From Clostridia bacterium (lineage in GTDB: Bacteria; Bacillota; Clostridia; Christensenellales; CAG-917): a DNA stretch of 64,000 nucleotides. Below are positions 1 to 64,000 of the stretch, one piece after another. Every line of letters begins with the position of its first letter. Position 1 is the first letter of the stretch. Where the stretch lies: contig JAFTSA010000006.1 in assembly GCA_017461985.1 (NCBI GenBank), positions 64,110-128,109 on the forward strand, given 5' to 3'. Made by a program: the position numbers and the translations under genes. Under the pieces are notes generated by a model, which worked only from the letters and a program-made list of their open reading frames with translations, did no database searches and had not been told where the DNA came from.

Positions 1-2
1 TG

Positions 3-776
3 GTGTCGTTTTTAGGGTATCTATATATCTTTAGAGAGCACGGAATATATCGTCTCACGGCATACGGTGACCAAGAGGAGTTTTCACTGAAAAAGGTGTT
101 TACCGACACAGGTCGCATATATAAAGATACGATTGTGCTTGCAGGCGACAGAATTTTGTTTTACACCGACGAAGGCATTCACGCCTTCGACGGCTACAAT
201 CTTGCAAAACTAAACGTTGAGATTCCAAAGATTTTCACCCCCTATACAGCAGTGGGTGCATATCTAGAAAACAAATATTATCTTGCTTGCAAAATCGACA
301 CTCACGAGGACTATGACGTGGTGAGGACAAACAACTGCATCTTGGAATATGACCTGAAAGAAAAGTCACTTTCAGTCCTTGCGCCCATTGATGCAATTCG
401 CCTCACACCTATGGCAGTGCACCATGCAACGGACGTCCTTGTTGTGTCTGGCACCGGTGAAACTCACCGCCTTGGAATGATTGACAACAAGGGCAAATTC
501 TTCAGCGAAAACACGGTGAAGAAATACCGCTCACCCTATGGCGATATGGGCACTGCCCGAGTGAAGATTGTCCGTGAACTCCTCATTGACACCGACCACC
601 CCGTGACAGTCATCGTCACCCTAGACGGACAGGACTACACCTACAATTTTGAAGGCTCGTCAAGAGGACAAAAGGTGTTTGTGGACAGGGCAGGACACAA
701 GGTCGGTTTCACCTTGACCACGTCGTCGGCAAATGCAAAGGTGTCATCGTTTATTGTCAAAATCGACACCTTGTAG
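3..776 (+). CDS. Phage-structural-like or beta-propeller-like protein, 5' end probably cut by the window edge
   Basis: The open frame runs from the first bases of the window, and the GTG at 3 has no visible ribosome site, so the true start is probably upstream. The visible 257 residues are rich in short beta-strand patterns: 'YIFREHGIYRLTAYG' near the start and 'FYTDEGIHAFDGYN' around residue 55. These resemble the repeated blades of virion or neck-type proteins of tailed phages, in which an expression for 'this item shows X in the interior' recurs. No signal peptide or membrane segment is visible. It is followed, nine bases after the stop, by a tiny coiled-coil gene with an excellent ribosome site, so the three genes at the left edge look like one operon. 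Whether it is a phage remnant or a host surface or beta-propeller protein cannot be decided from this fragment. Confidence 0.75.
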   Translation: MSFLGYLYIFREHGIYRLTAYGDQEEFSLKKVFTDTGRIYKDTIVLAGDRILFYTDEGIHAFDGYNLAKLNVEIPKIFTPYTAVGAYLENKYYLACKIDTHEDYDVVRTNNCILEYDLKEKSLSVLAPIDAIRLTPMAVHHATDVLVVSGTGETHRLGMIDNKGKFFSENTVKKYRSPYGDMGTARVKIVRELLIDTDHPVTVIVTLDGQDYTYNFEGSSRGQKVFVDRAGHKVGFTLTTSSANAKVSSFIVKIDTL

Positions 777-784
777 GAGGAGAT

Positions 785-889
785 ATGGACAGAGAAATTT
801 ATGAGTTGATTGAGGAATTGACCTTGCGCATTGCAAGGCTTGAAAAGAAAGTCAAACAACTTGAACAGACAAACACAACAACAGAATAA
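785..889 (+). CDS. Small 34-residue coiled-coil protein
   Basis: A short frame with a strong ribosome site (GGAGGAG, 4-5 bases before ATG 785) encodes 34 residues. The sequence is an almost continuous amphipathic helix of heptad type (IYELIEELTLRIARLEKK, then VKQLEQ). Leucine and isoleucine fall at a/d positions, which predicts a short parallel coiled coil. It sits between the structural-like gene upstream and the long coiled-coil gene at 900, with 10 bases on either side, which supports translation as part of one operon. Similar tiny leucine-zipper proteins occur in phage tail or holin modules, but no family is recognisable. It could be an oligomerisation partner of the next protein. Confidence 0.6.
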   Translation: MDREIYELIEELTLRIARLEKKVKQLEQTNTTTE

Positions 890-899
890 AGGAGAAATT

Positions 900-1937
900 A
901 TGGGATTTTGGGAAGACCTTAAAGACGCTTTCAAGACCAAATCACAGCGCGATGAAGAGCGTGCTGAAGAAATGCGAAAGGCTCTTGAAGCGGAAAAAGA
1001 AGTGACAAAAAAACTTGAAGAACTTGAAAAACAATATCAAGATTATCTCAACTCACAAAAGGAGGAAGTCAACCTTGACGAACTTTTCCCTCCCACCCTC
1101 GGCCTTGAAAAAATTCAGTTTACCTCCGAAACCGACCAGTCGATAACTGACAGGGCGACGGCGGAAATCGACTTTGAAAAGGCGGAGGACGTGAAAGGTG
1201 TTGAGGGCAAATATTCATCAAAAATCGGCGGTGTTGAAAAGGATATGTTTTCCGCCACCGAGGACAAGCACAAAAAGGATGATGAGCTTGACGCCCTCTT
1301 CAGTGACAAACGAGAAAAACAGAAAAACGCCAGTGTGAAAAACGGTATGGCAAGGGGAAGTGTGCTTGTGAGCCTTCTTGAAGACATCAATCAGGACGAG
1401 ATGAAGACCGCACAAGAGGTTGAGGACTCCTACATCAGCACCATAAGTCAGTTGAACGATGAAATGGACAGATTGAGCGCAGAAAGAGAAAACGCCCTCA
1501 ACGAGTTGGATTTGAAGTATGCCACCGAGCTTAAAGAGAAAATTGCAGAGCTCAAGGAAGACAGAGACGCAGTTGTGGCAAAATACACCAAGTACAACAA
1601 CAACGTAGACGAAAAAGAGGTGAAATATCAAAAGGACAGACAAGAGGACATCGCAAAGTATCTTGAGGACCAACGAAAGGAAGAGGTCAGAAAGGCAGAA
1701 GAGCAACGCGCCTACGAGGAAAAATATGGCTACAGCGGTGAAAAACTGAAAAACTACAGTGAAAGATACAATCTTGCCTACGACTTTTATATGTCCCTCA
1801 GTGCAGAAATTGCCGCAGACGCCCTTGCAGCCTCTCCCAATATGAAATTTTATCTTGGCAACTACTATGACAAACTTATGGAAGAGTTGAAAAACAGAGA
1901 GGGCTACGAAAACCACACCCGCAAATACTACGGCTAA
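900..1937 (+). CDS. Long coiled-coil protein of unknown function
   Basis: 345 residues starting at ATG 900, chosen because AAGGAG lies at the right distance upstream; an in-frame ATG at 831 would overlap the preceding small gene. There is no signal peptide or membrane segment. Residues ~10-55 are charged helix; residues ~190-290 form a very long coiled coil (for example 'LNELDLKYATELKEKIAEL' followed by K/E-rich heptads). The C-terminal 60 residues ('YNLAYDFYMSLSAEIAADAL') look like a compact helical domain. It ends just before a strong terminator, closing the operon. The composition is like phage scaffold or tail-associated proteins or bacterial filament proteins, but nothing specific is recognised. 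Confidence 0.8.
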   Translation: MGFWEDLKDAFKTKSQRDEERAEEMRKALEAEKEVTKKLEELEKQYQDYLNSQKEEVNLDELFPPTLGLEKIQFTSETDQSITDRATAEIDFEKAEDVKGVEGKYSSKIGGVEKDMFSATEDKHKKDDELDALFSDKREKQKNASVKNGMARGSVLVSLLEDINQDEMKTAQEVEDSYISTISQLNDEMDRLSAERENALNELDLKYATELKEKIAELKEDRDAVVAKYTKYNNNVDEKEVKYQKDRQEDIAKYLEDQRKEEVRKAEEQRAYEEKYGYSGEKLKNYSERYNLAYDFYMSLSAEIAADALAASPNMKFYLGNYYDKLMEELKNREGYENHTRKYYG

Positions 1938-1945
1938 ACAAACAA

Positions 1946-1976
1946 AAAACTTCCCTAAATCGGGGAAGTTTTTTTA
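1946..1976 (+). terminator. Rho-independent terminator
   Basis: AACTTCCC ... GGGGAAGTT stem with a 6-base loop followed by seven T, 8 bases after the coiled-coil gene stop. Confidence 0.9.
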
Positions 1977-2102
1977 TTAGTATGTCGTTGACAAGCCCGT
2001 CAATATCTTGTCAAAACATTAAAAAAATTTAATAAATTAGCGGATTTCTTATTTTAATTGTCCTTTAATTTTGTATAAATAGTTTTGAGGTGGAGGTGCG
2101 AT

Positions 2103-4685
2103 ATGTTAAGACTTGAAAATATCACAAAAAACTATGAAGTGGGCAAACAAACCACACCGGTGCTTAAAGGGGTATCAGTGCGGTTTAGACGAAATGAGTT
2201 TGTCAGCATACTGGGGCAATCTGGTTGTGGAAAGACCACGCTTCTCAACCTAATCGGTGGGCTTGATAGGGCAACGTCAGGAGAAATTTTTATTGACGGA
2301 GTTAGCACGAAAGACTACGACAACGCAGACTGGGATACCTATAGAAATAGACGTATAGGATTCGTGTTTCAATCATACAATTTGATCCCTCATTTGTCAG
2401 TGTTGAAGAACGTGGAATTGTCCTTGATTATAAGCGGTGTCAAGAAGGAAGAAAGAAAGGCGCGCGCCCTTGAAGCTCTTGACAAAGTAGGGCTGAAAGA
2501 CCAAGCCAAAAAGAAACCGGCACAGCTTTCTGGTGGACAAATGCAGAGAGTTGCAATTGCACGTGCTCTTGTAAACAACCCCGAAATAATCTTGGCAGAC
2601 GAGCCCACGGGAGCTCTTGACAGCAGGTCAGGAAAAGAGGTCATGGAACTTCTTGCAGAGGTGGCAAAGGATAGACTTGTCATCATGGTCACCCACAATG
2701 AATCTTTGGCAAATGAGTATAGCACTCGCATTGTCAAGATGGAAGACGGAGTCCTTGTTGACGACACTGATCCGTTTGTTTTGTATGACTCCGACGTGGA
2801 TGGCAATGCAATCAAGAAAGACGAAACCGATACATATGACGAGGTGTTTGGAGAAGAACAAAATGCTGACAAAAAACATAAAAGCAGTGTTAAACGTGCA
2901 AAAATGGACATTAAACATAGCATTTTGTCATTTACTGAAAAATTCAACAAACAGTTGCGACACGCCACGTCAATGAAAATGACCACTGCGTTGTCCCTCA
3001 GTTTGACCAACTTGTGGAACAAAAAGGGTAGGACGTTTTTGACTGCATTTGCAGGAAGCATCGGCATCATCGGGATACTGCTTGTTCTTGCTCTTTCAAA
3101 CGGTACGTCAGGATATATTGCAACAATGGAAGAAAACGCACTGTCAATGTACCCCATTGAGATAACAGAAACAGGTGCAGATATGAATGCGATTTTGTCA
3201 ATTTTGGCAGATGACGACGACGATAAGGAAAAGTATCCGGACACCGAAACAATTTACACTGGAAAGGTCATCACTGAGCTTATCAACAACATCGGCAATA
3301 TTATGTCAACCAATGACCTTGAGGGTTTGAAAACTTATCTTGATGCAAATTTTGACACCACAAAAGGCTCCGTGAAGTATGACTACGGCACCACTTTTGA
3401 CGTCTATTGCAACTTTGTAGGCGACACTGAAAAGTATTCGAAGGTCAACCCGTTTTTGGAAGCAATGGAAGACGCCGTGCCCGGCATGTTTGACGCCTAT
3501 CTTGAACAAATGCAACAGATCGCATCAATGCTTTCTCTGTGGGATGAAATGGTGGACGATCAACGCCTCCTTTCACAACAATATGATCTGCTTGGAGCGT
3601 CACGCTGGCCCACCAATTACAACGAGGTTGTCATCGTAGTTGACGAGTACAATCAAATCAGTGACTATATGCAGTTCGTCCTTGGACTTCGCGCCCCATC
3701 AGAGGTTGCGGATGCAATAATCAACGGTGATAAATTTGCCGAAAGAACCTTTTCAATTGATGAGCTTCTCAGCATTGAATACAAGGTTATGACGGGAAGC
3801 GACTACTATTACCAAAACGAAGACGGCACGTGGGGTCAAGTCACCGACAGAAACGAACAAAGAAAAATAGAGTACGTTGATGAAAACGCAGTGACTGTGA
3901 AAGTGGTTGGCGTCATTCGTCCCAAAAAGAACGTGGAAGTGACCTCAATCACAGGCATAGTCGGCTACACAAAAGGACTGACAGAATACCTTTCAGAGAG
4001 AGCGACAAACAGCCCTATTGCTGTGGCACAAGCCGAAAGCCCTGATAGAAACGTCGTCACAGGAAACAGAATCAAGGAAACCGAGTACAGTCGTATTATG
4101 CGCGAACTTGGTGTGGCGGATATGAACAAACCCACCACTATAAAAATATATGCAAACTCCTTTGAAGACAAGGATTATATCACCTCACTCCTTGCACAAT
4201 TTGGTGAGGAAACAGGCAGGGATGTCAAGTACGTGGACAGTTTGTCCATCATAATGGGGTTTGTTGAAACGATGACGGACGTGGTCAAGTGGGTGCTTAT
4301 TGCATTTTCATCAATATCACTGGTGGTGTCATCAATTATGATTGCAATCATAGTGTACACCTCTGTCCTTGAAAGAAAGAAAGAAATCGGCGTGCTCAGA
4401 AGCATAGGCACAAGCAAGAGCAGTATTTCAAAGGTTTTCATAGCAGAGTCCGGCATTATAGGCACAGTGTCTGGAGCACTAGGCGTTGCAGTATCTTGGT
4501 TGCTGGTGTTGTTCATCGATTTCTTGCTCACGATGTTCCTTGGCATAAAGGGCATTGCCAGCTTGGTGTGGTGGCAACCGCTTATGATGTTTGGCGTGAG
4601 CGTAGTGCTTGCAGTGCTGGCAGGCTTTATTCCTGCAAGGATAGCCTCACAAAAAGACCCTGTTGAATGCCTGAGAAGCGAATAG
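2103..4685 (+). CDS. MacB-like ABC exporter, ATPase fused to FtsX-type permease
   Basis: 860 residues. ATG 2103 is preferred over ATG 2085 because GGAGGTG precedes it and the protein then begins directly with the ATPase (MLRLENITKNYEVG). Residues ~1-225 are an ABC ATPase of the LolD/MacB class: Walker A GQSGCGKTT (~res 39-47), signature LSGGQMQR, Walker B with DEPTGALD, and the switch histidine in THN. A linker is followed by one membrane helix near residue 315 (FAGSIGIIGILLVLALS), a ~380-residue extracellular domain, and three helices of the FtsX core (residues ~730-850), ending 'RIASQKDPVECLRSE', typical of MacB C-termini. This class works as a homodimer that drives export by mechanotransmission rather than direct transport. 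It stands alone between two terminators with no partner adaptor; an antimicrobial-peptide or lipoprotein export role is only inferred. Confidence 0.93.
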   Translation: MLRLENITKNYEVGKQTTPVLKGVSVRFRRNEFVSILGQSGCGKTTLLNLIGGLDRATSGEIFIDGVSTKDYDNADWDTYRNRRIGFVFQSYNLIPHLSVLKNVELSLIISGVKKEERKARALEALDKVGLKDQAKKKPAQLSGGQMQRVAIARALVNNPEIILADEPTGALDSRSGKEVMELLAEVAKDRLVIMVTHNESLANEYSTRIVKMEDGVLVDDTDPFVLYDSDVDGNAIKKDETDTYDEVFGEEQNADKKHKSSVKRAKMDIKHSILSFTEKFNKQLRHATSMKMTTALSLSLTNLWNKKGRTFLTAFAGSIGIIGILLVLALSNGTSGYIATMEENALSMYPIEITETGADMNAILSILADDDDDKEKYPDTETIYTGKVITELINNIGNIMSTNDLEGLKTYLDANFDTTKGSVKYDYGTTFDVYCNFVGDTEKYSKVNPFLEAMEDAVPGMFDAYLEQMQQIASMLSLWDEMVDDQRLLSQQYDLLGASRWPTNYNEVVIVVDEYNQISDYMQFVLGLRAPSEVADAIINGDKFAERTFSIDELLSIEYKVMTGSDYYYQNEDGTWGQVTDRNEQRKIEYVDENAVTVKVVGVIRPKKNVEVTSITGIVGYTKGLTEYLSERATNSPIAVAQAESPDRNVVTGNRIKETEYSRIMRELGVADMNKPTTIKIYANSFEDKDYITSLLAQFGEETGRDVKYVDSLSIIMGFVETMTDVVKWVLIAFSSISLVVSSIMIAIIVYTSVLERKKEIGVLRSIGTSKSSISKVFIAESGIIGTVSGALGVAVSWLLVLFIDFLLTMFLGIKGIASLVWWQPLMMFGVSVVLAVLAGFIPARIASQKDPVECLRSE

Positions 4686-4710
4686 CAACAACACAACAAC
4701 ATAAACAAAC

Positions 4711-4745
4711 AAAAAACTTCCTCAAAATGGGGAAGTTTTTTTGTT
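4711..4745 (+). terminator. Rho-independent terminator
   Basis: AAAACTTCC ... GGGGAAGTTTT stem followed by T residues, just after the ABC exporter. It is a near copy of the terminator at 1946. Confidence 0.88.
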
Positions 4746-4799
4746 GTCAAACTACGAAAATCGTTTATGGCTTTTGCGATGCACAAATTTCAGCCAAAA

Positions 4800-4929
4800 A
4801 CACGATGCGTGTTCAAAAAATCCTCAAAAATGGTAAAAACTTGAAATATGAGGTCAAAAAGGGGATATATCAAACAATCAAAAACACGATACGTATACCG
4901 CTAAATAAAATAAAAAACACGTATCGTGT
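4800..4929. repeat. Three ACACG-N3-CGTGT palindromes
   Basis: Palindromes at 4800-4812 (centre ATG), 4884-4896 (centre ATA, one arm imperfect) and 4917-4929 (centre TAT). The second and third are also complementary to each other over 11 bases and could form one larger hairpin. The same motif lies at the promoter of the XRE gene at 51 kb and in the region before pgk. Confidence 0.65.
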
Positions 4930-5070
4930 CTAAAATGGCAAATATAATGCTTTTCGACCAAAAGGAGAAAAGCTAAATCAGCACCTTTTCACTATTCACT
5001 ATTACTTATTACTTCCGCAAAAAATCGACAAGGGATTTAGTGAAAAGTGAAGAGTGAAGAGTGAAAAAGT

Positions 5071-5107
5071 AAAATCGACAAGCTTCTTCCGAAACTTGTC
5101 GATTTTT
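5071..5107 (-). terminator. Stem-loop, probable terminator of the tRNA remnant
   Basis: AAAATCGACAAG paired with CTTGTCGATTTT around a 12-base loop. It sits exactly where the intact tRNA-Thr has its terminator, directly after the tRNA-like 3' end, so it is likely the old terminator of a second tRNA copy. Confidence 0.55.
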
Positions 5108-5126
5108 GGAGCTGCTAACTGACTTG
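5107..5126 (-). pseudogene. Remnant of a tRNA-Thr 3' end
   Basis: TGGAGCTGCTAAC followed by GACTTG repeats the 3' acceptor end (with CCA) and part of the T-arm of the intact tRNA-Thr at 5369. Only one base differs and one is missing. The rest of the tRNA is absent; the sequence switches to a repeat fragment. Confidence 0.55.
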
Positions 5127-5180
5127 CGAGGAGCGAAGCGACGGAATAGCGATTGTTGCATTTATGCCAATCGCGTCTAC
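5125..5180 (+). repeat. Fragment of the intergenic repeat module (GCGATTG hairpin)
   Basis: The segment GGAGCGAAGCGACGGAAT and the following hairpin GCGATTG ... CAATCGC match, with few differences, the extra ~50-base module found inside repeat copy 1 (around 26226-26277). Only this module is present here, not the rest of the repeat. Confidence 0.6.
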
Positions 5181-5335
5181 GCTCATCTGCCATTGCGGTG
5201 CAATACAACAAGTTGTTGGGTGCTTCTCACCCACGGCAGATTACTATGTCCACTACACTCGCCAATCTCAAATGCTTTGCGCTTGATTTGTTTGCGTTTG
5301 CGGTCACGTAAGAAGTAAAAGACTGGTTTGAGCAA

Positions 5336-5367
5336 TAAAAAAACCTCACAGACATTTGTGAGGTTTT
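5336..5367 (-). terminator. Terminator of tRNA-Thr
   Basis: AAAACCTCACA ... TGTGAGGTTTT stem, 6-base loop. On the minus strand it ends in a T run, directly after the tRNA 3' end. Confidence 0.85.
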
Positions 5368-5368
5368 G

Positions 5369-5444
5369 TGGAGCTGCTAACCAGACTTGAACTGGTGACC
5401 TCATCCTTACCAAGGATGTGCTCTACCGACTGAGCCATAGCAGC
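5369..5444 (-). tRNA. tRNA-Thr (anticodon GGT)
   Basis: 76 bases with full cloverleaf: acceptor GCTGCTA/TAGCAGC, D-stem GCTC/GAGC, anticodon stem CATCC/GGATG with loop TTGGTAA (anticodon GGT, reads ACC and ACU), T-stem ACCAG/CTGGT, discriminator T and an encoded CCA. A terminator follows. A truncated copy of its 3' end lies about 245 bases downstream. Confidence 0.97.
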
Positions 5445-5526
5445 ACTTTGACAGCCACTCTATTATATTTTATTCGGTTTTTGTTGTCAACTGTTTTTGA
5501 CGGCTAAAATATAAGTTTTCGCGTAC

Positions 5527-5552
5527 AAAAAAACCACCGACTTGTCGGTGGC
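5527..5552 (-). terminator. Terminator of the Mrp/TSCPD operon
   Basis: CCACCGAC TT GTCGGTGG perfect 8-bp stem, with a seven-T run on the minus strand, after the TSCPD gene stop. Confidence 0.9.
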
Positions 5553-5568
5553 TTTCTGTTTTATGTGA

Positions 5569-5814
5569 TTAGTTCATTGCTTTGCGGATTGCTTTTGCCA
5601 GTTGGTCTGCGCAGGAAGTATCCTTATAGCCACAGGTGTTGCCCACAAGAAGAGAAGCGACTTCTTCAGCATTTTTGCCTTCAACAAGTTTTGAGATGGC
5701 TTTCAAGTTTCCGTTGCAACCGCCTACGAAAGACACGCTTTTTAGGACGCCGTCTTCAATTTCAAAGTTGATTTCTCTTGCGTAAGTTCCGCTTGTCTTA
5801 TAGGTGTGTTTCAT
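5569..5814 (-). CDS. TSCPD-domain protein (TIGR03905-type)
   Basis: 81 residues from ATG 5814; the longer frame upstream overlaps the Mrp gene in another frame and is rejected. The protein matches the small stand-alone TSCPD family related to the C-terminal zinc or cysteine region of B12-dependent ribonucleotide reductases: 'FVGGCNGNLKAISKL' and the C-terminal 'TCGYKDTSCADQLAKAI', where TSCPD is here TSCAD. Three conserved cysteines are present. Its exact reaction is unknown. It starts directly after the stop of the Mrp/NBP35 ATPase on the same strand, so the two are translationally coupled, which suggests a link with metal or Fe-S cofactors. Confidence 0.9.
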   Translation of the reverse strand: MKHTYKTSGTYAREINFEIEDGVLKSVSFVGGCNGNLKAISKLVEGKNAEEVASLLVGNTCGYKDTSCADQLAKAIRKAMN

Positions 5815-5815
5815 A

Positions 5816-6637
5816 TCAGTTTTCCTCCAAACGGTCGCTGAGATCGTCAAGCCAATCTCCCTCGAACAGTTCAATGAGGCCTCTATCTGCTTGAGAAGCC
5901 AGTTCGGGATTGATGGGCAGTTTGCTGACGGCAGGTATACCGAGGCGTTTTGCGGTTTCGTCAACCTTGCTTGCGCCGAAGATTTCGAGGCGTTTGCCAC
6001 AATCGGGGCAGGTGAAGTAGGACATATTTTCAACCATGCCGAGGATGGGCACGTTCATCATCTTTGCCATATTGACTGCCTTTTCCACCACCATAGACAC
6101 AAGGTCCTGAGGAGAAGTGACGATGACGATGCCGTCAAGGGGCAGTGATTGGAATACGGTGAGAGGGACGTCTCCAGTTCCGGGAGGCATATCCACAAAC
6201 ATAAAGTCCACCTCATCCCAGACCACGTCTGTCCAGAATTGCTTGACCACGCCGGCAAGGATAGGACCGCGCCAAATGACGGGTTGAGTGGCGTCTTCAA
6301 GGAGAAGGTTGATGGACATAACCTTGATGCCTTTCTTGGTGCGGACGGGCAGGATATTTTTGCCATCCATAGATTCCGCTCTTTCAGTGAGGCCGAAGGC
6401 CTTGGGCACGCTAGGGCCGGTGATATCTGCGTCAAGGATTGCTGTCTTCAATCCTTTTCTGTTGGCAAGGACTGCAAGAAGAGAAGTGACCATAGATTTG
6501 CCAACTCCGCCCTTACCGCTGACGATACCGATGACCTTTTTCACGTTGCTGAGGGGGTTCTGCGGTTCGCGGAAACTTTCCTTTCTTGAAGAGCAGTCTT
6601 GACTGCAAGTGCTACAATCGTGAGTACATTCGCTCAT
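5816..6637 (-). CDS. Mrp/NBP35-family Fe-S carrier ATPase
   Basis: 273 residues, ParA/MinD-type P-loop ATPase with deviant Walker A GKGGVGKS (~res 41-48), switch I DADITGPS and Walker B 'FMFVDMPPGTGD', all diagnostic of Mrp/ApbC/NBP35. The N-terminus carries a cysteine cluster (C-x3-C-x2-C-x3-C within the first 16 residues), as in the NBP35 subgroup. A C-terminal CxxC (CPDCGK, near residue 220) is the Fe-S bridging site of the dimer. The family assembles and transfers [4Fe-4S] clusters in the cytoplasm. The start codon follows AAGGAG, and a good promoter lies upstream. It forms an operon with the TSCPD gene. Confidence 0.95.
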   Translation of the reverse strand: MSECTHDCSTCSQDCSSRKESFREPQNPLSNVKKVIGIVSGKGGVGKSMVTSLLAVLANRKGLKTAILDADITGPSVPKAFGLTERAESMDGKNILPVRTKKGIKVMSINLLLEDATQPVIWRGPILAGVVKQFWTDVVWDEVDFMFVDMPPGTGDVPLTVFQSLPLDGIVIVTSPQDLVSMVVEKAVNMAKMMNVPILGMVENMSYFTCPDCGKRLEIFGASKVDETAKRLGIPAVSKLPINPELASQADRGLIELFEGDWLDDLSDRLEEN

Positions 6638-6666
6638 AGTGACTCCTTTGAGATGTGTTCTAAACT

Positions 6667-6694
6667 AGTATATCACCAACCCCTCAAAAATCAA
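6667..6694 (-). promoter_or_regulatory. Sigma-A-type promoter of the Mrp operon
   Basis: On the minus strand: TTGATT, 16 bases, TATACT, about 30 bases before the ATG. Confidence 0.7.
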
Positions 6695-6808
6695 GCGAAA
6701 AATCCTCATCACTCAATCTAAAAATTGGATATACCAAGGATATAATCCGCCGAAACGTCAAATAAAAGGTCATATTGCAATAGAAAGCGGTCAAACACAA
6801 TATCCATC

Positions 6809-6837
6809 TTGACTTGTGCGATGAAACGCTGTAAACT
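6809..6837 (+). promoter_or_regulatory. Sigma-A-type promoter of the large lipoprotein
   Basis: TTGACT, 17 bases, TAAACT. An inverted repeat TAAACTTT ... AAAGTTTA (6832-6855) overlaps the -10 and the transcription start and could be an operator or a leader hairpin. Confidence 0.65.
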
Positions 6838-6869
6838 TTAAGTAATAAAAGTTTAGAGGGTGAAAAACC

Positions 6870-9800
6870 ATGAAAAAGAACGGAATAGCACTTGCAATCA
6901 TTTTGATTATCCTTGTGATGACACTTGTTGCATGTGGTGAAAATGATTTGGATACGTGCGTGCACAACGTCGTCATAGACGAGGCCGTCAGTGCAACGTG
7001 CACAGAAATGGGATTGACAGAGGGCGCGCATTGTTCAAAATGTGGTGAGGTGTTTTTGGCACAAACCGAAGTGCCTGCAACAGGTCACAACCATGTGCCT
7101 GCTGTCACGGAGCCTACTTGCACTGAAAAGGGATACACAACCTACACTTGCCACTGCGGTGACACCTATGTGGCAGACGAGGTGTCTGCAACAGGCCACG
7201 ACTACAAAGCAAAGGTCACTGAGCCGACTTGCACTGAAAAGGGATACACAACCTACACATGCCACTGTGGTGACACCTATGTGGCAGACGAGGTGTCTGC
7301 AACAGGACACAATCCTGCAGAAGCAGTAGTTGAAAACAACGTTGCTCCTGCATGCACAACGGCTGGCAGTTACGACAGTGTAGTGTATTGTTCCGTTTGC
7401 GATGCTGAACTTTCTAGAGAAACAAAGTCTGTTGATGCCCTTGACCATAACATTGTAAACCACAATGCTCAAGCACCTACATGCACAGAGGTTGGCTGGG
7501 AAGCATATGAGACATGTTCACGTTGTGATTATTCTACATACAACGAAATCCCTGCAACCGGACATAGTCCTGCATCAGCAGTAATTGAAAACAACGTTGC
7601 TTCTACATGCACAACAGCTGGCAGTTATGACAGTGTCGTTTACTGCTCAGTTTGTGATGCAGAACTCTCAAGAGAAGCAAAAACAGTTACAGCAACAGGT
7701 CACAACCATGTGCCTGCTGTTACAGCGCCGACTTGCACTGAAAAGGGATACACAACCTACAGATGCCACTGTGGTGACACCTATGTGGCAGACGAGGTGT
7801 CTGCAACAGGACACAATCCTGCAGAAGCAGTAGTTGAAAACAACGTTGCTCCTACATGTACAGCAGCAGGAAGCTACGACAGTGTAGTGTATTGCTCAGT
7901 TTGTGATGTAGAACTCAGCAGAACAACCATTACAGTAGATGCCCTTGGCCACGACACAATTGACCACGAAGCCCAAGCACCTACTTGTACTGAAGTAGGT
8001 TGGGAAGCTTACGAAACATGCTCACGCTGTGACCACACAACGTATGTAGAAATCCCTGCAACCGGGCATATGGAAGCAATTGATGAAGCAGTGGAAGCCA
8101 CCCTTTCATCGCCAGGATTGACTGCAGGATCACATTGTTCTAAGTGTAATGCTATTATCATTGCACAGGTTGAAATATCTGCATTAGGATCCGAAATTGA
8201 GTCGGGACAAAATATAGTTGCAAACACAGACTATAGTACCCGTGAAGGAAATATCACATATAGGATTATCTATTCGATTACCATTGCAAATGATGAAATG
8301 TTTGGTTTAACTTCCTTAAAAATCGGGGAAGACGAGACATATTCTATAAACCACGCTTATGGAAGAGTTCTTCATATCGGCAATGGCATTTATGAGCTCA
8401 GATTTGAAGATGGGCAGGATTTCCAATATATTAAATTAGTTGGAGAGAAATTTGAATTTTGTCAAAGAGACGGATCGGAATGTGCGAAAGATAAGATAGA
8501 AGAGTCCAATATTGATTCTACGGATTTAGTGCCTAGACAAGGCAACAGCATATATGGCTATTGCGACTTTGCTGATAGTGAAAATGGGAAGTCAATGCAA
8601 GAGTTGTACAGAAGATTGCATTATATTTGCGAAGCCTTTATAAACTCCACTAGCAATATTATGAATGTAAACGGTTCTTACATTTTAGATACAATCGATT
8701 TGAATCGCTATACAGTCACTGCCGACGAATTTGTTGCAGTTTGGAAGGTCTTTGTCGTTGAGAATCCGAGATATTATTGGCTTTCTAATAGCATTGTTCT
8801 AGATAGTGACTATGTTAATTTTTGCATTGACGAGGCATATTCAAAATCGGACTATCGAGCACAATGCGATGCTTCAATAAGTGGTATGTTGAAAGATTTT
8901 GATGGCACCGTTCGCGAGAATATGTCGCACTTAGAGATCGCCCTAAATGCGCATAACTTTATTATCAATCGAATGAATTATGCATACGAGAGTGATGGTA
9001 AAACGCCAGAAGATGCTATTTGGGCGCACAACATAATTGGTTGTGCAAAATACGGCTTAGGTGTTTGCGAGTCATACGCAGAAACATTTATGTTCTTGTG
9101 CAAGCACTATGGGGTTGATGTAATTATCGTGACCGGCGATGCAAACGATGAAGCACATGCTTGGAATATAGTGAAAATAGATGACTATTGGTATGGCGTA
9201 GACGTCACATGGGATGAGACGAATGTAGATGGTGAAATTTCCTATGACTGTTTCGGGATGTCAAAGCAATATTGCGAGTCAACACACAATGCAGACAGCT
9301 GTATGAACGAAGGCGTTGAATATTTGTATCAATTGCCTCAAATGAATGAGAAATCCATTGAACTAGTTGACCTATACAAAAACGAAGAGTTTTACGGAAC
9401 ATATGCCAATATTGATGATGCTTTTGAGTGCATGACGGACCAAACAGCAGAATATTTGGTGCAACTATATTCATATGGTTTGAAAGGACCATTGTTGATT
9501 TCAACGTCAAGTGTGATCCACAATATCAATAGCACCGCGACTCCTGCCGTGAAGAGCATAACGATAAAAGGAAACTTTATAGAGTTAGGAGGAGGCTATG
9601 CAACTTGCACTTCAGTAAATATCGCCAATTCTATAACATCGTATGCTGAAACCATGACATTCTACGACATTCGTCCAAATGGCGATTTCCCGTTATATAT
9701 TCAAGACAATTGTTTAGAGATTTCGGGAGAATTTAGTTATGTGCATATGCCTATTATCGGCAACGTTGAAGAAGGAGCAACATCTAAGATTGTATGTAAT

Positions 9801-11096
9801 GCATATGGCAATACAGGGACTGGGACTGAATTTTATTCTGATGTTCAAGTTTACGAAATGGTTGTTCCAGAAAATGTTTTATTCAGAGGCCAGTCTACAA
9901 TTGTTAACATAAGCGCAAAAATAATAAATGTGTTAGGTGGCAGTTTGGACGTGGAAAATTTGTATGCAAATTATGAATATTGCAATATCAGTTTGTGTTC
10001 CGATGGTGTTAATCTGGCAAATGCAACCATCCAGAATGCATATTCTGACGAGAACAGCATTAATATTAGGCTACAATTTGGGAAAATCGAAGAATTCCCC
10101 TTATTAACATTAGGAAATATGGAATGCAATGTCAACATTGAACTGATGGGAGAGGTTCATATTTCAGTAACAGATCCGTCGGGCAATGAGGTTGATCGCT
10201 ATGTCGAAAAAGCAAATCCGTTTAATGTGACCACGCCAATCGCACACTTAACGCGACCTTCTGACTTCGAAAAAGTAAAAATAAATTATACAAATTTGTG
10301 GGAAAAAACGTCTCTATACAAATTAAATGAAGACGGTGATATCGTTCTAAAGTCATATTCAAGGGTGAATGGGTTTGTAATTATGGAAGATGGTGCTGTT
10401 GCACTATACGAGGGCACAGAAACGACACTGAATGTGCCAGAGGGAGTTGTCTCTATTGCCCCATATGCATTTTATTCCTGCAGTTCTCTTGTAAGCATTA
10501 ATTTCCCAACAACACTGAAGTCTATAGGAGAGAGGGCTTTTCGAGAGTGCACCAGTTTGACAAGCATCACAATACCTGCCAGTGTGACCAATATTGACAC
10601 CGAAGCATTTGCATATTGTACTAGTTTGACAAGTGTGACGTTTGAAGAAGGAAGCCAGTTGACCACCATCGGTGCTGGTGCCTTCTATGGTTGCACCAGT
10701 TTGACAAGCATAGTCATCCCCAACAGTGTGACCAGCATAGGTAGAGAGGCCTTCTTCCGTTGCACCAGTTTAACAAGTATAACTATTCCCGCTAGCGTGT
10801 CTAGTATTGGACTATCTGCTTTCTATTTTTGCACTAGTATGACCAGCGTGACGTTTGAAGAAGGAAGCCAGTTAGCCAGCATCAGCGACGCAGTTTTTGT
10901 GGGATGTGATGCTTTGAAAAGTATTGTTATTCCTAAAAGTGTGACAAGTATAGGCCCGGGGGCTTTCAATTGGTGCTTTGGATTGACTGACGTCTATTAC
11001 GAAGGCACGGAAGAGGAGTGGAATAACATTGCAGTGGGTTCAGACAACATATACTTAACCATTGCAACAATCCACTACAATTATGTAAATGAGTAA
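6870..11096 (+). CDS. Giant lipoprotein: Cys-rich repeats, transglutaminase-like domain, BspA-type LRRs
   Basis: 1408 residues. An N-terminal signal peptide with lipobox LVAC (Cys 22) predicts a lipid-anchored surface protein. Residues ~28-440 are about ten imperfect repeats of ~35-48 residues, each with a CxxC or CxC pair and ending 'ATGH' or similar (for example 'TCTEKGYTTYTCHCGDTY'). Residues ~560-790 contain a transglutaminase-like fold with a probable Cys-His-Asp triad: Cys in 'GVCESYAETF' (~733), His in 'DEAHAWNIVK' (~764), Asp in 'WYGVDVTWDE' (~779). Residues ~1180-1400 are LRR_5 (BspA) repeats such as 'SLTSITIPASVTNI'. Such proteins are typical adhesins or peptidoglycan- or protein-processing surface proteins of gut Clostridia; the substrate is unknown. 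It is monocistronic, with its own promoter and terminator. Confidence 0.93.
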   Translation: MKKNGIALAIILIILVMTLVACGENDLDTCVHNVVIDEAVSATCTEMGLTEGAHCSKCGEVFLAQTEVPATGHNHVPAVTEPTCTEKGYTTYTCHCGDTYVADEVSATGHDYKAKVTEPTCTEKGYTTYTCHCGDTYVADEVSATGHNPAEAVVENNVAPACTTAGSYDSVVYCSVCDAELSRETKSVDALDHNIVNHNAQAPTCTEVGWEAYETCSRCDYSTYNEIPATGHSPASAVIENNVASTCTTAGSYDSVVYCSVCDAELSREAKTVTATGHNHVPAVTAPTCTEKGYTTYRCHCGDTYVADEVSATGHNPAEAVVENNVAPTCTAAGSYDSVVYCSVCDVELSRTTITVDALGHDTIDHEAQAPTCTEVGWEAYETCSRCDHTTYVEIPATGHMEAIDEAVEATLSSPGLTAGSHCSKCNAIIIAQVEISALGSEIESGQNIVANTDYSTREGNITYRIIYSITIANDEMFGLTSLKIGEDETYSINHAYGRVLHIGNGIYELRFEDGQDFQYIKLVGEKFEFCQRDGSECAKDKIEESNIDSTDLVPRQGNSIYGYCDFADSENGKSMQELYRRLHYICEAFINSTSNIMNVNGSYILDTIDLNRYTVTADEFVAVWKVFVVENPRYYWLSNSIVLDSDYVNFCIDEAYSKSDYRAQCDASISGMLKDFDGTVRENMSHLEIALNAHNFIINRMNYAYESDGKTPEDAIWAHNIIGCAKYGLGVCESYAETFMFLCKHYGVDVIIVTGDANDEAHAWNIVKIDDYWYGVDVTWDETNVDGEISYDCFGMSKQYCESTHNADSCMNEGVEYLYQLPQMNEKSIELVDLYKNEEFYGTYANIDDAFECMTDQTAEYLVQLYSYGLKGPLLISTSSVIHNINSTATPAVKSITIKGNFIELGGGYATCTSVNIANSITSYAETMTFYDIRPNGDFPLYIQDNCLEISGEFSYVHMPIIGNVEEGATSKIVCNAYGNTGTGTEFYSDVQVYEMVVPENVLFRGQSTIVNISAKIINVLGGSLDVENLYANYEYCNISLCSDGVNLANATIQNAYSDENSINIRLQFGKIEEFPLLTLGNMECNVNIELMGEVHISVTDPSGNEVDRYVEKANPFNVTTPIAHLTRPSDFEKVKINYTNLWEKTSLYKLNEDGDIVLKSYSRVNGFVIMEDGAVALYEGTETTLNVPEGVVSIAPYAFYSCSSLVSINFPTTLKSIGERAFRECTSLTSITIPASVTNIDTEAFAYCTSLTSVTFEEGSQLTTIGAGAFYGCTSLTSIVIPNSVTSIGREAFFRCTSLTSITIPASVSSIGLSAFYFCTSMTSVTFEEGSQLASISDAVFVGCDALKSIVIPKSVTSIGPGAFNWCFGLTDVYYEGTEEEWNNIAVGSDNIYLTIATIHYNYVNE
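6957..8200 (+). repeat. In-gene tandem repeats encoding Cys-rich modules
   Basis: The coding sequence of the lipoprotein repeats at DNA level: stretches around 7116-7200, 7219-7302 and 7729-7811 are almost identical, and a longer unit around 7306-7560 recurs around 7564-7680 and 7810-8060. Near-identity suggests recent duplication or ongoing homogenisation by recombination. Confidence 0.85.
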
Positions 11097-11118
11097 TCAC
11101 CCCTCCCATCAACAAAAA

Positions 11119-11150
11119 ACAAAACGGCTTGGAGACAGGCCGTTTTTTTT
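11119..11150 (+). terminator. Terminator of the giant lipoprotein gene
   Basis: AAAACGGCTT ... AGGCCGTTTTTTTT stem-loop with eight T. Confidence 0.9.
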
Positions 11151-11222
11151 GTGAATAATGTTCAACATTTTGTTTGGTGAAAAGTGCAAACTTCGTTGAA
11201 AATCTGTTTTTGTTGTGTTAAC

Positions 11223-11244
11223 ATTATAACAATATAGTTATAAT
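11223..11244 (+). promoter_or_regulatory. Inverted repeat over a TATAAT box
   Basis: ATTATAAC, 6 bases, GTTATAAT: a perfect 8-bp inverted repeat whose right arm contains a TATAAT -10 element (11239-11244). The -35 is weak, as in regulated promoters. It would transcribe the hairpin array and the sugar symporter and phosphoesterase genes. Confidence 0.5.
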
Positions 11245-11263
11245 AGGGAAGTTTGTGCTGTCA

Positions 11264-11347
11264 AGTTATATTCGCTTATAGCGAGTTATATTGCCTTCGG
11301 CAGTTATATTTGCTCCGCAAGTGATATTTGCCTAGGGCAAGTTGCGG
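11264..11347 (+). repeat. Tandem array of covarying mini-hairpins (AGTTATATT units)
   Basis: Four units of 18-20 bases, each AGTTATATT (once AGTGATATT) followed by a tiny hairpin with a different stem: CGC/GCG, GCC/GGC, TGC/GCA, TGCC/GGCA, with loops of 3-5 bases. A fifth partial unit follows. The stems change but stay complementary, so the structure is what is kept. The array lies in the 5' leader of the downstream symporter gene if the promoter at 11239 is right. Confidence 0.8.
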
Positions 11348-11416
11348 TGTTAGAAGACGAAAGCGGATTTTGACTGGCAAAACAACAAAACGATAACTTA
11401 TTTATTTGGGAGAATT

Positions 11417-12946
11417 ATGACAGAAGAAAAGACTTTGACCACTGAATCCACGGCAATCACCCCCGTAGAAGCACCGGTGCGTCCTGAGGACAAGATTCCT
11501 TTCAAGGAGAAACTGGCATACGGCGCAATGGATATATTTGGCGGCGGACAGGGCAGTATGCTCTCTCTGCTCCTTATGTATTTCTTCACCAGCGTTGTGG
11601 GTGTAGATCCCGGATTTGCAGGCACAGCGGTGCTTGTTGCAAAGATTTGGGACGCCATCATCGACCCGACCTTTGGCATCATCACCGACAACACAAGGAC
11701 AAAACTGGGCCGCCGCCGTCCTTATATCATCGCAGGTGGCGCGCTTATTATCCCCGCAATGCTTTTCCTCTTTGCTCCTATTCAAGGCTTTGGCGAAGTG
11801 GCAAAATCAGTGTGGGTGTGCATTGCATATCTTGTGTACTGCTCGGTGTCATCACTGTCACAAGTGCCTTTCAACAGTATGAGTTCGGACATCTCCCCCG
11901 ACCATCGTGAAAGAAACAAGGCAAACCTCATCAAACTGCTCTTTGACCTTGGCAGTGCAGGGCTTTGCTTCCTTCTCCCCAACTTGCTCCTTTCAGCATT
12001 GAAGAACGGCTCTATTGACTACACCACCTTCTATCTCACCCTTTGCCTTGGCTTTGGCGGATTGTTCTCATTGCCTTTGGTGTTTGGTGCTTGCGTGGTG
12101 AAGGAGCGTTCACCTTACGACGTGGATCATCGTGAGAAACTGAACATAAAAGAGTATTTTGGCACAATCAAGGTGAAGTCCTTCTATCTCCACCTTATTA
12201 TGTACGTATGCGCCTACATCGCAATGGACGTCATCAGTGCAGTGGCACTTTACTACTGCGAGAATATTCTTGCAGGCATGGAAATCTTCGGTCTTGACAT
12301 GGGCAACAACTCCATCGTGGTCATAGGTCCGTTTATGGTGTGTGCCGCCCTTGCAGTGCCTCTTGCCTACCACAATATGCGCAAACGCAGTAAGCAATTT
12401 GCCTATCGTTTCACAATCCCCGGATTTATTTTGGCAGTCATTGTTATGGTGTCAGTGCAACCCGATTGGAGCCCTTGGATCGTCATAGCGGATATGGTGC
12501 TTATGGGATTCTTCTTTGGTGGCTCACAAGTTATGCCTTGGCTCATCTTCCCCGACACGGTGGACGTTGTTGAGTTGAAGAAAGGGGATAGGCCCTCTGG
12601 CAGTATGGGCGCAGTCATGACCTTCTGCCGTACAATAACCACCGCAGTGGCATCTGCATCCGTCGGTTGGGTGCTTGCAGGCGCAAATTATATTGAACAC
12701 ACCGCAGACCAAATCGTCACACAACCGGACAGCGTTGCAACCGCTCTTCGTATCTTCATCGGCGTTATGGTTGGAGTGTTGTTTGTCACCGCATTTATCG
12801 CATCTTGCTCATATAAGGTGACCGACAAGAAACTCTCTCGCATTAGATATTTCAACGACAAGGCAAGAGCAGGTGAACTTGACACCCTCAACCTTGCTGA
12901 ACAAGTGGAAAGAGATATGCTCATCACCGAGCTTTGCGGAAAATAA
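11417..12946 (+). CDS. MFS sugar transporter of the GPH cation symporter family
   Basis: 509 residues with twelve predicted membrane helices. The N-terminal part carries the family signature: 'KLAYGAMDIFGGG' before helix 1 and 'DPTFGIITDNTRTKLGRRRP' at the helix 2-3 loop, as in MelB, LacS and XynB-type glycoside-pentoside-hexuronide:cation symporters. Transport of an oligosaccharide or glycoside with Na+ or H+ is therefore expected; the sugar cannot be told. ATG 11417 has GGGAGA upstream. The stop is one base before the ATG of the metallophosphoesterase, so the two are coupled. The leader carries the mini-hairpin array. Confidence 0.92.
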   Translation: MTEEKTLTTESTAITPVEAPVRPEDKIPFKEKLAYGAMDIFGGGQGSMLSLLLMYFFTSVVGVDPGFAGTAVLVAKIWDAIIDPTFGIITDNTRTKLGRRRPYIIAGGALIIPAMLFLFAPIQGFGEVAKSVWVCIAYLVYCSVSSLSQVPFNSMSSDISPDHRERNKANLIKLLFDLGSAGLCFLLPNLLLSALKNGSIDYTTFYLTLCLGFGGLFSLPLVFGACVVKERSPYDVDHREKLNIKEYFGTIKVKSFYLHLIMYVCAYIAMDVISAVALYYCENILAGMEIFGLDMGNNSIVVIGPFMVCAALAVPLAYHNMRKRSKQFAYRFTIPGFILAVIVMVSVQPDWSPWIVIADMVLMGFFFGGSQVMPWLIFPDTVDVVELKKGDRPSGSMGAVMTFCRTITTAVASASVGWVLAGANYIEHTADQIVTQPDSVATALRIFIGVMVGVLFVTAFIASCSYKVTDKKLSRIRYFNDKARAGELDTLNLAEQVERDMLITELCGK

Positions 12947-12947
12947 T

Positions 12948-13928
12948 ATGGAAATCAAAAAACAAAAGGTTGTGACGACCATAGTAAAGGAAGAGGGCAG
13001 ACCTTTTAGAGTCCTGCAACTGACCGACATTCACATCGGTGGCGGCATCCTTTGTTTTAGAAAGGATAGATGGGCCCTTGAAGCAGTTGAAAAGGTTGTG
13101 AAGGCGGCGGACCCCGACCTTATCGTGATGACGGGGGATATGGTTTATCCTTTGTTTTGGGCAACAGGCGCACGCAACAATAAGCGTCCTGCAAAAAAAC
13201 TGGCCACTCTCCTTCAAAGTCTTGGCAAGCCTTGGTGTTTTGTTTTCGGCAACCATGACGGCGAAGTTTTTGCCACGTACACAAAGGAGCAACTTGGTGA
13301 ATATTTCAAATCCTTTGACGGATGCCTTTATGAGAAGGGTGAAGAGGGCATCACCGGTTGCGGAAACTATTGCATCCGCATTGAAAACAAGGACGGAAGC
13401 CCCGCTATGCTTCTTATGATGGTGGACTCCAACGCCTACATCACCAAGTCATTTTTCAGCGGATTTGACGTCATCCACGACGACCAAATTGACTGGTACA
13501 AGCGCACGGTCCGCGAGCAAAGCGAAGAGGGCAAGGTTGCACCCTCCCTTGCATTTTTCCATATACCTCCCAAGGAGTTCAAAGAGGCGTGGGAAAAGTG
13601 CTATCGTGGGGATAAGTCCGTCACCTATCATCACGGCTTTGTCCTTGAAAAGGACAATTACTTTGGCTATCCCAAGCAAAAGAAATCCAACTTCTTCAAA
13701 GAGATGGTGGACTTTGGCAGTTGCAAGGGTATGTTTATGGGTCACGATCACGTCAACACTCTGTCGCTTACCTATCAAGGCATACGCCTGACCTACGGCA
13801 TGAGCATTGACTATCTTGCCTACATCGGCATCAAAAAGAAACACACCCAACGTGGTGGCACAATCATTGAAATCAACGACGACGGAAGCTTTGACGTGAA
13901 GATGCTTCCTCTCAGCGATATAAAGTAG
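12948..13928 (+). CDS. Calcineurin-like metallophosphoesterase
   Basis: 326 residues from ATG 12948; upstream in-frame ATG 12873 lies inside the transporter gene. The full set of metal ligands of the family is visible: 'LTDIHIGG' (D-x-H), 'MTGDMVY' (GD), 'VFGNHDGE' (GNHD), 'FFHIPP' (H) and 'GHDHVNT' (GHDH). There is no signal peptide, so it is cytoplasmic. It resembles the phosphodiesterase/purple-acid-type group often annotated as Ser/Thr phosphatase or phosphohydrolase. Being coupled to a sugar symporter suggests a role in handling a phosphorylated or glycosyl-phosphoryl compound, but this is inference. Confidence 0.92.
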   Translation: MEIKKQKVVTTIVKEEGRPFRVLQLTDIHIGGGILCFRKDRWALEAVEKVVKAADPDLIVMTGDMVYPLFWATGARNNKRPAKKLATLLQSLGKPWCFVFGNHDGEVFATYTKEQLGEYFKSFDGCLYEKGEEGITGCGNYCIRIENKDGSPAMLLMMVDSNAYITKSFFSGFDVIHDDQIDWYKRTVREQSEEGKVAPSLAFFHIPPKEFKEAWEKCYRGDKSVTYHHGFVLEKDNYFGYPKQKKSNFFKEMVDFGSCKGMFMGHDHVNTLSLTYQGIRLTYGMSIDYLAYIGIKKKHTQRGGTIIEINDDGSFDVKMLPLSDIK

Positions 13929-13956
13929 AATATACACAATTTTGGAGGCAATAAAT

Positions 13957-15339
13957 ATGAAAATCGGATTTACCGAGACAGTCCTGCGTGATGCAAACCA
14001 ATCACTCATTGCAACACGACTTCCTTTTGCAAAATTCGCAGACATCCTGCCCACAATGGACAAAGCAGGCTACTATTCTGTGGAATGCTGGGGTGGTGCA
14101 GTGTTTGACTGTTGCTTGCGCTATCTCAACGAAGACCCTTGGGAAAGACTTCGCAAACTGAGAAAAGCAATGCCCAACACCAAACTTCAAATGCTCCTTC
14201 GCGGACAAAACCTGCTTGGCTACAAGCACTATCCCGACGAAGTGGTGCGTATGTTCGTTGACAAGTCAGTTGACAACGGCATCGACATCATCCGCATTTT
14301 TGATGCACTGAACGACTTGAGAAACATCGAAGTGGCAGCAAACGAAGCCATCAAGAAAGGCGCAACAGTGTCAGGCACTTTGAGTTACACTCAAAGCCCC
14401 GTCCACACCCTTGAAGCCTATGCAAAACTTGCAAAAGAGCTTGAAAATATGGGTGTCCAATCAATTTGCGTCAAGGATATGGCAGGCACGATGAGCCCCT
14501 ATGAAGCCAAAGAACTTATCGGCGCAATCAAGAAAGAAGTCAAAGTGCCCGTGGTCCTCCACACTCACTGCACAACCGGTCTTGCATATATGACCTATAT
14601 GAAGGCAGTTGAAGCAGGATGCGACGTCATCGACACAGCAACCTCATGTTTCAGCGGTGGAACAAGCCAACCTGCAACCGAAACAATCAACTTTGCATTC
14701 AAACAACTGGGCTATGAAACCGGTCTTGATGACGCAGTACTCAAAGAAGTCAACGACTTCTTCAAACCCATCCGTGATGAATTTATCGCATCTGGCGGTC
14801 TCAACCCCAAGATGATGGCAACAGACACAGATGCTCTCAACTACAAAGTCCCCGGCGGTATGCTTTCAAACCTCGTTGCACAACTGAAGGCACAAAACGC
14901 AATGGACAAGTTTGAAGAAGTTCTTCTTGAAACCCCCAAAGTGAGAGCAGACCTTGGCTATCCTCCTCTTGTCACACCTATGAGCCAAATGGTTGGCGTC
15001 CAAGCCACCAACAACGTCCTTGCAGGGGAAAGATACAAGAACGTTTCAAAGGAAGTCAAGTCCTATTGCCTTGGTGAATACGGCACAACCCCCGCACCTA
15101 TCAACCCTGACGTTCTTCATAAAGTTCTCGGCGATGAAAAGCCCATCGAAGGCAGATATGCCGACATCCTTGAACCCGTCTTTGACAAGACCAAGGCAGA
15201 GCTTGAAGGCATTGCAAAGAACGACGAAGACGTCCTCAGCTACATCGCTTTCCCCGCCGTCACAGAAAAATTCTTTGCAGCAAGAAAGGCAGAGGAAGAA
15301 AAGGTTGTCAAATACACAATCGCTCCCATTGAAAAATAA
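13957..15339 (+). CDS. oadA: Oxaloacetate decarboxylase alpha subunit (carboxyltransferase)
   Basis: 460 residues from ATG 13957, five codons after an alternative TTG, with GGAGG well placed. The N-terminal HMGL-like TIM barrel has 'TETVLRDANQSLIATR' (metal Asp and substrate motif), 'RIFDALNDLRN', 'VKDMAGTMSPYEA' with the carbamylation or metal-site Lys, and 'LHTHCTTGLAYM' (His-x-His). The rest is the conserved PYC/OADA domain. The usual C-terminal biotin domain is absent; it is encoded separately at 15761. The enzyme moves CO2 from oxaloacetate to biotin, giving pyruvate. First gene of oadA-gamma-carrier-beta; all four needed parts are present. Confidence 0.95.
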   Translation: MKIGFTETVLRDANQSLIATRLPFAKFADILPTMDKAGYYSVECWGGAVFDCCLRYLNEDPWERLRKLRKAMPNTKLQMLLRGQNLLGYKHYPDEVVRMFVDKSVDNGIDIIRIFDALNDLRNIEVAANEAIKKGATVSGTLSYTQSPVHTLEAYAKLAKELENMGVQSICVKDMAGTMSPYEAKELIGAIKKEVKVPVVLHTHCTTGLAYMTYMKAVEAGCDVIDTATSCFSGGTSQPATETINFAFKQLGYETGLDDAVLKEVNDFFKPIRDEFIASGGLNPKMMATDTDALNYKVPGGMLSNLVAQLKAQNAMDKFEEVLLETPKVRADLGYPPLVTPMSQMVGVQATNNVLAGERYKNVSKEVKSYCLGEYGTTPAPINPDVLHKVLGDEKPIEGRYADILEPVFDKTKAELEGIAKNDEDVLSYIAFPAVTEKFFAARKAEEEKVVKYTIAPIEK

Positions 15340-15347
15340 GGTGAAAT

Positions 15348-15764
15348 ATGATAAACACAACGTTATGTGAATTTGCCATGCCATTGACAGACGCCTTGCT
15401 TTTGTCATTGCTTGGCATGGGTATAGTGTTTGGCGTGCTGGTGATTCTCATGGGAATCATCTGGGTTATGGGCAAGATTATGGAGAAATCTCCTGCAATC
15501 GCAGCAAAAATGCCCAAACTCCCCAAGCCTCAAGACCTCTTCAAAAAGTTGAAGAAGACTGAGGAAGTTGCAGAAACAGCACCTCAAAACGAAGAACCTA
15601 AAGCAAAAGGAACTTGTGGAGAGCTTGTCCTTGTCAAAACTGAGGAAAGAGACGCCGCTATGATTATGGCAATCGTGGCAGACTCCACAGGAACTCCTCT
15701 CAATGAACTTAGATTCAAATCCATCAAGCGTGTAGACGAAGACGCAGAAAAGGAGACATTATGA
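15348..15764 (+). CDS. oadG: OadG-type gamma subunit of Na+-pumping decarboxylase
   Basis: 138 residues with one N-terminal membrane helix ('LLSLLGMGIVFGVLVILM') followed by a Lys/Pro/Glu-rich cytoplasmic part, as in the gamma subunits that hold the complex together and anchor alpha to beta. The C-terminal half ('AIVADSTGTPLNELRFKSI') is conserved in Clostridia versions. Its stop overlaps the ATG of the biotin carrier (ATGA). Confidence 0.88.
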   Translation: MINTTLCEFAMPLTDALLLSLLGMGIVFGVLVILMGIIWVMGKIMEKSPAIAAKMPKLPKPQDLFKKLKKTEEVAETAPQNEEPKAKGTCGELVLVKTEERDAAMIMAIVADSTGTPLNELRFKSIKRVDEDAEKETL

Positions 15765-16156
15765 TTTACAAAGTGACCCTCAATGGCAAAATATATGAAG
15801 TAGAAGTGGAAAAGGGCGAGGCAGTCATCCAAGCAGAATATGAAGCCGCTCTCCCCACAGTAGCACCCATGGCAGCTCCCGTTGCAGCAGCATCCGTCCC
15901 AGCACCCGCAGCAGCACCCGCCGCCCCCGTAGTGGCAGGTGAAGGAGAAGGTGTCAAGTCACCTTTCCCCGGCAACGTCAACGCAGTGAAAGTCGCCCCC
16001 GGTCAAATGGTCAAGGAAGGCGACGTCCTCGTCATAGTTGAAGCAATGAAGATGGAAAACGAAATCACAGCACCCAAGTCAGGCAAGGTCGGTCAAGTCC
16101 TGGTCCAAAAGGGAGCAGTGGTTGAAACAGGCGCAGTGCTTGTCACAATTATCTGA
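15761..16156 (+). CDS. Biotin carboxyl carrier protein of the decarboxylase
   Basis: 131 residues: a small N-terminal strand region, an Ala/Pro-rich linker (residues ~30-60, 'PVAAASVPAPAAAPAAP') and a biotinyl domain with 'IVEAMKMENEI', the Lys being the biotin site. The flexible linker lets the carrier swing between alpha and beta. The BirA ligase gene lies 1.3 kb downstream in the same cluster. Confidence 0.95.
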   Translation: MIYKVTLNGKIYEVEVEKGEAVIQAEYEAALPTVAPMAAPVAAASVPAPAAAPAAPVVAGEGEGVKSPFPGNVNAVKVAPGQMVKEGDVLVIVEAMKMENEITAPKSGKVGQVLVQKGAVVETGAVLVTII

Positions 16157-16164
16157 GGTAAAGT

Positions 16165-17364
16165 ATGGACGTAGGAAAAACACTATCCAATTTGTGGGAC
16201 ACAAGCGGTTTTGCCAACTTTACTTGGCAAAACGCCGTTATGCTTGTCATAGCATGCGTGTTCCTTTATCTTGGAATCAAAAAGAAATTTGAACCCTTGC
16301 TTCTTGTGGGTATCGCATTTGGTATGCTTCTCACCAACTTGCCCATGATCAAAGACAGCAGTGACGTTTTGTATCATCCCGAAATGTGGACGGGAGAGAG
16401 CGCAGTGGCAAATGGAGTGGACTATTTGGACGTTCTTCAACACGGCGGACTCATCGACGTCCTTTATATCGGCGTCAAAACCGGCATATATCCTTGCCTT
16501 ATTTTCATCGGCGTTGGCGCAATGACCGACTTTGGTCCGTTGATCTCCAATCCCAAATCACTTCTTTTGGGTGCAGCCGCACAACTTGGCATCTACGTTG
16601 CATTTTTCCTTGCAATCGCACTTGGATTCACCGGCCCTCAAGCAGCATCCATCGGCATCATCGGTGGTGCAGACGGTCCTACCGCAATTTGGCTCACCAA
16701 GTCACTTGCTCCTGAAATCCTTGCACCCATCGCAGTTGCAGCATATTCATATATGGCGTTGATCCCCATCATTCAACCTCCTCTTATGAAAGCCTTGACA
16801 ACTTCGAAAGAAAGAAATATACTTATGAAGCCTACTCGTGAGGTCAGCAAGGCGGAAAAGATTTTGTTCCCCATCATCGTCACTCTTGCAACTTGCTTGA
16901 TTCTTCCTTCAGTTGCAGGTCTTCTCGGATGCCTTATGTTCGGCAACCTCTTGAAGGAATGTGGTGTCACAGGACGTCTTGCAGACACAGCACAAAACGC
17001 TCTTATGAACATCGTCACCTTGTTCCTTGGCATTTCAGTCGGCGCAACGGCAAAGGGCGAAAACTTCTTGCAAGTCCAAACACTTTACATCATCGCACTG
17101 GGTCTCTTTGCGTTTATGTTTGCAACAGTTGGCGGACTTCTTCTTGGCAAGCTTATGTGCAAAATCACAAAGGGCAAAATCAATCCTCTTATCGGCGCAG
17201 CAGGGGTTTCAGCCGTGCCTATGGCGGCTCGTGTGGTCAACAATACGGCGCGCAAATTCAACCCCAACAACTATCTTCTCATGCACGCAATGGGTCCCAA
17301 CGTGGCAGGTGTCATTGGCTCTGCAGTGGCGGCGGGATTCTTGATGGCAGTGTTTGGAGGCTAA
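16165..17364 (+). CDS. oadB: Na+-transporting decarboxylase beta subunit
   Basis: 399 residues, about nine to eleven membrane helices. Family marks are 'GVGAMTDFGPLISNP' with the Asp of the Na+ site, 'GIIGGADGPTAIW' and the C-terminal 'MGPNVAGVIGSAVAAG'. It decarboxylates carboxybiotin and pumps Na+ outward, which conserves energy during citrate or oxaloacetate fermentation. Start ATG 16165 is nine bases after the carrier stop with GAGGTAA upstream. Directly before birA; a strong hairpin lies between. Confidence 0.95.
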   Translation: MDVGKTLSNLWDTSGFANFTWQNAVMLVIACVFLYLGIKKKFEPLLLVGIAFGMLLTNLPMIKDSSDVLYHPEMWTGESAVANGVDYLDVLQHGGLIDVLYIGVKTGIYPCLIFIGVGAMTDFGPLISNPKSLLLGAAAQLGIYVAFFLAIALGFTGPQAASIGIIGGADGPTAIWLTKSLAPEILAPIAVAAYSYMALIPIIQPPLMKALTTSKERNILMKPTREVSKAEKILFPIIVTLATCLILPSVAGLLGCLMFGNLLKECGVTGRLADTAQNALMNIVTLFLGISVGATAKGENFLQVQTLYIIALGLFAFMFATVGGLLLGKLMCKITKGKINPLIGAAGVSAVPMAARVVNNTARKFNPNNYLLMHAMGPNVAGVIGSAVAAGFLMAVFGG

Positions 17365-17405
17365 CAAGTGCATTTACGACAATGTAAAGTATGGTCAATC
17401 AACGT

Positions 17406-17446
17406 AAAGCAAGGCACCTCGGTGCCTTGCTTTTACTTTTACTTTA
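17406..17446 (+). terminator. Hairpin between oadB and birA, overlapping the birA start
   Basis: AAAGCAAGGCACC paired perfectly (13 bp) with GGTGCCTTGCTTT around a two-base loop, then a T-rich tail. It looks like the oad operon terminator, but the proposed GTG start of birA (17422) is in its 3' arm. Confidence 0.75.
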
Positions 17447-18129
17447 CCTCGTCAACGAATTATCTTGCTAAAGTGCTCGTCAAGGAAAACAACCTGACTT
17501 CTCCCGTGGTCATCGCATCAAAAGAGCAGGGCGCAGGTCGTGGTAGATATGACCGCACCTTCCTGTCCCCCAAGGGCGGAGTGTATATGAGTTATATCAC
17601 TCCTGCAGAGGAAAACTTCTCAGTTTGGGCGCTTTATTCTGCCGTGGCAGTGAAAAGAGTGCTTGTCCGCCTTGGCGTAGATGAAAATAGACTTGCAATC
17701 AAATGGCCCAACGACGTCCTACTTGACGGCAAAAAGATTTGTGGCATACTGCCTGAAAGCGTGGTGAAAGGGGACAGATTCGTCATCATCGGGTTAGGCC
17801 TCAACGTCAACACCAAAATGGAAGACCTTGCTGAAGTAAAGGACGTAGCCACCTCTCTTTATTTCACCACAGGCAAAAAGACGTCCTTGATGAAAGCGAC
17901 AAAACTTCTCGTCAAGGAGCTTTACAACGTCTTTGAAGAGGACAAAACAGCAGTCCTCAATGAATATACCGCTTGCCTTGAAACCCTCGGCAAAATCGTC
18001 ACGAGAGGGGACGGCATCACAGGCAAAGCAATTTCCGTTGAAACTGACGGCGCTCTCGTCATCGAAAACCAAGAGGGCACTCACAATATAAATTGGGGGG
18101 AGGTGTGTTATGCAAAACTTTCAAAGTAA
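17422..18129 (+). CDS. birA: Biotin-protein ligase BirA (without DNA-binding domain)
   Basis: About 235 residues from GTG 17422; an upstream in-frame GTG at 17368 would translate through the terminator-like hairpin. The start at 17422 places 'CFYFYFTSSTNYLAK' where relatives have a first strand followed by (D)STN. Other motifs are 'QGAGRGRYDR' (biotinyl-AMP loop), 'LAIKWPNDVLLDGKK' (catalytic Lys and PND) and 'GLGLNVN'. There is no N-terminal helix-turn-helix, so it cannot act as repressor. It attaches biotin to the carrier encoded upstream. Its 3' end overlaps the EamA transporter gene by 20 bases. The ribosome site (AAGG at 17411) would be buried in the hairpin. Confidence 0.9.
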   Translation: MPCFYFYFTSSTNYLAKVLVKENNLTSPVVIASKEQGAGRGRYDRTFLSPKGGVYMSYITPAEENFSVWALYSAVAVKRVLVRLGVDENRLAIKWPNDVLLDGKKICGILPESVVKGDRFVIIGLGLNVNTKMEDLAEVKDVATSLYFTTGKKTSLMKATKLLVKELYNVFEEDKTAVLNEYTACLETLGKIVTRGDGITGKAISVETDGALVIENQEGTHNINWGEVCYAKLSK

Positions 18130-19048
18130 GAAAAGTGCATTTTCAGGCGTAATCATACTTCTCGCCACCGCTTTCGTGTGGGGCTTTGCCTTTGTCGCTC
18201 AACGTGAGGGCGTCAATCATATCGACAGCATTTCCCTCAGTGAGATGAGATACCTCATCGCCACAATCGTCCTTGGCGTGTCTGTGCTCCTTGCCGACTT
18301 CTACAAAAAGAGGAAAGGGGAGAAGGTTGTAGGCTTCAACCGTGACACTCTCATCGGCGGTATATTCTGTGGCGCAATCCTCTTTGTGTCCACCATAGTG
18401 CAACAAATTGGCATTGAAAGCACCACCTCAGGCAAGGCAGGTTTCATCACCGTACTCTACATCGTCATCGTGCCTATTCTTGGAGTCTTTGCAAGGAAGC
18501 GTACCTCTCTTGTCAACTGCTGTGCGGTTATGGTTGCAATCATGGGATTCGTGCTTATGTGCATCAATGACAGCTTCACTTTGGCACAGGGAGATGCTCT
18601 TGTATTTTGCAGTGCAATCACCTTTGGGTTCCACATCTTATTTGTTGACCTTTACTGCAAAAACAGTGACCCTATCAAATTCACTTTTATGCAGTTTGCC
18701 ACCTGCGCAGTCATCGGTTTCCCCTTTATGGCAGCCAACGGATTCCCCACCGTCCACGCCCTTTCAGAAAGCATAATTCCTCTCCTTTACGTAGGTGTGC
18801 TTTCAAGCGGTCTTGCCTACACTTTGCAAGTGGCAGGACAGAAGAGAGTGAAGGCCTCAGTGGCAACTCTCATTATGAGTCTTGAGTCAGCCATCGCCCT
18901 CTTTGGCGGAATAATAATCCTTGGCGAAGAGAGCACCGCAAAAGAACTTGCAGGATGTCTTCTTGTGTTTGTGGCAGTGTTTGTAGCACAACTTGAAGTC
19001 CCTCACGACTTCCTAAAGTTCCACAACAACAAGTATTTTGTGGAATAA
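18110..19048 (+). CDS. EamA-family (DMT) transporter
   Basis: 312 residues, ten membrane helices in two EamA repeats: 'LLATAFVWGFAFVAQREG' at helix 1 and 'SLESAIALFGGIIILGE' near the end. Family members export or import metabolites such as amino acids. GGGGAGG precedes the ATG, inside the end of birA. Follows birA in the same transcript; a possible role in biotin or amino acid transport is guesswork. Confidence 0.92.
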   Translation: MQNFQSKKSAFSGVIILLATAFVWGFAFVAQREGVNHIDSISLSEMRYLIATIVLGVSVLLADFYKKRKGEKVVGFNRDTLIGGIFCGAILFVSTIVQQIGIESTTSGKAGFITVLYIVIVPILGVFARKRTSLVNCCAVMVAIMGFVLMCINDSFTLAQGDALVFCSAITFGFHILFVDLYCKNSDPIKFTFMQFATCAVIGFPFMAANGFPTVHALSESIIPLLYVGVLSSGLAYTLQVAGQKRVKASVATLIMSLESAIALFGGIIILGEESTAKELAGCLLVFVAVFVAQLEVPHDFLKFHNNKYFVE

Positions 19049-19084
19049 GGCAAAAATCAGTTTTTAGAGGATAAAGAAATGAAA

Positions 19085-19118
19085 AACCGCGCTTTTCAAG
19101 GCGCGTTTTTATTTTTCA
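19085..19118 (+). terminator. Terminator after the EamA transporter
   Basis: CGCGC ... GCGCG short GC stem followed by T-rich tail. Confidence 0.7.
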
Positions 19119-19180
19119 AAAAGGGAAGTATTACAAAAAAATCCGTTTTTTAGAATAATCATCAAAAAGTGAAAAATCAA

Positions 19181-19207
19181 AAAAAGCACCATTTTCGGTG
19201 CTTTTTT
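19181..19207 (-). terminator. Terminator of the asd-dapA-dapB operon
   Basis: AAAAGCACC ... GGTGCTTTT stem with A/T runs on both sides, so it can work in both directions between the convergent operons. Confidence 0.85.
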
Positions 19208-19271
19208 CAGCATTTCAACCAAATTTGCGCTTTTGTTTGCTTTTGCCAGATTGACTGTCGAAAGAAACTTG

Positions 19272-20465
19272 TCAGCCAAGTCCGTAGTATTTTTTCAGTG
19301 CGCTTTCTGCTTCCACAAGTTTTGAGTGGTCTATGCAACAAGAGATTTTTGTTTCACTTGTTGTGATAGCATAGATGTTTGTGCCAAGGCCTTTAAGGAT
19401 TGACAGCACTTCAAGGGCAACACCACTTGTGTGTTCCATACCAGCACCTTCTGCGGTCAGCTTTGCAGTGCCCACAACCGAGGTGTGAGGGTGGTCGCCA
19501 ACAATCTTTTCCGCCACTGCAAGGTCACTGTCGCCGAGGGTGAAGGATACGGCAAGAGTGCCATCAAGGTTGATGTTTTGTGAAATCATATCAAGGTTGA
19601 CGTCGGCGTCCTTTATGCCACGGAGGATTGCAATGAAATGGTCCGCTTCAATTGAGGGGAAATAGAGCATTGACACATCCTTTTCTGAGGACACAGATGT
19701 GACTGCGTAGAAACTGCCCAGAATTGAATTCATATCGTAAAGGCCAGTTTGTTTTGTCAGGACAAAGTTGATTGCTCTAAGTGCGCCACGGACAAAGACT
19801 TCTTTGCTTTCTGCCTCGTGTGAAAGACGGACAAGTTCACCTGCTCCAAGGAACATAACGTCGTGTTTTCCAACAACAGTGCCACCACGGATTGCGTGGA
19901 TGCCGATTTCGTTTTTCTCTCTGCGCTTTGCACTTTCACGTCTGCCGTATACGTGGTCAAGTTCCTTTTCACGGACGCTGTTGATTGCATTTGCAAGGGT
20001 GAGGGCAGTGCCACTGGGTGCATCAAGTTTTTTGTTGTGGTGTGTTTCAACGATTTCCACGTCGTAGCCGTCACCGAGGAATTTCATTGCTTCCTTTGAA
20101 AGGTTGGCAAGGAGGTTGATGCCGAGGGACATATTTGCAGAGTGGAAAACAGCCACTTCTTTTGATGCATATCCAATGCGTTTCAGTTGTTCAGGGGTGT
20201 AGCCAGTTGTCGCCAACACCACTTTTGTGCCGGTCTTCACGGCGTAGTCAAGGATGCCGTCAAGGGAAGAGGGGGATGAGAAGTCAAGGATGACGTCCGC
20301 CTCCAGTGTGCAACCCTCAAAACTTTTGTACACAGGAAAAGGCAAATCTTCGGTGGGATATTGGTCCACGCCGAATACGATTTGATATTCCTTCGAGTCG
20401 ATGAGGGATTTATAAACTGTACGGCCCATTCTGCCGCCAGCACCTGACAATGCAATTCTTATCAT
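19272..20465 (-). CDS. dapB: Dihydrodipicolinate reductase fused to aspartokinase-type tandem ACT domains
   Basis: 397 residues, about 140 longer than usual DapB. Residues 1-250 are a complete enzyme: nucleotide motif GAGGRMGRTV (8-17), 'ETHHNKKLDAPSGTA' (140-154) with the catalytic His pair and Lys, 'AIRGGTVVGKHDVMF' (191-205), and the usual end 'GLYDMNSILG'. Residues ~257-397 are two ACT domains, the second ('VALEVLSILKGLGTNIYAI', 'TTSETKISCCID', 'ALKKYYGL') nearly like the C-terminus of lysine-sensitive aspartokinases. This suggests direct amino acid feedback on the NAD(P)H-dependent reduction step of lysine and diaminopimelate synthesis. Last gene of asd-dapA-dapB; the start overlaps the dapA stop by four bases. 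Confidence 0.95.
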   Translation of the reverse strand: MIRIALSGAGGRMGRTVYKSLIDSKEYQIVFGVDQYPTEDLPFPVYKSFEGCTLEADVILDFSSPSSLDGILDYAVKTGTKVVLATTGYTPEQLKRIGYASKEVAVFHSANMSLGINLLANLSKEAMKFLGDGYDVEIVETHHNKKLDAPSGTALTLANAINSVREKELDHVYGRRESAKRREKNEIGIHAIRGGTVVGKHDVMFLGAGELVRLSHEAESKEVFVRGALRAINFVLTKQTGLYDMNSILGSFYAVTSVSSEKDVSMLYFPSIEADHFIAILRGIKDADVNLDMISQNINLDGTLAVSFTLGDSDLAVAEKIVGDHPHTSVVGTAKLTAEGAGMEHTSGVALEVLSILKGLGTNIYAITTSETKISCCIDHSKLVEAESALKKYYGLG

Positions 20466-21328
20466 ACAAATTCCTTCAAAAGTGATTCAAGCACCTTTGC
20501 ATTTTCTTCTGTCATTTCTGTGAGGGGGAGGCGGAGTTTGCCATTGCAAAGGCCGAGGAGTTCAGCACCCTTCTTTGCGGGGATAGGATTGACTTCACAG
20601 AACAATGCCTTCACAAAGGGGAGCATATCAAGTTGCATCTTTGCGGCGCGCTTTGTATCTCCACCGAGGGCGCAGTTTGTCATTGTTGAAACGTAAGTGG
20701 GAGCAAGGTTGCTTGCCACGGATATTACGCCACTGCCACCCATAAGCATGACGGGGACGGTGAGGCCGTCGTCGCCACTGATGACATCTGCCTTGTCACC
20801 GACGAGGCGGATGCACTCTTCAATTTGTTCCATATTTCCGCTGGCTTCCTTGATGGCTACGATGTTGTCGATTTCAGCAATCTTTGCAAAAGTCTTGGGG
20901 AGCATATTGACACCAGTGCGACCGGGCACGTTGTATGCGATGATAGGAAGGGGAGTTGCCTTAGCCACTGCGGTGTAGTGTGCCACAAGACCGTCCCCTG
21001 TGCATTTGTTGTAATAAGGTGTGACAACAAGGAGACCGTCTGCACCGAGAGAGGTGTAGAGTTTTGCATTTTCAACTGCGTCAGCAGTGCAGTTTGCACC
21101 TGCGCCAACGATGATAGGCAGTTTGCCTTTCAGTTTTTTCACAACCGCTTCAACCACTGCCACTTTTTCTTCTTTGGTCATGGTTGCAGGTTCACCCGTT
21201 GTGCCAAGTATGACAAGGGCGTTTACGCCACCGTCCACTTGATAGTCAAGGATTTTGTCCAGTGCTTTGAAGTCAACACCGTTGTCGGTGAAGGGAGTGA
21301 TGAGAGCAGTTGCCGTGCCTTTGAACAT
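20462..21328 (-). CDS. dapA: 4-hydroxy-tetrahydrodipicolinate synthase
   Basis: 288 residues from ATG 21328, which directly follows the asd stop and has GGAGG upstream; a longer frame upstream is inside asd. TIM-barrel aldolase of the NAL family: 'GTATALITPF' start, 'ILGTTGEPATMT', 'VVTPYYNKCTGDG' with the catalytic Tyr, and 'IAIKEASGNMEQ' with the Schiff-base Lys. It condenses pyruvate with aspartate semialdehyde. Overlaps dapB by four bases. Confidence 0.97.
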   Translation of the reverse strand: MFKGTATALITPFTDNGVDFKALDKILDYQVDGGVNALVILGTTGEPATMTKEEKVAVVEAVVKKLKGKLPIIVGAGANCTADAVENAKLYTSLGADGLLVVTPYYNKCTGDGLVAHYTAVAKATPLPIIAYNVPGRTGVNMLPKTFAKIAEIDNIVAIKEASGNMEQIEECIRLVGDKADVISGDDGLTVPVMLMGGSGVISVASNLAPTYVSTMTNCALGGDTKRAAKMQLDMLPFVKALFCEVNPIPAKKGAELLGLCNGKLRLPLTEMTEENAKVLESLLKEFV

Positions 21329-21329
21329 A

Positions 21330-22340
21330 TTATGCCTCCAGTTGTTCTTTGATGAGAAGTTCCACAATTTGGACTGCGTTTGTTGCCGCGCCCTTGCGGA
21401 TATTGTCTGCCACAACCCACAGGTTGACGCCACTCTCTACGCTTTCGTCAATGCGGATTCTGCCCACAAATACTTCGTCGTGGTTTTCTGCGTAGATAGG
21501 CATAGGGTAGACATTGTTTTGGGGGTCGTCTTGGACCACGATACCCTTGAATGAAGAGAGAGCGTCAACAACGCCTTCTCTTGTGCAAGGGGTTTTGAAT
21601 TCAACGTTGATTGACTCGCTATGACCGTGGAATACGGGCACGCGGACTGTTGTTGCGGTGACACGGAGGGTGTCATCGTGGAAGATTTTTCTTGTTTCTT
21701 GGATCATCTTCCACTCCTCTTTTGTATAGCCGTTTTCAAGGAAAACGTCAATGTGAGGCAGCATATTGTATGCGATAGGATAGGGGAATTTTTTGGGTGC
21801 TTCGCCCTTGACTCCGTCCTTCAAATCGTTGTAGCCTGCAACACCTGCGCCACTGACTGCTTGATAGGTGGAGTAGACGATGCGCTTGATGCCGTACTTG
21901 TCGTAGAGAGGCTTCAATGCCACCATTGCTTGGATTGTTGAGCAGTTGGGGTTGGCGATTATACCCTTATTCCACTTGACGTCTTCGGGGTTGACTTCGG
22001 GGACTACGAGGGGCACGTCGGGGTGCATACGCCACTCAGATGAGTTGTCAACCACGGTTGCACCGATTTCGACAAACTTGGGTGCGTACTCCTTTGATAT
22101 TGCGCCACCGGCGGAAAAGAGGGCAAAGTCCACTTTTCCTTGAAGGGCTTTCACGTTTTCTTCGTTCAGTTCAATGACGGTGTGAGGTTTTCCAACAAAA
22201 TCCACCACGTTGCCTGCACTTCTTGATGAAGCAAAGAGATAATAGTTGTCCACGGGGAGGTTTCTTTCAGACAGGACTTCAAGGAATTTGCGTCCTACCA
22301 TACCCGTTGCGCCGACCACTGCCACGTTAAATCTTTTCAT
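21330..22340 (-). CDS. asd: Aspartate-semialdehyde dehydrogenase
   Basis: 336 residues: N-terminal 'VAVVGATGMVGRKFLEVL' NADP-binding motif, active-site Cys in 'IANPNCSTIQ' (~res 130), and 'VPVFHGHSESINVEF' with the substrate-binding residues. It makes aspartate semialdehyde, the branch point for lysine and threonine. First gene of the operon, with a clear promoter 30 bases upstream and AAGGAG before the ATG. No lysine riboswitch is visible in the 30-base leader. Confidence 0.97.
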   Translation of the reverse strand: MKRFNVAVVGATGMVGRKFLEVLSERNLPVDNYYLFASSRSAGNVVDFVGKPHTVIELNEENVKALQGKVDFALFSAGGAISKEYAPKFVEIGATVVDNSSEWRMHPDVPLVVPEVNPEDVKWNKGIIANPNCSTIQAMVALKPLYDKYGIKRIVYSTYQAVSGAGVAGYNDLKDGVKGEAPKKFPYPIAYNMLPHIDVFLENGYTKEEWKMIQETRKIFHDDTLRVTATTVRVPVFHGHSESINVEFKTPCTREGVVDALSSFKGIVVQDDPQNNVYPMPIYAENHDEVFVGRIRIDESVESGVNLWVVADNIRKGAATNAVQIVELLIKEQLEA

Positions 22341-22369
22341 AAAGTTTTCACGTCTCCTTATATAGAAAA

Positions 22370-22398
22370 AATATACTCGTCAACCTGAAAAAAGTCAA
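22370..22398 (-). promoter_or_regulatory. Promoter of asd-dapA-dapB
   Basis: On the minus strand: TTGACT, 17 bases, TATATT. The leader is short (~25-30 bases), so control by an RNA switch is unlikely. Confidence 0.75.
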
Positions 22399-22477
22399 TT
22401 TTTTGGTGTCAAGTTGTTCAATATATTTTTTTAATCTAATTTATTTTATTATTAAAGGGATAATTTTGTGTTTTTGT

Positions 22478-22506
22478 TTGATATTTCACTGAACTTAGTG
22501 TAAAAT
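22478..22506 (+). promoter_or_regulatory. Promoter of the membrane/TPR/acidic-protein operon
   Basis: TTGATA, 17 bases, TAAAAT, followed by AGGAG and ATG 22533. Confidence 0.75.
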
Positions 22507-22532
22507 GCTTTTAACTGAACATAGGAGTCATT

Positions 22533-23639
22533 ATGGCAACTCAAAACAAATTTAACGCAAAACAAAGAGAACACAAGTTTTTCCTTGAAAGCTGGTACAC
22601 CGATGCAGACATCGTTGTCGAACCTGCTGAAAAGGCAAAAGTGGTTGTGGCAGGCATGGTGGAAGCCAAGCCCGAAAAGAAGGAATATCCCGACGCATAT
22701 TTCAAAAGAGCATTTGCCGTGTTCAAAGGTGAATTTGGCACAATGTTCAAGACAACCTTTTGGTTTATCATTGCATCACTGCTTTTCATCGTAGGTCTTG
22801 TCCTTGGCAGAACTCTTATTGAAAAGCACCTCCTTGGTGGCACCTACAACTTTATGGCAGGCATCGGCGTTGGCTATCCCGGCGGCGGTGACAGCATTGA
22901 CCAAAGTGTCAGTCTGCTTTACGGCACGGTGTTCCAATACGTCCTCTTCATCCTTGCAGGAGCAATGATCATCGCATCACCCTTCCTGTCAGGTCTGTTC
23001 TACGCAGCAAAGAGAGCATATTATCAAGACACCTACAAGCAATTCATCAACACATATTCTGTCGGTTTCAAAAAGCATTGGTGGAAATATCTCATCCTTG
23101 GCACAATCATCACCGCAGTTTTGCTTGGTGAGTCAAGTGCAGTTGTTCAACTTTTGTCATTGAAACAACTGGGTCTTGAAACCGCAGGACACTACGCAGC
23201 AGCAATTCTCCCTGCAATTGTAGGTTTTCCCATCGTCATGGTGTGCCTTGCAATGATGGGTCTCACCGTCACACATCAATTGACCTTTAAGCAAACCTTC
23301 AAAAATGCAGTGGTTGTCATCGCAAACAACCTGTTCTTTGTGCCTGTGACCGCAGCAGTGTCCCTTGTGCCCATCGTCGGTTTTGCAATGGGAACAATGC
23401 CCGCAATCATCACCTATCTTGTCATGGCAGCAGCCGGATTTAGCCTTATCGCTCTTGGCTGGGTGGCAATGGCAGACAGAGGTATGATCAAGTGCAAGTC
23501 ACTGAAAAAATACTATTCAAAGAAACACCTTGCCGAAGTGAGAAAGGCAGCAAAGGCAAATACAGAATACAACGCACCTGCCAAAAAGCCCCAAGCAAAG
23601 CAAGCATATCAAAATCCTAAAAAGAAAAAGAAGAAATAA
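22533..23639 (+). CDS. Polytopic membrane protein with lysine-rich tail
   Basis: 368 residues. A cytoplasmic N-terminal region of ~70 charged residues is followed by about six membrane helices (first at ~res 73-95, last at ~res 288-312). The C-terminal 45 residues are very basic and end in a run of lysines, likely cytoplasmic and perhaps ribosome- or membrane-phospholipid-facing. The repeated pattern resembles DUF624-like or glycerophosphodiester-type membrane domains, but no family is certain. It overlaps the next gene by one base (TAATG), forming a tight operon with a TPR protein and an acidic protein. Confidence 0.85.
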   Translation: MATQNKFNAKQREHKFFLESWYTDADIVVEPAEKAKVVVAGMVEAKPEKKEYPDAYFKRAFAVFKGEFGTMFKTTFWFIIASLLFIVGLVLGRTLIEKHLLGGTYNFMAGIGVGYPGGGDSIDQSVSLLYGTVFQYVLFILAGAMIIASPFLSGLFYAAKRAYYQDTYKQFINTYSVGFKKHWWKYLILGTIITAVLLGESSAVVQLLSLKQLGLETAGHYAAAILPAIVGFPIVMVCLAMMGLTVTHQLTFKQTFKNAVVVIANNLFFVPVTAAVSLVPIVGFAMGTMPAIITYLVMAAAGFSLIALGWVAMADRGMIKCKSLKKYYSKKHLAEVRKAAKANTEYNAPAKKPQAKQAYQNPKKKKKK

Positions 23640-25375
23640 TGGCAAACATCGTCAAAATGCAGCTTTCCAAGGACGAACTTTTGTCACTTGCGGAAAGAAA
23701 ACTTTTGAGCGGTGATACGGAAGGCGCAATAAACTATCTTAATAAAGCCCTTGCCGAAGACGATTCTTTTGTAGAAGCGCAAGTTAAACTTGCCTCAATT
23801 TACGCCACACTTGGCGCACATCAAATTTCAAACGCGGTCTATTATCGTGCTTTGGTGTCAAATCCTACACCCGAGCAGGAAGACCGCATTTTTTATAGCC
23901 TCGCCCAAAATTTCCTTGAACTTGGTCAACTTGAAGTGGTGGCATATTATATGCGCTATTTCGGTGACGATTTTGATGTTTCTGTTCTTGAAAACCCCGA
24001 GGACAACAAAACGCAAAACCCCTTCCATTTGGTGTCAAAGACCGCCGAGGAATACTATGAATCCTTGATTGAAAGAGCCTACGCTCTAATTCAAGAAAGA
24101 GATTTTGACGGGGCAGTGGCCCTTGCTGAAAAGGTGGACAAGTCAAGCAAGCACGTTGACGCCGCCAATCATATCATCCTTGTCAGTTATATGATGAAAA
24201 ACGACGTGGATAGAGTGATTTACGAGGCAAGACAAATGCTTGAAAAGCACGAAAGCCTAGGGGTCAGAAGCACTCTTGCCACCGCACTTATGCTTGAAGA
24301 CAGGCAGACGGAGGCCGCAGAAGTGGTTGAGGAAATCTTGAAACAAGACTACAACCGTCTTGAAGAAATCCTCATCATTTTGCCCCTTCTCATAAACCTG
24401 AATATGCACTCCCACGTCATCGTCTACACAAAAAAGGCGTTGAAAGTGATGCCATATCAACCCAACGGACTTATATGGCTATCCCAAGCCCTCTACAACG
24501 TGGGACAAAAGGACGAGGCAATCCGTGTTATGAACACGGTGAAAAATATATACGGAGAGTACGCCCCCAGTGACTATTTCCTTGATCTATACGCCTCAAA
24601 CCCCGATGAAACCGACTATTCAATGACAATGCCTCAACTGAAAGTCCCTCACACCGAAAGGTTCAGACGCTACAAGGTCCTTGAAGAGTATGCAAGGCTG
24701 TCTAACACGGATTTTGACAACGCCCTTGACCACAACGAGGATTTGACAAGGCTTATCCGCTGGGCGTTTATTGACGGCAATGAAAAGGTGATAGCCCTTC
24801 TTCTTGACCGCTTGTCCTACTCGTCTTCGCAATGGGTTGAAGATTTTTACAGGGAAGTGCTCATAAAGCCGGGGCTCAGTTTTGACACTATGTCTGCCGT
24901 CCTTGCCTACCTTCTTGACGGAGGGCACCACCTTGACTTCAGCGTGGTGACACAGGACAGATTCAAGGACGTATCCTTGACCTTGCCCGAAGCCTACTAC
25001 GAAATGCCAAAAGTATTAAAAGAAGCGGTTGGATACTCGATTTGTGACATAATCTTCACCGATGAAGATCCCACGACTTACCTACACAGACTGCGCTCGG
25101 CAGTGGACGGATTTGTCCGTTTGGGCATAGATGGTCGCCCTTTGTATCTCACCAAAAAAGCGGAAAAAGTCACAAGACTCCGCTCACCACAAACCCTTGC
25201 AGGTGTGCTTATCGCCTACGTGTATTATGACGAAGAGGATTCAAAGATGGACAGCATAGTCCGCTACAACCTCAACGAGCGCACCTTTGACAAATACTAC
25301 AAAATTGTTTTTGGAGATGACGACGATGAAATCTATACAAGAAAAAGAAAAGATGCTCAATATCCTTTTGGATGA
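23639..25375 (+). CDS. TPR-repeat protein
   Basis: 578 residues, cytoplasmic, alpha-helical throughout. The first ~110 residues have clear tetratricopeptide repeats ('AINYLNKALAEDDSFVEAQVKLASIYATLG'-like spacing of A and L positions), with more repeats at residues ~145-300 ('ALKVMPYQPNGLIWLSQALYNVG'-like). The C-terminal half has no recognised domain. TPRs mediate protein contacts, so with the membrane protein upstream and acidic protein downstream it may organise a membrane complex. The last 50 bases overlap the next gene. Confidence 0.88.
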   Translation: MANIVKMQLSKDELLSLAERKLLSGDTEGAINYLNKALAEDDSFVEAQVKLASIYATLGAHQISNAVYYRALVSNPTPEQEDRIFYSLAQNFLELGQLEVVAYYMRYFGDDFDVSVLENPEDNKTQNPFHLVSKTAEEYYESLIERAYALIQERDFDGAVALAEKVDKSSKHVDAANHIILVSYMMKNDVDRVIYEARQMLEKHESLGVRSTLATALMLEDRQTEAAEVVEEILKQDYNRLEEILIILPLLINLNMHSHVIVYTKKALKVMPYQPNGLIWLSQALYNVGQKDEAIRVMNTVKNIYGEYAPSDYFLDLYASNPDETDYSMTMPQLKVPHTERFRRYKVLEEYARLSNTDFDNALDHNEDLTRLIRWAFIDGNEKVIALLLDRLSYSSSQWVEDFYREVLIKPGLSFDTMSAVLAYLLDGGHHLDFSVVTQDRFKDVSLTLPEAYYEMPKVLKEAVGYSICDIIFTDEDPTTYLHRLRSAVDGFVRLGIDGRPLYLTKKAEKVTRLRSPQTLAGVLIAYVYYDEEDSKMDSIVRYNLNERTFDKYYKIVFGDDDDEIYTRKRKDAQYPFG

Positions 25376-25907
25376 AAGTGTAGAGTACAACACCCGTCTT
25401 GAAGCCTACGAGTTCCTTCAAGAGGACTGCGAAGATATGGTTGAAACTATGCTTGAAAAGTTCTATTCTTCAAGTGGTGAAACCGCAGATATGCTCATCG
25501 AAATCCTCACTGAATACAAGGGCAACAAGGGCGTGTATATGGGCCTTGTCAGTTGCCTTTATCGTGGAGAAGACGTGGCACTTTATGCAAGACTTCTTGG
25601 CAAATATGGTGACGAAAGTGCCATCGAGGTGCTGAAATCCTTTGCCGACTCCAACGAACTCAACTACAACGAGTATATGGAGATACGCAACGCCGTTGAA
25701 GAACTGGGTGGATATTTTGTTGACAAGGAAAAGGACTATCAAGACGACGCCTTTTACCGCTATTTGAAAGGCCTTGACGAGCCCGATGACGAGTCACGCC
25801 GTTCACCTTTTGAGGACATCCTCAACCCCGATGAGGACGAGGATAATGATGATTGCGATGATGACGACTGTGATGACGAAGACTGCGATTGCGACGATGA
25901 TGACTAA
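25326..25907 (+). CDS. Small protein with acidic Asp/Cys-rich tail
   Basis: 193 residues from ATG 25326, with GGAG nine bases upstream inside the end of the TPR gene. Residues 1-150 are helical, HEAT-like ('AIEVLKSFADSNELNYNEYM'-like pattern). The last ~25 residues are almost only Asp, Glu and Cys, with four Cys in CDDDDC and CDCDD patterns, a possible metal-binding tail. Start at 25287 or 25317 is possible. The third gene of the operon; function unknown. Confidence 0.82.
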   Translation: MKSIQEKEKMLNILLDESVEYNTRLEAYEFLQEDCEDMVETMLEKFYSSSGETADMLIEILTEYKGNKGVYMGLVSCLYRGEDVALYARLLGKYGDESAIEVLKSFADSNELNYNEYMEIRNAVEELGGYFVDKEKDYQDDAFYRYLKGLDEPDDESRRSPFEDILNPDEDEDNDDCDDDDCDDEDCDCDDDD

Positions 25908-25942
25908 AACCGCGCTATTTGGCGCCTAACTTTGTCAAGTTC

Positions 25943-25997
25943 AAGCCCCCGAGCAGTCACGTACGACAAGTACGCTCCTGTCCGTGGGCTTTTTCTT
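25943..25997 (+). terminator. Long stem-loop terminator
   Basis: AAGCCC ... GGGCTTTTTCTTT outer arms with an imperfect inner stem around GTAC; T-rich tail after the acidic-protein operon. Confidence 0.65.
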
Positions 25998-26062
25998 TCC
26001 TCGTTATCCATCCAAATATCGCGGTTTTACCGCACGTTGCTAATTTGGTGGGTTCATAGACA

Positions 26063-26336
26063 AGCACTCGCTTGTTGTGTGACGGAACGCGAGGAGCAGC
26101 GGCGACGAGGAAGGGAGCGCCGAGCACCAGACGAGAGTACGAAGTTGCGGGTGCGCTGTGATTTTTTTTGCACCAACGCAACGAGTGGCATAATGAGGCG
26201 ACGCCGCCTAATGTGCGAGAGCCGTAAGGAGCAAAGCGACGGAATAGCGATTGCTACGAAGTCAATCGCGTCGAGTGCCCCACCCGAAGGGTTTTGCGGA
26301 TAGCAAACGGGGGAAACACGTGAGGAAGGGGGACAT
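26063..26336 (-). repeat. Structured intergenic repeat, copy 1 (with extra module)
   Basis: Same element as 28984-29212 and 63057-63284 but on the opposite strand and ~45 bases longer. In element orientation it begins ATGTCCCCCTTCCTC and ends near GAGTGCT. Conserved parts include a TTTGC/GCAAA hairpin, a CCC-TTC-GGG hairpin, a palindrome around GGCG-GCG-TCGCC, a two-part stem GTTGCG+GGTGC / GCACC+CGCAAC with an A-rich loop, and a GC-rich end. The extra module holds GCGATTG ... CAATCGC. Reading frames are not kept among copies. Confidence 0.88.
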
Positions 26337-26368
26337 GCACTTGAAATGTTCGCACTCAGCGTGAAACA

Positions 26369-26397
26369 AAAAAGGCACTCAGCCGAGTGCCTTTTTA
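26369..26397 (-). terminator. Terminator of the YkvI-like gene, overlapping its stop codon
   Basis: AAAGGCACTC ... GAGTGCCTTT stem; on the minus strand it ends with a T run. The stop codon TGA (26379-26381) lies at the loop, so the last residues of the protein are encoded by the stem. Confidence 0.85.
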
Positions 26398-27389
26398 TTA
26401 AACTTTAAGTGGCTTATATTTTTAGACTTTTTTATAAAGAACACAAGCACCTTGAACAAAATGAATAGGGTGAGTGCGATTCCCGACAGGCTGACAAAAG
26501 GATAGAAGGTGTCCACGATTTTTTCAAAACCGAGGAAGGACACAGGGTAGAAAATGAGGAGGGAAAGAAGCACCACAAAGCACTTGTTTTTTCTCTCTGC
26601 AAGGGGTTTGAGTTTTGTGATTTTTGATGCAAATTCCGTCACGTAAACCACCACTGTTTCAAGCGCGCCAATGAGGGTTGTGAAGATTGCCGATGCGATG
26701 AGCACACCACTGACACCTCGCATATTCAATTCGGTTGAAACACCCAAAACGGGCATTGATGAGTTCATTTTGTCAGATAAAACTATGTTTTGGAGTATAA
26801 ACAGGATTGCAAACATAAACACGCCTATCCCTGTGACAGTCACTGCAATCTGCTTTCCGCTGAGTTTTTTGCCCTCTCTTGACAGCACCATTCCTGCCAG
26901 CAAAACGTCAAGACCGGAGTAGTGTATAGGCTTCAAAATTGACACACTGCCCTCATACACCGGAGCACCGAGTTTAGCAAAAATCAGCACCATCATCAAT
27001 ATCAAAAGTGGTATGAGGATTGTGTTTGCCCATTTGATTTTTTCAATGCCCAGGGTGACAATAACTGCCCCAAGAAGTGTCATAATTATTCCAAGCATGC
27101 TGACGCCAGTCAGGTCACTGAGGATCTTTTCACCCCCTGCAAGCATACTGACCAGTGACACCGCCCCTGCAAAGAAAGTTGCCACCTTCACCGCAATATT
27201 GTTTGGAATGAGGTCGTATTTTCCTGCCACCAAAAACAGGGCGCAGATGAGAGCAATAAACACTGACGATAGCGCCACGCACCAAGGGGAGGTGTCGCCA
27301 AAAAATAGGGCAATCTCTCTGCCACTGCTGAATCCTGCACCAATAGACGTGCCGATGAACAAGAAAGTCACTTTCAACGCTGTCAACAT
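26379..27389 (-). CDS. YkvI-like APC-superfamily transporter
   Basis: 336 residues with about ten membrane helices. The first helix has the unwound-helix motif 'FIGTSIGAGFSSGRE', typical of LeuT-fold carriers such as YkvI and the branched-chain amino acid:cation symporters, where the Gly-rich break binds substrate and ion. The C-terminal tail is short and basic. The last codons (KKALG) are encoded by the terminator stem, showing that the end is minimal. Divergent from glyS, with a 12-bp palindrome TTATCGCGATAA (27407-27418) in the shared control region. Confidence 0.9.
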   Translation of the reverse strand: MLTALKVTFLFIGTSIGAGFSSGREIALFFGDTSPWCVALSSVFIALICALFLVAGKYDLIPNNIAVKVATFFAGAVSLVSMLAGGEKILSDLTGVSMLGIIMTLLGAVIVTLGIEKIKWANTILIPLLILMMVLIFAKLGAPVYEGSVSILKPIHYSGLDVLLAGMVLSREGKKLSGKQIAVTVTGIGVFMFAILFILQNIVLSDKMNSSMPVLGVSTELNMRGVSGVLIASAIFTTLIGALETVVVYVTEFASKITKLKPLAERKNKCFVVLLSLLIFYPVSFLGFEKIVDTFYPFVSLSGIALTLFILFKVLVFFIKKSKNISHLKFNKKALG

Positions 27390-27406
27390 AGTTGAATATA
27401 TGCAAC

Positions 27407-27418
27407 TTATCGCGATAA
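27407..27418. promoter_or_regulatory. 12-bp palindrome between divergent genes
   Basis: Perfect palindrome TTATCGCGATAA, directly upstream of the glyS -35 and within the likely promoter of the YkvI-like gene; a candidate operator. Confidence 0.4.
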
Positions 27419-27419
27419 C

Positions 27420-27448
27420 TTGACAAAGTTGATTTTACATTTTATTAT
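27420..27448 (+). promoter_or_regulatory. Promoter of glyS
   Basis: TTGACA, 17 bases, TATTAT. A hairpin TGCGCG-AACA-CGCGCA (27473-27488) follows in the short leader, just before the ribosome site. There is no T-box. Confidence 0.8.
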
Positions 27449-27502
27449 TCTACTACTAAGTATAAATCTATCGTGCGCGAACACGCGCAAAAGAAGGTGT
27501 TT

Positions 27503-28894
27503 ATGGCAAAAAGCAAACTCACAATGGACAAACTTGTAGCCCTCTGCAAAAACCGCGGTTTCGTCTTTCCCGGCAGTGAAATCTACGGCGGTCTTGCAAA
27601 CACTTGGGACTACGGCCCTCTGGGCGTCCAACTGAAAAACAACGTTAAGGCAGCATGGTGGAAGAAATTTGTCACCGAAAGCCCTTACAACGTTGGTCTT
27701 GACTGCGCAATTTTGATGAATCCCCAAGTCTGGCACGCATCAGGTCATCTTGGCGGTTTTTCAGATCCTCTTATGGACTGCAAAAACTGTCACTCACGCC
27801 ACCGTGCAGACAACCTCATCGAAGACTATATGAAGAAAAAAGGCATCGAGGAGAACATCGCAGGTTGGTCAAACGAGCAACTTGAAGCCTACGTCACAGA
27901 GCACGGACTCACCTGTCCTGTTTGTGGCAAGAGCGAGTTCACCGGCATCAGAAAGTTCAACCTTATGTTCAAGACTTTCCAAGGTGTCACAGAAGACAGT
28001 GTCAACACCGTCTATCTCCGCCCCGAAACCGCACAAGGCATCTTTGTCAACTTCAAAAACGTCCAACGTACCACAAGAAAGAAAGTTCCTTTCGGCATTG
28101 GTCAAATCGGCAAGTCATTCCGTAACGAAATCACTCCCGGCAACTTCATTTTCCGCGTGAGAGAGTTTGAACAAATGGAACTTGAATTTTTCTGCAAGCC
28201 CGGCACCGACCTTGAATGGTTCCAGTACTGGCGCAGTTTCTGCCACAACTGGCTTCTCGAACTGGGCATGAACGACGATTGCCTCAGACTTCGTGACCAC
28301 GATCCCGAAGAACTTTGCTTCTATTCAAAGGCAACAACCGACTTTGAATTCCTGTTCCCCTTTGGTTGGGGTGAACTTTGGGGCATTGCAGACAGAACTG
28401 ACTATGACCTCACCCAACACATCAACACATCAGGCAAGGACCTCAGCTACGTTGACCCCGTCACCAACGAGAAATACGTGCCTTACGTCATTGAGCCTTC
28501 TCTCGGTGTTGAACGTATGGTGCTTGCACTCCTTTGCAACGCTTATGACGAGGAAGAAGTTGGCGAAAACGACACCCGTGTTGTCATGCACTTCCACCAT
28601 GCAATCGCACCCATCAAGGTGGCAATCCTTCCTCTCCAAAAGCAACTCAACGAAAAGGCAGAGGAAATCTACCACACCCTCACCAAGCACTTTGCTTGCG
28701 ACTTTGACGGCAGTGGCTCAATCGGCAAGAGATATCGTCGTCAAGACGAAATCGGCACACCTTACTGCGTGACCATCGACTTCGACACTCTCGAAGACAA
28801 CACCGTCACCGTCCGTGAACGTGACACCATGGCACAAATCCGCATCCCCGTTGAAAATCTTGTGTCCTACTTCACCGAGCAGTTTGAATATTAA
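27503..28894 (+). CDS. glyS: Glycyl-tRNA synthetase, single-chain class II
   Basis: 463 residues from ATG 27503 (GAAGG upstream); an earlier in-frame start at 27473 lies in the leader hairpin. Dimeric GlyRS features: '[12 protein letters not shown]', '[13 protein letters not shown]', motif 2 '[20 protein letters not shown]', motif 3 '[14 protein letters not shown]', and the C-terminal anticodon domain ending 'VENLVSYF'. A zinc site is suggested by 'CKNCHSRH' and 'CPVCGK'. Charges tRNA-Gly. It is flanked by repeat copies 1 and 2 in opposite orientation. Confidence 0.97.
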
Positions 28895-28922
28895 AAACGC
28901 GCTATTTAGCGAATAACTTTGT

Positions 28923-28953
28923 AAAAAGCACTCCAAGCGGAGTGCTTTTTTTA
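28923..28953 (+). terminator. Terminator of glyS
   Basis: AAAAGCACTCC ... GGAGTGCTTTTTTT stem-loop. Confidence 0.9.
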
Positions 28954-28983
28954 TACTAGTTGTGTGCGAACTCCTCTAAGCGC

Positions 28984-29212
28984 ATGTCCCCCTTCCTCAC
29001 GTGTTTCCCCCGTTTGCTATCCGCAAAACCCTTCGGGTGGGGACACACTCGGCTCTCGCACATTAAGCGACGTCGCCTCATTATGCCACTCGTTGCGTTG
29101 GTGCAAAAAAAATCACAGCGCACCCGCAACTTCGTACTCTCGTCTGGTGCTCGGCGCTCCCTTCCTCGTCGCCGCTGCTCCTCGCGTTTCGTCTTCGAAG
29201 AAGTGAGTGCTC
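28984..29212 (+). repeat. Structured intergenic repeat, copy 2
   Basis: About 229 bases. From position ~29060 to 29190 it is almost identical to copy 1 (reverse strand); the A-run loop has eight A, as in copy 1, but seven in copy 3. It lacks the GCGATTG module. It lies downstream of glyS and in convergent position to the small Cys-rich gene. Confidence 0.88.
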
Positions 29213-29251
29213 GTATAAGAACTCTACAAATAGACAAAGTGTGAAACAAAT

Positions 29252-29281
29252 AAAAAGCAGAGGACGCCCTCTGCTTTTTTT
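29252..29281 (-). terminator. Terminator of the small Cys-rich gene
   Basis: GCAGAGG ... CCTCTGC stem with A/T runs at both ends. Confidence 0.85.
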
Positions 29282-29298
29282 GTTGTCCTTGCGGACGC

Positions 29299-29460
29299 CT
29301 ACTTGCAGCAGCCGATGCCGTTGCCACAGCAGTTCATGATGAGGAGCCAAGGGAGAATATCGCAGATATTGCAGCCACAGCAACACACCAAGAGCAGGAT
29401 GAGGATATAGTCATTTCCGCATCCACAATTTGTTCCACCGTTTGCAAAAAAGCCGTTCAT
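29299..29460 (-). CDS. Small high-cysteine hydrophobic protein
   Basis: 53 residues from ATG 29460, with a perfect AGGAGG eight bases upstream. Ten cysteines (19%), in clusters 'NCGCGND', 'VCCCGCNIC', 'NCCGNGIGCC', around hydrophobic segments 'YILILLLV' and 'ILPWLLIM'. Such proteins occur in Clostridia, often as 'chorion class high-cysteine protein', and may be surface or spore-associated, or form disulfide or metal-rich membrane patches; no function is proved. It is transcribed divergently from the TspO-like gene. An inverted repeat TTCACC ... GGTGAA (29489-29510) lies upstream. Confidence 0.8.
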   Translation of the reverse strand: MNGFFANGGTNCGCGNDYILILLLVCCCGCNICDILPWLLIMNCCGNGIGCCK

Positions 29461-29556
29461 TATGTAAACCTCCTGTTTGGTTGTTCTACTTCACCATACG
29501 CAAGAGGTGAAATTTGTGTTCGTGGTATTATCCTCAAATTTTGAATATAATATGCC

Positions 29557-30021
29557 GTGGATTACATCAAGAAGTTGACGGGCATTGTGGCTGGATTGTT
29601 CTTCACGCTGATGATAGCGTGGGCTTGCTCATTTCAACTGAAAGTGGACTTCACGTGGTACAATTCACTATATAAACCATCGTTTTTGGTGAAACCCGAC
29701 GTTATGACCGCCTTTGTTGGGGTGATGTATCTTGTCAACATTGTGGTGGTTGCAAGGCTTGTGACAGGCAAGCATTTCTTTCCGTCAATGGTGATTTTAT
29801 CCCTTGTGGGCATCACATCAATTTTGTTTGTCCACGCATTTTTCGACCTCAAAAACGTCTATCTTGCCTTCACTTTTATCCTCATTTCCGCAGGGCTGGC
29901 ACTTGTCCAACAGGTGCGGTTTTTCGTGAAGGAGTTGCGCATAGCCCTCTATTATCTGCCAGTATTCCTCTTTTATATCTATTCACTTTTGGTGATGGGT
30001 GTCATAACTTTTTCGAATTGA
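29557..30021 (+). CDS. TspO/MBR-like membrane protein
   Basis: 154 residues, five membrane helices. 'WYNSLYKPSFLVKPDVM' after helix 1 matches the TspO signature (W-Y-x2-L-x-KP-x3-P-P-like), and the helix-5 end 'YIYSLLVMGVITF' fits. The family binds porphyrins and is linked to tetrapyrrole and stress regulation. GTG 29557 has no ribosome site; a TATAAT box (29546-29551) lies only five bases before, so the mRNA may be leaderless or the start may be further down. Confidence 0.75.
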   Translation: MDYIKKLTGIVAGLFFTLMIAWACSFQLKVDFTWYNSLYKPSFLVKPDVMTAFVGVMYLVNIVVVARLVTGKHFFPSMVILSLVGITSILFVHAFFDLKNVYLAFTFILISAGLALVQQVRFFVKELRIALYYLPVFLFYIYSLLVMGVITFSN

Positions 30022-30091
30022 TTTTTATATTTTTTCAAGGTTGATGATTTATATTTCCATCAACCACATCAATCAACCACACACGTGCGGG

Positions 30092-30110
30092 TTGACTTTG
30101 CAAAAGTCAA
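30092..30110. promoter_or_regulatory. Inverted repeat upstream of coaX
   Basis: TTGACTTT-GCA-AAAGTCAA, perfect 8-bp arms, just upstream of the coaX promoter: candidate operator or weak terminator. Confidence 0.45.
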
Positions 30111-30122
30111 ATGTAAAACTTG

Positions 30123-30151
30123 TTGCGATATTTGCACTCCTTTGGTATAAT
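30123..30151 (+). promoter_or_regulatory. Promoter of coaX
   Basis: TTGCGA, 17 bases, TATAAT, then AAGGAG before ATG 30169. Confidence 0.8.
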
Positions 30152-30168
30152 GGGGAAAAGGAGTCATT

Positions 30169-30948
30169 ATGATACTTGCAATTGACATCGGCAACACCAA
30201 TATAAAATTCGGCACTTTCAAGGGTGAAGAGATGGTGGCAACAAGGCGTGTTTCAACTGAGCGCCGTTGCACCGCAGACGAATACGGATCAATCGTCCAA
30301 GAACTTTTGAAGATGACGGACAGCACCATCAAGGACATCGAGGGCGTGGTTATGTCCTCAGTTGTGCCTGCCCTCAACTATACCATGGAGCATATGTGTG
30401 AATACTATTTTGGTGAAAAGCCCCTTGTCGTTTCTCACAAAGTGAACACAGGCATCACAATAGACTACGACACTCCCGCCACTCTCGGCACAGACCGCAT
30501 AGTGGGCATGGCGTCTGCCTATCACTTTTATGGCGGACCTCTCATCACCATAGACTTTGGCACCGCCACCACCTTCAACCTCATTGACAAGGGGGGGAGA
30601 TTTTTTGGTGGCGCAATCGCACCCGGTGTCAAAACAGGGGCAGAGGCACTTGTCAACAAGACGGCGAAACTCCCTCATATTGAACTGATCAAACCGGACA
30701 GCATTGTAGGAAAAGACACACGCAGTGCAATGCAAGCAGGCATAATTTGCGGATATGCAGGCCTTGTGAAATATATGGTTGACCGCTACAAATCCCTCCC
30801 CGAAATGAAAGGTGCAAAAGTTGTGGCAACAGGCGGACTCAGTGAGCTTATCTCACAAGTGGAAGGGGATATCGTTGACGTCACCGACCGCGCATTGGCG
30901 CTTAAAGGCCTCAACTTCATCTATCACCTCAACAAAGACAAAAACTAG
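30169..30948 (+). CDS. coaX: Type III pantothenate kinase
   Basis: 259 residues of the ASKHA fold: 'LAIDIGNTNIKFG' (phosphate 1), 'TLGTDRIVGMASA', 'LITIDFGTATTFNLID' (phosphate 2), 'GGAIAPGVKTGAEAL' and 'VVATGGLSELI'. It phosphorylates pantothenate, first step of coenzyme A synthesis, and needs a monovalent cation. A complete gene with clear promoter. Followed by hom. Confidence 0.96.
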   Translation: MILAIDIGNTNIKFGTFKGEEMVATRRVSTERRCTADEYGSIVQELLKMTDSTIKDIEGVVMSSVVPALNYTMEHMCEYYFGEKPLVVSHKVNTGITIDYDTPATLGTDRIVGMASAYHFYGGPLITIDFGTATTFNLIDKGGRFFGGAIAPGVKTGAEALVNKTAKLPHIELIKPDSIVGKDTRSAMQAGIICGYAGLVKYMVDRYKSLPEMKGAKVVATGGLSELISQVEGDIVDVTDRALALKGLNFIYHLNKDKN

Positions 30949-30998
30949 ACATCATCACCCGAACAGTTTCGGGATATACTTATCAAAAGGAAAACATT

Positions 30999-32258
30999 AT
31001 GAAAAAAATCGGCGTAGCACTTTTAGGACTTGGCGTGGTTGGAGGAGGCACTTATGAAATCCTCACCACAAAGAGAGATTACATCCGCGCAAACGACGGC
31101 ATTGACGTAGAGGTCAAGTCAGTCCTTGAAAGAAACGAAGCCCGCATAAAGGAGTTGGGCATCGACCCCGCAATTGTGGCAAAGGATATTGATGAAATCG
31201 TGTCCAATCCTGACATACACGTCGTGGCGGAATTTTTCGGCGGAGTTGAACCTGCACGCACCTTCCTTTTGAAGGCACTTGAAAATGGAAAGAGCATAGT
31301 GACGGCCAACAAAGAGATGTTTTCAAAGAGTTGGTCCGACCTTGAAAAGGCGGCAAAGAAGGGAGGCGCAGGCCTCTACTTCGAGGCATCTTGCGTTGGT
31401 GGCGTGCCTATCATCCGCACCTTGACAGATGCAATGCAAGGCAACCACATCACGTCACTTAAGGGCATTGTCAACGGCACAACCAACTATATCCTGTCAC
31501 GTATGAGTGACGAGGGTGTGGACTATGACACTTGCCTCAAATCCGCTCAAGCACTGGGATACGCCGAGGCCAATCCCACCGCAGACGTAGACGGATTTGA
31601 CGCTATGTACAAAAACAGCATCTTGTCCTCACTTGCCTACAAGAAGAGAGTGCCCATAGACAAAATCTATCGTGAAGGCATATCCTCTGTTGACGTCAAG
31701 GACCTCAAAATCGGCCGTGAGCTTGGCTACACAATGAAACTCCTTGCCATATCCAAACACGACGGCAAAATGACAGAAGCAAGAGTTCATCCTGCGTTTT
31801 TGCCCACTGAACACCCTCTTTCTGGTGTTAAAGGCTCATTTAATGCAGTGTTTGTCCACGGCGACAACGTGGATGATATTATGCTCTACGGAAGAGGCGC
31901 AGGCTCACTTCCCACAGGCAGTGCAATCGTCAGTGACATCATCTTTGCAGGCAAAACCGAAACTGTCCGCAGATTCAGTTTTGAGGAAGAGGATGTCAAG
32001 GACGACACCTTTGCAACCGACTTTTCAACAGAATATTATATACGCGTTGAGGCAAGCCTTGTCCAAGACGCCAGCGTAAAAGTTGTGTCCGCCCTCACCA
32101 AAGTAGGGGTTGAAGTGGTCAAGGTTTTGACAAAGGACAATGACCTTGTTCTCCTCACCGGCACCACCAATGAAAGCACGATGCAATCTGCTCTTGACAC
32201 AGTGCGCGCCCTTGACTGCGTCAACAAAATCGGTGCACTTGTGAGAGTGGAAAGATAA
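30999..32258 (+). CDS. hom: Homoserine dehydrogenase
   Basis: 419 residues: 'VALLGLGVVGGGTYEIL' NAD(P) motif, 'FFGGVEPARTFLLKAL', 'VTANKEMFSKSW' and 'LKGIVNGTTNYILSRM' with the catalytic region, and a C-terminal ACT domain (res ~345-419) typical of threonine-regulated forms. It reduces aspartate semialdehyde to homoserine, opening the threonine and methionine branch. A 6-bp hairpin CCCGAA/TTCGGG lies before it. The stop overlaps the PPTase start by one base. Confidence 0.96.
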   Translation: MKKIGVALLGLGVVGGGTYEILTTKRDYIRANDGIDVEVKSVLERNEARIKELGIDPAIVAKDIDEIVSNPDIHVVAEFFGGVEPARTFLLKALENGKSIVTANKEMFSKSWSDLEKAAKKGGAGLYFEASCVGGVPIIRTLTDAMQGNHITSLKGIVNGTTNYILSRMSDEGVDYDTCLKSAQALGYAEANPTADVDGFDAMYKNSILSSLAYKKRVPIDKIYREGISSVDVKDLKIGRELGYTMKLLAISKHDGKMTEARVHPAFLPTEHPLSGVKGSFNAVFVHGDNVDDIMLYGRGAGSLPTGSAIVSDIIFAGKTETVRRFSFEEEDVKDDTFATDFSTEYYIRVEASLVQDASVKVVSALTKVGVEVVKVLTKDNDLVLLTGTTNESTMQSALDTVRALDCVNKIGALVRVER

Positions 32259-32743
32259 TGATACTTTTTGTTGTAAGAGGTCAAGTTGACTCTGATGCTT
32301 TCATCCGCTTTGGATATTCAAACTATCGTGACCTTTGCGGACATCTGCACGGCGACTTGCCTGAAAAAATTGAAATCATAAGAGAGGAAAACTCAAAACC
32401 TCGTCTTGACGTAGAGGGCGTACACTTCAACTTGTGCCACTCCCACGGGGCAGTTGTCCTTGCAATGTCCCACACCGAAATCGGCGTAGACGTGGAGAAA
32501 ATCCGCCCTGTTGAAAGAGAGAAGTTCACTTTCATTGAGGCAGAGGACGATGACGAGTTTTTTGAAAAGTGGACTGAAAGAGAAAGTTATGCCAAATTCA
32601 CCGGTGAAGGCTTGGCGGTCATCCGCAAAGCAATCCCCGAGGACGCCCACTTTGAGCACTTTGACTTCTATGGCTATCACGCTTGCGTGTGCGCACCCGA
32701 GCAAAATATACGTGCTTTCGAGATAGACCCAAACGCTATATAA
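32258..32743 (+). CDS. Short Sfp-type 4'-phosphopantetheinyl transferase
   Basis: 161 residues, shorter than Sfp (~220). Core motifs: 'EIGVDVEKIRP' (GVDVE at 76-80, metal ligands) and 'FFEKWTERESYAKFTGEGL' (W105, E108, K113), as in W-x-x-KE-(S/A)-x-x-K of the superfamily. The N-terminal domain is reduced: residues 1-60 are shorter than in Sfp. It transfers phosphopantetheine from CoA to carrier proteins; an ACP gene lies 57 bases downstream. Overlaps hom by one base. Confidence 0.88.
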   Translation: MILFVVRGQVDSDAFIRFGYSNYRDLCGHLHGDLPEKIEIIREENSKPRLDVEGVHFNLCHSHGAVVLAMSHTEIGVDVEKIRPVEREKFTFIEAEDDDEFFEKWTERESYAKFTGEGLAVIRKAIPEDAHFEHFDFYGYHACVCAPEQNIRAFEIDPNAI

Positions 32744-32800
32744 ATCCGCGGGAAACCGCTCAAATACAAATAAAAAGCCTACGGGCACAAGGAGAATAAA

Positions 32801-33031
32801 ATGACAATTTTTGAAGAATTGAAATCAATCATCGTTGATCAAATGGGTGTCAACCCTGATGAAATCACCATGGACACAGACATCATCAAGGACCTCAGTT
32901 GTGACAGCCTTGATATGGTTGAAATGCTTATGGAAGTTGAAAACAGATATGGCTTTGAAGTTGACGACAGTGACGTCACAGGCCTTGCAACCATCGGCGA
33001 CGTTGTGAAGTATATCGAAAGCAAAATCTAA
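32801..33031 (+). CDS. acpP: Acyl carrier protein
   Basis: 76 residues: 'KDLSCDSLDMVEMLMEVE' with Ser36 in the DSL motif as attachment site of phosphopantetheine, acidic helix II, typical length. A fatty-acid-synthesis type ACP; it sits directly behind a PPTase rather than inside a fab cluster, so it could be the main ACP or a dedicated one. AAGGAG precedes ATG. Confidence 0.95.
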   Translation: MTIFEELKSIIVDQMGVNPDEITMDTDIIKDLSCDSLDMVEMLMEVENRYGFEVDDSDVTGLATIGDVVKYIESKI

Positions 33032-33048
33032 ACACCGAAAGGCAAAAG

Positions 33049-33077
33049 AAAACCCACTCGTTTGAGTGGGTTTTTTT
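33049..33077. terminator. Bidirectional terminator
   Basis: AAACCCACTC-GTTT-GAGTGGGTTT, with T-run on plus; serves acpP and the convergent lipoprotein gene. Confidence 0.88.
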
Positions 33078-33091
33078 CATAGGTTTAATTA

Positions 33092-34021
33092 TTATTGTTT
33101 TTCGTATTCACCGTACGTCCAAATGGTGTCCGCCACGTCAAAGGGGCTTGAGGTGTGGTGATAGAGGCCGTTGATGACAAATGAGCCCGTCTTTGAAAAG
33201 TCACCTCTCAGATAGATATCAGGGGGATAGTTGATGTCAAAGGTGGTGTCATAGTGGTCCTTGTCCGCATTTTTCACCTTGGTGTAGGGGTCGTGGGTTA
33301 TGTAGAGGTAGATGGTCTTTTTGTCCTGTGCCATCCAGAAAGTGCCCTCGATGACGGTGTCGCCATTTCTGTATTGGAAGAGTTCGTAGTCTCTAGGCTT
33401 TGTCATAAGGAAGGTGAAACTTTCACCTGAGGGCAGGGTGTATGTGCCACTGGGGATATGGAGATTATCATTTCCATTGTAGGTGTTGCTTTCTGTTTTG
33501 AAGGCTTTGCCTTCAAGGATATATGTGCCCATCTTGTAGGGCAACTCACTTATGCGGTAGATATGGGTGTAGATTGTACCGTCAGTCATGCCCAAATCTT
33601 CTTCTTCAGATACAATGGTGAATTGAGTGAAGTCTGTCTTGAAGTCCTCAACGTAGCAACCGATCCAGTCCTCTTTGGATTTGTCATTTCTTGTGAGGAT
33701 GAAGGATATGGGGGTCATGACGTCACTGCCAAATCCGTGGTCAACAACACGGAAAGTGCCGTTAAACTTGCTTTCACCGTCTTCAACGTAGGTGAAGGTC
33801 ATAGCCCCCTTTGCGCCGTTGAAGGTGAAATAAGTGGTGTTGTCATCCATCAAAATCCATTTGCCTGTTGAGGATGGCAACTCGGTTTCGTAGTTGTCCG
33901 CATCACCTGCGCTGTCTCCAGTTTTGTCACCAAACAGCCCACTGAAAAGGTCGCATCCAGTGAGGGTGAGGGCAAAAGTCAACAATATTGCCACCAAAAG
34001 CACAACTGCAGTCTTTTTCAT
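33092..34021 (-). CDS. Lipoprotein of unknown function
   Basis: 309 residues from ATG 34021 (AAGGAG upstream), 16 codons inside the longest frame. Signal peptide with lipobox LTGC near residue 23. The mature part is beta-rich with repeated short units: 'WILMDDNTTYFTFNGAKG', 'FKTDFTQFTIVSEEEDL', 'SGTYTLPSGESFTFL', perhaps two or three related lipocalin-like or beta-sandwich modules. Anchored outside the membrane. No family recognised. Same strand as the next lipoprotein upstream, 64 bases apart. Confidence 0.85.
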   Translation of the reverse strand: MKKTAVVLLVAILLTFALTLTGCDLFSGLFGDKTGDSAGDADNYETELPSSTGKWILMDDNTTYFTFNGAKGAMTFTYVEDGESKFNGTFRVVDHGFGSDVMTPISFILTRNDKSKEDWIGCYVEDFKTDFTQFTIVSEEEDLGMTDGTIYTHIYRISELPYKMGTYILEGKAFKTESNTYNGNDNLHIPSGTYTLPSGESFTFLMTKPRDYELFQYRNGDTVIEGTFWMAQDKKTIYLYITHDPYTKVKNADKDHYDTTFDINYPPDIYLRGDFSKTGSFVINGLYHHTSSPFDVADTIWTYGEYEKQ

Positions 34022-34085
34022 AGCCTTTCTCCTTGATAGGAATTTATATACATATTTTAAAACCGACAAACAAACTTGTCAAATT

Positions 34086-35249
34086 TTATCTTGTCACCGT
34101 CAAAAAGTCTTCCAACACAATTTGGTCACAAACAGGTGCATCGGGGCTTTGGAAGGATATCACTATGTCGTAAACACCTGCAGGAAGAGTGTAATCTGCG
34201 GTTTCAAAGAATCTAAAGAAATCGTATATTTTTTCTCCTGTTTCAATGCTGAATTCAGTCATAGCAAACCAGCCGGACATAATTGATGGAATAGAATACG
34301 AAGTTGTTTCATTGACAAAAGAAATATTGAAGATATTCAAAGTGGTATCGTGTTCGATGTGGACAAATGGTTCCCCAAAATAGGTTATGTTTGCCGAAAT
34401 TTTGAAGATTCGCTCGCCTGTCTTTAGGTTGTAGGGGAATGCGATTGTTCCAAAATCTACAGTTGCTTCAAAGCTGAACAAATCGCAAGAGGCTGAGAAT
34501 GATGTCTCCTTGAAGTTGAACTTTGTAGTGTTCAGCATTGGAGATTCAAAAACCGCATAATCGCCATATTCGTGAAGATCTTCGTTGTAGAAAAATGAAG
34601 AGTTATATATGCTGTTTTCAATATCTTCAAAGCTGCGAGGCTGATGAATTATGTTGTAAATGGTCGCCACACCATGCTCATCTTCTTTGAAAAAGGTGGG
34701 GAAGTCGAAGTTGGCAAGATGAATGCCTGTGTTCGTTTTACTATCGTAAATATGCACCCTTGACTGATTGTCGTAAGAACCATCCACTACATTATATGAC
34801 ACCGATGTCAAGATCTCAATGTGTCCGTCATTGTCAATATCCGTGATCGCAAAATTGGTGAGATAATATTTGTAATGGTTCGTATTGCCACCGCAGAGAG
34901 ATACTACATTGTCCTTGTATTTCAAAAAGAAAATGGTGTAGGATTTTTGACAAACCTCAAAGATATCCAAGCCGTATTTTTTGCTAGTCTTTCTGTCTAT
35001 GTGGTTGTACACTGCATAGTCCGAATCTTTATCAAACCAATAAGGCTGTTTGTTTTCTTCGCAATATTTTTCGAAGGCCTCTCTCAACTTTGCGTTGTGC
35101 AAGTCGTTTCTTTCTTCGGGGAAGAAGATGAAGTTTTCACTGATGCAAATGCCGTTGGGTGCAAACTTAGGCCCTTTGTTGCATGCAAAAAAGGTCAGCG
35201 TAAAAGCCAAAAGCAACATGACAGTTAAAATAATTAAAACTTTTTTCAT
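34086..35249 (-). CDS. Lipoprotein with an FG-GAP-like motif
   Basis: 387 residues from ATG 35249 (GGAGAA upstream); the longer frame start is rejected. Lipobox 'TFFAC' near residue 23. 'FAITDIDNDGHIEILTSVS' resembles the Ca-binding loop of FG-GAP/VCBS beta-propeller repeats (DxDxDG). Other parts are beta-rich with no recognised domain. Probably a surface lipoprotein; distinct composition (more A/T-rich codons) than its neighbours. Confidence 0.82.
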   Translation of the reverse strand: MKKVLIILTVMLLLAFTLTFFACNKGPKFAPNGICISENFIFFPEERNDLHNAKLREAFEKYCEENKQPYWFDKDSDYAVYNHIDRKTSKKYGLDIFEVCQKSYTIFFLKYKDNVVSLCGGNTNHYKYYLTNFAITDIDNDGHIEILTSVSYNVVDGSYDNQSRVHIYDSKTNTGIHLANFDFPTFFKEDEHGVATIYNIIHQPRSFEDIENSIYNSSFFYNEDLHEYGDYAVFESPMLNTTKFNFKETSFSASCDLFSFEATVDFGTIAFPYNLKTGERIFKISANITYFGEPFVHIEHDTTLNIFNISFVNETTSYSIPSIMSGWFAMTEFSIETGEKIYDFFRFFETADYTLPAGVYDIVISFQSPDAPVCDQIVLEDFLTVTR

Positions 35250-35326
35250 ATTTTCTCCTTCGCTATTAACCGAGTAAAACCAGATGCCGAGCCTTGTCAA
35301 AGTGTTTTTATTGTGTGCGAGGTTGT

Positions 35327-36382
35327 TTACCAAGCGTTGACCACGTATTCGCAGAATCCATACATATCCTTGATTTCAAGGACTGTGCCGTCGTCCAGGG
35401 TGACGGTGCCGTTGTAGTAGCCGTGGGCTTGATGGCACTTTGTGCCTGCCAGTTTTTTGATGATAAATCCGCTGGCATCGTCGTAGAAGGGGGTGAGGGT
35501 AAGGTTGAATCTGCCGTCCTCACTGACAAACTCCCAAGGTTTTGTCCAACCCTTTTTGCCGGGGAATTCCTTCACGTCAACTCTGCCGATTTTGTGGGCT
35601 TTGCCGTCATAGAAAAGGCAAGTTTCGGTTGCGTTGGAGTCGTCACCTATGAGCCAAGTGATTTCAAAGCCGAAGGTATGGCGGTTGCCGTCTTTGTCGT
35701 AGAGATAGGTTGAAGCGTTGCCCCAATACCACTGGCAGTTGTGAGGCCAGACGCCTCGTCCCCAGTCCATAACACCAAAGGTGTTCTCCTTTGTGAAGAC
35801 AAACTTCTTATCCCCAAAAGTGACAGTGCCCTCGGCGGGCATGCAGTTTTGCTTTGTGGTGAGGAAAAACTGATTAGGGTGTTTCTTGAAGGGGGTGACG
35901 ATGGTGATATTTTCGTGTCCTTCGGGTATATCCTCAGTGAAGTCAAACACAAGGGGCTTGCCGTTAAGGACGCTTTCAAAGGTGACGTGGCGGTAGCCTT
36001 CTTCGATATTTGTGTCATACACCATCTTTATGTCCTTGTTTTCATACACAAGTTTGTTTGTTCTGTCCCCGATTTCGGGAGGGAGAAAGCGGTTGCGAGT
36101 GAAGAGGGTATTTATGAACTTGAAAGCAACAAGTTCACCCGTCTGTATATCACGTATAGAAGCGGCGGCGGATGTGGCAACGGTTATGTTGAAGAAGTTG
36201 ATGAGCACCTTATATCTGCCGTCTGAGAATTGATGAAAATCCCACTCCTTAAGACGCCAACGGGGGCGACAAAGATCACGTTTGTATTCAAAGAGGTTTC
36301 GTCTTGCCCAACCCTTTGCAAGGAGATTTCCGTCCTTGTCAAGGAGGGGAGTGACGGAAGTGTATTCAGTTTGTTTTTGCAT
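35327..36382 (-). CDS. DUF2804-family protein
   Basis: 351 residues, cytoplasmic. Matches the DUF2804 pattern: N-terminal 'PLLDKDGNLLAKGWAR', then 'FGVMDWGRGVWPHNCQWYWGNAS', which is the family hallmark, and a beta-sandwich C-terminus. Structurally like lipocalin-like or hydroxyneurosporene synthase-type folds; the reaction is unknown. A weak GAGGTG precedes ATG 36382. 77 bases upstream of the lipoprotein on the same strand. Confidence 0.88.
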   Translation of the reverse strand: MQKQTEYTSVTPLLDKDGNLLAKGWARRNLFEYKRDLCRPRWRLKEWDFHQFSDGRYKVLINFFNITVATSAAASIRDIQTGELVAFKFINTLFTRNRFLPPEIGDRTNKLVYENKDIKMVYDTNIEEGYRHVTFESVLNGKPLVFDFTEDIPEGHENITIVTPFKKHPNQFFLTTKQNCMPAEGTVTFGDKKFVFTKENTFGVMDWGRGVWPHNCQWYWGNASTYLYDKDGNRHTFGFEITWLIGDDSNATETCLFYDGKAHKIGRVDVKEFPGKKGWTKPWEFVSEDGRFNLTLTPFYDDASGFIIKKLAGTKCHQAHGYYNGTVTLDDGTVLEIKDMYGFCEYVVNAW

Positions 36383-36685
36383 AGTTCACCTCAAAGTGTT
36401 TCTACTATGATTATACTATTATATATACAATTTTCAAGACTGAAATATTGGATGCGCGCCCACGCGTGAGAACAAATCCACCAAAGACGAAATGAATATT
36501 TGCAATTTTATGCAGTTATTTTTTTGAATATTTGTATAAAATACAGGGCAAAACCGCATAAAATCGGCAAAAACAAAAAATTTATAACAAAATTGCAAAT
36601 TTTATGCACAAACGTTTGCTTTTTTCCATTGAAGTTGTTATCATTTGTGAGCATTAAAGTTGAAATTATTTTCGGAGAATAGATT
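36383..36685. other. A/T-rich divergent control region
   Basis: 303 bases between DUF2804 and the ABC transporter. It contains a possible promoter for the transporter (TTGCTT 36616-36621, 17 bases, TATCAT 36639-36644) and a repeated TTGCAA(A)TTTTATGCA motif (36499-36514 and 36594-36608) that might be a control site. No gene seen. Confidence 0.5.
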
Positions 36686-37555
36686 ATGAAAAAAATCGCA
36701 GTCATCTTTATGGTTTTGGCACTTGTCCTCGGTGCAGTTTTCGCATTTGCAGGATGCAATCAATCAGTGGAAAAAGTCAAACTTGTCAACGTTGAATTGA
36801 CAGGTGAGCAATATGGCTATTGTGTGGCAAATGGTGAGGCCGACCTTCTCAGTAAGGTTAACACCTTCCTGGCTCAAATCACCAGCGATGGCACCCTTGA
36901 CACACTTTACGCAAAGTACGACAGCACCAAAAACGCAAATTATAGTTCAATCACCGGCATAGGCTCAAACGTTGCCACAAGTGAAACAGGCATTGCAAAC
37001 CCCCTCATCGTTGCCACCAACACCGATTTTGAACCCTTTGAATACAAAAACGGCAACAACTTCTGTGGCATTGATATGGAAATTGCAAAACTTCTTGCAG
37101 ACTATCTCGGCAAAACCCTTGTCATCAAGGATATGGACTTTGACGCAGTTGTCACCTCAGTTGAAACAGGACTTTGCCACATCGGTATGGCAGGTCTCAC
37201 CATCAGTGATGATCGTGCAGAAACAGTCAGTTTCTCAAATCCTTACTACGGCACAACCCAAATGATCATCGTGAGAGCAGACGACACCACCTTTGACGGA
37301 TGCACCACAAAAGAGCAAATTGAAGAAAAACTCACCTCTCTTGTGGGCAAAAAGGCAGGAGCACAAAGTGGCACAACCGGTTTCTACTACATCAACGGCA
37401 GTGAAGACTTCGGCTTTGACGGCTTCTCAAACATTGATATGAACGCATACGATTCAGCAGCACTTGCAGTGACCGACCTCATCAACGGCGCAATCGATTT
37501 CGTTGTGGTTGACAAAGACCCTGCAAAGGCAATCATCAAGAAAGTGAACATCTAA
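36686..37555 (+). CDS. Amino-acid ABC transporter binding lipoprotein, apparently circularly permuted
   Basis: 289 residues with signal and lipobox 'FAGC' (Cys 24). Residues ~106-289 follow the type-3 solute-binding fold from its usual first strand: 'LIVATNTDFEPFEY', 'GIDMEIAKLLADYLGK', 'GMAGLTISDDRAETVSFSNPYY', 'GAQSGTTGFY', 'VVVDKDPAKAIIKK', where the protein stops. The usual last segment (strand plus 'EQYGYCV', 'LLSKVNTFLAQITSDGTLD', 'LYAKY') is missing there and instead sits at residues ~29-78, directly after the signal peptide. This is a circular permutation that should keep the two-lobe fold. First gene of a three-gene transporter operon. Confidence 0.93.
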   Translation: MKKIAVIFMVLALVLGAVFAFAGCNQSVEKVKLVNVELTGEQYGYCVANGEADLLSKVNTFLAQITSDGTLDTLYAKYDSTKNANYSSITGIGSNVATSETGIANPLIVATNTDFEPFEYKNGNNFCGIDMEIAKLLADYLGKTLVIKDMDFDAVVTSVETGLCHIGMAGLTISDDRAETVSFSNPYYGTTQMIIVRADDTTFDGCTTKEQIEEKLTSLVGKKAGAQSGTTGFYYINGSEDFGFDGFSNIDMNAYDSAALAVTDLINGAIDFVVVDKDPAKAIIKKVNI

Positions 37556-37556
37556 T

Positions 37557-38258
37557 ATGGAAGCAAAATGGAGGGTTTTTGTCCGCTCGTTCATTGAATA
37601 CGGCGGAGCAGAAACCGTACTGACAGGACTAAAAAACACAGTGTTGATAGCAGTCTTCGGGCTGCTTATCGGCATTTTTATAGGCACAATCATCGCCGTA
37701 ATCAAGGTTATGCCCCGTGAAAACAAGGTGGCAAGAGTCTTTGGCTTTCTGGGTGACCTTTACGTGACTGTGTTCAGGGGCACACCTATCGTGGTGCAAC
37801 TTTTGATATTCTATTATATCCTTTTCCCTGCAATGGGACTGCGCATAGACTCCCTTGTGGTGGCAATCGTCACCTTCGGCATGAACAGCGGTGCATACGT
37901 AGCCGAGATTATGCGTGGTGGCATTCAGTCCATTGACAAAGGTCAATTTGAGGCGGGCAGAGCACTGGGACTCAGCTACGGCGCAACAATGCTCAGGATT
38001 GTCGTACCTCAAGCAATCAAAAACATTTTGCCCACCCTTGGCAATGAGTTTATCGCCCTTGTGAAGGACACCTCAGTTGTAGGATTCATTGCCACCCTAG
38101 ACCTCACCCAAGCCTTCAAGCGCATAGGCTCACAAAACTATGAATTCATCATCCCTTATCTGCTTTTGGCAGCAATATACCTTGTCATCGTGCTCATCAT
38201 CACGGGCATAGTCAAACTTCTTGAAAGGAGGTTAAGTAAGAGTGATAGACGTAATTAA
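37557..38258 (+). CDS. Amino-acid ABC transporter permease
   Basis: 233 residues, five to six membrane helices, HisM/GlnP family: '[16 protein letters not shown]', '[15 protein letters not shown]', the EAA loop '[22 protein letters not shown]' (first 20 residues: cytoplasmic contact to the ATPase), '[12 protein letters not shown]'. Starts one base after the binding-protein stop. Its end overlaps the ATPase start by 17 bases. Confidence 0.94.
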
Positions 38259-39357
38259 TCTCACCAAAAAATTCGGCAAGCTTCTTGTCCTTGACGACAT
38301 TTCAACCTCCATAAAGGAAGGGGAGAAGGTTGTCATCGTAGGCCCTTCAGGTGGCGGCAAATCCACTTTCCTGCGTTGTCTCAACGTCCTTGAAGACCCC
38401 ACCGCAGGCCGTATTATGTTTATGGGCAACGACCTTGCAGACCTCAAGGTTGACATCAACGAGCAAAGAGAAAATATTGGCATGGTTTTCCAACAATTCA
38501 ACCTGTTTTCAAACCTTACCGTCAAGAAAAACATAACCCTTGCCCCTATCAAAATAGGCTTGAAAAATATGCGCAAAACTCAAATGAAAAACGCGCATAT
38601 CCCTGCCTACAATCGTTTTATTGACCTTTTTGGCGACAAGCTCAACAAGAGTGTTGATGAGAAGAGAGTGAAACTTGAAAAGGAAATCGAGGGGTTGAAA
38701 TCCCAACTTGAACCCATAAATGCAGAGTGGGAAAAGACCAAGGTCATCACAGAAAAAGAGGGCAAATCCTACGCCACTTACGATGAAAAATTGACCAAGG
38801 AAAAGCTTTATATCACTTCAAAAATTGAGAAGAAAGTGAGAGAGCTTTCACACACTTTGCACTATGAAAAGAAGAGCCCTGCACCCCTTGAATTTGCCAG
38901 CAAAAAGGACCTTGTTGCTGACGCCAATGAAAGGGCGGAAGCACTGCTCACACGCATAGGTCTTCTTGACAAAGCGGACGTCTATCCCAGTACCTTGTCA
39001 GGTGGTCAAAAGCAACGTGTTGCCATTGCTCGCGCCCTTGCAATGCGTCCTAAAGTACTGCTCTTTGACGAGCCCACCTCAGCCCTTGACCCCGAAATGG
39101 TTGGAGAGGTTTTGGACCTTATCAAGCAGGTTGCAGAAGAGGGTATGACCATGGTCATCGTCACCCACGAGATGAATTTTGCAAGAGAAGTTGGCACAAG
39201 AATTCTGTTTATGGCAGAGGGCAAAATCCTTGAAGAAAACACTCCCGACGAGTTTTTCACCAACCCCACACACCCTCGTCTTAAAGAATTTTTGTCAAAA
39301 GTCATCAAGGCAGATGACGATGAAAAGGAGAAGGTTGAAGGCAATGCCATTGCCTAA
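38242..39357 (+). CDS. Amino-acid ABC transporter ATPase with a coiled-coil insertion
   Basis: 371 residues (GlnQ relatives ~240), GTG start with AAAGGAGG upstream. Walker [10 protein letters not shown] (34-42), Q-loop 'VFQQFNLF' (82-89), signature LSGGQ (252-256), Walker B '[12 protein letters not shown]' (272-283), His 309. Between the Q-loop region ('LAPIKIG', ~100-106) and '[15 protein letters not shown]' (235-249) there is an extra ~120 residues (about 108-228), mostly charged helices ('[19 protein letters not shown]'), likely a coiled-coil hairpin. It lies in the helical subdomain that touches the permease. The C-terminal tail is also acidic. Confidence 0.94.
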
Positions 39358-39453
39358 ACCCGACTTCAAAACACAGTGTTAGAGAAGTCAAACAAAAAAA
39401 TTAGTTTTGACCGAAAATGCACTTAAACAGCATGAAATAAAATGATAAACCTT

Positions 39454-39582
39454 TTAAAACGTCACTTGCGTGGCGTTTTTCTTTTTGTGGTTTTTGTTTC
39501 CGTCCACCTCGATTTGTGTCGGCGTGGTGTTGGGGTCCAGTTGCAGATGATGGTATGGAAGTTCAGTTTTTGACAGTGCCAT
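39454..39582 (-). CDS. Possible 42-residue basic protein or gene remnant
   Basis: ATG 39582 (or 39588) to TAA 39454. The frame has neighbour-like codon use ('ALSKTELPYHHLQLDPN', then 'NKNHKKKNATQVTF'), but only a poor ribosome site. Its last codons lie in the terminator stem shared with the ABC operon. It may be a shrunken remnant or a real small gene; no relatives recognised. Confidence 0.3.
   Translation of the reverse strand: MALSKTELPYHHLQLDPNTTPTQIEVDGNKNHKKKNATQVTF
39456..39484 (+). terminator. Terminator of the amino-acid ABC operon
   Basis: AACGTCAC-TTGC-GTGGCGTT stem (one G-T-type mismatch), then T-run. Confidence 0.75.
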
Positions 39583-39729
39583 CCTCATCAAAGGACTTAA
39601 ATGCTGGCTCGTAGAAAAATTAGTTCTTTACAATAGTAGATTGAATATGCTAATATATAGTGTAAACATATAGGCGCACGAGTGTGAGCGAGCGTAACGC
39701 CCACACACACCCACGTGACAAAGGACGTT

Positions 39730-40707
39730 ATGAAATACGTAGAACTTGAAAGACACCTCCAATCAGCCTTCGAAGGTTTTTCACCGGTGTACGTCATCGG
39801 TGGTGCTGACGCCTACCTTCGTCAAAGTGCTTGCGCCATGTTCAAGGGCCTTGTTTCCCCTGAATATGCGGACTTCAATTTGTCAATCATTTCCCACGGA
39901 CAAGGTATGTCCTCAGTGGTTGATGCTTTGAGTCTTTATCCCGTTTTTGACGACGTGAAAGTGGTGGTTGTCCCCGACGTCCCCGACAAGATTTCAGACC
40001 AAGACAAAAACCTGATTTTGTCCTACGTGAAGGAGCCCAACCCCCAAGCAATTTTGGTGCTTGTAGGTGACACCAAATCCGTCACCGATTTTGCAAAGGA
40101 AGGCAAACTCACGTATATCGATTGTGGCAAGCTTGACGAAAACGCCATTGCAATGGAGGTGGACAAACTTTTGTCCGTGCCCCCAAAAAAGACCATTGAG
40201 AAATCCGCCCTCCGCGCACTTGTTGAAAAGACTCTTGGGGATATGTCAAGGATAGTGTCCGAGGTTACAAAACTGAGGTCATATTCAGGTGATGTCATCA
40301 CTTGTCAAGACGTGGAACTTATGGTTGCTCCCGACCTTGAGTTTGCAATATACGAACTGACCGGAGCAGTCAGTGAAAAGCAAGCGGAAAAGGCTCTTGA
40401 AATCCTAGACGTATTTTTCAAGCAAGGTGTAAGAGGTCACACCCTCATCACAATGCTTTACAACCAATATCGCAAGATGCTTCACGCCGAATTGCACAAG
40501 ACGGACGATGCAGAGGCACTGGCATCAATGCTTGAGATTTCATCAAAAGTACTATATCACGTAAGACGCGTTTCAAAAAACTACACACAAATGCGTCTAA
40601 AGCAAGCGGTGGACTATTTGCACGGACTGCAATATTCCATCTTGTCGGGCAAGAGGCTTGAACACACGGCAGTACACGACGCCGTCCTCACACTTTTGAA
40701 TATATGA
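39730..40707 (+). CDS. holA: DNA polymerase III delta subunit
   Basis: 325 residues from ATG 39730 (AAAGGAC upstream). HolA family: 'SPVYVIGGADAYLRQSA' at the N-terminus, 'VVVVPDVPDKI' in the Rossmann-like domain, 'VEKTLGDMSRIVSEVTKLRSY' (res ~165-185) and the C-terminal helical collar ending 'LEHTAVHDAVLTLL'. It opens the sliding clamp in the clamp loader. Its stop overlaps the start of the next gene (ATGA). Confidence 0.93.
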   Translation: MKYVELERHLQSAFEGFSPVYVIGGADAYLRQSACAMFKGLVSPEYADFNLSIISHGQGMSSVVDALSLYPVFDDVKVVVVPDVPDKISDQDKNLILSYVKEPNPQAILVLVGDTKSVTDFAKEGKLTYIDCGKLDENAIAMEVDKLLSVPPKKTIEKSALRALVEKTLGDMSRIVSEVTKLRSYSGDVITCQDVELMVAPDLEFAIYELTGAVSEKQAEKALEILDVFFKQGVRGHTLITMLYNQYRKMLHAELHKTDDAEALASMLEISSKVLYHVRRVSKNYTQMRLKQAVDYLHGLQYSILSGKRLEHTAVHDAVLTLLNI

Positions 40708-41732
40708 GAAGAATAGTTATCGTCGATTACGGCAAACAAGATCAAAAAGTCAACCCCAAGTTTTATCCTCTCATTTGGATAGCACTGATTTTTGCAACAC
40801 TTTTTATGAACGTGTATGCAATGACCACCACTTACAGCAGTGGCGATTTGAAGGGAGTTGCCATTTTCACTCAACTCCTTTATGACGTCCTTTTGGGCGG
40901 ATTGCTTCCTTGCGCCATATTGTATTTGATTGCCTCACTGTTTTACAGGTCTTTAGCAAGAAGAGGACTTCTTCAAATCCCCCGCAAAGATTTCATCTAC
41001 ATCACAATGCTTTTCATTGCAGGGGCAAGATTTGTCATTGGAATTGTAAGGATATTTGGCTTTTTAGATCCCATGATGGAGTTTTACACCTTGCTTTATC
41101 TTGACGTCTTGATTCAAACGGTAGCGCTTTATCTTGAGTTTTTCTTGGTGCTTGCACCAAAATATCTCAATCCCGTTCAAGCAAGTGCACACTTCCGTCA
41201 ACTCAGCAAAATTTACACCATTTTGGTGGGTGTTCTCGCCGTAGTGGTTGTGGGTGGAGTTTTCCTTGCAATAGAAGGATTTAAGATCATGCTCAATGAA
41301 GGAACCAACGTGGCAGAATTTGGAGACATCGTCTTCACCCTCAACGGTGAGCAACTCACTGAAAACGACATCATTGTAATGATGGACCTTTTTGAAGGTC
41401 CGTTGTCAGTGGTGGCGTACGTTATGCTGGGTGTTGGCGTAGCGGTGGCGGCAACCCACTTTATCCTTGACTATTTGTTGGGCAAAAAGGCAAAGGAATA
41501 TCGCAAGACACATCCCGACACAACCGAAAACAATTTCGGCACAGGATTTTATGCCAACGGCACCAACTATTACACTGGAAGACCTTATGAAGGCGGAAGC
41601 CAAAACCCCTTTGACAACGGCGGAAATCCCTTTGCGGAAAACAACGACAATCCCTTTGCTGAAAGGAATCCTTTCGGTGAGGACTTTGGCGACACCGACA
41701 AAAATGACGACAACCCCTTTGGGGACTATTAA
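40704..41732 (+). CDS. Membrane protein with five NPF motifs in the tail
   Basis: 342 residues, about six membrane helices (res ~22-275), then a ~70-residue soluble tail with five Asn-Pro-Phe motifs ('QNPFDNGGNPFAENNDNPF', 'ERNPFGED', 'DNPFGDY'). Motif spacing is 7-14 residues. Such tripeptides bind EH domains in eukaryotes; in bacteria the meaning is unknown. The membrane part is not recognised. Coupled to holA and followed by cdaA. Confidence 0.82.
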   Translation: MRRIVIVDYGKQDQKVNPKFYPLIWIALIFATLFMNVYAMTTTYSSGDLKGVAIFTQLLYDVLLGGLLPCAILYLIASLFYRSLARRGLLQIPRKDFIYITMLFIAGARFVIGIVRIFGFLDPMMEFYTLLYLDVLIQTVALYLEFFLVLAPKYLNPVQASAHFRQLSKIYTILVGVLAVVVVGGVFLAIEGFKIMLNEGTNVAEFGDIVFTLNGEQLTENDIIVMMDLFEGPLSVVAYVMLGVGVAVAATHFILDYLLGKKAKEYRKTHPDTTENNFGTGFYANGTNYYTGRPYEGGSQNPFDNGGNPFAENNDNPFAERNPFGEDFGDTDKNDDNPFGDY

Positions 41733-41754
41733 TAAACTTTGACGAGAGGTTTAT

Positions 41755-42615
41755 ATGTTTAACTTTGTAGATTGGATCAAAAACATTGATTTGTATGCAA
41801 TCGTGGACGGAATTATCTTGCTCACAATTGCAATACTTTTCATCATTTTCTTTGCATACAAGCGCCATATTAGAGTGCTTGTGTTGTTGACATCTGTGTT
41901 TATTTTGGACGTCCTCGTCCAAGTGCTTGCACAACTGCACCAAGGCGAAGCCTTGACCGTGGCAAGATATTGCTTGCATTACTTCACCATATTTGTCATA
42001 GCAATCTCCGCAGTGGTCTATCAAAACGACTTCAAGTCCATCTTCCAAAAGGTGGGCAACCCTAAAGGCTTGTCCATATTTGGGGACAGCATGAGCAGTG
42101 ACGATGAACTTCGTGAAGCCACCACCGAAATCCTTTCCGCTTGCCAAGATATGGCAAAACAGGACGTGGGTGCAATCATCATCATTGACATGAACGGCGA
42201 CATCCAAGACACCATCATTGAGTCAGGCACACCTCTCGGCGCAGTGCTTTCAGCCCCCTTGCTTGAAAGCATATTCAACACAAAAGCCCCCCTTCACGAC
42301 GGCGCAGTCATCGTGAGAGGCAACAAGATTGTGGCAGCAGGTTGCTTCCTCCCCTTGACACAACGTCACGTCAACAAGGAGATGGGCACTCGTCACCGTG
42401 CCGCAATCGGTATCACCGAAGAAACTGACGTTTTGTCCATTGTTGTCAGTGAAGAAACAGGCATTATCTCAGTTGTCAAACACGGCGAAATCAAGAGATA
42501 TATGACCATGGACAAGCTGAAAGATGAAATCGAAGACGTCTATGGCATCTCAATGGCAGCAATCGCAAGAAGAGAAGAAAAGAAAGAAAAGAAACATCAC
42601 GGCAGGTTTGAATGA
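41755..42615 (+). CDS. cdaA: Membrane diadenylate cyclase CdaA
   Basis: 286 residues: two to three N-terminal membrane helices (res ~15-90), a short coiled coil, then the DAC domain with 'PLHDGAVIV' (D182-G183-A184) and 'GTRHRAAIG' (R213-H214-R215), the two nucleotide-binding and catalytic motifs. It makes c-di-AMP from two ATP, controlling K+ and osmolyte balance. Normally it is followed by cdaR (YbbR) and glmM; here a DUF1015 gene follows, overlapping by four bases. Confidence 0.96.
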   Translation: MFNFVDWIKNIDLYAIVDGIILLTIAILFIIFFAYKRHIRVLVLLTSVFILDVLVQVLAQLHQGEALTVARYCLHYFTIFVIAISAVVYQNDFKSIFQKVGNPKGLSIFGDSMSSDDELREATTEILSACQDMAKQDVGAIIIIDMNGDIQDTIIESGTPLGAVLSAPLLESIFNTKAPLHDGAVIVRGNKIVAAGCFLPLTQRHVNKEMGTRHRAAIGITEETDVLSIVVSEETGIISVVKHGEIKRYMTMDKLKDEIEDVYGISMAAIARREEKKEKKHHGRFE

Positions 42616-43829
42616 GAACGATAAAATGTGTTGACGTCCTTTTGCCCAAAGTGGCAGAGCCCGAAAAGTGGGCGGTTGTATCTTGCGACCAATTCACCTC
42701 ACAAAGAGAGTACTGGAAGGAGTTGGAGTCCTTTGTAGGGGACGCCCCCAGCGCGCTGAAACTCATATTCCCCGAAGTCTATCTTGAAGACGAAGACGGT
42801 GAAGAGAGAACAATGAAAATCAACGCCACAATGAAGGAATATCTTGACACCAACGTATTTTATACGTTGCGTGACAGCTTCATCCTTGTCAAACGTGACA
42901 CTGAGGAGCGTACTAGACTTGGTCTTATGGTGGCAATTGACCTTGAAGACTATTCCTACGCGTATCCCACAGACGCGCCCCTGCGCGCAACTGAAGGTGT
43001 TGTCCACGACCGCATCCCCCCTCGTCTTAAAATCCGCAGAGACGCCCCCATTGAACTGCCTCACATCCTTGTTGTTATGGATGACAGAAAGGGCAGAGTC
43101 ATTGAAAGTCTGTATGAAAATCGTGACAACTACGAAAAACTCTACGACTTTGACCTGAATATGAAAGGAGGACACCTCACTGGCTACAAGGTGGACAAAA
43201 AGGAAGTCTTTGACCGCCTTGCCCTTTACGAAAAGGACATTGACGGACTTTACGGTGTGGACACCGATTTCTCACTGGCAGTTGGTGACGGCAACCACTC
43301 CCTTGCCACAGCCCAAGCCCACTGGAATGAAATCAAAGGAACTTTGACCGCAGAAGAAAGAGAAACACATCCTGCAAGATTTGCCCTTTGTGAACTTGAA
43401 AACCTCCACGACAACGGCATCGTCTTTGAGCCTATACATAGAGTTGTGTTTGGCGTTGACAAGGCGGACTTTGTCAAAACCCTTGCAGACAGCCTCACAG
43501 GAAGGGGTAGCCTTGAAGTCATTGACGGCGAAAGCACCTTCATCTCTTGCAACCCTATCGGCGCAGAGTGCATTGCAGAAGTGCAAAAGGTCATTGACGA
43601 ATATATTGCAACAAAAGGCGGTGTGGTGGACTACATCCACGGCCTTGGACACCTGAAAGGTGTCGCCAAGGAAAAGGACGGCGTTGCAATCGTTATGCCC
43701 ACCATCAAAAAGGAAGAACTTTTCGGCTACGTAGTCAAGCACGGCAACCTTTGCAGAAAGGCATTCAGCATGGGCGAGGCCGAAGAAAAGAGATATTACT
43801 ACGAGTGCCACAAAATCGTGAAAGACTAA
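42612..43829 (+). CDS. DUF1015-family protein
   Basis: 405 residues, cytoplasmic. Family pattern: 'LLPKVAEPEKWAVVSCDQF' near the N-terminus, 'FSLAVGDGNHSLATAQAHW' around residue 225 (conserved GDGHHR-like motif, here GNHS), and 'VIVMPTIKKEELF'. Reaction unknown; sometimes annotated as HTH/SpoOJ/ParA-like regulator by transfer. Coupled to cdaA (ATGA). Ends before lysC. Confidence 0.9.
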   Translation: MRTIKCVDVLLPKVAEPEKWAVVSCDQFTSQREYWKELESFVGDAPSALKLIFPEVYLEDEDGEERTMKINATMKEYLDTNVFYTLRDSFILVKRDTEERTRLGLMVAIDLEDYSYAYPTDAPLRATEGVVHDRIPPRLKIRRDAPIELPHILVVMDDRKGRVIESLYENRDNYEKLYDFDLNMKGGHLTGYKVDKKEVFDRLALYEKDIDGLYGVDTDFSLAVGDGNHSLATAQAHWNEIKGTLTAEERETHPARFALCELENLHDNGIVFEPIHRVVFGVDKADFVKTLADSLTGRGSLEVIDGESTFISCNPIGAECIAEVQKVIDEYIATKGGVVDYIHGLGHLKGVAKEKDGVAIVMPTIKKEELFGYVVKHGNLCRKAFSMGEAEEKRYYYECHKIVKD

Positions 43830-43888
43830 GCACAAAACACCTGTTTTTTTCAGTATTATACAGTGTATAGAGTGCAATAGGAGATTAT

Positions 43889-45205
43889 ATGAAAGTATGC
43901 AAATTCGGCGGAACTTCAATGGCAAACGCCAGCACCATCAAGCGTGTGGTGAACATAATTGAAGATGATCCGTCAAGAAAATATATCGTTGTGTCCGCCC
44001 CCGGCAAGCGCAACTCTGCAGACGTCAAAGTGACGGACGCTCTTTACGCCTGCTTCAACGAGGTGCAAAAGACAGGCAACTGTGACAGCACCTTCTTGAC
44101 AGTGGCAAAGAGATTCCATGAAATAGTGAACGAACTGGGTGTTGACGTAGATTTGGACGAAAACCTCAAAGTCATCAAAGAGGGCATCGAGGCATCAAAA
44201 ACCCCCGACTACGCCGCATCAAGAGGGGAGTATTTGTCCGCAAAAATCCTTGCTGCAAAGTTGGGATACGACTTTGTTGATGCAGACGAAATCATCAAGT
44301 TCAACGACAAAGGTGAGCTTCTTCTCAACTACTCCTTGGACGCAGTGAAAGCAAAGCTTTCAAAACTTGACCACGCAGTGATCCCCGGTTTCTACGGCAG
44401 TGACACCAACGGCAAGGTGCACACCTTCTCTCGTGGTGGCTCAGACATCACAGGAGCAATCGTGGCAAGAGCAATGAAAGCAGACGTCTATGAAAACTGG
44501 ACCGACGTTGACGGATTTCTCACCGCCGACCCCCGCATCGTTGACAATCCCACAACAATCACCTGCCTCAGCTACAAGGAACTGAGAGAGCTGTCCTATA
44601 TGGGGGCAGAGGTTATGCACCCTGAAAGCATTTTCCCCGTCCACAGCGTAGGCTTGCCCATCAACATCAAAAACACCTTCAACCCTTCACACCCCGGCAC
44701 AATGATTGTGAAGACTGCCGAGCAAGTTGACGGCAACAGTGTCATCACCGGTGTTTCAGGACAAAAAGGACTTACCATCATCAACATTGAAAAGGATATG
44801 ATGAACAACGAAATCGGCTTTGCCCGCAGAGTGTTGTCCATCCTTGAATACGAAGGCATATCCTTTGAACACGTGCCCAGTGGCATCGACACGATGTCCC
44901 TTGTCATACGTGACGAATATCTTGTGGGAAAGATGCAAAAGATTTTGCAAAAAATCAAAGAAAGCGTCCACGCCGACAACGTAGAAATCCACAGCGGTTT
45001 ATCCCTCGTGGCAATAGTCGGTCACAATATGGCATCACGTCTTGGCACGGCAGCAACGGCGTTTAAGGCCCTTGCAGATGCCCACATCAACGTACGTATG
45101 ATTGACCAAGGCTCAAGCGAACTTAACATCATCGTTGGTGTTGACACCTGCGACTACGAAAAAGCAATCAACGCAATTTATTATGCGTTTGTAAAGGAAC
45201 AATAA
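43889..45205 (+). CDS. lysC: Aspartate kinase with tandem ACT domains
   Basis: 438 residues: 'VCKFGGTSMANA' (phosphate loop), 'FYGSDTNGKVHTFSRGGSDI' (split here at 20 residues), 'YENWTDVDGFLTADPRI', and two ACT domains (~res 300-430) ending 'AIYYAFVKEQ'. It phosphorylates aspartate, entry of lysine/threonine/methionine synthesis. A palindrome TATAC-AGT-GTATA (43857-43869) and AGGAG lie upstream. Belongs with asd, dapA, dapB and hom of this window. Confidence 0.96.
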   Translation: MKVCKFGGTSMANASTIKRVVNIIEDDPSRKYIVVSAPGKRNSADVKVTDALYACFNEVQKTGNCDSTFLTVAKRFHEIVNELGVDVDLDENLKVIKEGIEASKTPDYAASRGEYLSAKILAAKLGYDFVDADEIIKFNDKGELLLNYSLDAVKAKLSKLDHAVIPGFYGSDTNGKVHTFSRGGSDITGAIVARAMKADVYENWTDVDGFLTADPRIVDNPTTITCLSYKELRELSYMGAEVMHPESIFPVHSVGLPINIKNTFNPSHPGTMIVKTAEQVDGNSVITGVSGQKGLTIINIEKDMMNNEIGFARRVLSILEYEGISFEHVPSGIDTMSLVIRDEYLVGKMQKILQKIKESVHADNVEIHSGLSLVAIVGHNMASRLGTAATAFKALADAHINVRMIDQGSSELNIIVGVDTCDYEKAINAIYYAFVKEQ

Positions 45206-45215
45206 GGAGAAAATT

Positions 45216-45632
45216 ATGGTTGACGGCGAAGCAAAACTTGTCCTTGACGCACTGCGCAAACTGACAGGAACAGACGGCATCTACAAGGTCATTGAGGCGG
45301 AAGAAATCCTTGAACTTTTGCCTGTGGAGCTGACAAAACTCCAACTTTCATCTGCCATCAGGGATTTGAGAGATAGAGAATATATCAAGGTCAAATATTT
45401 CACTCCCGATGAATATTGCCTTCTTACAGTCCGCATCATTGAAGATGCGTTGGAGCACGCAGAGGGTGGTGAAGTCACCGTGTCAACGGCCACCGCAACC
45501 CCCGTTGCTGCGACCGAACAAGTCAAGCCTGTCTCCTCAAAAAAGGCGATTGCAGCCGCCTTCTTTGGGGCATTTCTTGGTGGTGGTTTGGTTATGGCAA
45601 TTGCAATCGTTTTGCTCAAATTCGTATTTTAA
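45216..45632 (+). CDS. Small protein: winged-helix-like domain plus C-terminal membrane helix
   Basis: 138 residues. Residues 1-75 look like a winged-helix or HTH fold ('VIEAEEILELLPVELTKLQ', 'AIRDLRDREYIKVKYFTPD'), then a Thr/Pro linker, then one Gly-rich membrane helix (res ~112-137). Tail-anchored orientation with domain inside. The next gene has the same plan, so they are a tandem pair. GGAGAAA before ATG; ten bases after lysC, thus likely same transcript. Confidence 0.82.
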   Translation: MVDGEAKLVLDALRKLTGTDGIYKVIEAEEILELLPVELTKLQLSSAIRDLRDREYIKVKYFTPDEYCLLTVRIIEDALEHAEGGEVTVSTATATPVAATEQVKPVSSKKAIAAAFFGAFLGGGLVMAIAIVLLKFVF

Positions 45633-45670
45633 ACTGACAAAAACGCACGTTAAAGTGCTTGTGGTGTACT

Positions 45671-46075
45671 ATGGGAATAAATCTTGAAAGACAGCACGTC
45701 TTGACAAAAAAGGAAAAAAACGTCATGCGCGTCATATATCAAGCGGCGGACAAAAAGAACGGTGTGTGCCTCATTTCACCCATCGAGATTTTTGAAAAAC
45801 TCCCCCTTGACATTGAGTATGAAGAGGAAGAGTTGGACACAATCATGTCAAACCTTGCCATTGACGATTACTTTGACCTCACCCGAAGCGACAAAAAGGG
45901 CGAACTGGTTTACTGCATCAATATGCGACAAAAAGGCCTTGCCTTTGCCCGTGTTGAGAGGGCGTTCAAATCCAACGTCACTTTCCGTCTTTTGTTGGCT
46001 CTTGCTTGCGGTGTTTGTTCTGCGCTGGCAGCAACGGGGCTCAAGTATCTCATCGAATATCTCCTCACCAAATAA
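45671..46075 (+). CDS. Second small winged-helix-like protein with membrane helix
   Basis: 134 residues from ATG 45671. Same plan as the preceding gene: helical N-terminus ('EKNVMRVIYQAADKKNG'), 'ISPIEIFEKLPLDIEYEEEE', wing-like part, then a C-terminal helix ('LLLALACGVCSALAATGL'). Sequence identity to the neighbour is low, but length, order and the pattern 'LP-x-x-(I/V)' are alike, suggesting old duplication. No good ribosome site. Confidence 0.78.
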   Translation: MGINLERQHVLTKKEKNVMRVIYQAADKKNGVCLISPIEIFEKLPLDIEYEEEELDTIMSNLAIDDYFDLTRSDKKGELVYCINMRQKGLAFARVERAFKSNVTFRLLLALACGVCSALAATGLKYLIEYLLTK

Positions 46076-46167
46076 ACGCCAATCAGTGGCAAAACTATAC
46101 AAGCAAATTCAACGTAATTAAACACAACGCAATTCAAACACACAACAAATGACCTGTGGTCAATGAT

Positions 46168-48123
46168 ATGAAGTTTCAACTTGTTTCGTCATACAAACCT
46201 TGTGGCGACCAACCACAAGCAATCGAGTCCTTGGCAGAAGGTCTTGAAAACGGTTTTTCCACACAAGTGCTCCTTGGAGTCACAGGCAGTGGAAAAACTT
46301 TTACTATGGCAAACGTCATTGAAAAGGTGCAACGCCCCGCACTGGTCATTGCCCACAACAAAACCTTGGCGGCTCAACTTTGCAACGAGTTTAGGGAGTT
46401 TTTCCCTCACAACAGAGTTGAGTTTTTTGTTTCTTACTACGATTATTATCAACCCGAAGCATACATCCCTCGTTCAGACACCTACATTGAAAAGGAACTT
46501 GAAATCAACGACGAGATTGACAAACTCCGTCACTCCGCCACCAGTTCACTTTGCGAGAGAAAGGACGTCATCGTTGTGGCGTCAGTCAGTTGCATTTACG
46601 GACTAGGCGCACCCCTTGACTACTATTCACAAGCCATATCCTTACGTGAAGGCGACGAGGTTGACAGAGATGATTTGCTGAGAAGGCTTGTTGACATACA
46701 GTATAAACGCGCGGACTTTGACTTTGTCCGCTCCACCTTCCGTGTCCGTGGTGACGTTGTGGACATTTTCCCTGCCAGCAACAGTGAAGTGGCAATACGA
46801 GTGGAGTTTTTTGGAGATACCATTGACCGCATAAGTGAAATTGACGCAGTCACAAGCAAGGTCCTCCACGACCTGAAACACACCAACATTTTCCCTGCCA
46901 GCCACTACGTTGTAGGTGGTGAAAAGGAAGAGATTTTTGCCCAGATACTTCGAGACAAGCAAAAGCAAGTTGAGTTTTTTGAGGCAAACAACAAACTCAT
47001 CGAGGCGCAACGTATTGAAGAGCGTGTCAACTATGACGTTGAGATGATGAGAGAGATGGGCTACTGCACGGGCATTGAAAACTACTCCCGCTATTTTGAC
47101 GGCAGAGAGATAGGTCAACCCCCATACACCCTCCTCGACTTTTTCCCAAAAGATTTTGTGGTGTTTGTTGACGAAAGCCATATGACACTCCCTCAAATAA
47201 GAGGTATGTTCAACGGAGACAGAGCAAGAAAGAAAAACCTTGTGGACTACGGTTTCCGCCTTCCTGCCGCCTATGACAATCGTCCCTTGGAGTTTGGCGA
47301 GTTTGACAGCCGAATCCGTCAAATGGTCTGTGTCAGTGCAACTCCTGCCCAGTTTGAATTGGACAGAGCGGACAACGTGGCGGAGCAGATTATCCGCCCC
47401 ACAGGGCTCCTTGATCCCGAGATATTCGTCCGCCCCGTAGAAGGTCAAATCGACGACCTCATCGGAGAGATAAACAAGGTGGTTGAAGCAAAGGGCAGAG
47501 TGCTTGTGACCACCCTCACAAAGAAGATGGCAGAAAACCTCACCGACTACCTGAAAGAGGTGGGCATAAAGGTGAGATATATGCACTCGGACATTGACAC
47601 GCTAGAGCGCATTGAAATCATCGGCGGACTAAGAGAAGGTCAGTTTGACGTACTGGTTGGCATCAACCTTCTTAGAGAAGGATTGGACATCCCCGAAGTG
47701 CAACTTGTTGCCATACTAGACGCCGACAAAGAGGGCTTTTTAAGAAGCGAGCAAGCCCTCATACAAACTGTTGGACGTGCCGCCAGAAACGACAAGAGCA
47801 AGGTGATAATGTACGCTGATACCGTGACCGACAGTATGCGCAGAGCCATTGACGAAACCAACAGAAGAAGACGCATACAACAGGACTACAACACCGCTCA
47901 CGGCATAGTGCCAAAGACTGTTGAAAGACAGTTCAAAAACTCCCTTGAAATCACCAAAAAGAAGGTTAAAGACGACATTTTGTCACATAAAGATCTTGTA
48001 AGTGAAATTGAACGACTTAAAGGACTTATGAAAGTGGCGTCAAGCGATCTGGATTTTGAAAGGGCAATCAAACTCCGTGACGAAATAAATGAATTGAAAA
48101 AACAACTGCACAAATTCAAGTGA
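46168..48123 (+). CDS. uvrB: Excinuclease ABC subunit B
   Basis: 651 residues from ATG 46168 ('[19 protein letters not shown]' is the usual beginning; GTG 46156 would add four residues). Walker A GVTGSGKT, '[12 protein letters not shown]' (beta-hairpin), '[12 protein letters not shown]' (DEAD-like), '[20 protein letters not shown]', and the C-terminal UVR motif for UvrC/UvrA contact. Nucleotide excision repair. A short palindrome GACC-TGT-GGTC overlaps the start region (46150-46160). Two bases before uvrA. Confidence 0.97.
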
Positions 48124-48124
48124 T

Positions 48125-50935
48125 ATGAAAGAAATTTTTGTAAAAGGCGCAAAAGAGAACAACCTGACAAACGTTGATCTCACAATCCCCCGCGACAAGT
48201 TCGTGGTGTTTTCCGGTTTGTCTGGATCTGGCAAATCCTCTCTTGCTTTTGACACCATCTTTGCAGAGGGACAAAGGAAGTATATGGAGAGTTTGTCTTC
48301 ATACGCTCGTATGTTCCTAGGTCAAATGCAAAAGCCCGACGTTGAGTATATCGAGGGGCTTTCCCCTGCGGTGTCAATCGACCAAAAGACCACCTCAAAA
48401 AATCCTCGTTCAACGGTGGGCACAGTGACGGAAATCTATGACTATCTCCGTCTGCTTTTTGCCCGTATCGGCAAGCCTCATTGCCCCAAGTGTGGCAGAG
48501 AAATTGAGCGTCAAACCGTTGACCAAATCACCGACAAAATAATGGCGCACACAGGGGTGAAAACCCTCATCGTTGCACCTATGGTTAGGGGCAGAAAGGG
48601 TGAATACAAAAAGGAACTTGAACAACTGAAACGTGCCGGCTACGTCCGTGTGAGAGTGGACGGCGTCAGTTATACCCTTGACGAAGAAATCGTCCTTGAC
48701 AAAAACGTCAAGCACGAAATCGGTGTCATCATTGACAGATTTATCATAAAAGACGGCGTTCAAAGACGTGTCAGTGAAGCCGTTGAAAATGCAATCAAAC
48801 TGGCAGACGGACTTGTGGTTGCTGACTATGACGGCGATGACGTCATGTACTCCACAAAATACGCTTGCCCCGACTGCGAACTTAGTTTTGAGGAATTGAC
48901 TCCTCGTCTTTTCTCCTTCAACAACCCTTACGGCGCTTGCCCTCATTGTACAGGTCTTGGCTTCACCCAAGAGATTGACCCCGAACTTCTCATCCGTGAC
49001 AGAAATCTGTCCTTACGTGAAGGGGGCATCAAGGCAAGCGGTTGGTTTATTGACACCTCAAAGATGGTTTCAAACGAGTTTAAAGCCCTTGCAAAAGCCT
49101 ACGGCTTTTCCTTGGACACTCCCGTAAAGGATTTGCCCGAAAAGGTGCTCAATTTGATTTTCTACGGCAACGACGGGGATAGAATCCCTATGGAATACAA
49201 CAGTCGCAGTTTCTCAGGCACTTTCCACGTGGCGTACGAGGGCATTGTCAACAATCTTGAAAGAAGATACCGTGAGACCAACAGCGATATGGTCAAGGGC
49301 GAAATCTCAAGATATATGCGCGAAGTGCCCTGCACGGTGTGCCATGGCAAACGCTTGAAGCCCGAAGCCCTTGCAGTCACCATAGGCGGACTGAATATAT
49401 ACGATATGTGCGAGTTGTCCGTGACAAATATGGACAAATTCATCGGCTCACTCACCTTGACCGAAACAGAAGAAATGATTGCCCGCCGTATTCTTAAGGA
49501 AATACACGCGCGCCTCAATTTCCTCATCAACGTAGGCCTTGGCTATCTTACGTTAAGCCGTTCAGCATCAACCCTCAGCGGTGGTGAAAGCCAACGTATC
49601 CGCCTTGCAACTCAAATAGGAAGTGGATTGACAGGCGTTTTGTATATCCTTGACGAGCCAAGCATAGGTCTGCACCAAAGGGACAACCAAAAACTGCTTA
49701 AATCCTTGAAAGGACTCCGTGACCTTGGCAACACTCTCATCGTTGTTGAACACGATGAAGAGACCTTGCGTGAAGCGGACTATATCGTAGATATAGGCCC
49801 CGGCGCAGGCGTCCACGGAGGTGAAGTTGTGGCAGAGGGCACGGTTGATGAAATCATCGCTTGCCCCGACAGCATCACAGGCAAATATTTATCCGGTGAA
49901 TACGCCATAAATCTGCCCCTTGCAAGACGTCCTATTGACGATAGATTCATATTGGTCAAAGGTGCAAAGCAAAACAACCTGAAAAACATTGACGTAAAAT
50001 TCCCCGTAGGTGTTTTCACCGCGGTGACTGGTGTCAGTGGCAGTGGAAAGTCATCACTTGTCAACGAGATTTTGTATCCTGCCTTGTCCAACAAACTTAT
50101 GCACAGCCGTCTATACGAGGGCAAATATGACAGCATTGAAGGTGACGAACACCTTGACAAAGTCATCTGCATAGACCAAAGCCCCATAGGCAGAACACCT
50201 CGTTCAAACCCCGCCACCTACACAGGAGTGTTTGGACCTATCCGCGAATTGTTTGCCTCTCTCCCCGACGCAAAATCAAGAGGCTACACCGCAGGCAGAT
50301 TCTCCTTCAACGTGGCAGGAGGCAGATGCGAGCACTGTTCAGGTGACGGCATCATTCAAATTGAAATGCACTTCCTTCCCGACATCTACATCCCATGCGA
50401 AGTGTGCAAGGGCGCAAGATACAATCGTGAAACTCTTGAAGTGAAATACAAGGGCAAGTCCATCGGTGACGTCCTTGAAATGACCGTTGAAGAGGCCTTG
50501 GAGTTTTTCAAAAACGTGCCCAAAATCAAGTCAAAGATTCAAACCCTCTACGACGTAGGTTTGGGATATATCAAGCTTGGACAATCCTCAACCACCTTGT
50601 CAGGGGGCGAAGCACAAAGAGTGAAGCTTGCCACCGAGCTTTCAAAACGTAGCACAGGCAAGACAATTTATATCCTTGACGAGCCCACAACAGGTCTTCA
50701 CACCCACGACGTAGCCAGACTTCTTGAAATCCTTGGTCGTCTTGCAGACGGCGGAAATACGGTTGTAGTCATCGAGCACAACCTTGACGTCATCAAGATG
50801 GCGGACTACGTCATCGACCTTGGCCCCGAAGGCGGAGACGGCGGTGGCACGGTTGTTGCAACAGGCACACCCGAAGAGGTGGCGGAAAACAAAAACAGCG
50901 CAACCGGCGAATTTTTGAGAAAGGTGTTGAAATAA
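48125..50935 (+). CDS. uvrA: Excinuclease ABC subunit A
   Basis: 936 residues, normal length. Two ABC ATPase units: first Walker [10 protein letters not shown], Zn finger I '[11 protein letters not shown]' region, signature '[12 protein letters not shown]'; second Walker [10 protein letters not shown], Zn finger '[19 protein letters not shown]', signature '[12 protein letters not shown]', '[12 protein letters not shown]'. Finds DNA damage and loads UvrB. Operon with uvrB. Terminator follows. Confidence 0.97.
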
Positions 50936-50963
50936 CACTAAACACGAATTGAATACCAAATCA

Positions 50964-50997
50964 AAAAGCGGAGCACGAAATGTGTTCCGCTTTTAAT
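50964..50997 (+). terminator. Terminator of uvrBA
   Basis: AAAAGCGGA ... TCCGCTTTT stem with a T-rich end. Confidence 0.8.
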
Positions 50998-51068
50998 TCG
51001 CCGTGGAAAAAAACTAAAAACCAAAAAACCACGACAGTTGGGAGTAAATTTAGAAATTGCTGTGATGG

Positions 51069-51281
51069 TCAGTAATTTCTTCTGCCGATGAGATAGTCCA
51101 CCGACACACCAAAATAGATGCTGAGTTCAATCAAAATGTCGAAACTAGGCTGATTTCTGCCGACTTCCCAGCCAGAAACGGCGGATTTTGTCACTTTCAA
51201 GTGCTCGGCAAGGTCGCTTTGTTTGATGTTCTTTTCTTGTCTGAGTGATTTCAGTCTTTCAGGAAAACAGGTGTGAAGCAT
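51069..51281 (-). CDS. XRE-family HTH regulator
   Basis: 70 residues from ATG 51281 (GGAGGG upstream). A full HTH_3 domain: 'LKSLRQEKNIKQSDLAEHL', 'VTKSAVSGWEVGRNQPSF', 'DILIELSIYFGVSVDYLIG'. Nothing else, so it acts alone or as dimer. Its consensus promoter overlaps two palindromes ACACG-N3-(C/A)GTGT, suggesting autoregulation. The same palindrome occurs at ~4.8 kb and ~62.9 kb. Confidence 0.93.
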   Translation of the reverse strand: MLHTCFPERLKSLRQEKNIKQSDLAEHLKVTKSAVSGWEVGRNQPSFDILIELSIYFGVSVDYLIGRRNY

Positions 51282-51305
51282 ATATCCCTCCGCATTTATG
51301 TGACA

Positions 51306-51334
51306 AGTATAATACACGGAAAGTGTTTTGTCAA
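51306..51334 (-). promoter_or_regulatory. Consensus promoter of the XRE gene
   Basis: On the minus strand: TTGACA, 17 bases, TATACT: the best sigma-A promoter in the window. Confidence 0.85.
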
Positions 51335-51349
51335 TAACACGGAGCGTGT
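51314..51349. promoter_or_regulatory. Two candidate XRE operators
   Basis: ACACG-GAA-AGTGT (51314-51326) lies exactly between -35 and -10; ACACG-GAG-CGTGT (51337-51349) lies directly upstream of the -35. Centres are 23 bases apart, two helix turns. Confidence 0.65.
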
Positions 51350-51470
51350 TTTTTCAAAAAATATCAAAAATTATTTTAAGCTTGCTGAAACTTGGACACA
51401 AAAACATTTGTCACACAGCAGTCAAAACCAAAAAGACAAAAGAGGCGGTGAAACAAACAAATCGTTCAAA

Positions 51471-51494
51471 ATGTAAACTATTTATCGTTTACAT
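51471..51494. promoter_or_regulatory. Inverted repeat upstream of the MarR gene
   Basis: ATGTAAAC, 8 bases, GTTTACAT: a perfect inverted repeat just before the -35 of the MarR promoter; candidate MarR operator. Confidence 0.55.
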
Positions 51495-51495
51495 A

Positions 51496-51524
51496 TTGAC
51501 TTTAATTGGTTAATTGAGTATACT
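51496..51524 (+). promoter_or_regulatory. Promoter of the MarR gene
   Basis: TTGACT, 17 bases, TATACT. The ATG (51531) lies at the expected transcription start, so the mRNA is probably leaderless. Confidence 0.75.
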
Positions 51525-51530
51525 ATTTGT

Positions 51531-51965
51531 ATGGAAATGTTTGATTTTAGAAATGCGGCATATTATTTTGCCAGCTATAAAAAACTTGAAAAGGCGTACA
51601 CCGACTTTCAACTGAACGCCCTTGACGACTACGACCTTTCTCCCAACGAGATTGCCGTCCTCAGTTGTTTAGGACGCATCAACACCGCCAGCGAAATTGC
51701 TTTGCACACAGACGTAAGCAAGGCACTTGTTTCACGCAGTGTCAAATTCCTGAAGGAAAAGGGCTACATCACCACCACCGTGTCCGACGAAGACAAGAGA
51801 GAGCAATATCTTGCTCTCACCGAGGAGGGACAAAAGATAGCCCTGCTCATTGATGAAGCCAACCGCAGATTTTTTGCTACGGCATTTGCCAACTTTGAAG
51901 ACACCGAAAAGAAGGTGCTGACCGCCCTCCTCAAAATGATGATGCGCAACCTTGACATTGACTAG
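51531..51965 (+). CDS. MarR-family transcriptional regulator
   Basis: 144 residues, winged helix: 'LDDYDLSPNEIAVLSCLG', 'NTASEIALHTDVSKALVSRSVKFL' (recognition helix), 'KGYITTTVSDEDKREQYLALTEEG' (wing). Typical repressor of transport or stress genes with ligand between dimer arms. It stands alone, divergent from the XRE gene, convergent to dnaC-like gene. No ribosome site upstream; promoter spacing implies leaderless start. Confidence 0.92.
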   Translation: MEMFDFRNAAYYFASYKKLEKAYTDFQLNALDDYDLSPNEIAVLSCLGRINTASEIALHTDVSKALVSRSVKFLKEKGYITTTVSDEDKREQYLALTEEGQKIALLIDEANRRFFATAFANFEDTEKKVLTALLKMMMRNLDID

Positions 51966-52060
51966 TTGAGGACGTAGTTTACTTATAGGGATATATATTC
52001 CTATATTAAGGCAATAAAACCAACAAAAGCCAACAAAAAACCAAATAATAAAACGCAACA

Positions 52061-52087
52061 AAAAACCGCCTCGCAGGCGGTTTTTGT
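52061..52087. terminator. Bidirectional terminator
   Basis: AACCGCCT-CGC-AGGCGGTT with long A/T arms on both sides, serving the MarR gene and the dnaC-like gene. Confidence 0.85.
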
Positions 52088-52107
52088 TATATCAATTTGT
52101 TTGACAA

Positions 52108-53022
52108 TCATTTCAATCTCAAATCCTTGCCGGGGATACGGCGGAGAAGGGCGTGACGAGTGTCACTGAGACGGCTGAAAATGCGCTCACCATATCTATC
52201 TTTCAGTTGTTTTTCACTGAGGTTGGTGGTGATGACGGTAGTGCGACCCTCTCTTGTCCTTTCGTCAAGCACCAGTTGGAGATATTCAAGGGTGACGTTT
52301 TTCAGTATAGGCTCTGTGCCCAAGTCGTCAATGACCAAAAAGTCTGCGGTGAGGGTGTCGTGAAGCACTCTTTCCTTGTCCTCGATGGGGGCAAGATGGG
52401 TGTTGAGACAGGTGGAGTTGAACTCGTATGCGGTGAGCACCAGTGCACTTTTGCCTCTTTCAAGGACGGCTTTACGTGCGATTGCAGATGCAAGACAGCT
52501 TTTGCCTGTACCCGTTGCGCCGGTGAAGACCAGGATATTTTTGGTGACTGCAGGATATTTTGCCACGTATTCCTCTGCATAGTCGTACAACTTTTTCAAG
52601 GCTTTGCCTTGAACTTCATCCATACCGCTTGTATTGCAGTCCTTAAAGGAGAAGGGGGCACGATTGAGGATATCGCATTCCTTTGCAAGGGCGATGATAT
52701 ATTGCTTCTTCACGCAGGCACAGAGTTTGCCGTTGTGGAAGCCTGTGTCATTGCAACGATTGCAAGAGGGGGTGTATTCAAAGTCACTTTCCTTGTAGCC
52801 GTGTTTGCTAAGAGCGTTGACGTAGGCGTCACGAGCCACTTTGACTGCAACGCTGTCACCAGTCTTTATGCTGTCAAACTTTGCCTTTGAATATGCCTGT
52901 TGAGCGGATGAAATTTCGGGGATTTGGTAGGCGAGAGCGCGCATAGTTGCTATGCGGTCTTTCACTTGATTCGTTTTGCGATTGAGGTCGCCTATGACTT
53001 TGTCAAGAACTCTCTTTTTCAT
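52108..53022 (-). CDS. DnaC/DnaI-like helicase loader
   Basis: 304 residues from ATG 53022, one base after the DnaD-like gene stop. Zn-finger 'CNRCNDTGFHNGKLCAC' (residues ~85-105), then AAA+ core: Walker A 'TGATGTGKS', Walker B 'FLVIDDLGTEP', sensor 'TTNLSEKQL', 'RIFSRLSDTRHAL'. Loads the replicative helicase; partner of the DnaD/DnaB-like protein directly upstream, as in Firmicutes initiation systems. Confidence 0.93.
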   Translation of the reverse strand: MKKRVLDKVIGDLNRKTNQVKDRIATMRALAYQIPEISSAQQAYSKAKFDSIKTGDSVAVKVARDAYVNALSKHGYKESDFEYTPSCNRCNDTGFHNGKLCACVKKQYIIALAKECDILNRAPFSFKDCNTSGMDEVQGKALKKLYDYAEEYVAKYPAVTKNILVFTGATGTGKSCLASAIARKAVLERGKSALVLTAYEFNSTCLNTHLAPIEDKERVLHDTLTADFLVIDDLGTEPILKNVTLEYLQLVLDERTREGRTTVITTNLSEKQLKDRYGERIFSRLSDTRHALLRRIPGKDLRLK

Positions 53023-53023
53023 A

Positions 53024-54454
53024 CTAAATGCCCAAATTGTCAAAGTTTTCTATGTCGCCGAAGATGGATTGAAGTTCATCATCGGTGTATTCTCTTTCAG
53101 TGTAAGTTTCGGTGCGAGTGGTGGGGGTAGATGCCTTTTTTGCACCCTCAACGGAGTTGACCCCTGCCTTTTTCCAGCCTGACAGCAGTTGATTCATAAA
53201 GGGCACAGGGTAGGTCTTGCCGGCGGAGATTTCCGCAGCGTACAAGATGACCTCTTCATCAAATCCCCAAGTGACGGTCCAAGTGCGATAGAACTCTCTA
53301 TCCTTTGCGGTGACGTTTCTTGTTTGACCTGTCTTTTCAATGATTTCCTTGATTTTGCCGTCTTGTTTGAGCCCTTGAGAGATAAACTCGTCAATGCCCT
53401 CGGCGGTGATATAGCCCTGTGAATAGAACTTGTTGACAGCGGTGTTCATGCCGTCAAGAGAGCGGATTCCGCTGACGAAGCAGTAGTGCGCAATTTTCAG
53501 CAGTGCCTCGTCGGTGAATCCCTTGTTTGTCCAAGGAATAGTGTACACCTCGATGACGTGTTCAAGTGATTCATAGTACACGCCGATGGTCTTGTTGATG
53601 GAGATAGCCAGTTCAGTGAGGTGCTCACGATATGAGGCGTAGTCCTTCATTTCCTCGGCGGTGAAGATGCCCATACGGAAATATTCATCAAGTTTGCTGT
53701 CAAGACGCTTGAAGGATTTGCTTCCTTTCAGCAACTTTGTTGCTGTGAGTATTGCAGGCAGTTCATATCCCCAACTTCTACGCCACTTGCGAAGGGTTTG
53801 TTTCTCCTCAATATCTGCGCCGGACTTTCTGCCGAGAGCAAGGAGAACTTCACGCATTTCTTCGCTTTGTGACTCAAACTCATTGAGTTTTTGCTCCACG
53901 TCAGCAATGGTGCGGACGCCGTCTGCAATCCAACTTCTTGCCACTGCAAACACGTAGGGGTATCTGACAGAAGGACCTTTTGCGTCAATGCAGTATTGCA
54001 CAATCATAAGAAGCACGTCTTCATTGATTTTTGTGCTGTCGATGAAGTTGTAATATTCGTTGTACTCGTTGGGTGTGAGCAGTCTTTCGGGGAAGAGGGA
54101 TTGGAGTGTGGTGTTGAAGTCGTTCCATCTGTCCGCCTTGTACTTCTTGGGAGGTTGCATACCACGTTTCAGTGACAGATATTTCACTTCAAGAGGGGTG
54201 GTGTTGAGGACTTTGACAAGACCAAGGTCCTCAAACTCCTTGTAGATTGCAGTGAGTTCATCTTCGGTGACGTCAAGGACGGTGCAAAGGTTTTCAAGGG
54301 TGTTTTCACCGTTGGAATTGCACAGATACAACCCATAGATATACACCTTGATTTGTTTTTCTTCAAGGTAGGGCAAATGCTCGTGGACAAAGAGGTTGTC
54401 AACGAGGGTAAATGTTTCCATCAAAAAGTCACTTGAAAAACGAGCGAAACTCAC
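53024..54454 (-). CDS. DnaD/DnaB-like replication initiation protein
   Basis: 476 residues from GTG 54454, with GGAGG upstream; an earlier ATG at 54493 lacks a ribosome site. N-terminal winged-helix (DnaD_N-like, 'DNLFVHEHLPYLEEKQIKV'), then two DnaB_2/DnaD C-type domains with 'RKWRRSWGYELPAILTATKL' (~res 225) and 'YRTWTVTWGFDEEVILYA' (~400), i.e. the YxxIxxW-type motif repeated. Basic Ser/Thr tail. Remodels DNA at replication initiation and recruits the helicase loader encoded next. Adjacent stop/start implies coupled translation. Confidence 0.93.
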   Translation of the reverse strand: MSFARFSSDFLMETFTLVDNLFVHEHLPYLEEKQIKVYIYGLYLCNSNGENTLENLCTVLDVTEDELTAIYKEFEDLGLVKVLNTTPLEVKYLSLKRGMQPPKKYKADRWNDFNTTLQSLFPERLLTPNEYNEYYNFIDSTKINEDVLLMIVQYCIDAKGPSVRYPYVFAVARSWIADGVRTIADVEQKLNEFESQSEEMREVLLALGRKSGADIEEKQTLRKWRRSWGYELPAILTATKLLKGSKSFKRLDSKLDEYFRMGIFTAEEMKDYASYREHLTELAISINKTIGVYYESLEHVIEVYTIPWTNKGFTDEALLKIAHYCFVSGIRSLDGMNTAVNKFYSQGYITAEGIDEFISQGLKQDGKIKEIIEKTGQTRNVTAKDREFYRTWTVTWGFDEEVILYAAEISAGKTYPVPFMNQLLSGWKKAGVNSVEGAKKASTPTTRTETYTEREYTDDELQSIFGDIENFDNLGI

Positions 54455-54599
54455 TTTGTTTCCTCCAAAATTAAGTGAAACAAAGTTTACCACAAACCCG
54501 CATAAAACAAAAGCACAAAAAAAATAAAATTATTTTTTACAACATATGGTGGCAGTGCCGTAGAAATATACCTATTGACTTATAGCATAAAACACACTG

Positions 54600-54628
54600 T
54601 TGACACGCACGCATATGTATGATATATA
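54600..54628 (+). promoter_or_regulatory. Promoter of the lipoprotein at 54.7 kb
   Basis: TTGACA, 17 bases, TATATA; the leader is about 65 bases long with GGAGGTG near its end. Confidence 0.75.
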
Positions 54629-54695
54629 TAAATTGACGAGTGCTCCTTGTATAGATAGGTCCACCACAACGTCGAATTCGTCATGGAGGTGTGTT

Positions 54696-55619
54696 ATGAA
54701 AAAGACATTAACCATTGTTTTGATACTTTTACTTGTATGCACAATGTGTATAGGATTGGCTGGTTGCGGTTCAAAATATGGAAGAATCAGCCCATTTTAC
54801 TATGCTTTGAACCACAAATTCTCTTTCGGCAGATTTGAAAAGGTCGAGATACCAAATTATGGTGCAATGACCTTGGATGGAGAGGCACAGGCACAAGCAA
54901 GAGCCCCGATATACGATGACAGGGCAGGCGCAATGCTGAAAAAAGGTGATCCTGCTTATGAATCAACTATGTCAAAATTGCAAGCACTTGTGGACAAATA
55001 TGGTGAGATTGACGTCAATCTAAGGAATTATGAGCACAATGGCAGAGCGGCGCTTGAATTAGGAAATGGACAATGGCGAGAAGGCACTATTTCAGGGAAA
55101 GAAATTCTTGTGTCCAGTGAGCGCGGAGACGTCATATATCGCACAGAGGACTCAAATCCTGAAGTTGTTGGGAAAACGGTGATTGACGGCAAATATTTGT
55201 TGTATTACTCCACAGTACTCGGTGCAATGCAATATGATGGCAGACCATACTCCTCTTTTGTGATTGACGTGGATCATGGCAGTTATCCTCTTGCCATGAA
55301 GACAGTCTCCTTCAACGTGACGATGTTCAATCTTGAAACTGGTGCAACTTGCTTGCTGTACTTCACGTATGAATTTGTATTCTTCGATCATATGTTTGAA
55401 GGGCAATTTGACTCTCACGCCACCGCGCTGCAATATGCACAAGCCGTTGACAAAGCCTTGACTATGGCAACGCCCGAAGAGGTCCTTGACTTGGGAGATG
55501 CCTATCAAAATATGTTGGAAGAGATTATGGAAGATTGGCGTCATAGCCCATTTGGAAAGGCGTTTATAGAAAATGGGATGACGGTTTACAATTACAGCAA
55601 AAACGGAAGGTATTATTAA
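54696..55619 (+). CDS. Lipoprotein of unknown function
   Basis: 307 residues from ATG 54696 (GGAGGTG upstream). Lipobox 'LAGC' (~res 21-24). The rest is mixed alpha/beta with no recognised domain: 'GRISPFYYALNHKFSFGRF', 'ALVDKYGEIDVNLRNYEHN', 'YPLAMKTVSFNVTMFNLET' and a helical end. Single gene with its own promoter and terminator. Slightly more A/T-rich than neighbours, like the other lipoproteins of the window. Confidence 0.85.
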   Translation: MKKTLTIVLILLLVCTMCIGLAGCGSKYGRISPFYYALNHKFSFGRFEKVEIPNYGAMTLDGEAQAQARAPIYDDRAGAMLKKGDPAYESTMSKLQALVDKYGEIDVNLRNYEHNGRAALELGNGQWREGTISGKEILVSSERGDVIYRTEDSNPEVVGKTVIDGKYLLYYSTVLGAMQYDGRPYSSFVIDVDHGSYPLAMKTVSFNVTMFNLETGATCLLYFTYEFVFFDHMFEGQFDSHATALQYAQAVDKALTMATPEEVLDLGDAYQNMLEEIMEDWRHSPFGKAFIENGMTVYNYSKNGRYY

Positions 55620-55621
55620 AC

Positions 55622-55650
55622 AAAAAGGCACTCATTTGAGTGCCTTTTTT
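55622..55650. terminator. Bidirectional terminator
   Basis: AAAAAGGCACTC ... GAGTGCCTTTTTT stem-loop, nearly same as the one at 26371. Confidence 0.88.
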
Positions 55651-55677
55651 GTTGCTTCACTTTTCATTTTCCATTCT

Positions 55678-56250
55678 TCATTTTTCACTTTTCATTCCCT
55701 TTGGGGTGTCTGCGGTGTCCTCAGTGGGAGTGTCCTCATCGTCGTCAAGTTTTTCTCCTTTGCGCTTTGCCATATATATGCCTGCCTTTTGGAAGGCTTT
55801 TTTGAGGGCGTATGTGAGTGGTATGCCAACCGCGCCAACCGTCAACACTTCACCTGCCATCACTTCAAGGACGGATATGATATACACCGTGTCCGAGCCG
55901 TCAATCACCCAAATGATAGGCACAAAAAATGCGTTGAAGATGACAGGGGGGATTGCCGCAAGAGGTATCTTTTTGCGGAGGAGATAAGTGCCTATTGCGC
56001 CAAGCAAGGTGGCTATGCCACCAAACACCATATCGTATATGCCGTAGGGTGAAAAGAAAAAGTTGGAAAGCACGCAACCGATTGTCAGCCCGGGGATTGC
56101 CTCAGGGAAAATCACTGCAGTCAAAACCAAGACTTCAGACAGTCTAAATTGGATAGGTCCAAAGGATAGTGCGGGGATTGCTACGGTTAGAGCAAAGTAC
56201 AATGCGCCAATAAGTGCGGCTCTCGTGATAAAAAGAAGAGATTTTTTCAA
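55678..56250 (-). CDS. queT: QueT family preQ1-associated ECF transporter S component
   Basis: 190 residues from TTG 56250, chosen because GAGG, the end of a preQ1 riboswitch, lies five bases upstream; ATG candidates further up are inside the aptamer. Six membrane helices: 'ALIGALYFALTVAIPALSFGPIQFRLSE' pattern (first 20 residues typical), 'AVIFPEAIPGLTIGCVLSN'. The tail is charged, cytoplasmic. It captures preQ1 or a queuosine precursor and works with the shared ECF module. Regulation is by the riboswitch. Confidence 0.92.
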   Translation of the reverse strand: MKKSLLFITRAALIGALYFALTVAIPALSFGPIQFRLSEVLVLTAVIFPEAIPGLTIGCVLSNFFFSPYGIYDMVFGGIATLLGAIGTYLLRKKIPLAAIPPVIFNAFFVPIIWVIDGSDTVYIISVLEVMAGEVLTVGAVGIPLTYALKKAFQKAGIYMAKRKGEKLDDDEDTPTEDTADTPKGMKSEK

Positions 56251-56255
56251 AATTA

Positions 56256-56297
56256 CCTCGGTTTTTTTTATTGATGGGTGTTGCCGTGACCATCGGT
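56256..56297 (-). ncRNA. PreQ1-I riboswitch upstream of queT
   Basis: On the minus strand: stem GATGG/CCATC enclosing the loop TCACGGCAACAC, then an A-rich tail and CCGAGG. 'GCAACACCC' matches the conserved 'GC-x-ACACCC' core of class I. The loop CGG can pair with tail CCG to make the pseudoknot (in known examples UAG with CUA), and the tail includes the ribosome site of queT, so binding would block translation. Confidence 0.82.
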
Positions 56298-56309
56298 TGT
56301 ATGTTATCA

Positions 56310-56315
56310 TATAAT
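56310..56315 (+). promoter_or_regulatory. Probable -10 element of the flavin reductase gene
   Basis: TATAAT, with a weak -35 (TGACCA) 17 bases upstream that overlaps the queT riboswitch in reverse. AGGAG follows before ATG 56347. Confidence 0.45.
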
Positions 56316-56346
56316 AAATTACAACGCAAACGTTTTAGGAGAAGTT

Positions 56347-56835
56347 ATGCACGAATTTAACAATATGGAATTTTTGAATAGCGCCCTCAACACTGGTTGC
56401 TTCGTCACCTCAGGGGACAACCCTATGGTGTGCAGTTGGGGATTTGTTGGCGTTATGTGGCACAAAAAGGTGTTCATTGCACCCATCCGCGTCAGCAGAC
56501 ACACCGCAAAACTTATTGACGAAACAGGAGTTTTCACCGTCAGCGTACCTGCCGCCGGCACCTTCAAAAAGGAACTTGCTTTCTGTGGCACAAAGAGTGG
56601 CAGAGACTATGACAAGTGGGCAGAAACCGGCATGGAAAAACAACCTGCAAAGTCAGTTGACACTTGTGTTGTCAAGGGTTGCGAAAAGTATTATGAATGC
56701 AAAGTTGTGGGCGTTGTGCCTATGACTGATGATATGGACGTCAGCGCAGTGTCCAACTGGTATCCCTTGTCAGAAACCTATCCCAACGGCGACAGACACA
56801 TCTTCTATTTTGGTGAAATCATAAACGAGTATTGA
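56347..56835 (+). CDS. Flavin reductase / FMN-binding split-barrel protein
   Basis: 162 residues of the flavoredoxin family: 'NTGCFVTSGDNPMVCSWGF' (FMN-binding start), 'KKVFIAPIRVSRHTAKLID', 'GVFTVSVPAAGTFKKELAFC', where conserved Thr/Ser bind flavin. Cytoplasmic; reduces or binds FMN and may give electrons to redox enzymes. AGGAG before ATG. Next gene starts one base after its stop. Confidence 0.9.
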   Translation: MHEFNNMEFLNSALNTGCFVTSGDNPMVCSWGFVGVMWHKKVFIAPIRVSRHTAKLIDETGVFTVSVPAAGTFKKELAFCGTKSGRDYDKWAETGMEKQPAKSVDTCVVKGCEKYYECKVVGVVPMTDDMDVSAVSNWYPLSETYPNGDRHIFYFGEIINEY

Positions 56836-56836
56836 T

Positions 56837-57100
56837 ATGAAAATTTGGGGCAAACTGATGAAGGAAGACAAACTTTTGAAGAGCGTGCTTTTTGAAAGTC
56901 CGCGTGTTTTGTCCTCCTCAAATTTCATCAAGGATTTGCAGGAAATATGCTATATGATGGACGTGTCCACCCCCGTGTCACTGCCCACTCACTTCAAGCA
57001 TTTTGACCGCTTCAACCGTGTGAAATATATCCCTCGTGACTTCGTTGAAGAGGTGGATTTCACCGCGCTTATCCTAGAGCACGTCCTTGACAAGAAGTAG
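56837..57100 (+). CDS. Small conserved-looking protein of unknown function
   Basis: 87 residues, charged, helical: 'LMKEDKLLKSVLFESPRVLS', then 'HFKHFDRFNRVKYIPRDFVEEVDF'. It begins with an ATG two bases after the flavin reductase stop, so it is translationally linked. No family recognised, no signal peptide, no membrane part. Confidence 0.78.
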   Translation: MKIWGKLMKEDKLLKSVLFESPRVLSSSNFIKDLQEICYMMDVSTPVSLPTHFKHFDRFNRVKYIPRDFVEEVDFTALILEHVLDKK

Positions 57101-57156
57101 TCACAAATTTAAGTTGATCACAAAAACGGCACTTTAAGTGCAAAAACTGGAATAAT

Positions 57157-57194
57157 AAACCTCTTGCTATGCAAACTAAACTGGCAGGAGGTTT
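57157..57194 (+). promoter_or_regulatory. Hairpin covering the spoVT ribosome site
   Basis: AAACCTCTTGC (57157-57167) pairs over 11 positions (one G-T) with GCAGGAGGTTT (57184-57194) around a 16-base loop. The complete Shine-Dalgarno GGAGG is in the 3' arm. A short T-run follows, so it could also work as terminator of the gene before. Confidence 0.75.
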
Positions 57195-57199
57195 TTATT

Positions 57200-57718
57200 A
57201 TGAACGGAACTTTCACTCGACGCATTGACGATCTTGGACGGATTGTAATACCCAAGGAACTCCGTCGCACCCTTCGTATAAAGGAAGGTGATGAGCTTGA
57301 AATTTTGCCCGACGGCGACAAGTTGGTGCTGAAGAGATACTCCCCATTTCAAGATATGCAATATGCCTCTGACGGCGTGGCGCAGATGATTCGTCAACAC
57401 GTGGGTGGTGACATCTTTATCCTTGCAGGTGACGCTTTCGTGTCCGCAGTTGTCAAGGGCAAACTGACCTCGCACCTCACCCCCTCAAAGGAACTTTTGC
57501 GTGCTTCGTCAACTCGCAGTGCCATAGTCGTTTCAGGAACAGAATGCCCCTTGTTTGAAGGCAAGGACGGTGATGGATTTCTTGCCCTAGAGCCTATTTT
57601 GGTCAACGGTGACCTTATCGGCACTGTCATCGTTTCAAAGCAAAATCAGTTTGATGAAAACGCTCTTGGCTATATTCGTTTTGCCAGTGCAATTTTAGGG
57701 GCAGTGGTGGGGATGTGA
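57200..57718 (+). CDS. spoVT: Stage V sporulation protein T, AbrB-like regulator
   Basis: 172 residues from ATG 57200 (GGAGG upstream; earlier start 57164 rejected as it lies in the hairpin). N-terminal swapped-hairpin AbrB domain: 'GTFTRRIDDLGRIVIPKELR' then 'LRIKEGDELEILPDGDKLVL'; C-terminal GAF-like domain (res ~55-172). Global late-forespore regulator (sigma-G genes) and, in Clostridia, also an early control gene. Overlaps spoVB by four bases. Confidence 0.95.
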   Translation: MNGTFTRRIDDLGRIVIPKELRRTLRIKEGDELEILPDGDKLVLKRYSPFQDMQYASDGVAQMIRQHVGGDIFILAGDAFVSAVVKGKLTSHLTPSKELLRASSTRSAIVVSGTECPLFEGKDGDGFLALEPILVNGDLIGTVIVSKQNQFDENALGYIRFASAILGAVVGM

Positions 57719-59355
57719 AAAAGACAAACCAAACTTTCAACTACACCGACACCCCCTCAGTGAAACGGCGCAACCGCCTTATGGGTGGGGCAATGATTTT
57801 GGCTGTTGGCTCAGTCATAGGCAAGATTATCGGCGCCCTATATCGCATACCTCTCACCAACGTTTTAGGGGCAGAGGGTATGGGCATGTATCAACTTGTT
57901 TTTCCAGTGTTTGCCCTCTTTATGGTCTTGTCCAGCGCAGGAGTGCCCACCGCGCTATCTCGCATAGTGGCGGAAAAGCGGGCAATGGGTGAAAGTGTCA
58001 AAAAATATCTTTTTGTGGCAATGGCAGTCCTTGTCACGCTTTCCACGTTGAGCACCATTTTGGTGCTATCCCTATCTCGCCCTCTTGCCAGATGGCAGGG
58101 CAATGAAAGTGTAGCGCTTGGCTTTCAAATCATAGCCCCGTCCATATTTTTCGTTAGCATAACCGCAGGGCTTAGGGGTTGGTTTCAAGGTGAAATGCAC
58201 ATGCTTCCCACCGCCATATCCAACGTGATAGAGCAGGTTGTCAAACTGGCTTTCGGTTTAGGGCTTGCGGTCTATCTAAAAAGATATGGGCTTATATGGT
58301 CAGTGGCAGGTGCGTTTTTAGGCGTCACTCTTTCGGAGATTGTGGCGGCAGGCTATCTTGTCATCACCTATCTTGTCCGCGAAAGAAAACACAAAGTCAG
58401 TGGAAAGTTGCTGTCCTTTGAAAAGGAGGAGGGTGTCAAGATGCTCCGCATCGCTTTCCCCATAGCCATAGTTGCTTTGCTTTTGCCCCTTTCCAACTTT
58501 TTTGACAGTTTCATCGTTGTCAACGTGTTGAAACTTCGTGGTTTATCCACCCACCTTGCCACCAGTCAGTATGGTCTTTTGTCCGGTCCTGTCACATCCC
58601 TTGTCAATATGCCCGTGGTGCTCATCATGTCCCTTGCCGTTGCCATAGTGCCCTCGGTGTCGGTGTCAAGGGCGGAGAGGGACATTGACAGCATACTTTT
58701 CAAAAGCAGATTGTCACTGAAACTTGCCTATATGGTAGGTGTGCCCTCAGCCATATTTATGATGGTTTTTTCAAGAGAGATAATCTCCTTGCTTTATTCA
58801 TCGTTGGAGGAAGGCCCTCTCATCACCGCCTCAAATCTTCTCATCATCACCGCACCAAACATTGTCATTATGTCCGTTATGCAGATTTACGTCTCCCTTC
58901 TTCAAGCCCTTGACAAAACTATGTCTGCCGTAAAGGGATTGACGGTTGCGGTTGTTGTCAAGATTGTCTTGTCCGTTGTGCTTGTGAGGTATATCGGCAT
59001 AATAGGGGCAGGGGTGTCTATGCTTGTTATGTCAGTGACCGCCCTAACCCTTGTCAACGTCAGTTTTCTCCGCCTCACCTCACTGCGCCTACACCAACCT
59101 ATTGCATTATCCCTCTTTTCAGGGGGAGTCAGCGGACTTTGCATCCTTGTGCCAAAGGCCTATATCGTACACGATATACTTGCACTTTTCATCGGTTTTG
59201 TGCTATGCTATACAGTGTATTTCTTCTTGTCCACTCTGTTTGGAGTTATGGACAGGCAGGAATATCACTCCTTGCCCCTAGGCAAAATACTATTGAAACT
59301 GCATCGAATCGTTCGATTTTGGGAGTATGAAAATGGCACTCACATCCGCTCTTAA
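57715..59355 (+). CDS. spoVB: SpoVB/MurJ-type lipid flippase
   Basis: 546 residues from GTG 57715, about fourteen membrane helices of the MOP (MVF) superfamily: 'GAMILAVGSVIGKIIGALYRIP' start, 'YQLVFPVFALFMVLSSAGVP', 'GWFQGEMHMLPTAISNVIEQV'. SpoVB-like proteins export lipid-linked precursors for spore cortex or polysaccharide. The spoVT-spoVB-mazG order is common in spore formers. Overlaps spoVT by four bases and mazG by ~23. Confidence 0.93.
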   Translation: MKKTNQTFNYTDTPSVKRRNRLMGGAMILAVGSVIGKIIGALYRIPLTNVLGAEGMGMYQLVFPVFALFMVLSSAGVPTALSRIVAEKRAMGESVKKYLFVAMAVLVTLSTLSTILVLSLSRPLARWQGNESVALGFQIIAPSIFFVSITAGLRGWFQGEMHMLPTAISNVIEQVVKLAFGLGLAVYLKRYGLIWSVAGAFLGVTLSEIVAAGYLVITYLVRERKHKVSGKLLSFEKEEGVKMLRIAFPIAIVALLLPLSNFFDSFIVVNVLKLRGLSTHLATSQYGLLSGPVTSLVNMPVVLIMSLAVAIVPSVSVSRAERDIDSILFKSRLSLKLAYMVGVPSAIFMMVFSREIISLLYSSLEEGPLITASNLLIITAPNIVIMSVMQIYVSLLQALDKTMSAVKGLTVAVVVKIVLSVVLVRYIGIIGAGVSMLVMSVTALTLVNVSFLRLTSLRLHQPIALSLFSGGVSGLCILVPKAYIVHDILALFIGFVLCYTVYFFLSTLFGVMDRQEYHSLPLGKILLKLHRIVRFWEYENGTHIRS

Positions 59356-60376
59356 TGGCTCATATCAAGTCTACGAAGCAACCGATTTTGCACCCTCATT
59401 TGTCCTTGTCAACAAGCGCATACCTTGCCTTGTGAAAGTGGCAAAAATAGAGGAGTGTGATATGGTCAAAAACAAAATCATTTCAGCCTACGGAAAAGAC
59501 AAATCCGTAGCCTTTTCATTTGACGGAAAAGAGGGCACTTGCGAGGCTCAAAATCTTGGTGTATTTGATGAGGTTTTGCTCACCCCCGAAAAGGAACTGA
59601 AAGAGCGCAAACGCTTTGACCTTGGCGACCTTGAAGAGATTATGAAACGCCTCCGTGCAGAGGACGGTTGCGAGTGGGACAAAATCCAAACACATGAGTC
59701 CATCCGCATCAACCTTATTGAAGAGGCTTATGAACTTCTTGAAGGCCTTGACAAGGGGGATAGAGATATGATGCTTGAGGAGTGCGGCGACGTGCTTTTG
59801 CAAGCAGTTTTCCACACCCAAATCGCAGAGGATGAAGGGGATTTCAACTGGGCGGATATGCTGACTGCACTGTGCAGAAAACTCCTTGACCGCCACACCC
59901 ACATCTTCGGTGAAAACCACGCCGACACCCCCGAGGAAGCACTGGTGTTTTGGGCAGAGGCAAAGAAGAAAGAAAAGAAGTACACCTCAAACACAGACGC
60001 TATGAATCGTGTGCCCAAAAACTTCCCCGCACTTCTTTATGCAGAGAAGATTCAAAAGATTGCCAAGAAGTGTGGCTTTGACTGGGATGATGTTGACGGC
60101 GCAGTAGCAAAGGTGAGAGAGGAACTTGACGAACTCCTCACCGCCACTCCTGAACACAGACACGAAGAGGCAGGAGACCTTCTCTTTGCAGTGTGCAACG
60201 TGCTCCGCTTTTTCAAGATAGACAATGAAATGGCACTCCACGACGCCAACAGAAAATTTGAGTCACGCTTTGCAGTGGTTGAAGAACTTGCCACCCGTGA
60301 GGGCAAGAGTATGACCGACTACACCCTTGAGGAACTTGACAAGTTTTGGGATGAAGCAAAGCGTCAAGGCAAATAA
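59333..60376 (+). CDS. mazG: MazG nucleotide pyrophosphohydrolase with N-terminal extension
   Basis: 347 residues from ATG 59333 (GGGAG seven bases upstream; ATG 59327 also possible). Residues ~100-347 hold two MazG units: 'LRAEDGCEWDKIQTHESIR', 'EEAYELLEG', 'EECGDVLLQAVFH' (metal Glu/Asp) and 'EEAGDLLFAVCNVLRFF'. The first ~95 residues are not tetrapyrrole methylase as in YabN; they look like a small alpha/beta domain ('APSFVLVNKRIPCLVKVAK'). Hydrolyses NTPs to NMP and PPi for house cleaning. Confidence 0.92.
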   Translation: MALTSALNGSYQVYEATDFAPSFVLVNKRIPCLVKVAKIEECDMVKNKIISAYGKDKSVAFSFDGKEGTCEAQNLGVFDEVLLTPEKELKERKRFDLGDLEEIMKRLRAEDGCEWDKIQTHESIRINLIEEAYELLEGLDKGDRDMMLEECGDVLLQAVFHTQIAEDEGDFNWADMLTALCRKLLDRHTHIFGENHADTPEEALVFWAEAKKKEKKYTSNTDAMNRVPKNFPALLYAEKIQKIAKKCGFDWDDVDGAVAKVREELDELLTATPEHRHEEAGDLLFAVCNVLRFFKIDNEMALHDANRKFESRFAVVEELATREGKSMTDYTLEELDKFWDEAKRQGK

Positions 60377-60491
60377 GAAACGAGGTATTCTTGCCAACAA
60401 ATTGATGGCAAAATCATCTTTCGACAAAAACAAACAAAAAACACAAAAATGACGAAAACGGCAGTTTATTGTCGTAAAATAGTGATATAAA

Positions 60492-61415
60492 ATGCGTATT
60501 GGTGAAATTGAACTGAAATCCAACATTGTCTTTGCACCCATTGCAGGATTCTCTGACGCAGGGGCAAGACACCTATGTGCCAAGTATGGCGCAGGTCTTT
60601 TGTACACCGAAATGGTCAGTGCAAAGGGGCTTTGCTATGGCGGTAAAGGCACTGAGGATTTGCTTCACGTCACCGACACAGGAGTGCCCACCGCAGTGCA
60701 GATTTTTGGCAGTGAGCCTGAGTTCATTTTCAAAGCTTGCCAAGACGAGCGCCTAGCCAAATTTGACATAATTGACATCAATATGGGTTGCCCTGTAAGA
60801 AAGATTGTTTCAAACGGTGAAGGCAGTGCCCTTATGGAAAATCCTGCCCTCATCACCGAGATAGTTTCTTCCGCAGTTGAGGGAGGTCGTCGCCCTGTCA
60901 CCGTCAAAATCCGTGCAGGTGTTGACAAGGATATTTTGGCAGTTGATTGCGCCCTCGCCGCTGAAAAAGGCGGTGCAAGTGCAGTTGCAGTGCACCCTCG
61001 TTTCCGCACTCAAATGTATAGTGGGGTGGCAGACCACACCGTGACAAAAATGGTGAAAGACGCTCTCTCAATCCCCGTCATAGCAAATGGTGACATAGTG
61101 GACAAAGCATCCCTTGAAAAGGTGAAAGAGGTGAGTGGTGCAGACGGCTTTATGATAGCCCGTGGTGCCCTTGGCAAACCTTATATTTTCAGTGAACTTT
61201 TGGGACTTGACTATACATACGACAACAAGGCTTCAGTTCTTGAGCATATATCAATTTTGCGCCAAACTCTCCCTGACAGAGTGGTTGCAAATATGATGAA
61301 ATTGCAACTTTGCCACTACGCAAAAAACACCGGCAACACCAAGGCTGTCCGTATGGCGCTTGCCTCAGTCGCTGACCTCAACGGCATACTGAATTTGGTG
61401 GAAGAATATCTTTGA
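60492..61415 (+). CDS. dus: tRNA-dihydrouridine synthase
   Basis: 307 residues, DusB-like TIM barrel: 'IVFAPIAGFSDAGARHLCAK', 'TAVQIFGSEPEFI', 'IIDINMGCPVRKIV' (catalytic Cys), 'VHPRFRTQMYSG', 'VIANGDIVDK', 'GFMIARGALGKPYIF'. Flavin-dependent reduction of uridine in tRNA D-loops. No ribosome site upstream; TATAAA directly before ATG (possible short-leader or leaderless message). Confidence 0.94.
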   Translation: MRIGEIELKSNIVFAPIAGFSDAGARHLCAKYGAGLLYTEMVSAKGLCYGGKGTEDLLHVTDTGVPTAVQIFGSEPEFIFKACQDERLAKFDIIDINMGCPVRKIVSNGEGSALMENPALITEIVSSAVEGGRRPVTVKIRAGVDKDILAVDCALAAEKGGASAVAVHPRFRTQMYSGVADHTVTKMVKDALSIPVIANGDIVDKASLEKVKEVSGADGFMIARGALGKPYIFSELLGLDYTYDNKASVLEHISILRQTLPDRVVANMMKLQLCHYAKNTGNTKAVRMALASVADLNGILNLVEEYL

Positions 61416-61602
61416 AATCCCCCAAAATTTCCCATAAAATTTGACTGAAAATTCCGCAAAAAATAACCAAAAATATCTACAAAAAACACGTTGATTTTGT
61501 GGCGGAAAAATCACAAAAAAACAACAGAAAAAAATCTTCAAAACCCCACAAATATAGTCCAAATTTTTAGGACAAAACTTAGGACAAAATCTAGTAAGAA
61601 TT

Positions 61603-62091
61603 ATGGCATTCAACATAGTGCTCGTAGAGCCCGAAATCCCTCAAAACACAGGCAATATTGCCCGCACTTGCGCCGCAACAGGGGCAAGACTTCATCTTGT
61701 CAAACCCTTAGGTTTTGCCATTGACGACAAGTCCTTGAAGCGTGCAGGCCTTGACTACTGGCATCTTCTTGACGTGACGGTGTATGAAAACATCGACGAG
61801 TTTTTCTTGAAAAATCCCGATGGCAACAAGTGGTATCTCACCACCAAGGGCGCAAAACGCTATGACCAAGCGTCATTTTGTGACGGAGATTATTTCATCT
61901 TCGGCAAGGAGACAAAGGGGCTCCCTGAGGAATTGTTGCATGACAACTATGACCACGCCCTTCGCATACCAATGATTGCAGAGGCAAGAAGCCTCAATCT
62001 TTCAAACTCAGTTGCAATCGTCGTTTATGAGGCAATCCGCCAAAACGACCACGGTCACCTTCTTGAACAAGGTCACCTCACCAAATTTTAG
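61603..62091 (+). CDS. trmL: tRNA (cytidine34-2'-O)-methyltransferase TrmL
   Basis: 162 residues, SPOUT fold with knot: 'NIVLVEPEIPQNTGNIARTC', 'FGKETKGLPEELL', 'IPMIAEARSLNLSNSVAIVVYE' (first 20 residues motif 3). Uses SAM to methylate the wobble base of tRNA-Leu. A 12-base direct repeat TAGGACAAAA (61568, 61580) lies upstream. Followed by an acetyltransferase 17 bases later. Confidence 0.95.
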   Translation: MAFNIVLVEPEIPQNTGNIARTCAATGARLHLVKPLGFAIDDKSLKRAGLDYWHLLDVTVYENIDEFFLKNPDGNKWYLTTKGAKRYDQASFCDGDYFIFGKETKGLPEELLHDNYDHALRIPMIAEARSLNLSNSVAIVVYEAIRQNDHGHLLEQGHLTKF

Positions 62092-62108
62092 TCCAAAGGA
62101 ATACTATT

Positions 62109-62717
62109 ATGAACGCAGAATTTAGGTTAAACGGAAAGATTATAGAAACAGAAAGGCTTGTCCTTCGTCCTTTCAAATGGGATGACCTCGACGACTTTTT
62201 CGCATACGCCTCAGTTGAGGGCGTAGGCGAGATGGCAGGTTGGCCTCATCACGAAAACAAGGACAAGAGTAAAGAAATCCTCACCCACTTCATTGATGAG
62301 GACAAGACTTTTGCGGTTTGTTTGAAGGATAGCGGACGTGTTGTAGGTTCTTTGGGCGTTGAGTTTTACGGCGCAGAGGACAAACTGACCGAGTTTGACG
62401 GCTACAAGGGCAGAGAAATCGGCTACGTTTTGGCACGTGACCAATGGGGCAAGGGGCTTATGGCAGAGGCAGTGAAGGCAGTCATCAACTATCTTTTTGA
62501 TGAAAAAGACCTTGATTTCCTCACCTGTGGCTACTATGACTTCAACAATCAGTCAAGACGAGTGCAAGAGAAATGTGGATTTAAGCCATATCGCAAACTG
62601 AATATGGAAACACGTATGGACACCGTTGAGCCCGGCGTCCTCAACCTCCTCATCAATCCGAGGAAGAATATCACCTTCAATTTCTCCCACCCTGAAACTC
62701 TCCTCTGGAAGGATTGA
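62109..62717 (+). CDS. GNAT-family N-acetyltransferase
   Basis: 202 residues of the RimJ/RimL-like group: 'ETERLVLRPFKWDDLDDFF' N-terminal, 'REIGYVLARDQWGKGLMAEA' (acetyl-CoA loop V-L-x-x-x-x-WGKGL), 'NQSRRVQEKCGFKPYRKL'. Acceptor unknown; possibly a ribosomal protein or small amine. AAAGGAA before ATG. Confidence 0.92.
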   Translation: MNAEFRLNGKIIETERLVLRPFKWDDLDDFFAYASVEGVGEMAGWPHHENKDKSKEILTHFIDEDKTFAVCLKDSGRVVGSLGVEFYGAEDKLTEFDGYKGREIGYVLARDQWGKGLMAEAVKAVINYLFDEKDLDFLTCGYYDFNNQSRRVQEKCGFKPYRKLNMETRMDTVEPGVLNLLINPRKNITFNFSHPETLLWKD

Positions 62718-62770
62718 GAGGAAAGCACCTATCAAACAAAAACTTTAAGCAAATATAAGACAGCTCAAAG

Positions 62771-62795
62771 CGACTGCAACCGCAGTCGTTTTTTA
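62771..62795 (+). terminator. Terminator of trmL-acetyltransferase
   Basis: CGACTGC-AACC-GCAGTCG, perfect 7-bp stem, T-run. Confidence 0.9.
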
Positions 62796-62882
62796 TGTTT
62801 GGGTTTTATCTGTTTTTCTAAAAACCGCCATTTTCCGTCAAATACCTCAATGCAAAACTTAAATCATCATTTTCACTTAAAA

Positions 62883-63026
62883 ACACGATATGTGTACCAT
62901 AAAATTGCAAAACTTGTCAAAATAAGCCGAAAACGGCAATTTTAGGTAGTTTTGAGCACGATAATAAAATATCAAAAACACGAAACGTGTTGCAAATATA
63001 TTGCCTTACAACACGTTTCGTGTTTT
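62883..63026. repeat. ACACG-N3-CGTGT palindromes and an 18-bp hairpin
   Basis: Palindromes at 62883-62895, 62978-62990 and 63011-63023. The last two are parts of an 18-bp perfect inverted repeat (62975-62992 with 63009-63026) around a 16-base loop, followed by ATTTTT. It may act as terminator and also as a double binding site. Confidence 0.7.
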
Positions 63027-63056
63027 ATTTTTGTCGTCTAAATCCTGCGAGAGAAT

Positions 63057-63284
63057 ATGTCCCCCTTCCTCACGTGTTTCCCCCTTCTGCCTACGGCAGA
63101 GCCCTACGGGCAGGGCAACACTCGGCTCTCGCACATTAAGCGACGTCGCCTGATTATGCCACTCGTTGCGTTGGTGCAAAAAAATCACAGCGCACCCGCA
63201 ACTTCGTACTCTCGTCTGGTTCTCGGCGCTCCCTTCCTCGTCGCCGCTGCTCCTCGCGTTCCGTCTTCGAAAGAGTAAGTGCTA
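63057..63284 (+). repeat. Structured intergenic repeat, copy 3
   Basis: About 228 bases, same order of parts as copies 1 and 2. Variable hairpins show compensatory change: here TCTGCC-TAC-GGCAGA and GCCC-TAC-GGGC where the others have TTTGC/GCAAA and CCC-TTC-GGG. The A-rich loop has seven A. Confidence 0.88.
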
Positions 63285-63349
63285 GCAAATGTATCGCCCT
63301 TTATGAACTTTCTTCATCCCATGCTTTTGCATGGGGGTGCAAATTTTCC

Positions 63350-63378
63350 TTGATTTACTTGGTGGGGTGTGCTACAAT
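63350..63378 (+). promoter_or_regulatory. Promoter of pgk
   Basis: TTGATT, 17 bases, TACAAT. Confidence 0.75.
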
Positions 63379-63455
63379 ATATAACTGTGGCTCGTATGCG
63401 TGCATTATGCTCACGCGAGGCCCAAACTGGAATTTAATTTTAAGGAGAATACATT

Positions 63456-64000
63456 ATGGCAAAAATGACTGTTCGTGACATTGACGTCAAAGGCAAAAAG
63501 GTTTTGGTCCGTTGCGACTTCAACGTTCCTATGAAAGACGGTGTCATCACCGACGAAAACCGCATCAACGGTGCACTGCCCACAATCACATATCTTGTGG
63601 AAAACGGCGCAAAGGTTATCCTTTGCTCACACATGGGCAAACCCCACAACATCTTCACCCCCGGCTTTGGTCTCACAAAGAAGGAAAAGAAGGCAGTGGA
63701 AGCACTCCCCGCCGACGAACAAGCAGCAGCAAAGCAAGCATATCTTGACAAAGCACTGAAAAACGACGCAAAGAAATTCACATTGAAGCCCGTTGCAGAC
63801 AGACTTGCAGATCATTTCCCCGGTAAGGTCACCTTTGCAACAGACCTTGTTGGTGATGATGCACACGCAAAAGTGGCAGCACTGAACGACGGTGAAATCG
63901 TCCTTCTTGAAAACACCCGTTTCTATCAAGGGGAAGAAAAGAACAGTGAAGAACTTTGCAAGGCACTTGCAGACTTCTGCGACGTCTACGTCAACGACGC
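63456..64000 (+). CDS. pgk: Phosphoglycerate kinase, cut by the window end
   Basis: 181 residues visible, no stop before the window end. AAGGAG before ATG 63456. '[22 protein letters not shown]' pattern (substrate Asp/Asn/Arg; first 20 residues are the hallmark), '[10 protein letters not shown]', '[16 protein letters not shown]', '[16 protein letters not shown]'. Compared with usual Pgk, about 40 extra residues (64-106) lie between the 'SHxGxP' loop and 'TLKPVA'. Converts 1,3-bisphosphoglycerate and ADP to 3-phosphoglycerate and ATP in glycolysis. Confidence 0.95.

Follow-up and report, generated by a model that had tools for sequence, protein, structure and literature searches.

The window, by which we mean the whole 64,000-nucleotide stretch of DNA that was analysed, very probably encodes a working lipoprotein that captures amino acids for an ABC importer and whose type-3 solute-binding fold has undergone natural circular permutation; its ligand and its role in transport are inferred. 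Judged from its sequence, the lipoprotein is a permuted variant of the type-3 family and not a member with the canonical order. It lacks the canonical arrangement (lobe 1, lobe 2, C-terminal segment). Instead, the C-terminal segment comes first and is followed by lobe 1 and then lobe 2.

The gene begins with an ATG at 36686 and ends with a TAA stop at 37553-37555, and the ATG of the permease gene is at 37557 (Table 1). Both partners of a polar amino-acid uptake ABC importer, a HEQRo-type permease and an ABC ATPase, are present, and the operon order is binding protein (first gene), permease, ATPase. No other PF00497 protein was found in the source genome (1.41 Mb, 98.5% complete). The lipoprotein shares 81% overall identity with its nearest relative, with a dN of 0.12 and a dS of 1.36 for the mature protein. 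For short segments, dS is saturated. An Rfam scan of the window identified no RNA regulator 5' of the operon and gave just one tRNA, located elsewhere. Also present, on the minus strand, are two adjoining genes with lipoprotein-like signal sequences (33092-34069 and 34086-35333), to which no function was assigned.

Table 1. Features of the permuted binding-protein operon and of the locus pair used to infer block exchange. Positions are those of the window unless a locus is named; residue numbers are those of the lipoprotein.
Feature	Position	Strand	Evidence or remark
Ribosome-binding-site-like GGAGAA	36674..36679	+	Direct reading; ATG 6 nt further on
Circularly permuted type-3 amino-acid-binding lipoprotein, 289 aa (predicted)	36686..37555	+	Intact ORF; PF00497 at 103.4 bits (curated Pfam cut-off 26.4); order tail-coreN-coreC
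Signal peptide and lipobox (...FAGC, acylated Cys24)	36686..36757	+	Sequence; Cys24 invariant in 12 aligned relatives
Ordinarily C-terminal type-3 segment, residues 30-78 (hinge strand and last two helices)	36773..36919	+	Profile; AncQR 182-230
Linker from old C-terminus to old N-terminus, residues 79-104	36920..36997	+	Linker lengths in 136 relatives
Part that is N-terminal in canonical order (lobe 1 plus first hinge strand), residues 105-216	36998..37333	+	Profile match to residues 105-208, 139.5 bits
Part that is in the middle in canonical order (lobe 2) and here C-terminal, residues 217-289	37334..37552	+	Profile match to residues 221-287, 84.2 bits
Cognate permease, polar amino-acid uptake family	37557..38258	+	PF00528; TIGR01726 at 77 bits (cut-off 42.2)
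Cognate ATPase (GlnQ-like) with mid insert of ~110 residues	38242..39357	+	PF00005; GlnQ model matched in two stretches
Locus L019, compared with L026 (reverse strand)	L019 1..3564		Body and permease replaced as a block

The segment order was established with profiles built solely from 35 unpermuted relatives, separately for the C-terminal part (tail), the N-terminal part (coreN) and the middle part (coreC). Each of the three occurs once in the lipoprotein. The first-pass annotation had recognized in residues ~29-78 the pattern that ordinarily ends a type-3 protein, and this reading is borne out: 'EQYGYCV', 'LLSKVNTFL' and 'SDGTLDTLYAKY' all lie within residues 41-78, and the tail profile matches residues 30-78 at 47.7 bits, compared with 10.7 bits for the highest of 2000 shuffles of the region. 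The usual type-3 beginning had been placed only near residue 106, and 'LIVATNTDFEPFEY' is indeed found from residue 107. The chain had also been described as stopping at 'DKDPAKAIIKK', where that ending would ordinarily follow; it does stop there, although the actual end, 'DKDPAKAIIKKVNI', is three residues past the string quoted. A second copy of the C-terminal segment, hidden by a frameshift near 37555, can be discarded, as only 1 nt separates the stop codon from the permease gene and the profile has no further significant match in a six-frame translation of the window.

Comparison with proteins of known order gives the same picture. The match to AncQR (4zv1) consists of two swapped pieces, with query residues 106-286 on chain residues 11-177 and query residues 30-78 on 182-230. 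After rotation of the sequence to canonical order there is one contiguous match (query 4-237 on chain 12-230), and the score rises from 101.5 to 114.5 bits. Likewise, the TIGR01096 match is in two stretches before rotation and in a single full-length stretch after it.

Structure prediction of the mature protein, one of the checks proposed in the first-pass annotation, returned a type-3 fold. AlphaFold2, supplied with an alignment of 75 same-order relatives and no others, gave a compact monomer (pLDDT 94.9, pTM 0.89); prediction from the single sequence gave an unusable model (pLDDT 36.5). Fold matches of the model are amino-acid-binding proteins, with Thermotoga maritima ArgBP among the top ones. 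An order-bound structural alignment to AncQR (Z 17.3, rmsd 2.1, 171 residues) places model residues 79-266, which are protein residues 102-289, on chain residues 7-180 and leaves the last ~50 residues of AncQR unmatched; Foldseek gives TM scores of 0.58/0.67 for the same pair. An unmatched end of this size is as expected of a permutant under aligners that follow chain order. Residues 30-78 are predicted to occupy the canonical site of the C-terminal segment, a placement that rests on AlphaFold confidence and sequence, without an order-independent superposition. No chain with the order tail-coreN-coreC was found among the solved structures searched.

By alignment alone, G170, T172, R177 and D276 are placed at the residues with which GlnBP holds the backbone of its amino acid. 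In 12 relatives of the same order, neither R177 nor D276 varies. N112 takes the place of D10 of GlnBP, and side-chain specificity may differ from that of GlnBP. Fold, cleft and backbone ligands are predicted, from sequence and model and without experiment, to have been kept.

We refer to the order of this protein (tail-coreN-coreC) as order A, and to coreC-tail-coreN, in which the cut is at the start of lobe 2, as order B. A search for relatives with the same order had also been proposed, and in a scan of one genome per species the best 80 loci, all in other genomes, share order A. Thus, we conclude that order A is old. Carriers include Thermoclostridium caenicola DSM 19027 (L043), Acetivibrio mesophilus N2K1 (L067) and Cuneatibacter caecimuris DSM 29486 (L083); its occurrence in three named Clostridia strains means that it is not an artefact of metagenome assembly, and its distribution across Clostridia rules out confinement to the lineage of the window. 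The proposal of a natural permutation that keeps the fold is supported by the sequence evidence, by more than 100 same-order relatives and by the confident type-3 model.

Searches of the family, order and class of the window also recovered canonical and order B relatives. Distinct proteins were classified as order A (136), order B (48), canonical (50) and cut after the first strand (1). These proteins were chosen by similarity and apparent order, and the counts are not estimates of prevalence. A lipobox is present in 134 of 136 order A, 47 of 48 order B and 49 of 50 canonical proteins, and a permease gene adjoins 128/136, 47/48 and 42/50, respectively. The linker between old C-terminus and old N-terminus has a median length of 20 residues in order A (136 relatives; 5-95% range 18-29) and 22 in order B. 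Two rarer cuts were identified. In three proteins (L307, 585-1547; L308; L309), which belong to another class of the phylum, the cut falls midway through lobe 2, and one type-3 protein, encoded near a contig end in one genome (L186, 2728-3783, minus strand), has its first strand (~15 residues) shifted to the C-terminus. No second protein cut after the first strand was found in a search of the family of the latter. At L106 (1354-2265), a divergent second binding protein adjoins an order A gene and seems to be permuted as well (tail before coreN).

Fusions of binding protein and permease occur in order A (n = 2) and order B (n = 3), and also with canonical tandem domains. In L094, L126, L224, L234 and L235 the permuted binding domain is joined straight to the permease, entering it from lobe 2 in order A and from the first hinge strand in order B. 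The mid insert of the ATPase of the window consists of ~110 charged residues within the ABC domain. A minority of relatives, drawn from all three common orders, have ATPase inserts of 100-140 residues. The insert was considered as a companion trait of the permutation and rejected, since unpermuted and other-order proteins can be accompanied by it too and most same-order loci lack it.

For phylogenetic analysis, all sequences were rotated to canonical order, and an unrooted maximum likelihood tree was computed for 104 proteins (219 columns). There are at least 14 order changes on this tree. Strongly supported branches alone force seven for order A, four for order B and seven for the canonical order. 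Constraining an order to a single clade is rejected for canonical (p = 9e-53), order A (p = 3e-48) and order B (p = 1e-4), which excludes, on the 219-column alignment, one ancestral event per order. We infer that permutation is recurrent, with several cut points across Clostridia relatives. Because the tree is unrooted and rests on 219 columns, gains cannot be distinguished from reversals.

Some of the scatter has another source. Within one genus of the family, nine of 10 genomes have a single-copy leader, made up of upstream DNA and the signal peptide, and it always precedes a type-3 body; order A, order B and canonical bodies are found behind it in three genomes each. Comparison of an order B locus (L019, genome G029) with a canonical one (L026, genome G033) shows 89% identity over the 1295 nt that close with the signal peptide. 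Bodies and permeases cannot be aligned at high identity; the sequences agree again, at 97%, from the beginning of the ATPase gene (2842-2848 of L019) onward. From this pattern we infer that body and permease were replaced en bloc, while the signal peptide on one side and the ATPase gene on the other stayed fixed. Some of the spread of orders among species is therefore exchange and not new permutation. The tree was built from the bodies themselves, so the order changes on it remain changes despite this exchange. The comparison also shows that a signal peptide can join a new mature start at this point, a requirement of any permutation.

In the arrangement given by sequence and model, the second hinge strand and the last two helices of lobe 1 (the old C-terminal segment) lie behind the lipobox, a linker of ~25 residues ties them to the old N-terminus, and the chain stops at the end of lobe 2. 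Sequence and model together place the lipid anchor of order A at the hinge, moved from lobe 1, with the free C-terminus on lobe 2; on the same grounds, the anchor of order B is placed at the start of lobe 2. The origin that we infer as most likely is tandem gene duplication and in-frame fusion, after which copy 1 would have lost its 5' part, copy 2 its 3' part, and the signal peptide would have been rejoined at the new start. Different trimming points in such tandem units may have given the other orders seen in relatives. Tandem-domain proteins (6h30, and the GlnP-type protein L310 within the phylum) are a plausible intermediate. No direct duplication intermediate of the lipoprotein gene was found. 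From the operon we infer that the protein would undergo the usual open-closed amino-acid binding and would deliver its ligand to the downstream permease and ATPase.

Could residues 30-78 be an unrelated anchoring or spacer domain that merely resembles the C-terminal segment, with a core that works without it? Between nearest relatives, identity is lower in the segment (69%) than in the core (86-90%). However, a profile score of 47.7 bits (at most 10.7 in the shuffles), the presence of the segment exactly once in each order, and the restoration of full-length matches by rotation leave this idea with practically no support. Domain swapping, in which residues 30-78 would complete the fold of a neighbouring molecule to form a swapped dimer and not a permuted monomer, has a precedent in T. 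maritima ArgBP, a top fold match that forms a swapped dimer in which one C-terminal helix is exchanged between subunits (PMC4022495). We consider it very unlikely here, as the linker of ~20-25 residues, conserved in length and position in two permutations, should permit closure within one chain, and the predicted structure is a compact monomer (pTM 0.89). That tail and core come from different paralogues is improbable, if somewhat less so. The body exchange between signal peptide and ATPase points to active recombination at the locus, but tail and core occur together in more than 100 proteins and no donor pair was found.

Another reading accepts the permutation but denies it an adaptive reason. 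The fold may simply tolerate new termini, with duplication, trimming and cassette exchange spreading neutral variants, and we see this as an evenly balanced possibility. The three common orders occur side by side in the family, even in one genus, the tree has at least 14 order changes, and permease fusions exist in several orders. Set against this, order A is kept in all of the best 80 matches across Clostridia, and the commonest permutations all shift the lipid anchor to the hinge or lobe 2 side, which would be coincidence under neutrality. Whether the termini moved for anchor placement or neutrally has not been shown. The suggestion in the first-pass annotation that permutation alters the membrane tether or the docking on the permease is plausible and without experimental support; fusions in several orders indicate that docking needs no single geometry. 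A wider proposal, which we put forward tentatively and with more doubt than conviction, is that type-3 proteins of Clostridia and relatives form a natural permutation series with at least four cut positions, each arising several times and perhaps reverting, under selection on anchor or fusion site and spread by exchange of body and permease while signal peptide and ATPase gene stay fixed.

Natural circular permutations mostly turn up as isolated curiosities. In this case, one family has unpermuted and several permuted members in a common operon context, and even at one locus in one genus. A two-lobed binding protein that is rewired and yet working amounts to a repeated natural experiment, in which the origin and tolerance of permutations, and whether the position of the lipid anchor of a substrate-binding protein matters (as proposed for TpMglB-2), are directly testable. 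The family is also a warning that permuted proteins are cut short, without notice, by domain-based annotation and by aligners bound to chain order, and it makes evolved designs available for permuted amino-acid biosensors.

The lipoprotein has all segments, the fold, the core residues and the operon partners in common with type-3 (SBP_bac_3) proteins such as GlnH, ArgBP, AncQR and the substrate-binding domains of GlnP. It differs in that its segment order is rotated and its N-terminal lipid anchor is predicted at the hinge, whereas theirs is on lobe 1. In ArgBP the same C-terminal region is structurally detachable, but the sequence order is ordinary. GlnPQ-type proteins (SBD1-SBD2-permease; 6h30, L310) have two complete domains fused to the permease, whereas the protein of the window has one permuted domain and its permease is a separate gene; it does not qualify as a protein of the GlnPQ tandem type. 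In sequence alignment, however, it is collinear with 6h30 across the boundary between the SBD1 tail and SBD2. A literature search whose coverage excluded preprints and most subscription papers found no description of type-3 binding proteins that are naturally permuted. TpMglB-2 (Tp0684) of Treponema pallidum is a naturally circularly permuted glucose-binding lipoprotein of the type I sugar-binding fold, termed 'type Ic', with homologues in treponemes and Gram-positive gut bacteria (PMC4990184). A single cut site was described, with the first three strands moved to the C-terminus, and its authors propose, without a test, an adaptation to membrane anchoring (PMC4990184). TpMglB-2 and the protein of the window are alike in being natural circular permutations of a binding lipoprotein. 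By homology they belong to different families, the lipoprotein matching SBP_bac_3 and no Peripla_BP family in Pfam, and their cut sites differ. TpMglB-2 is thus the sole precedent found, in a different fold class, and recurrence at several sites is the surprising part of the type-3 case.
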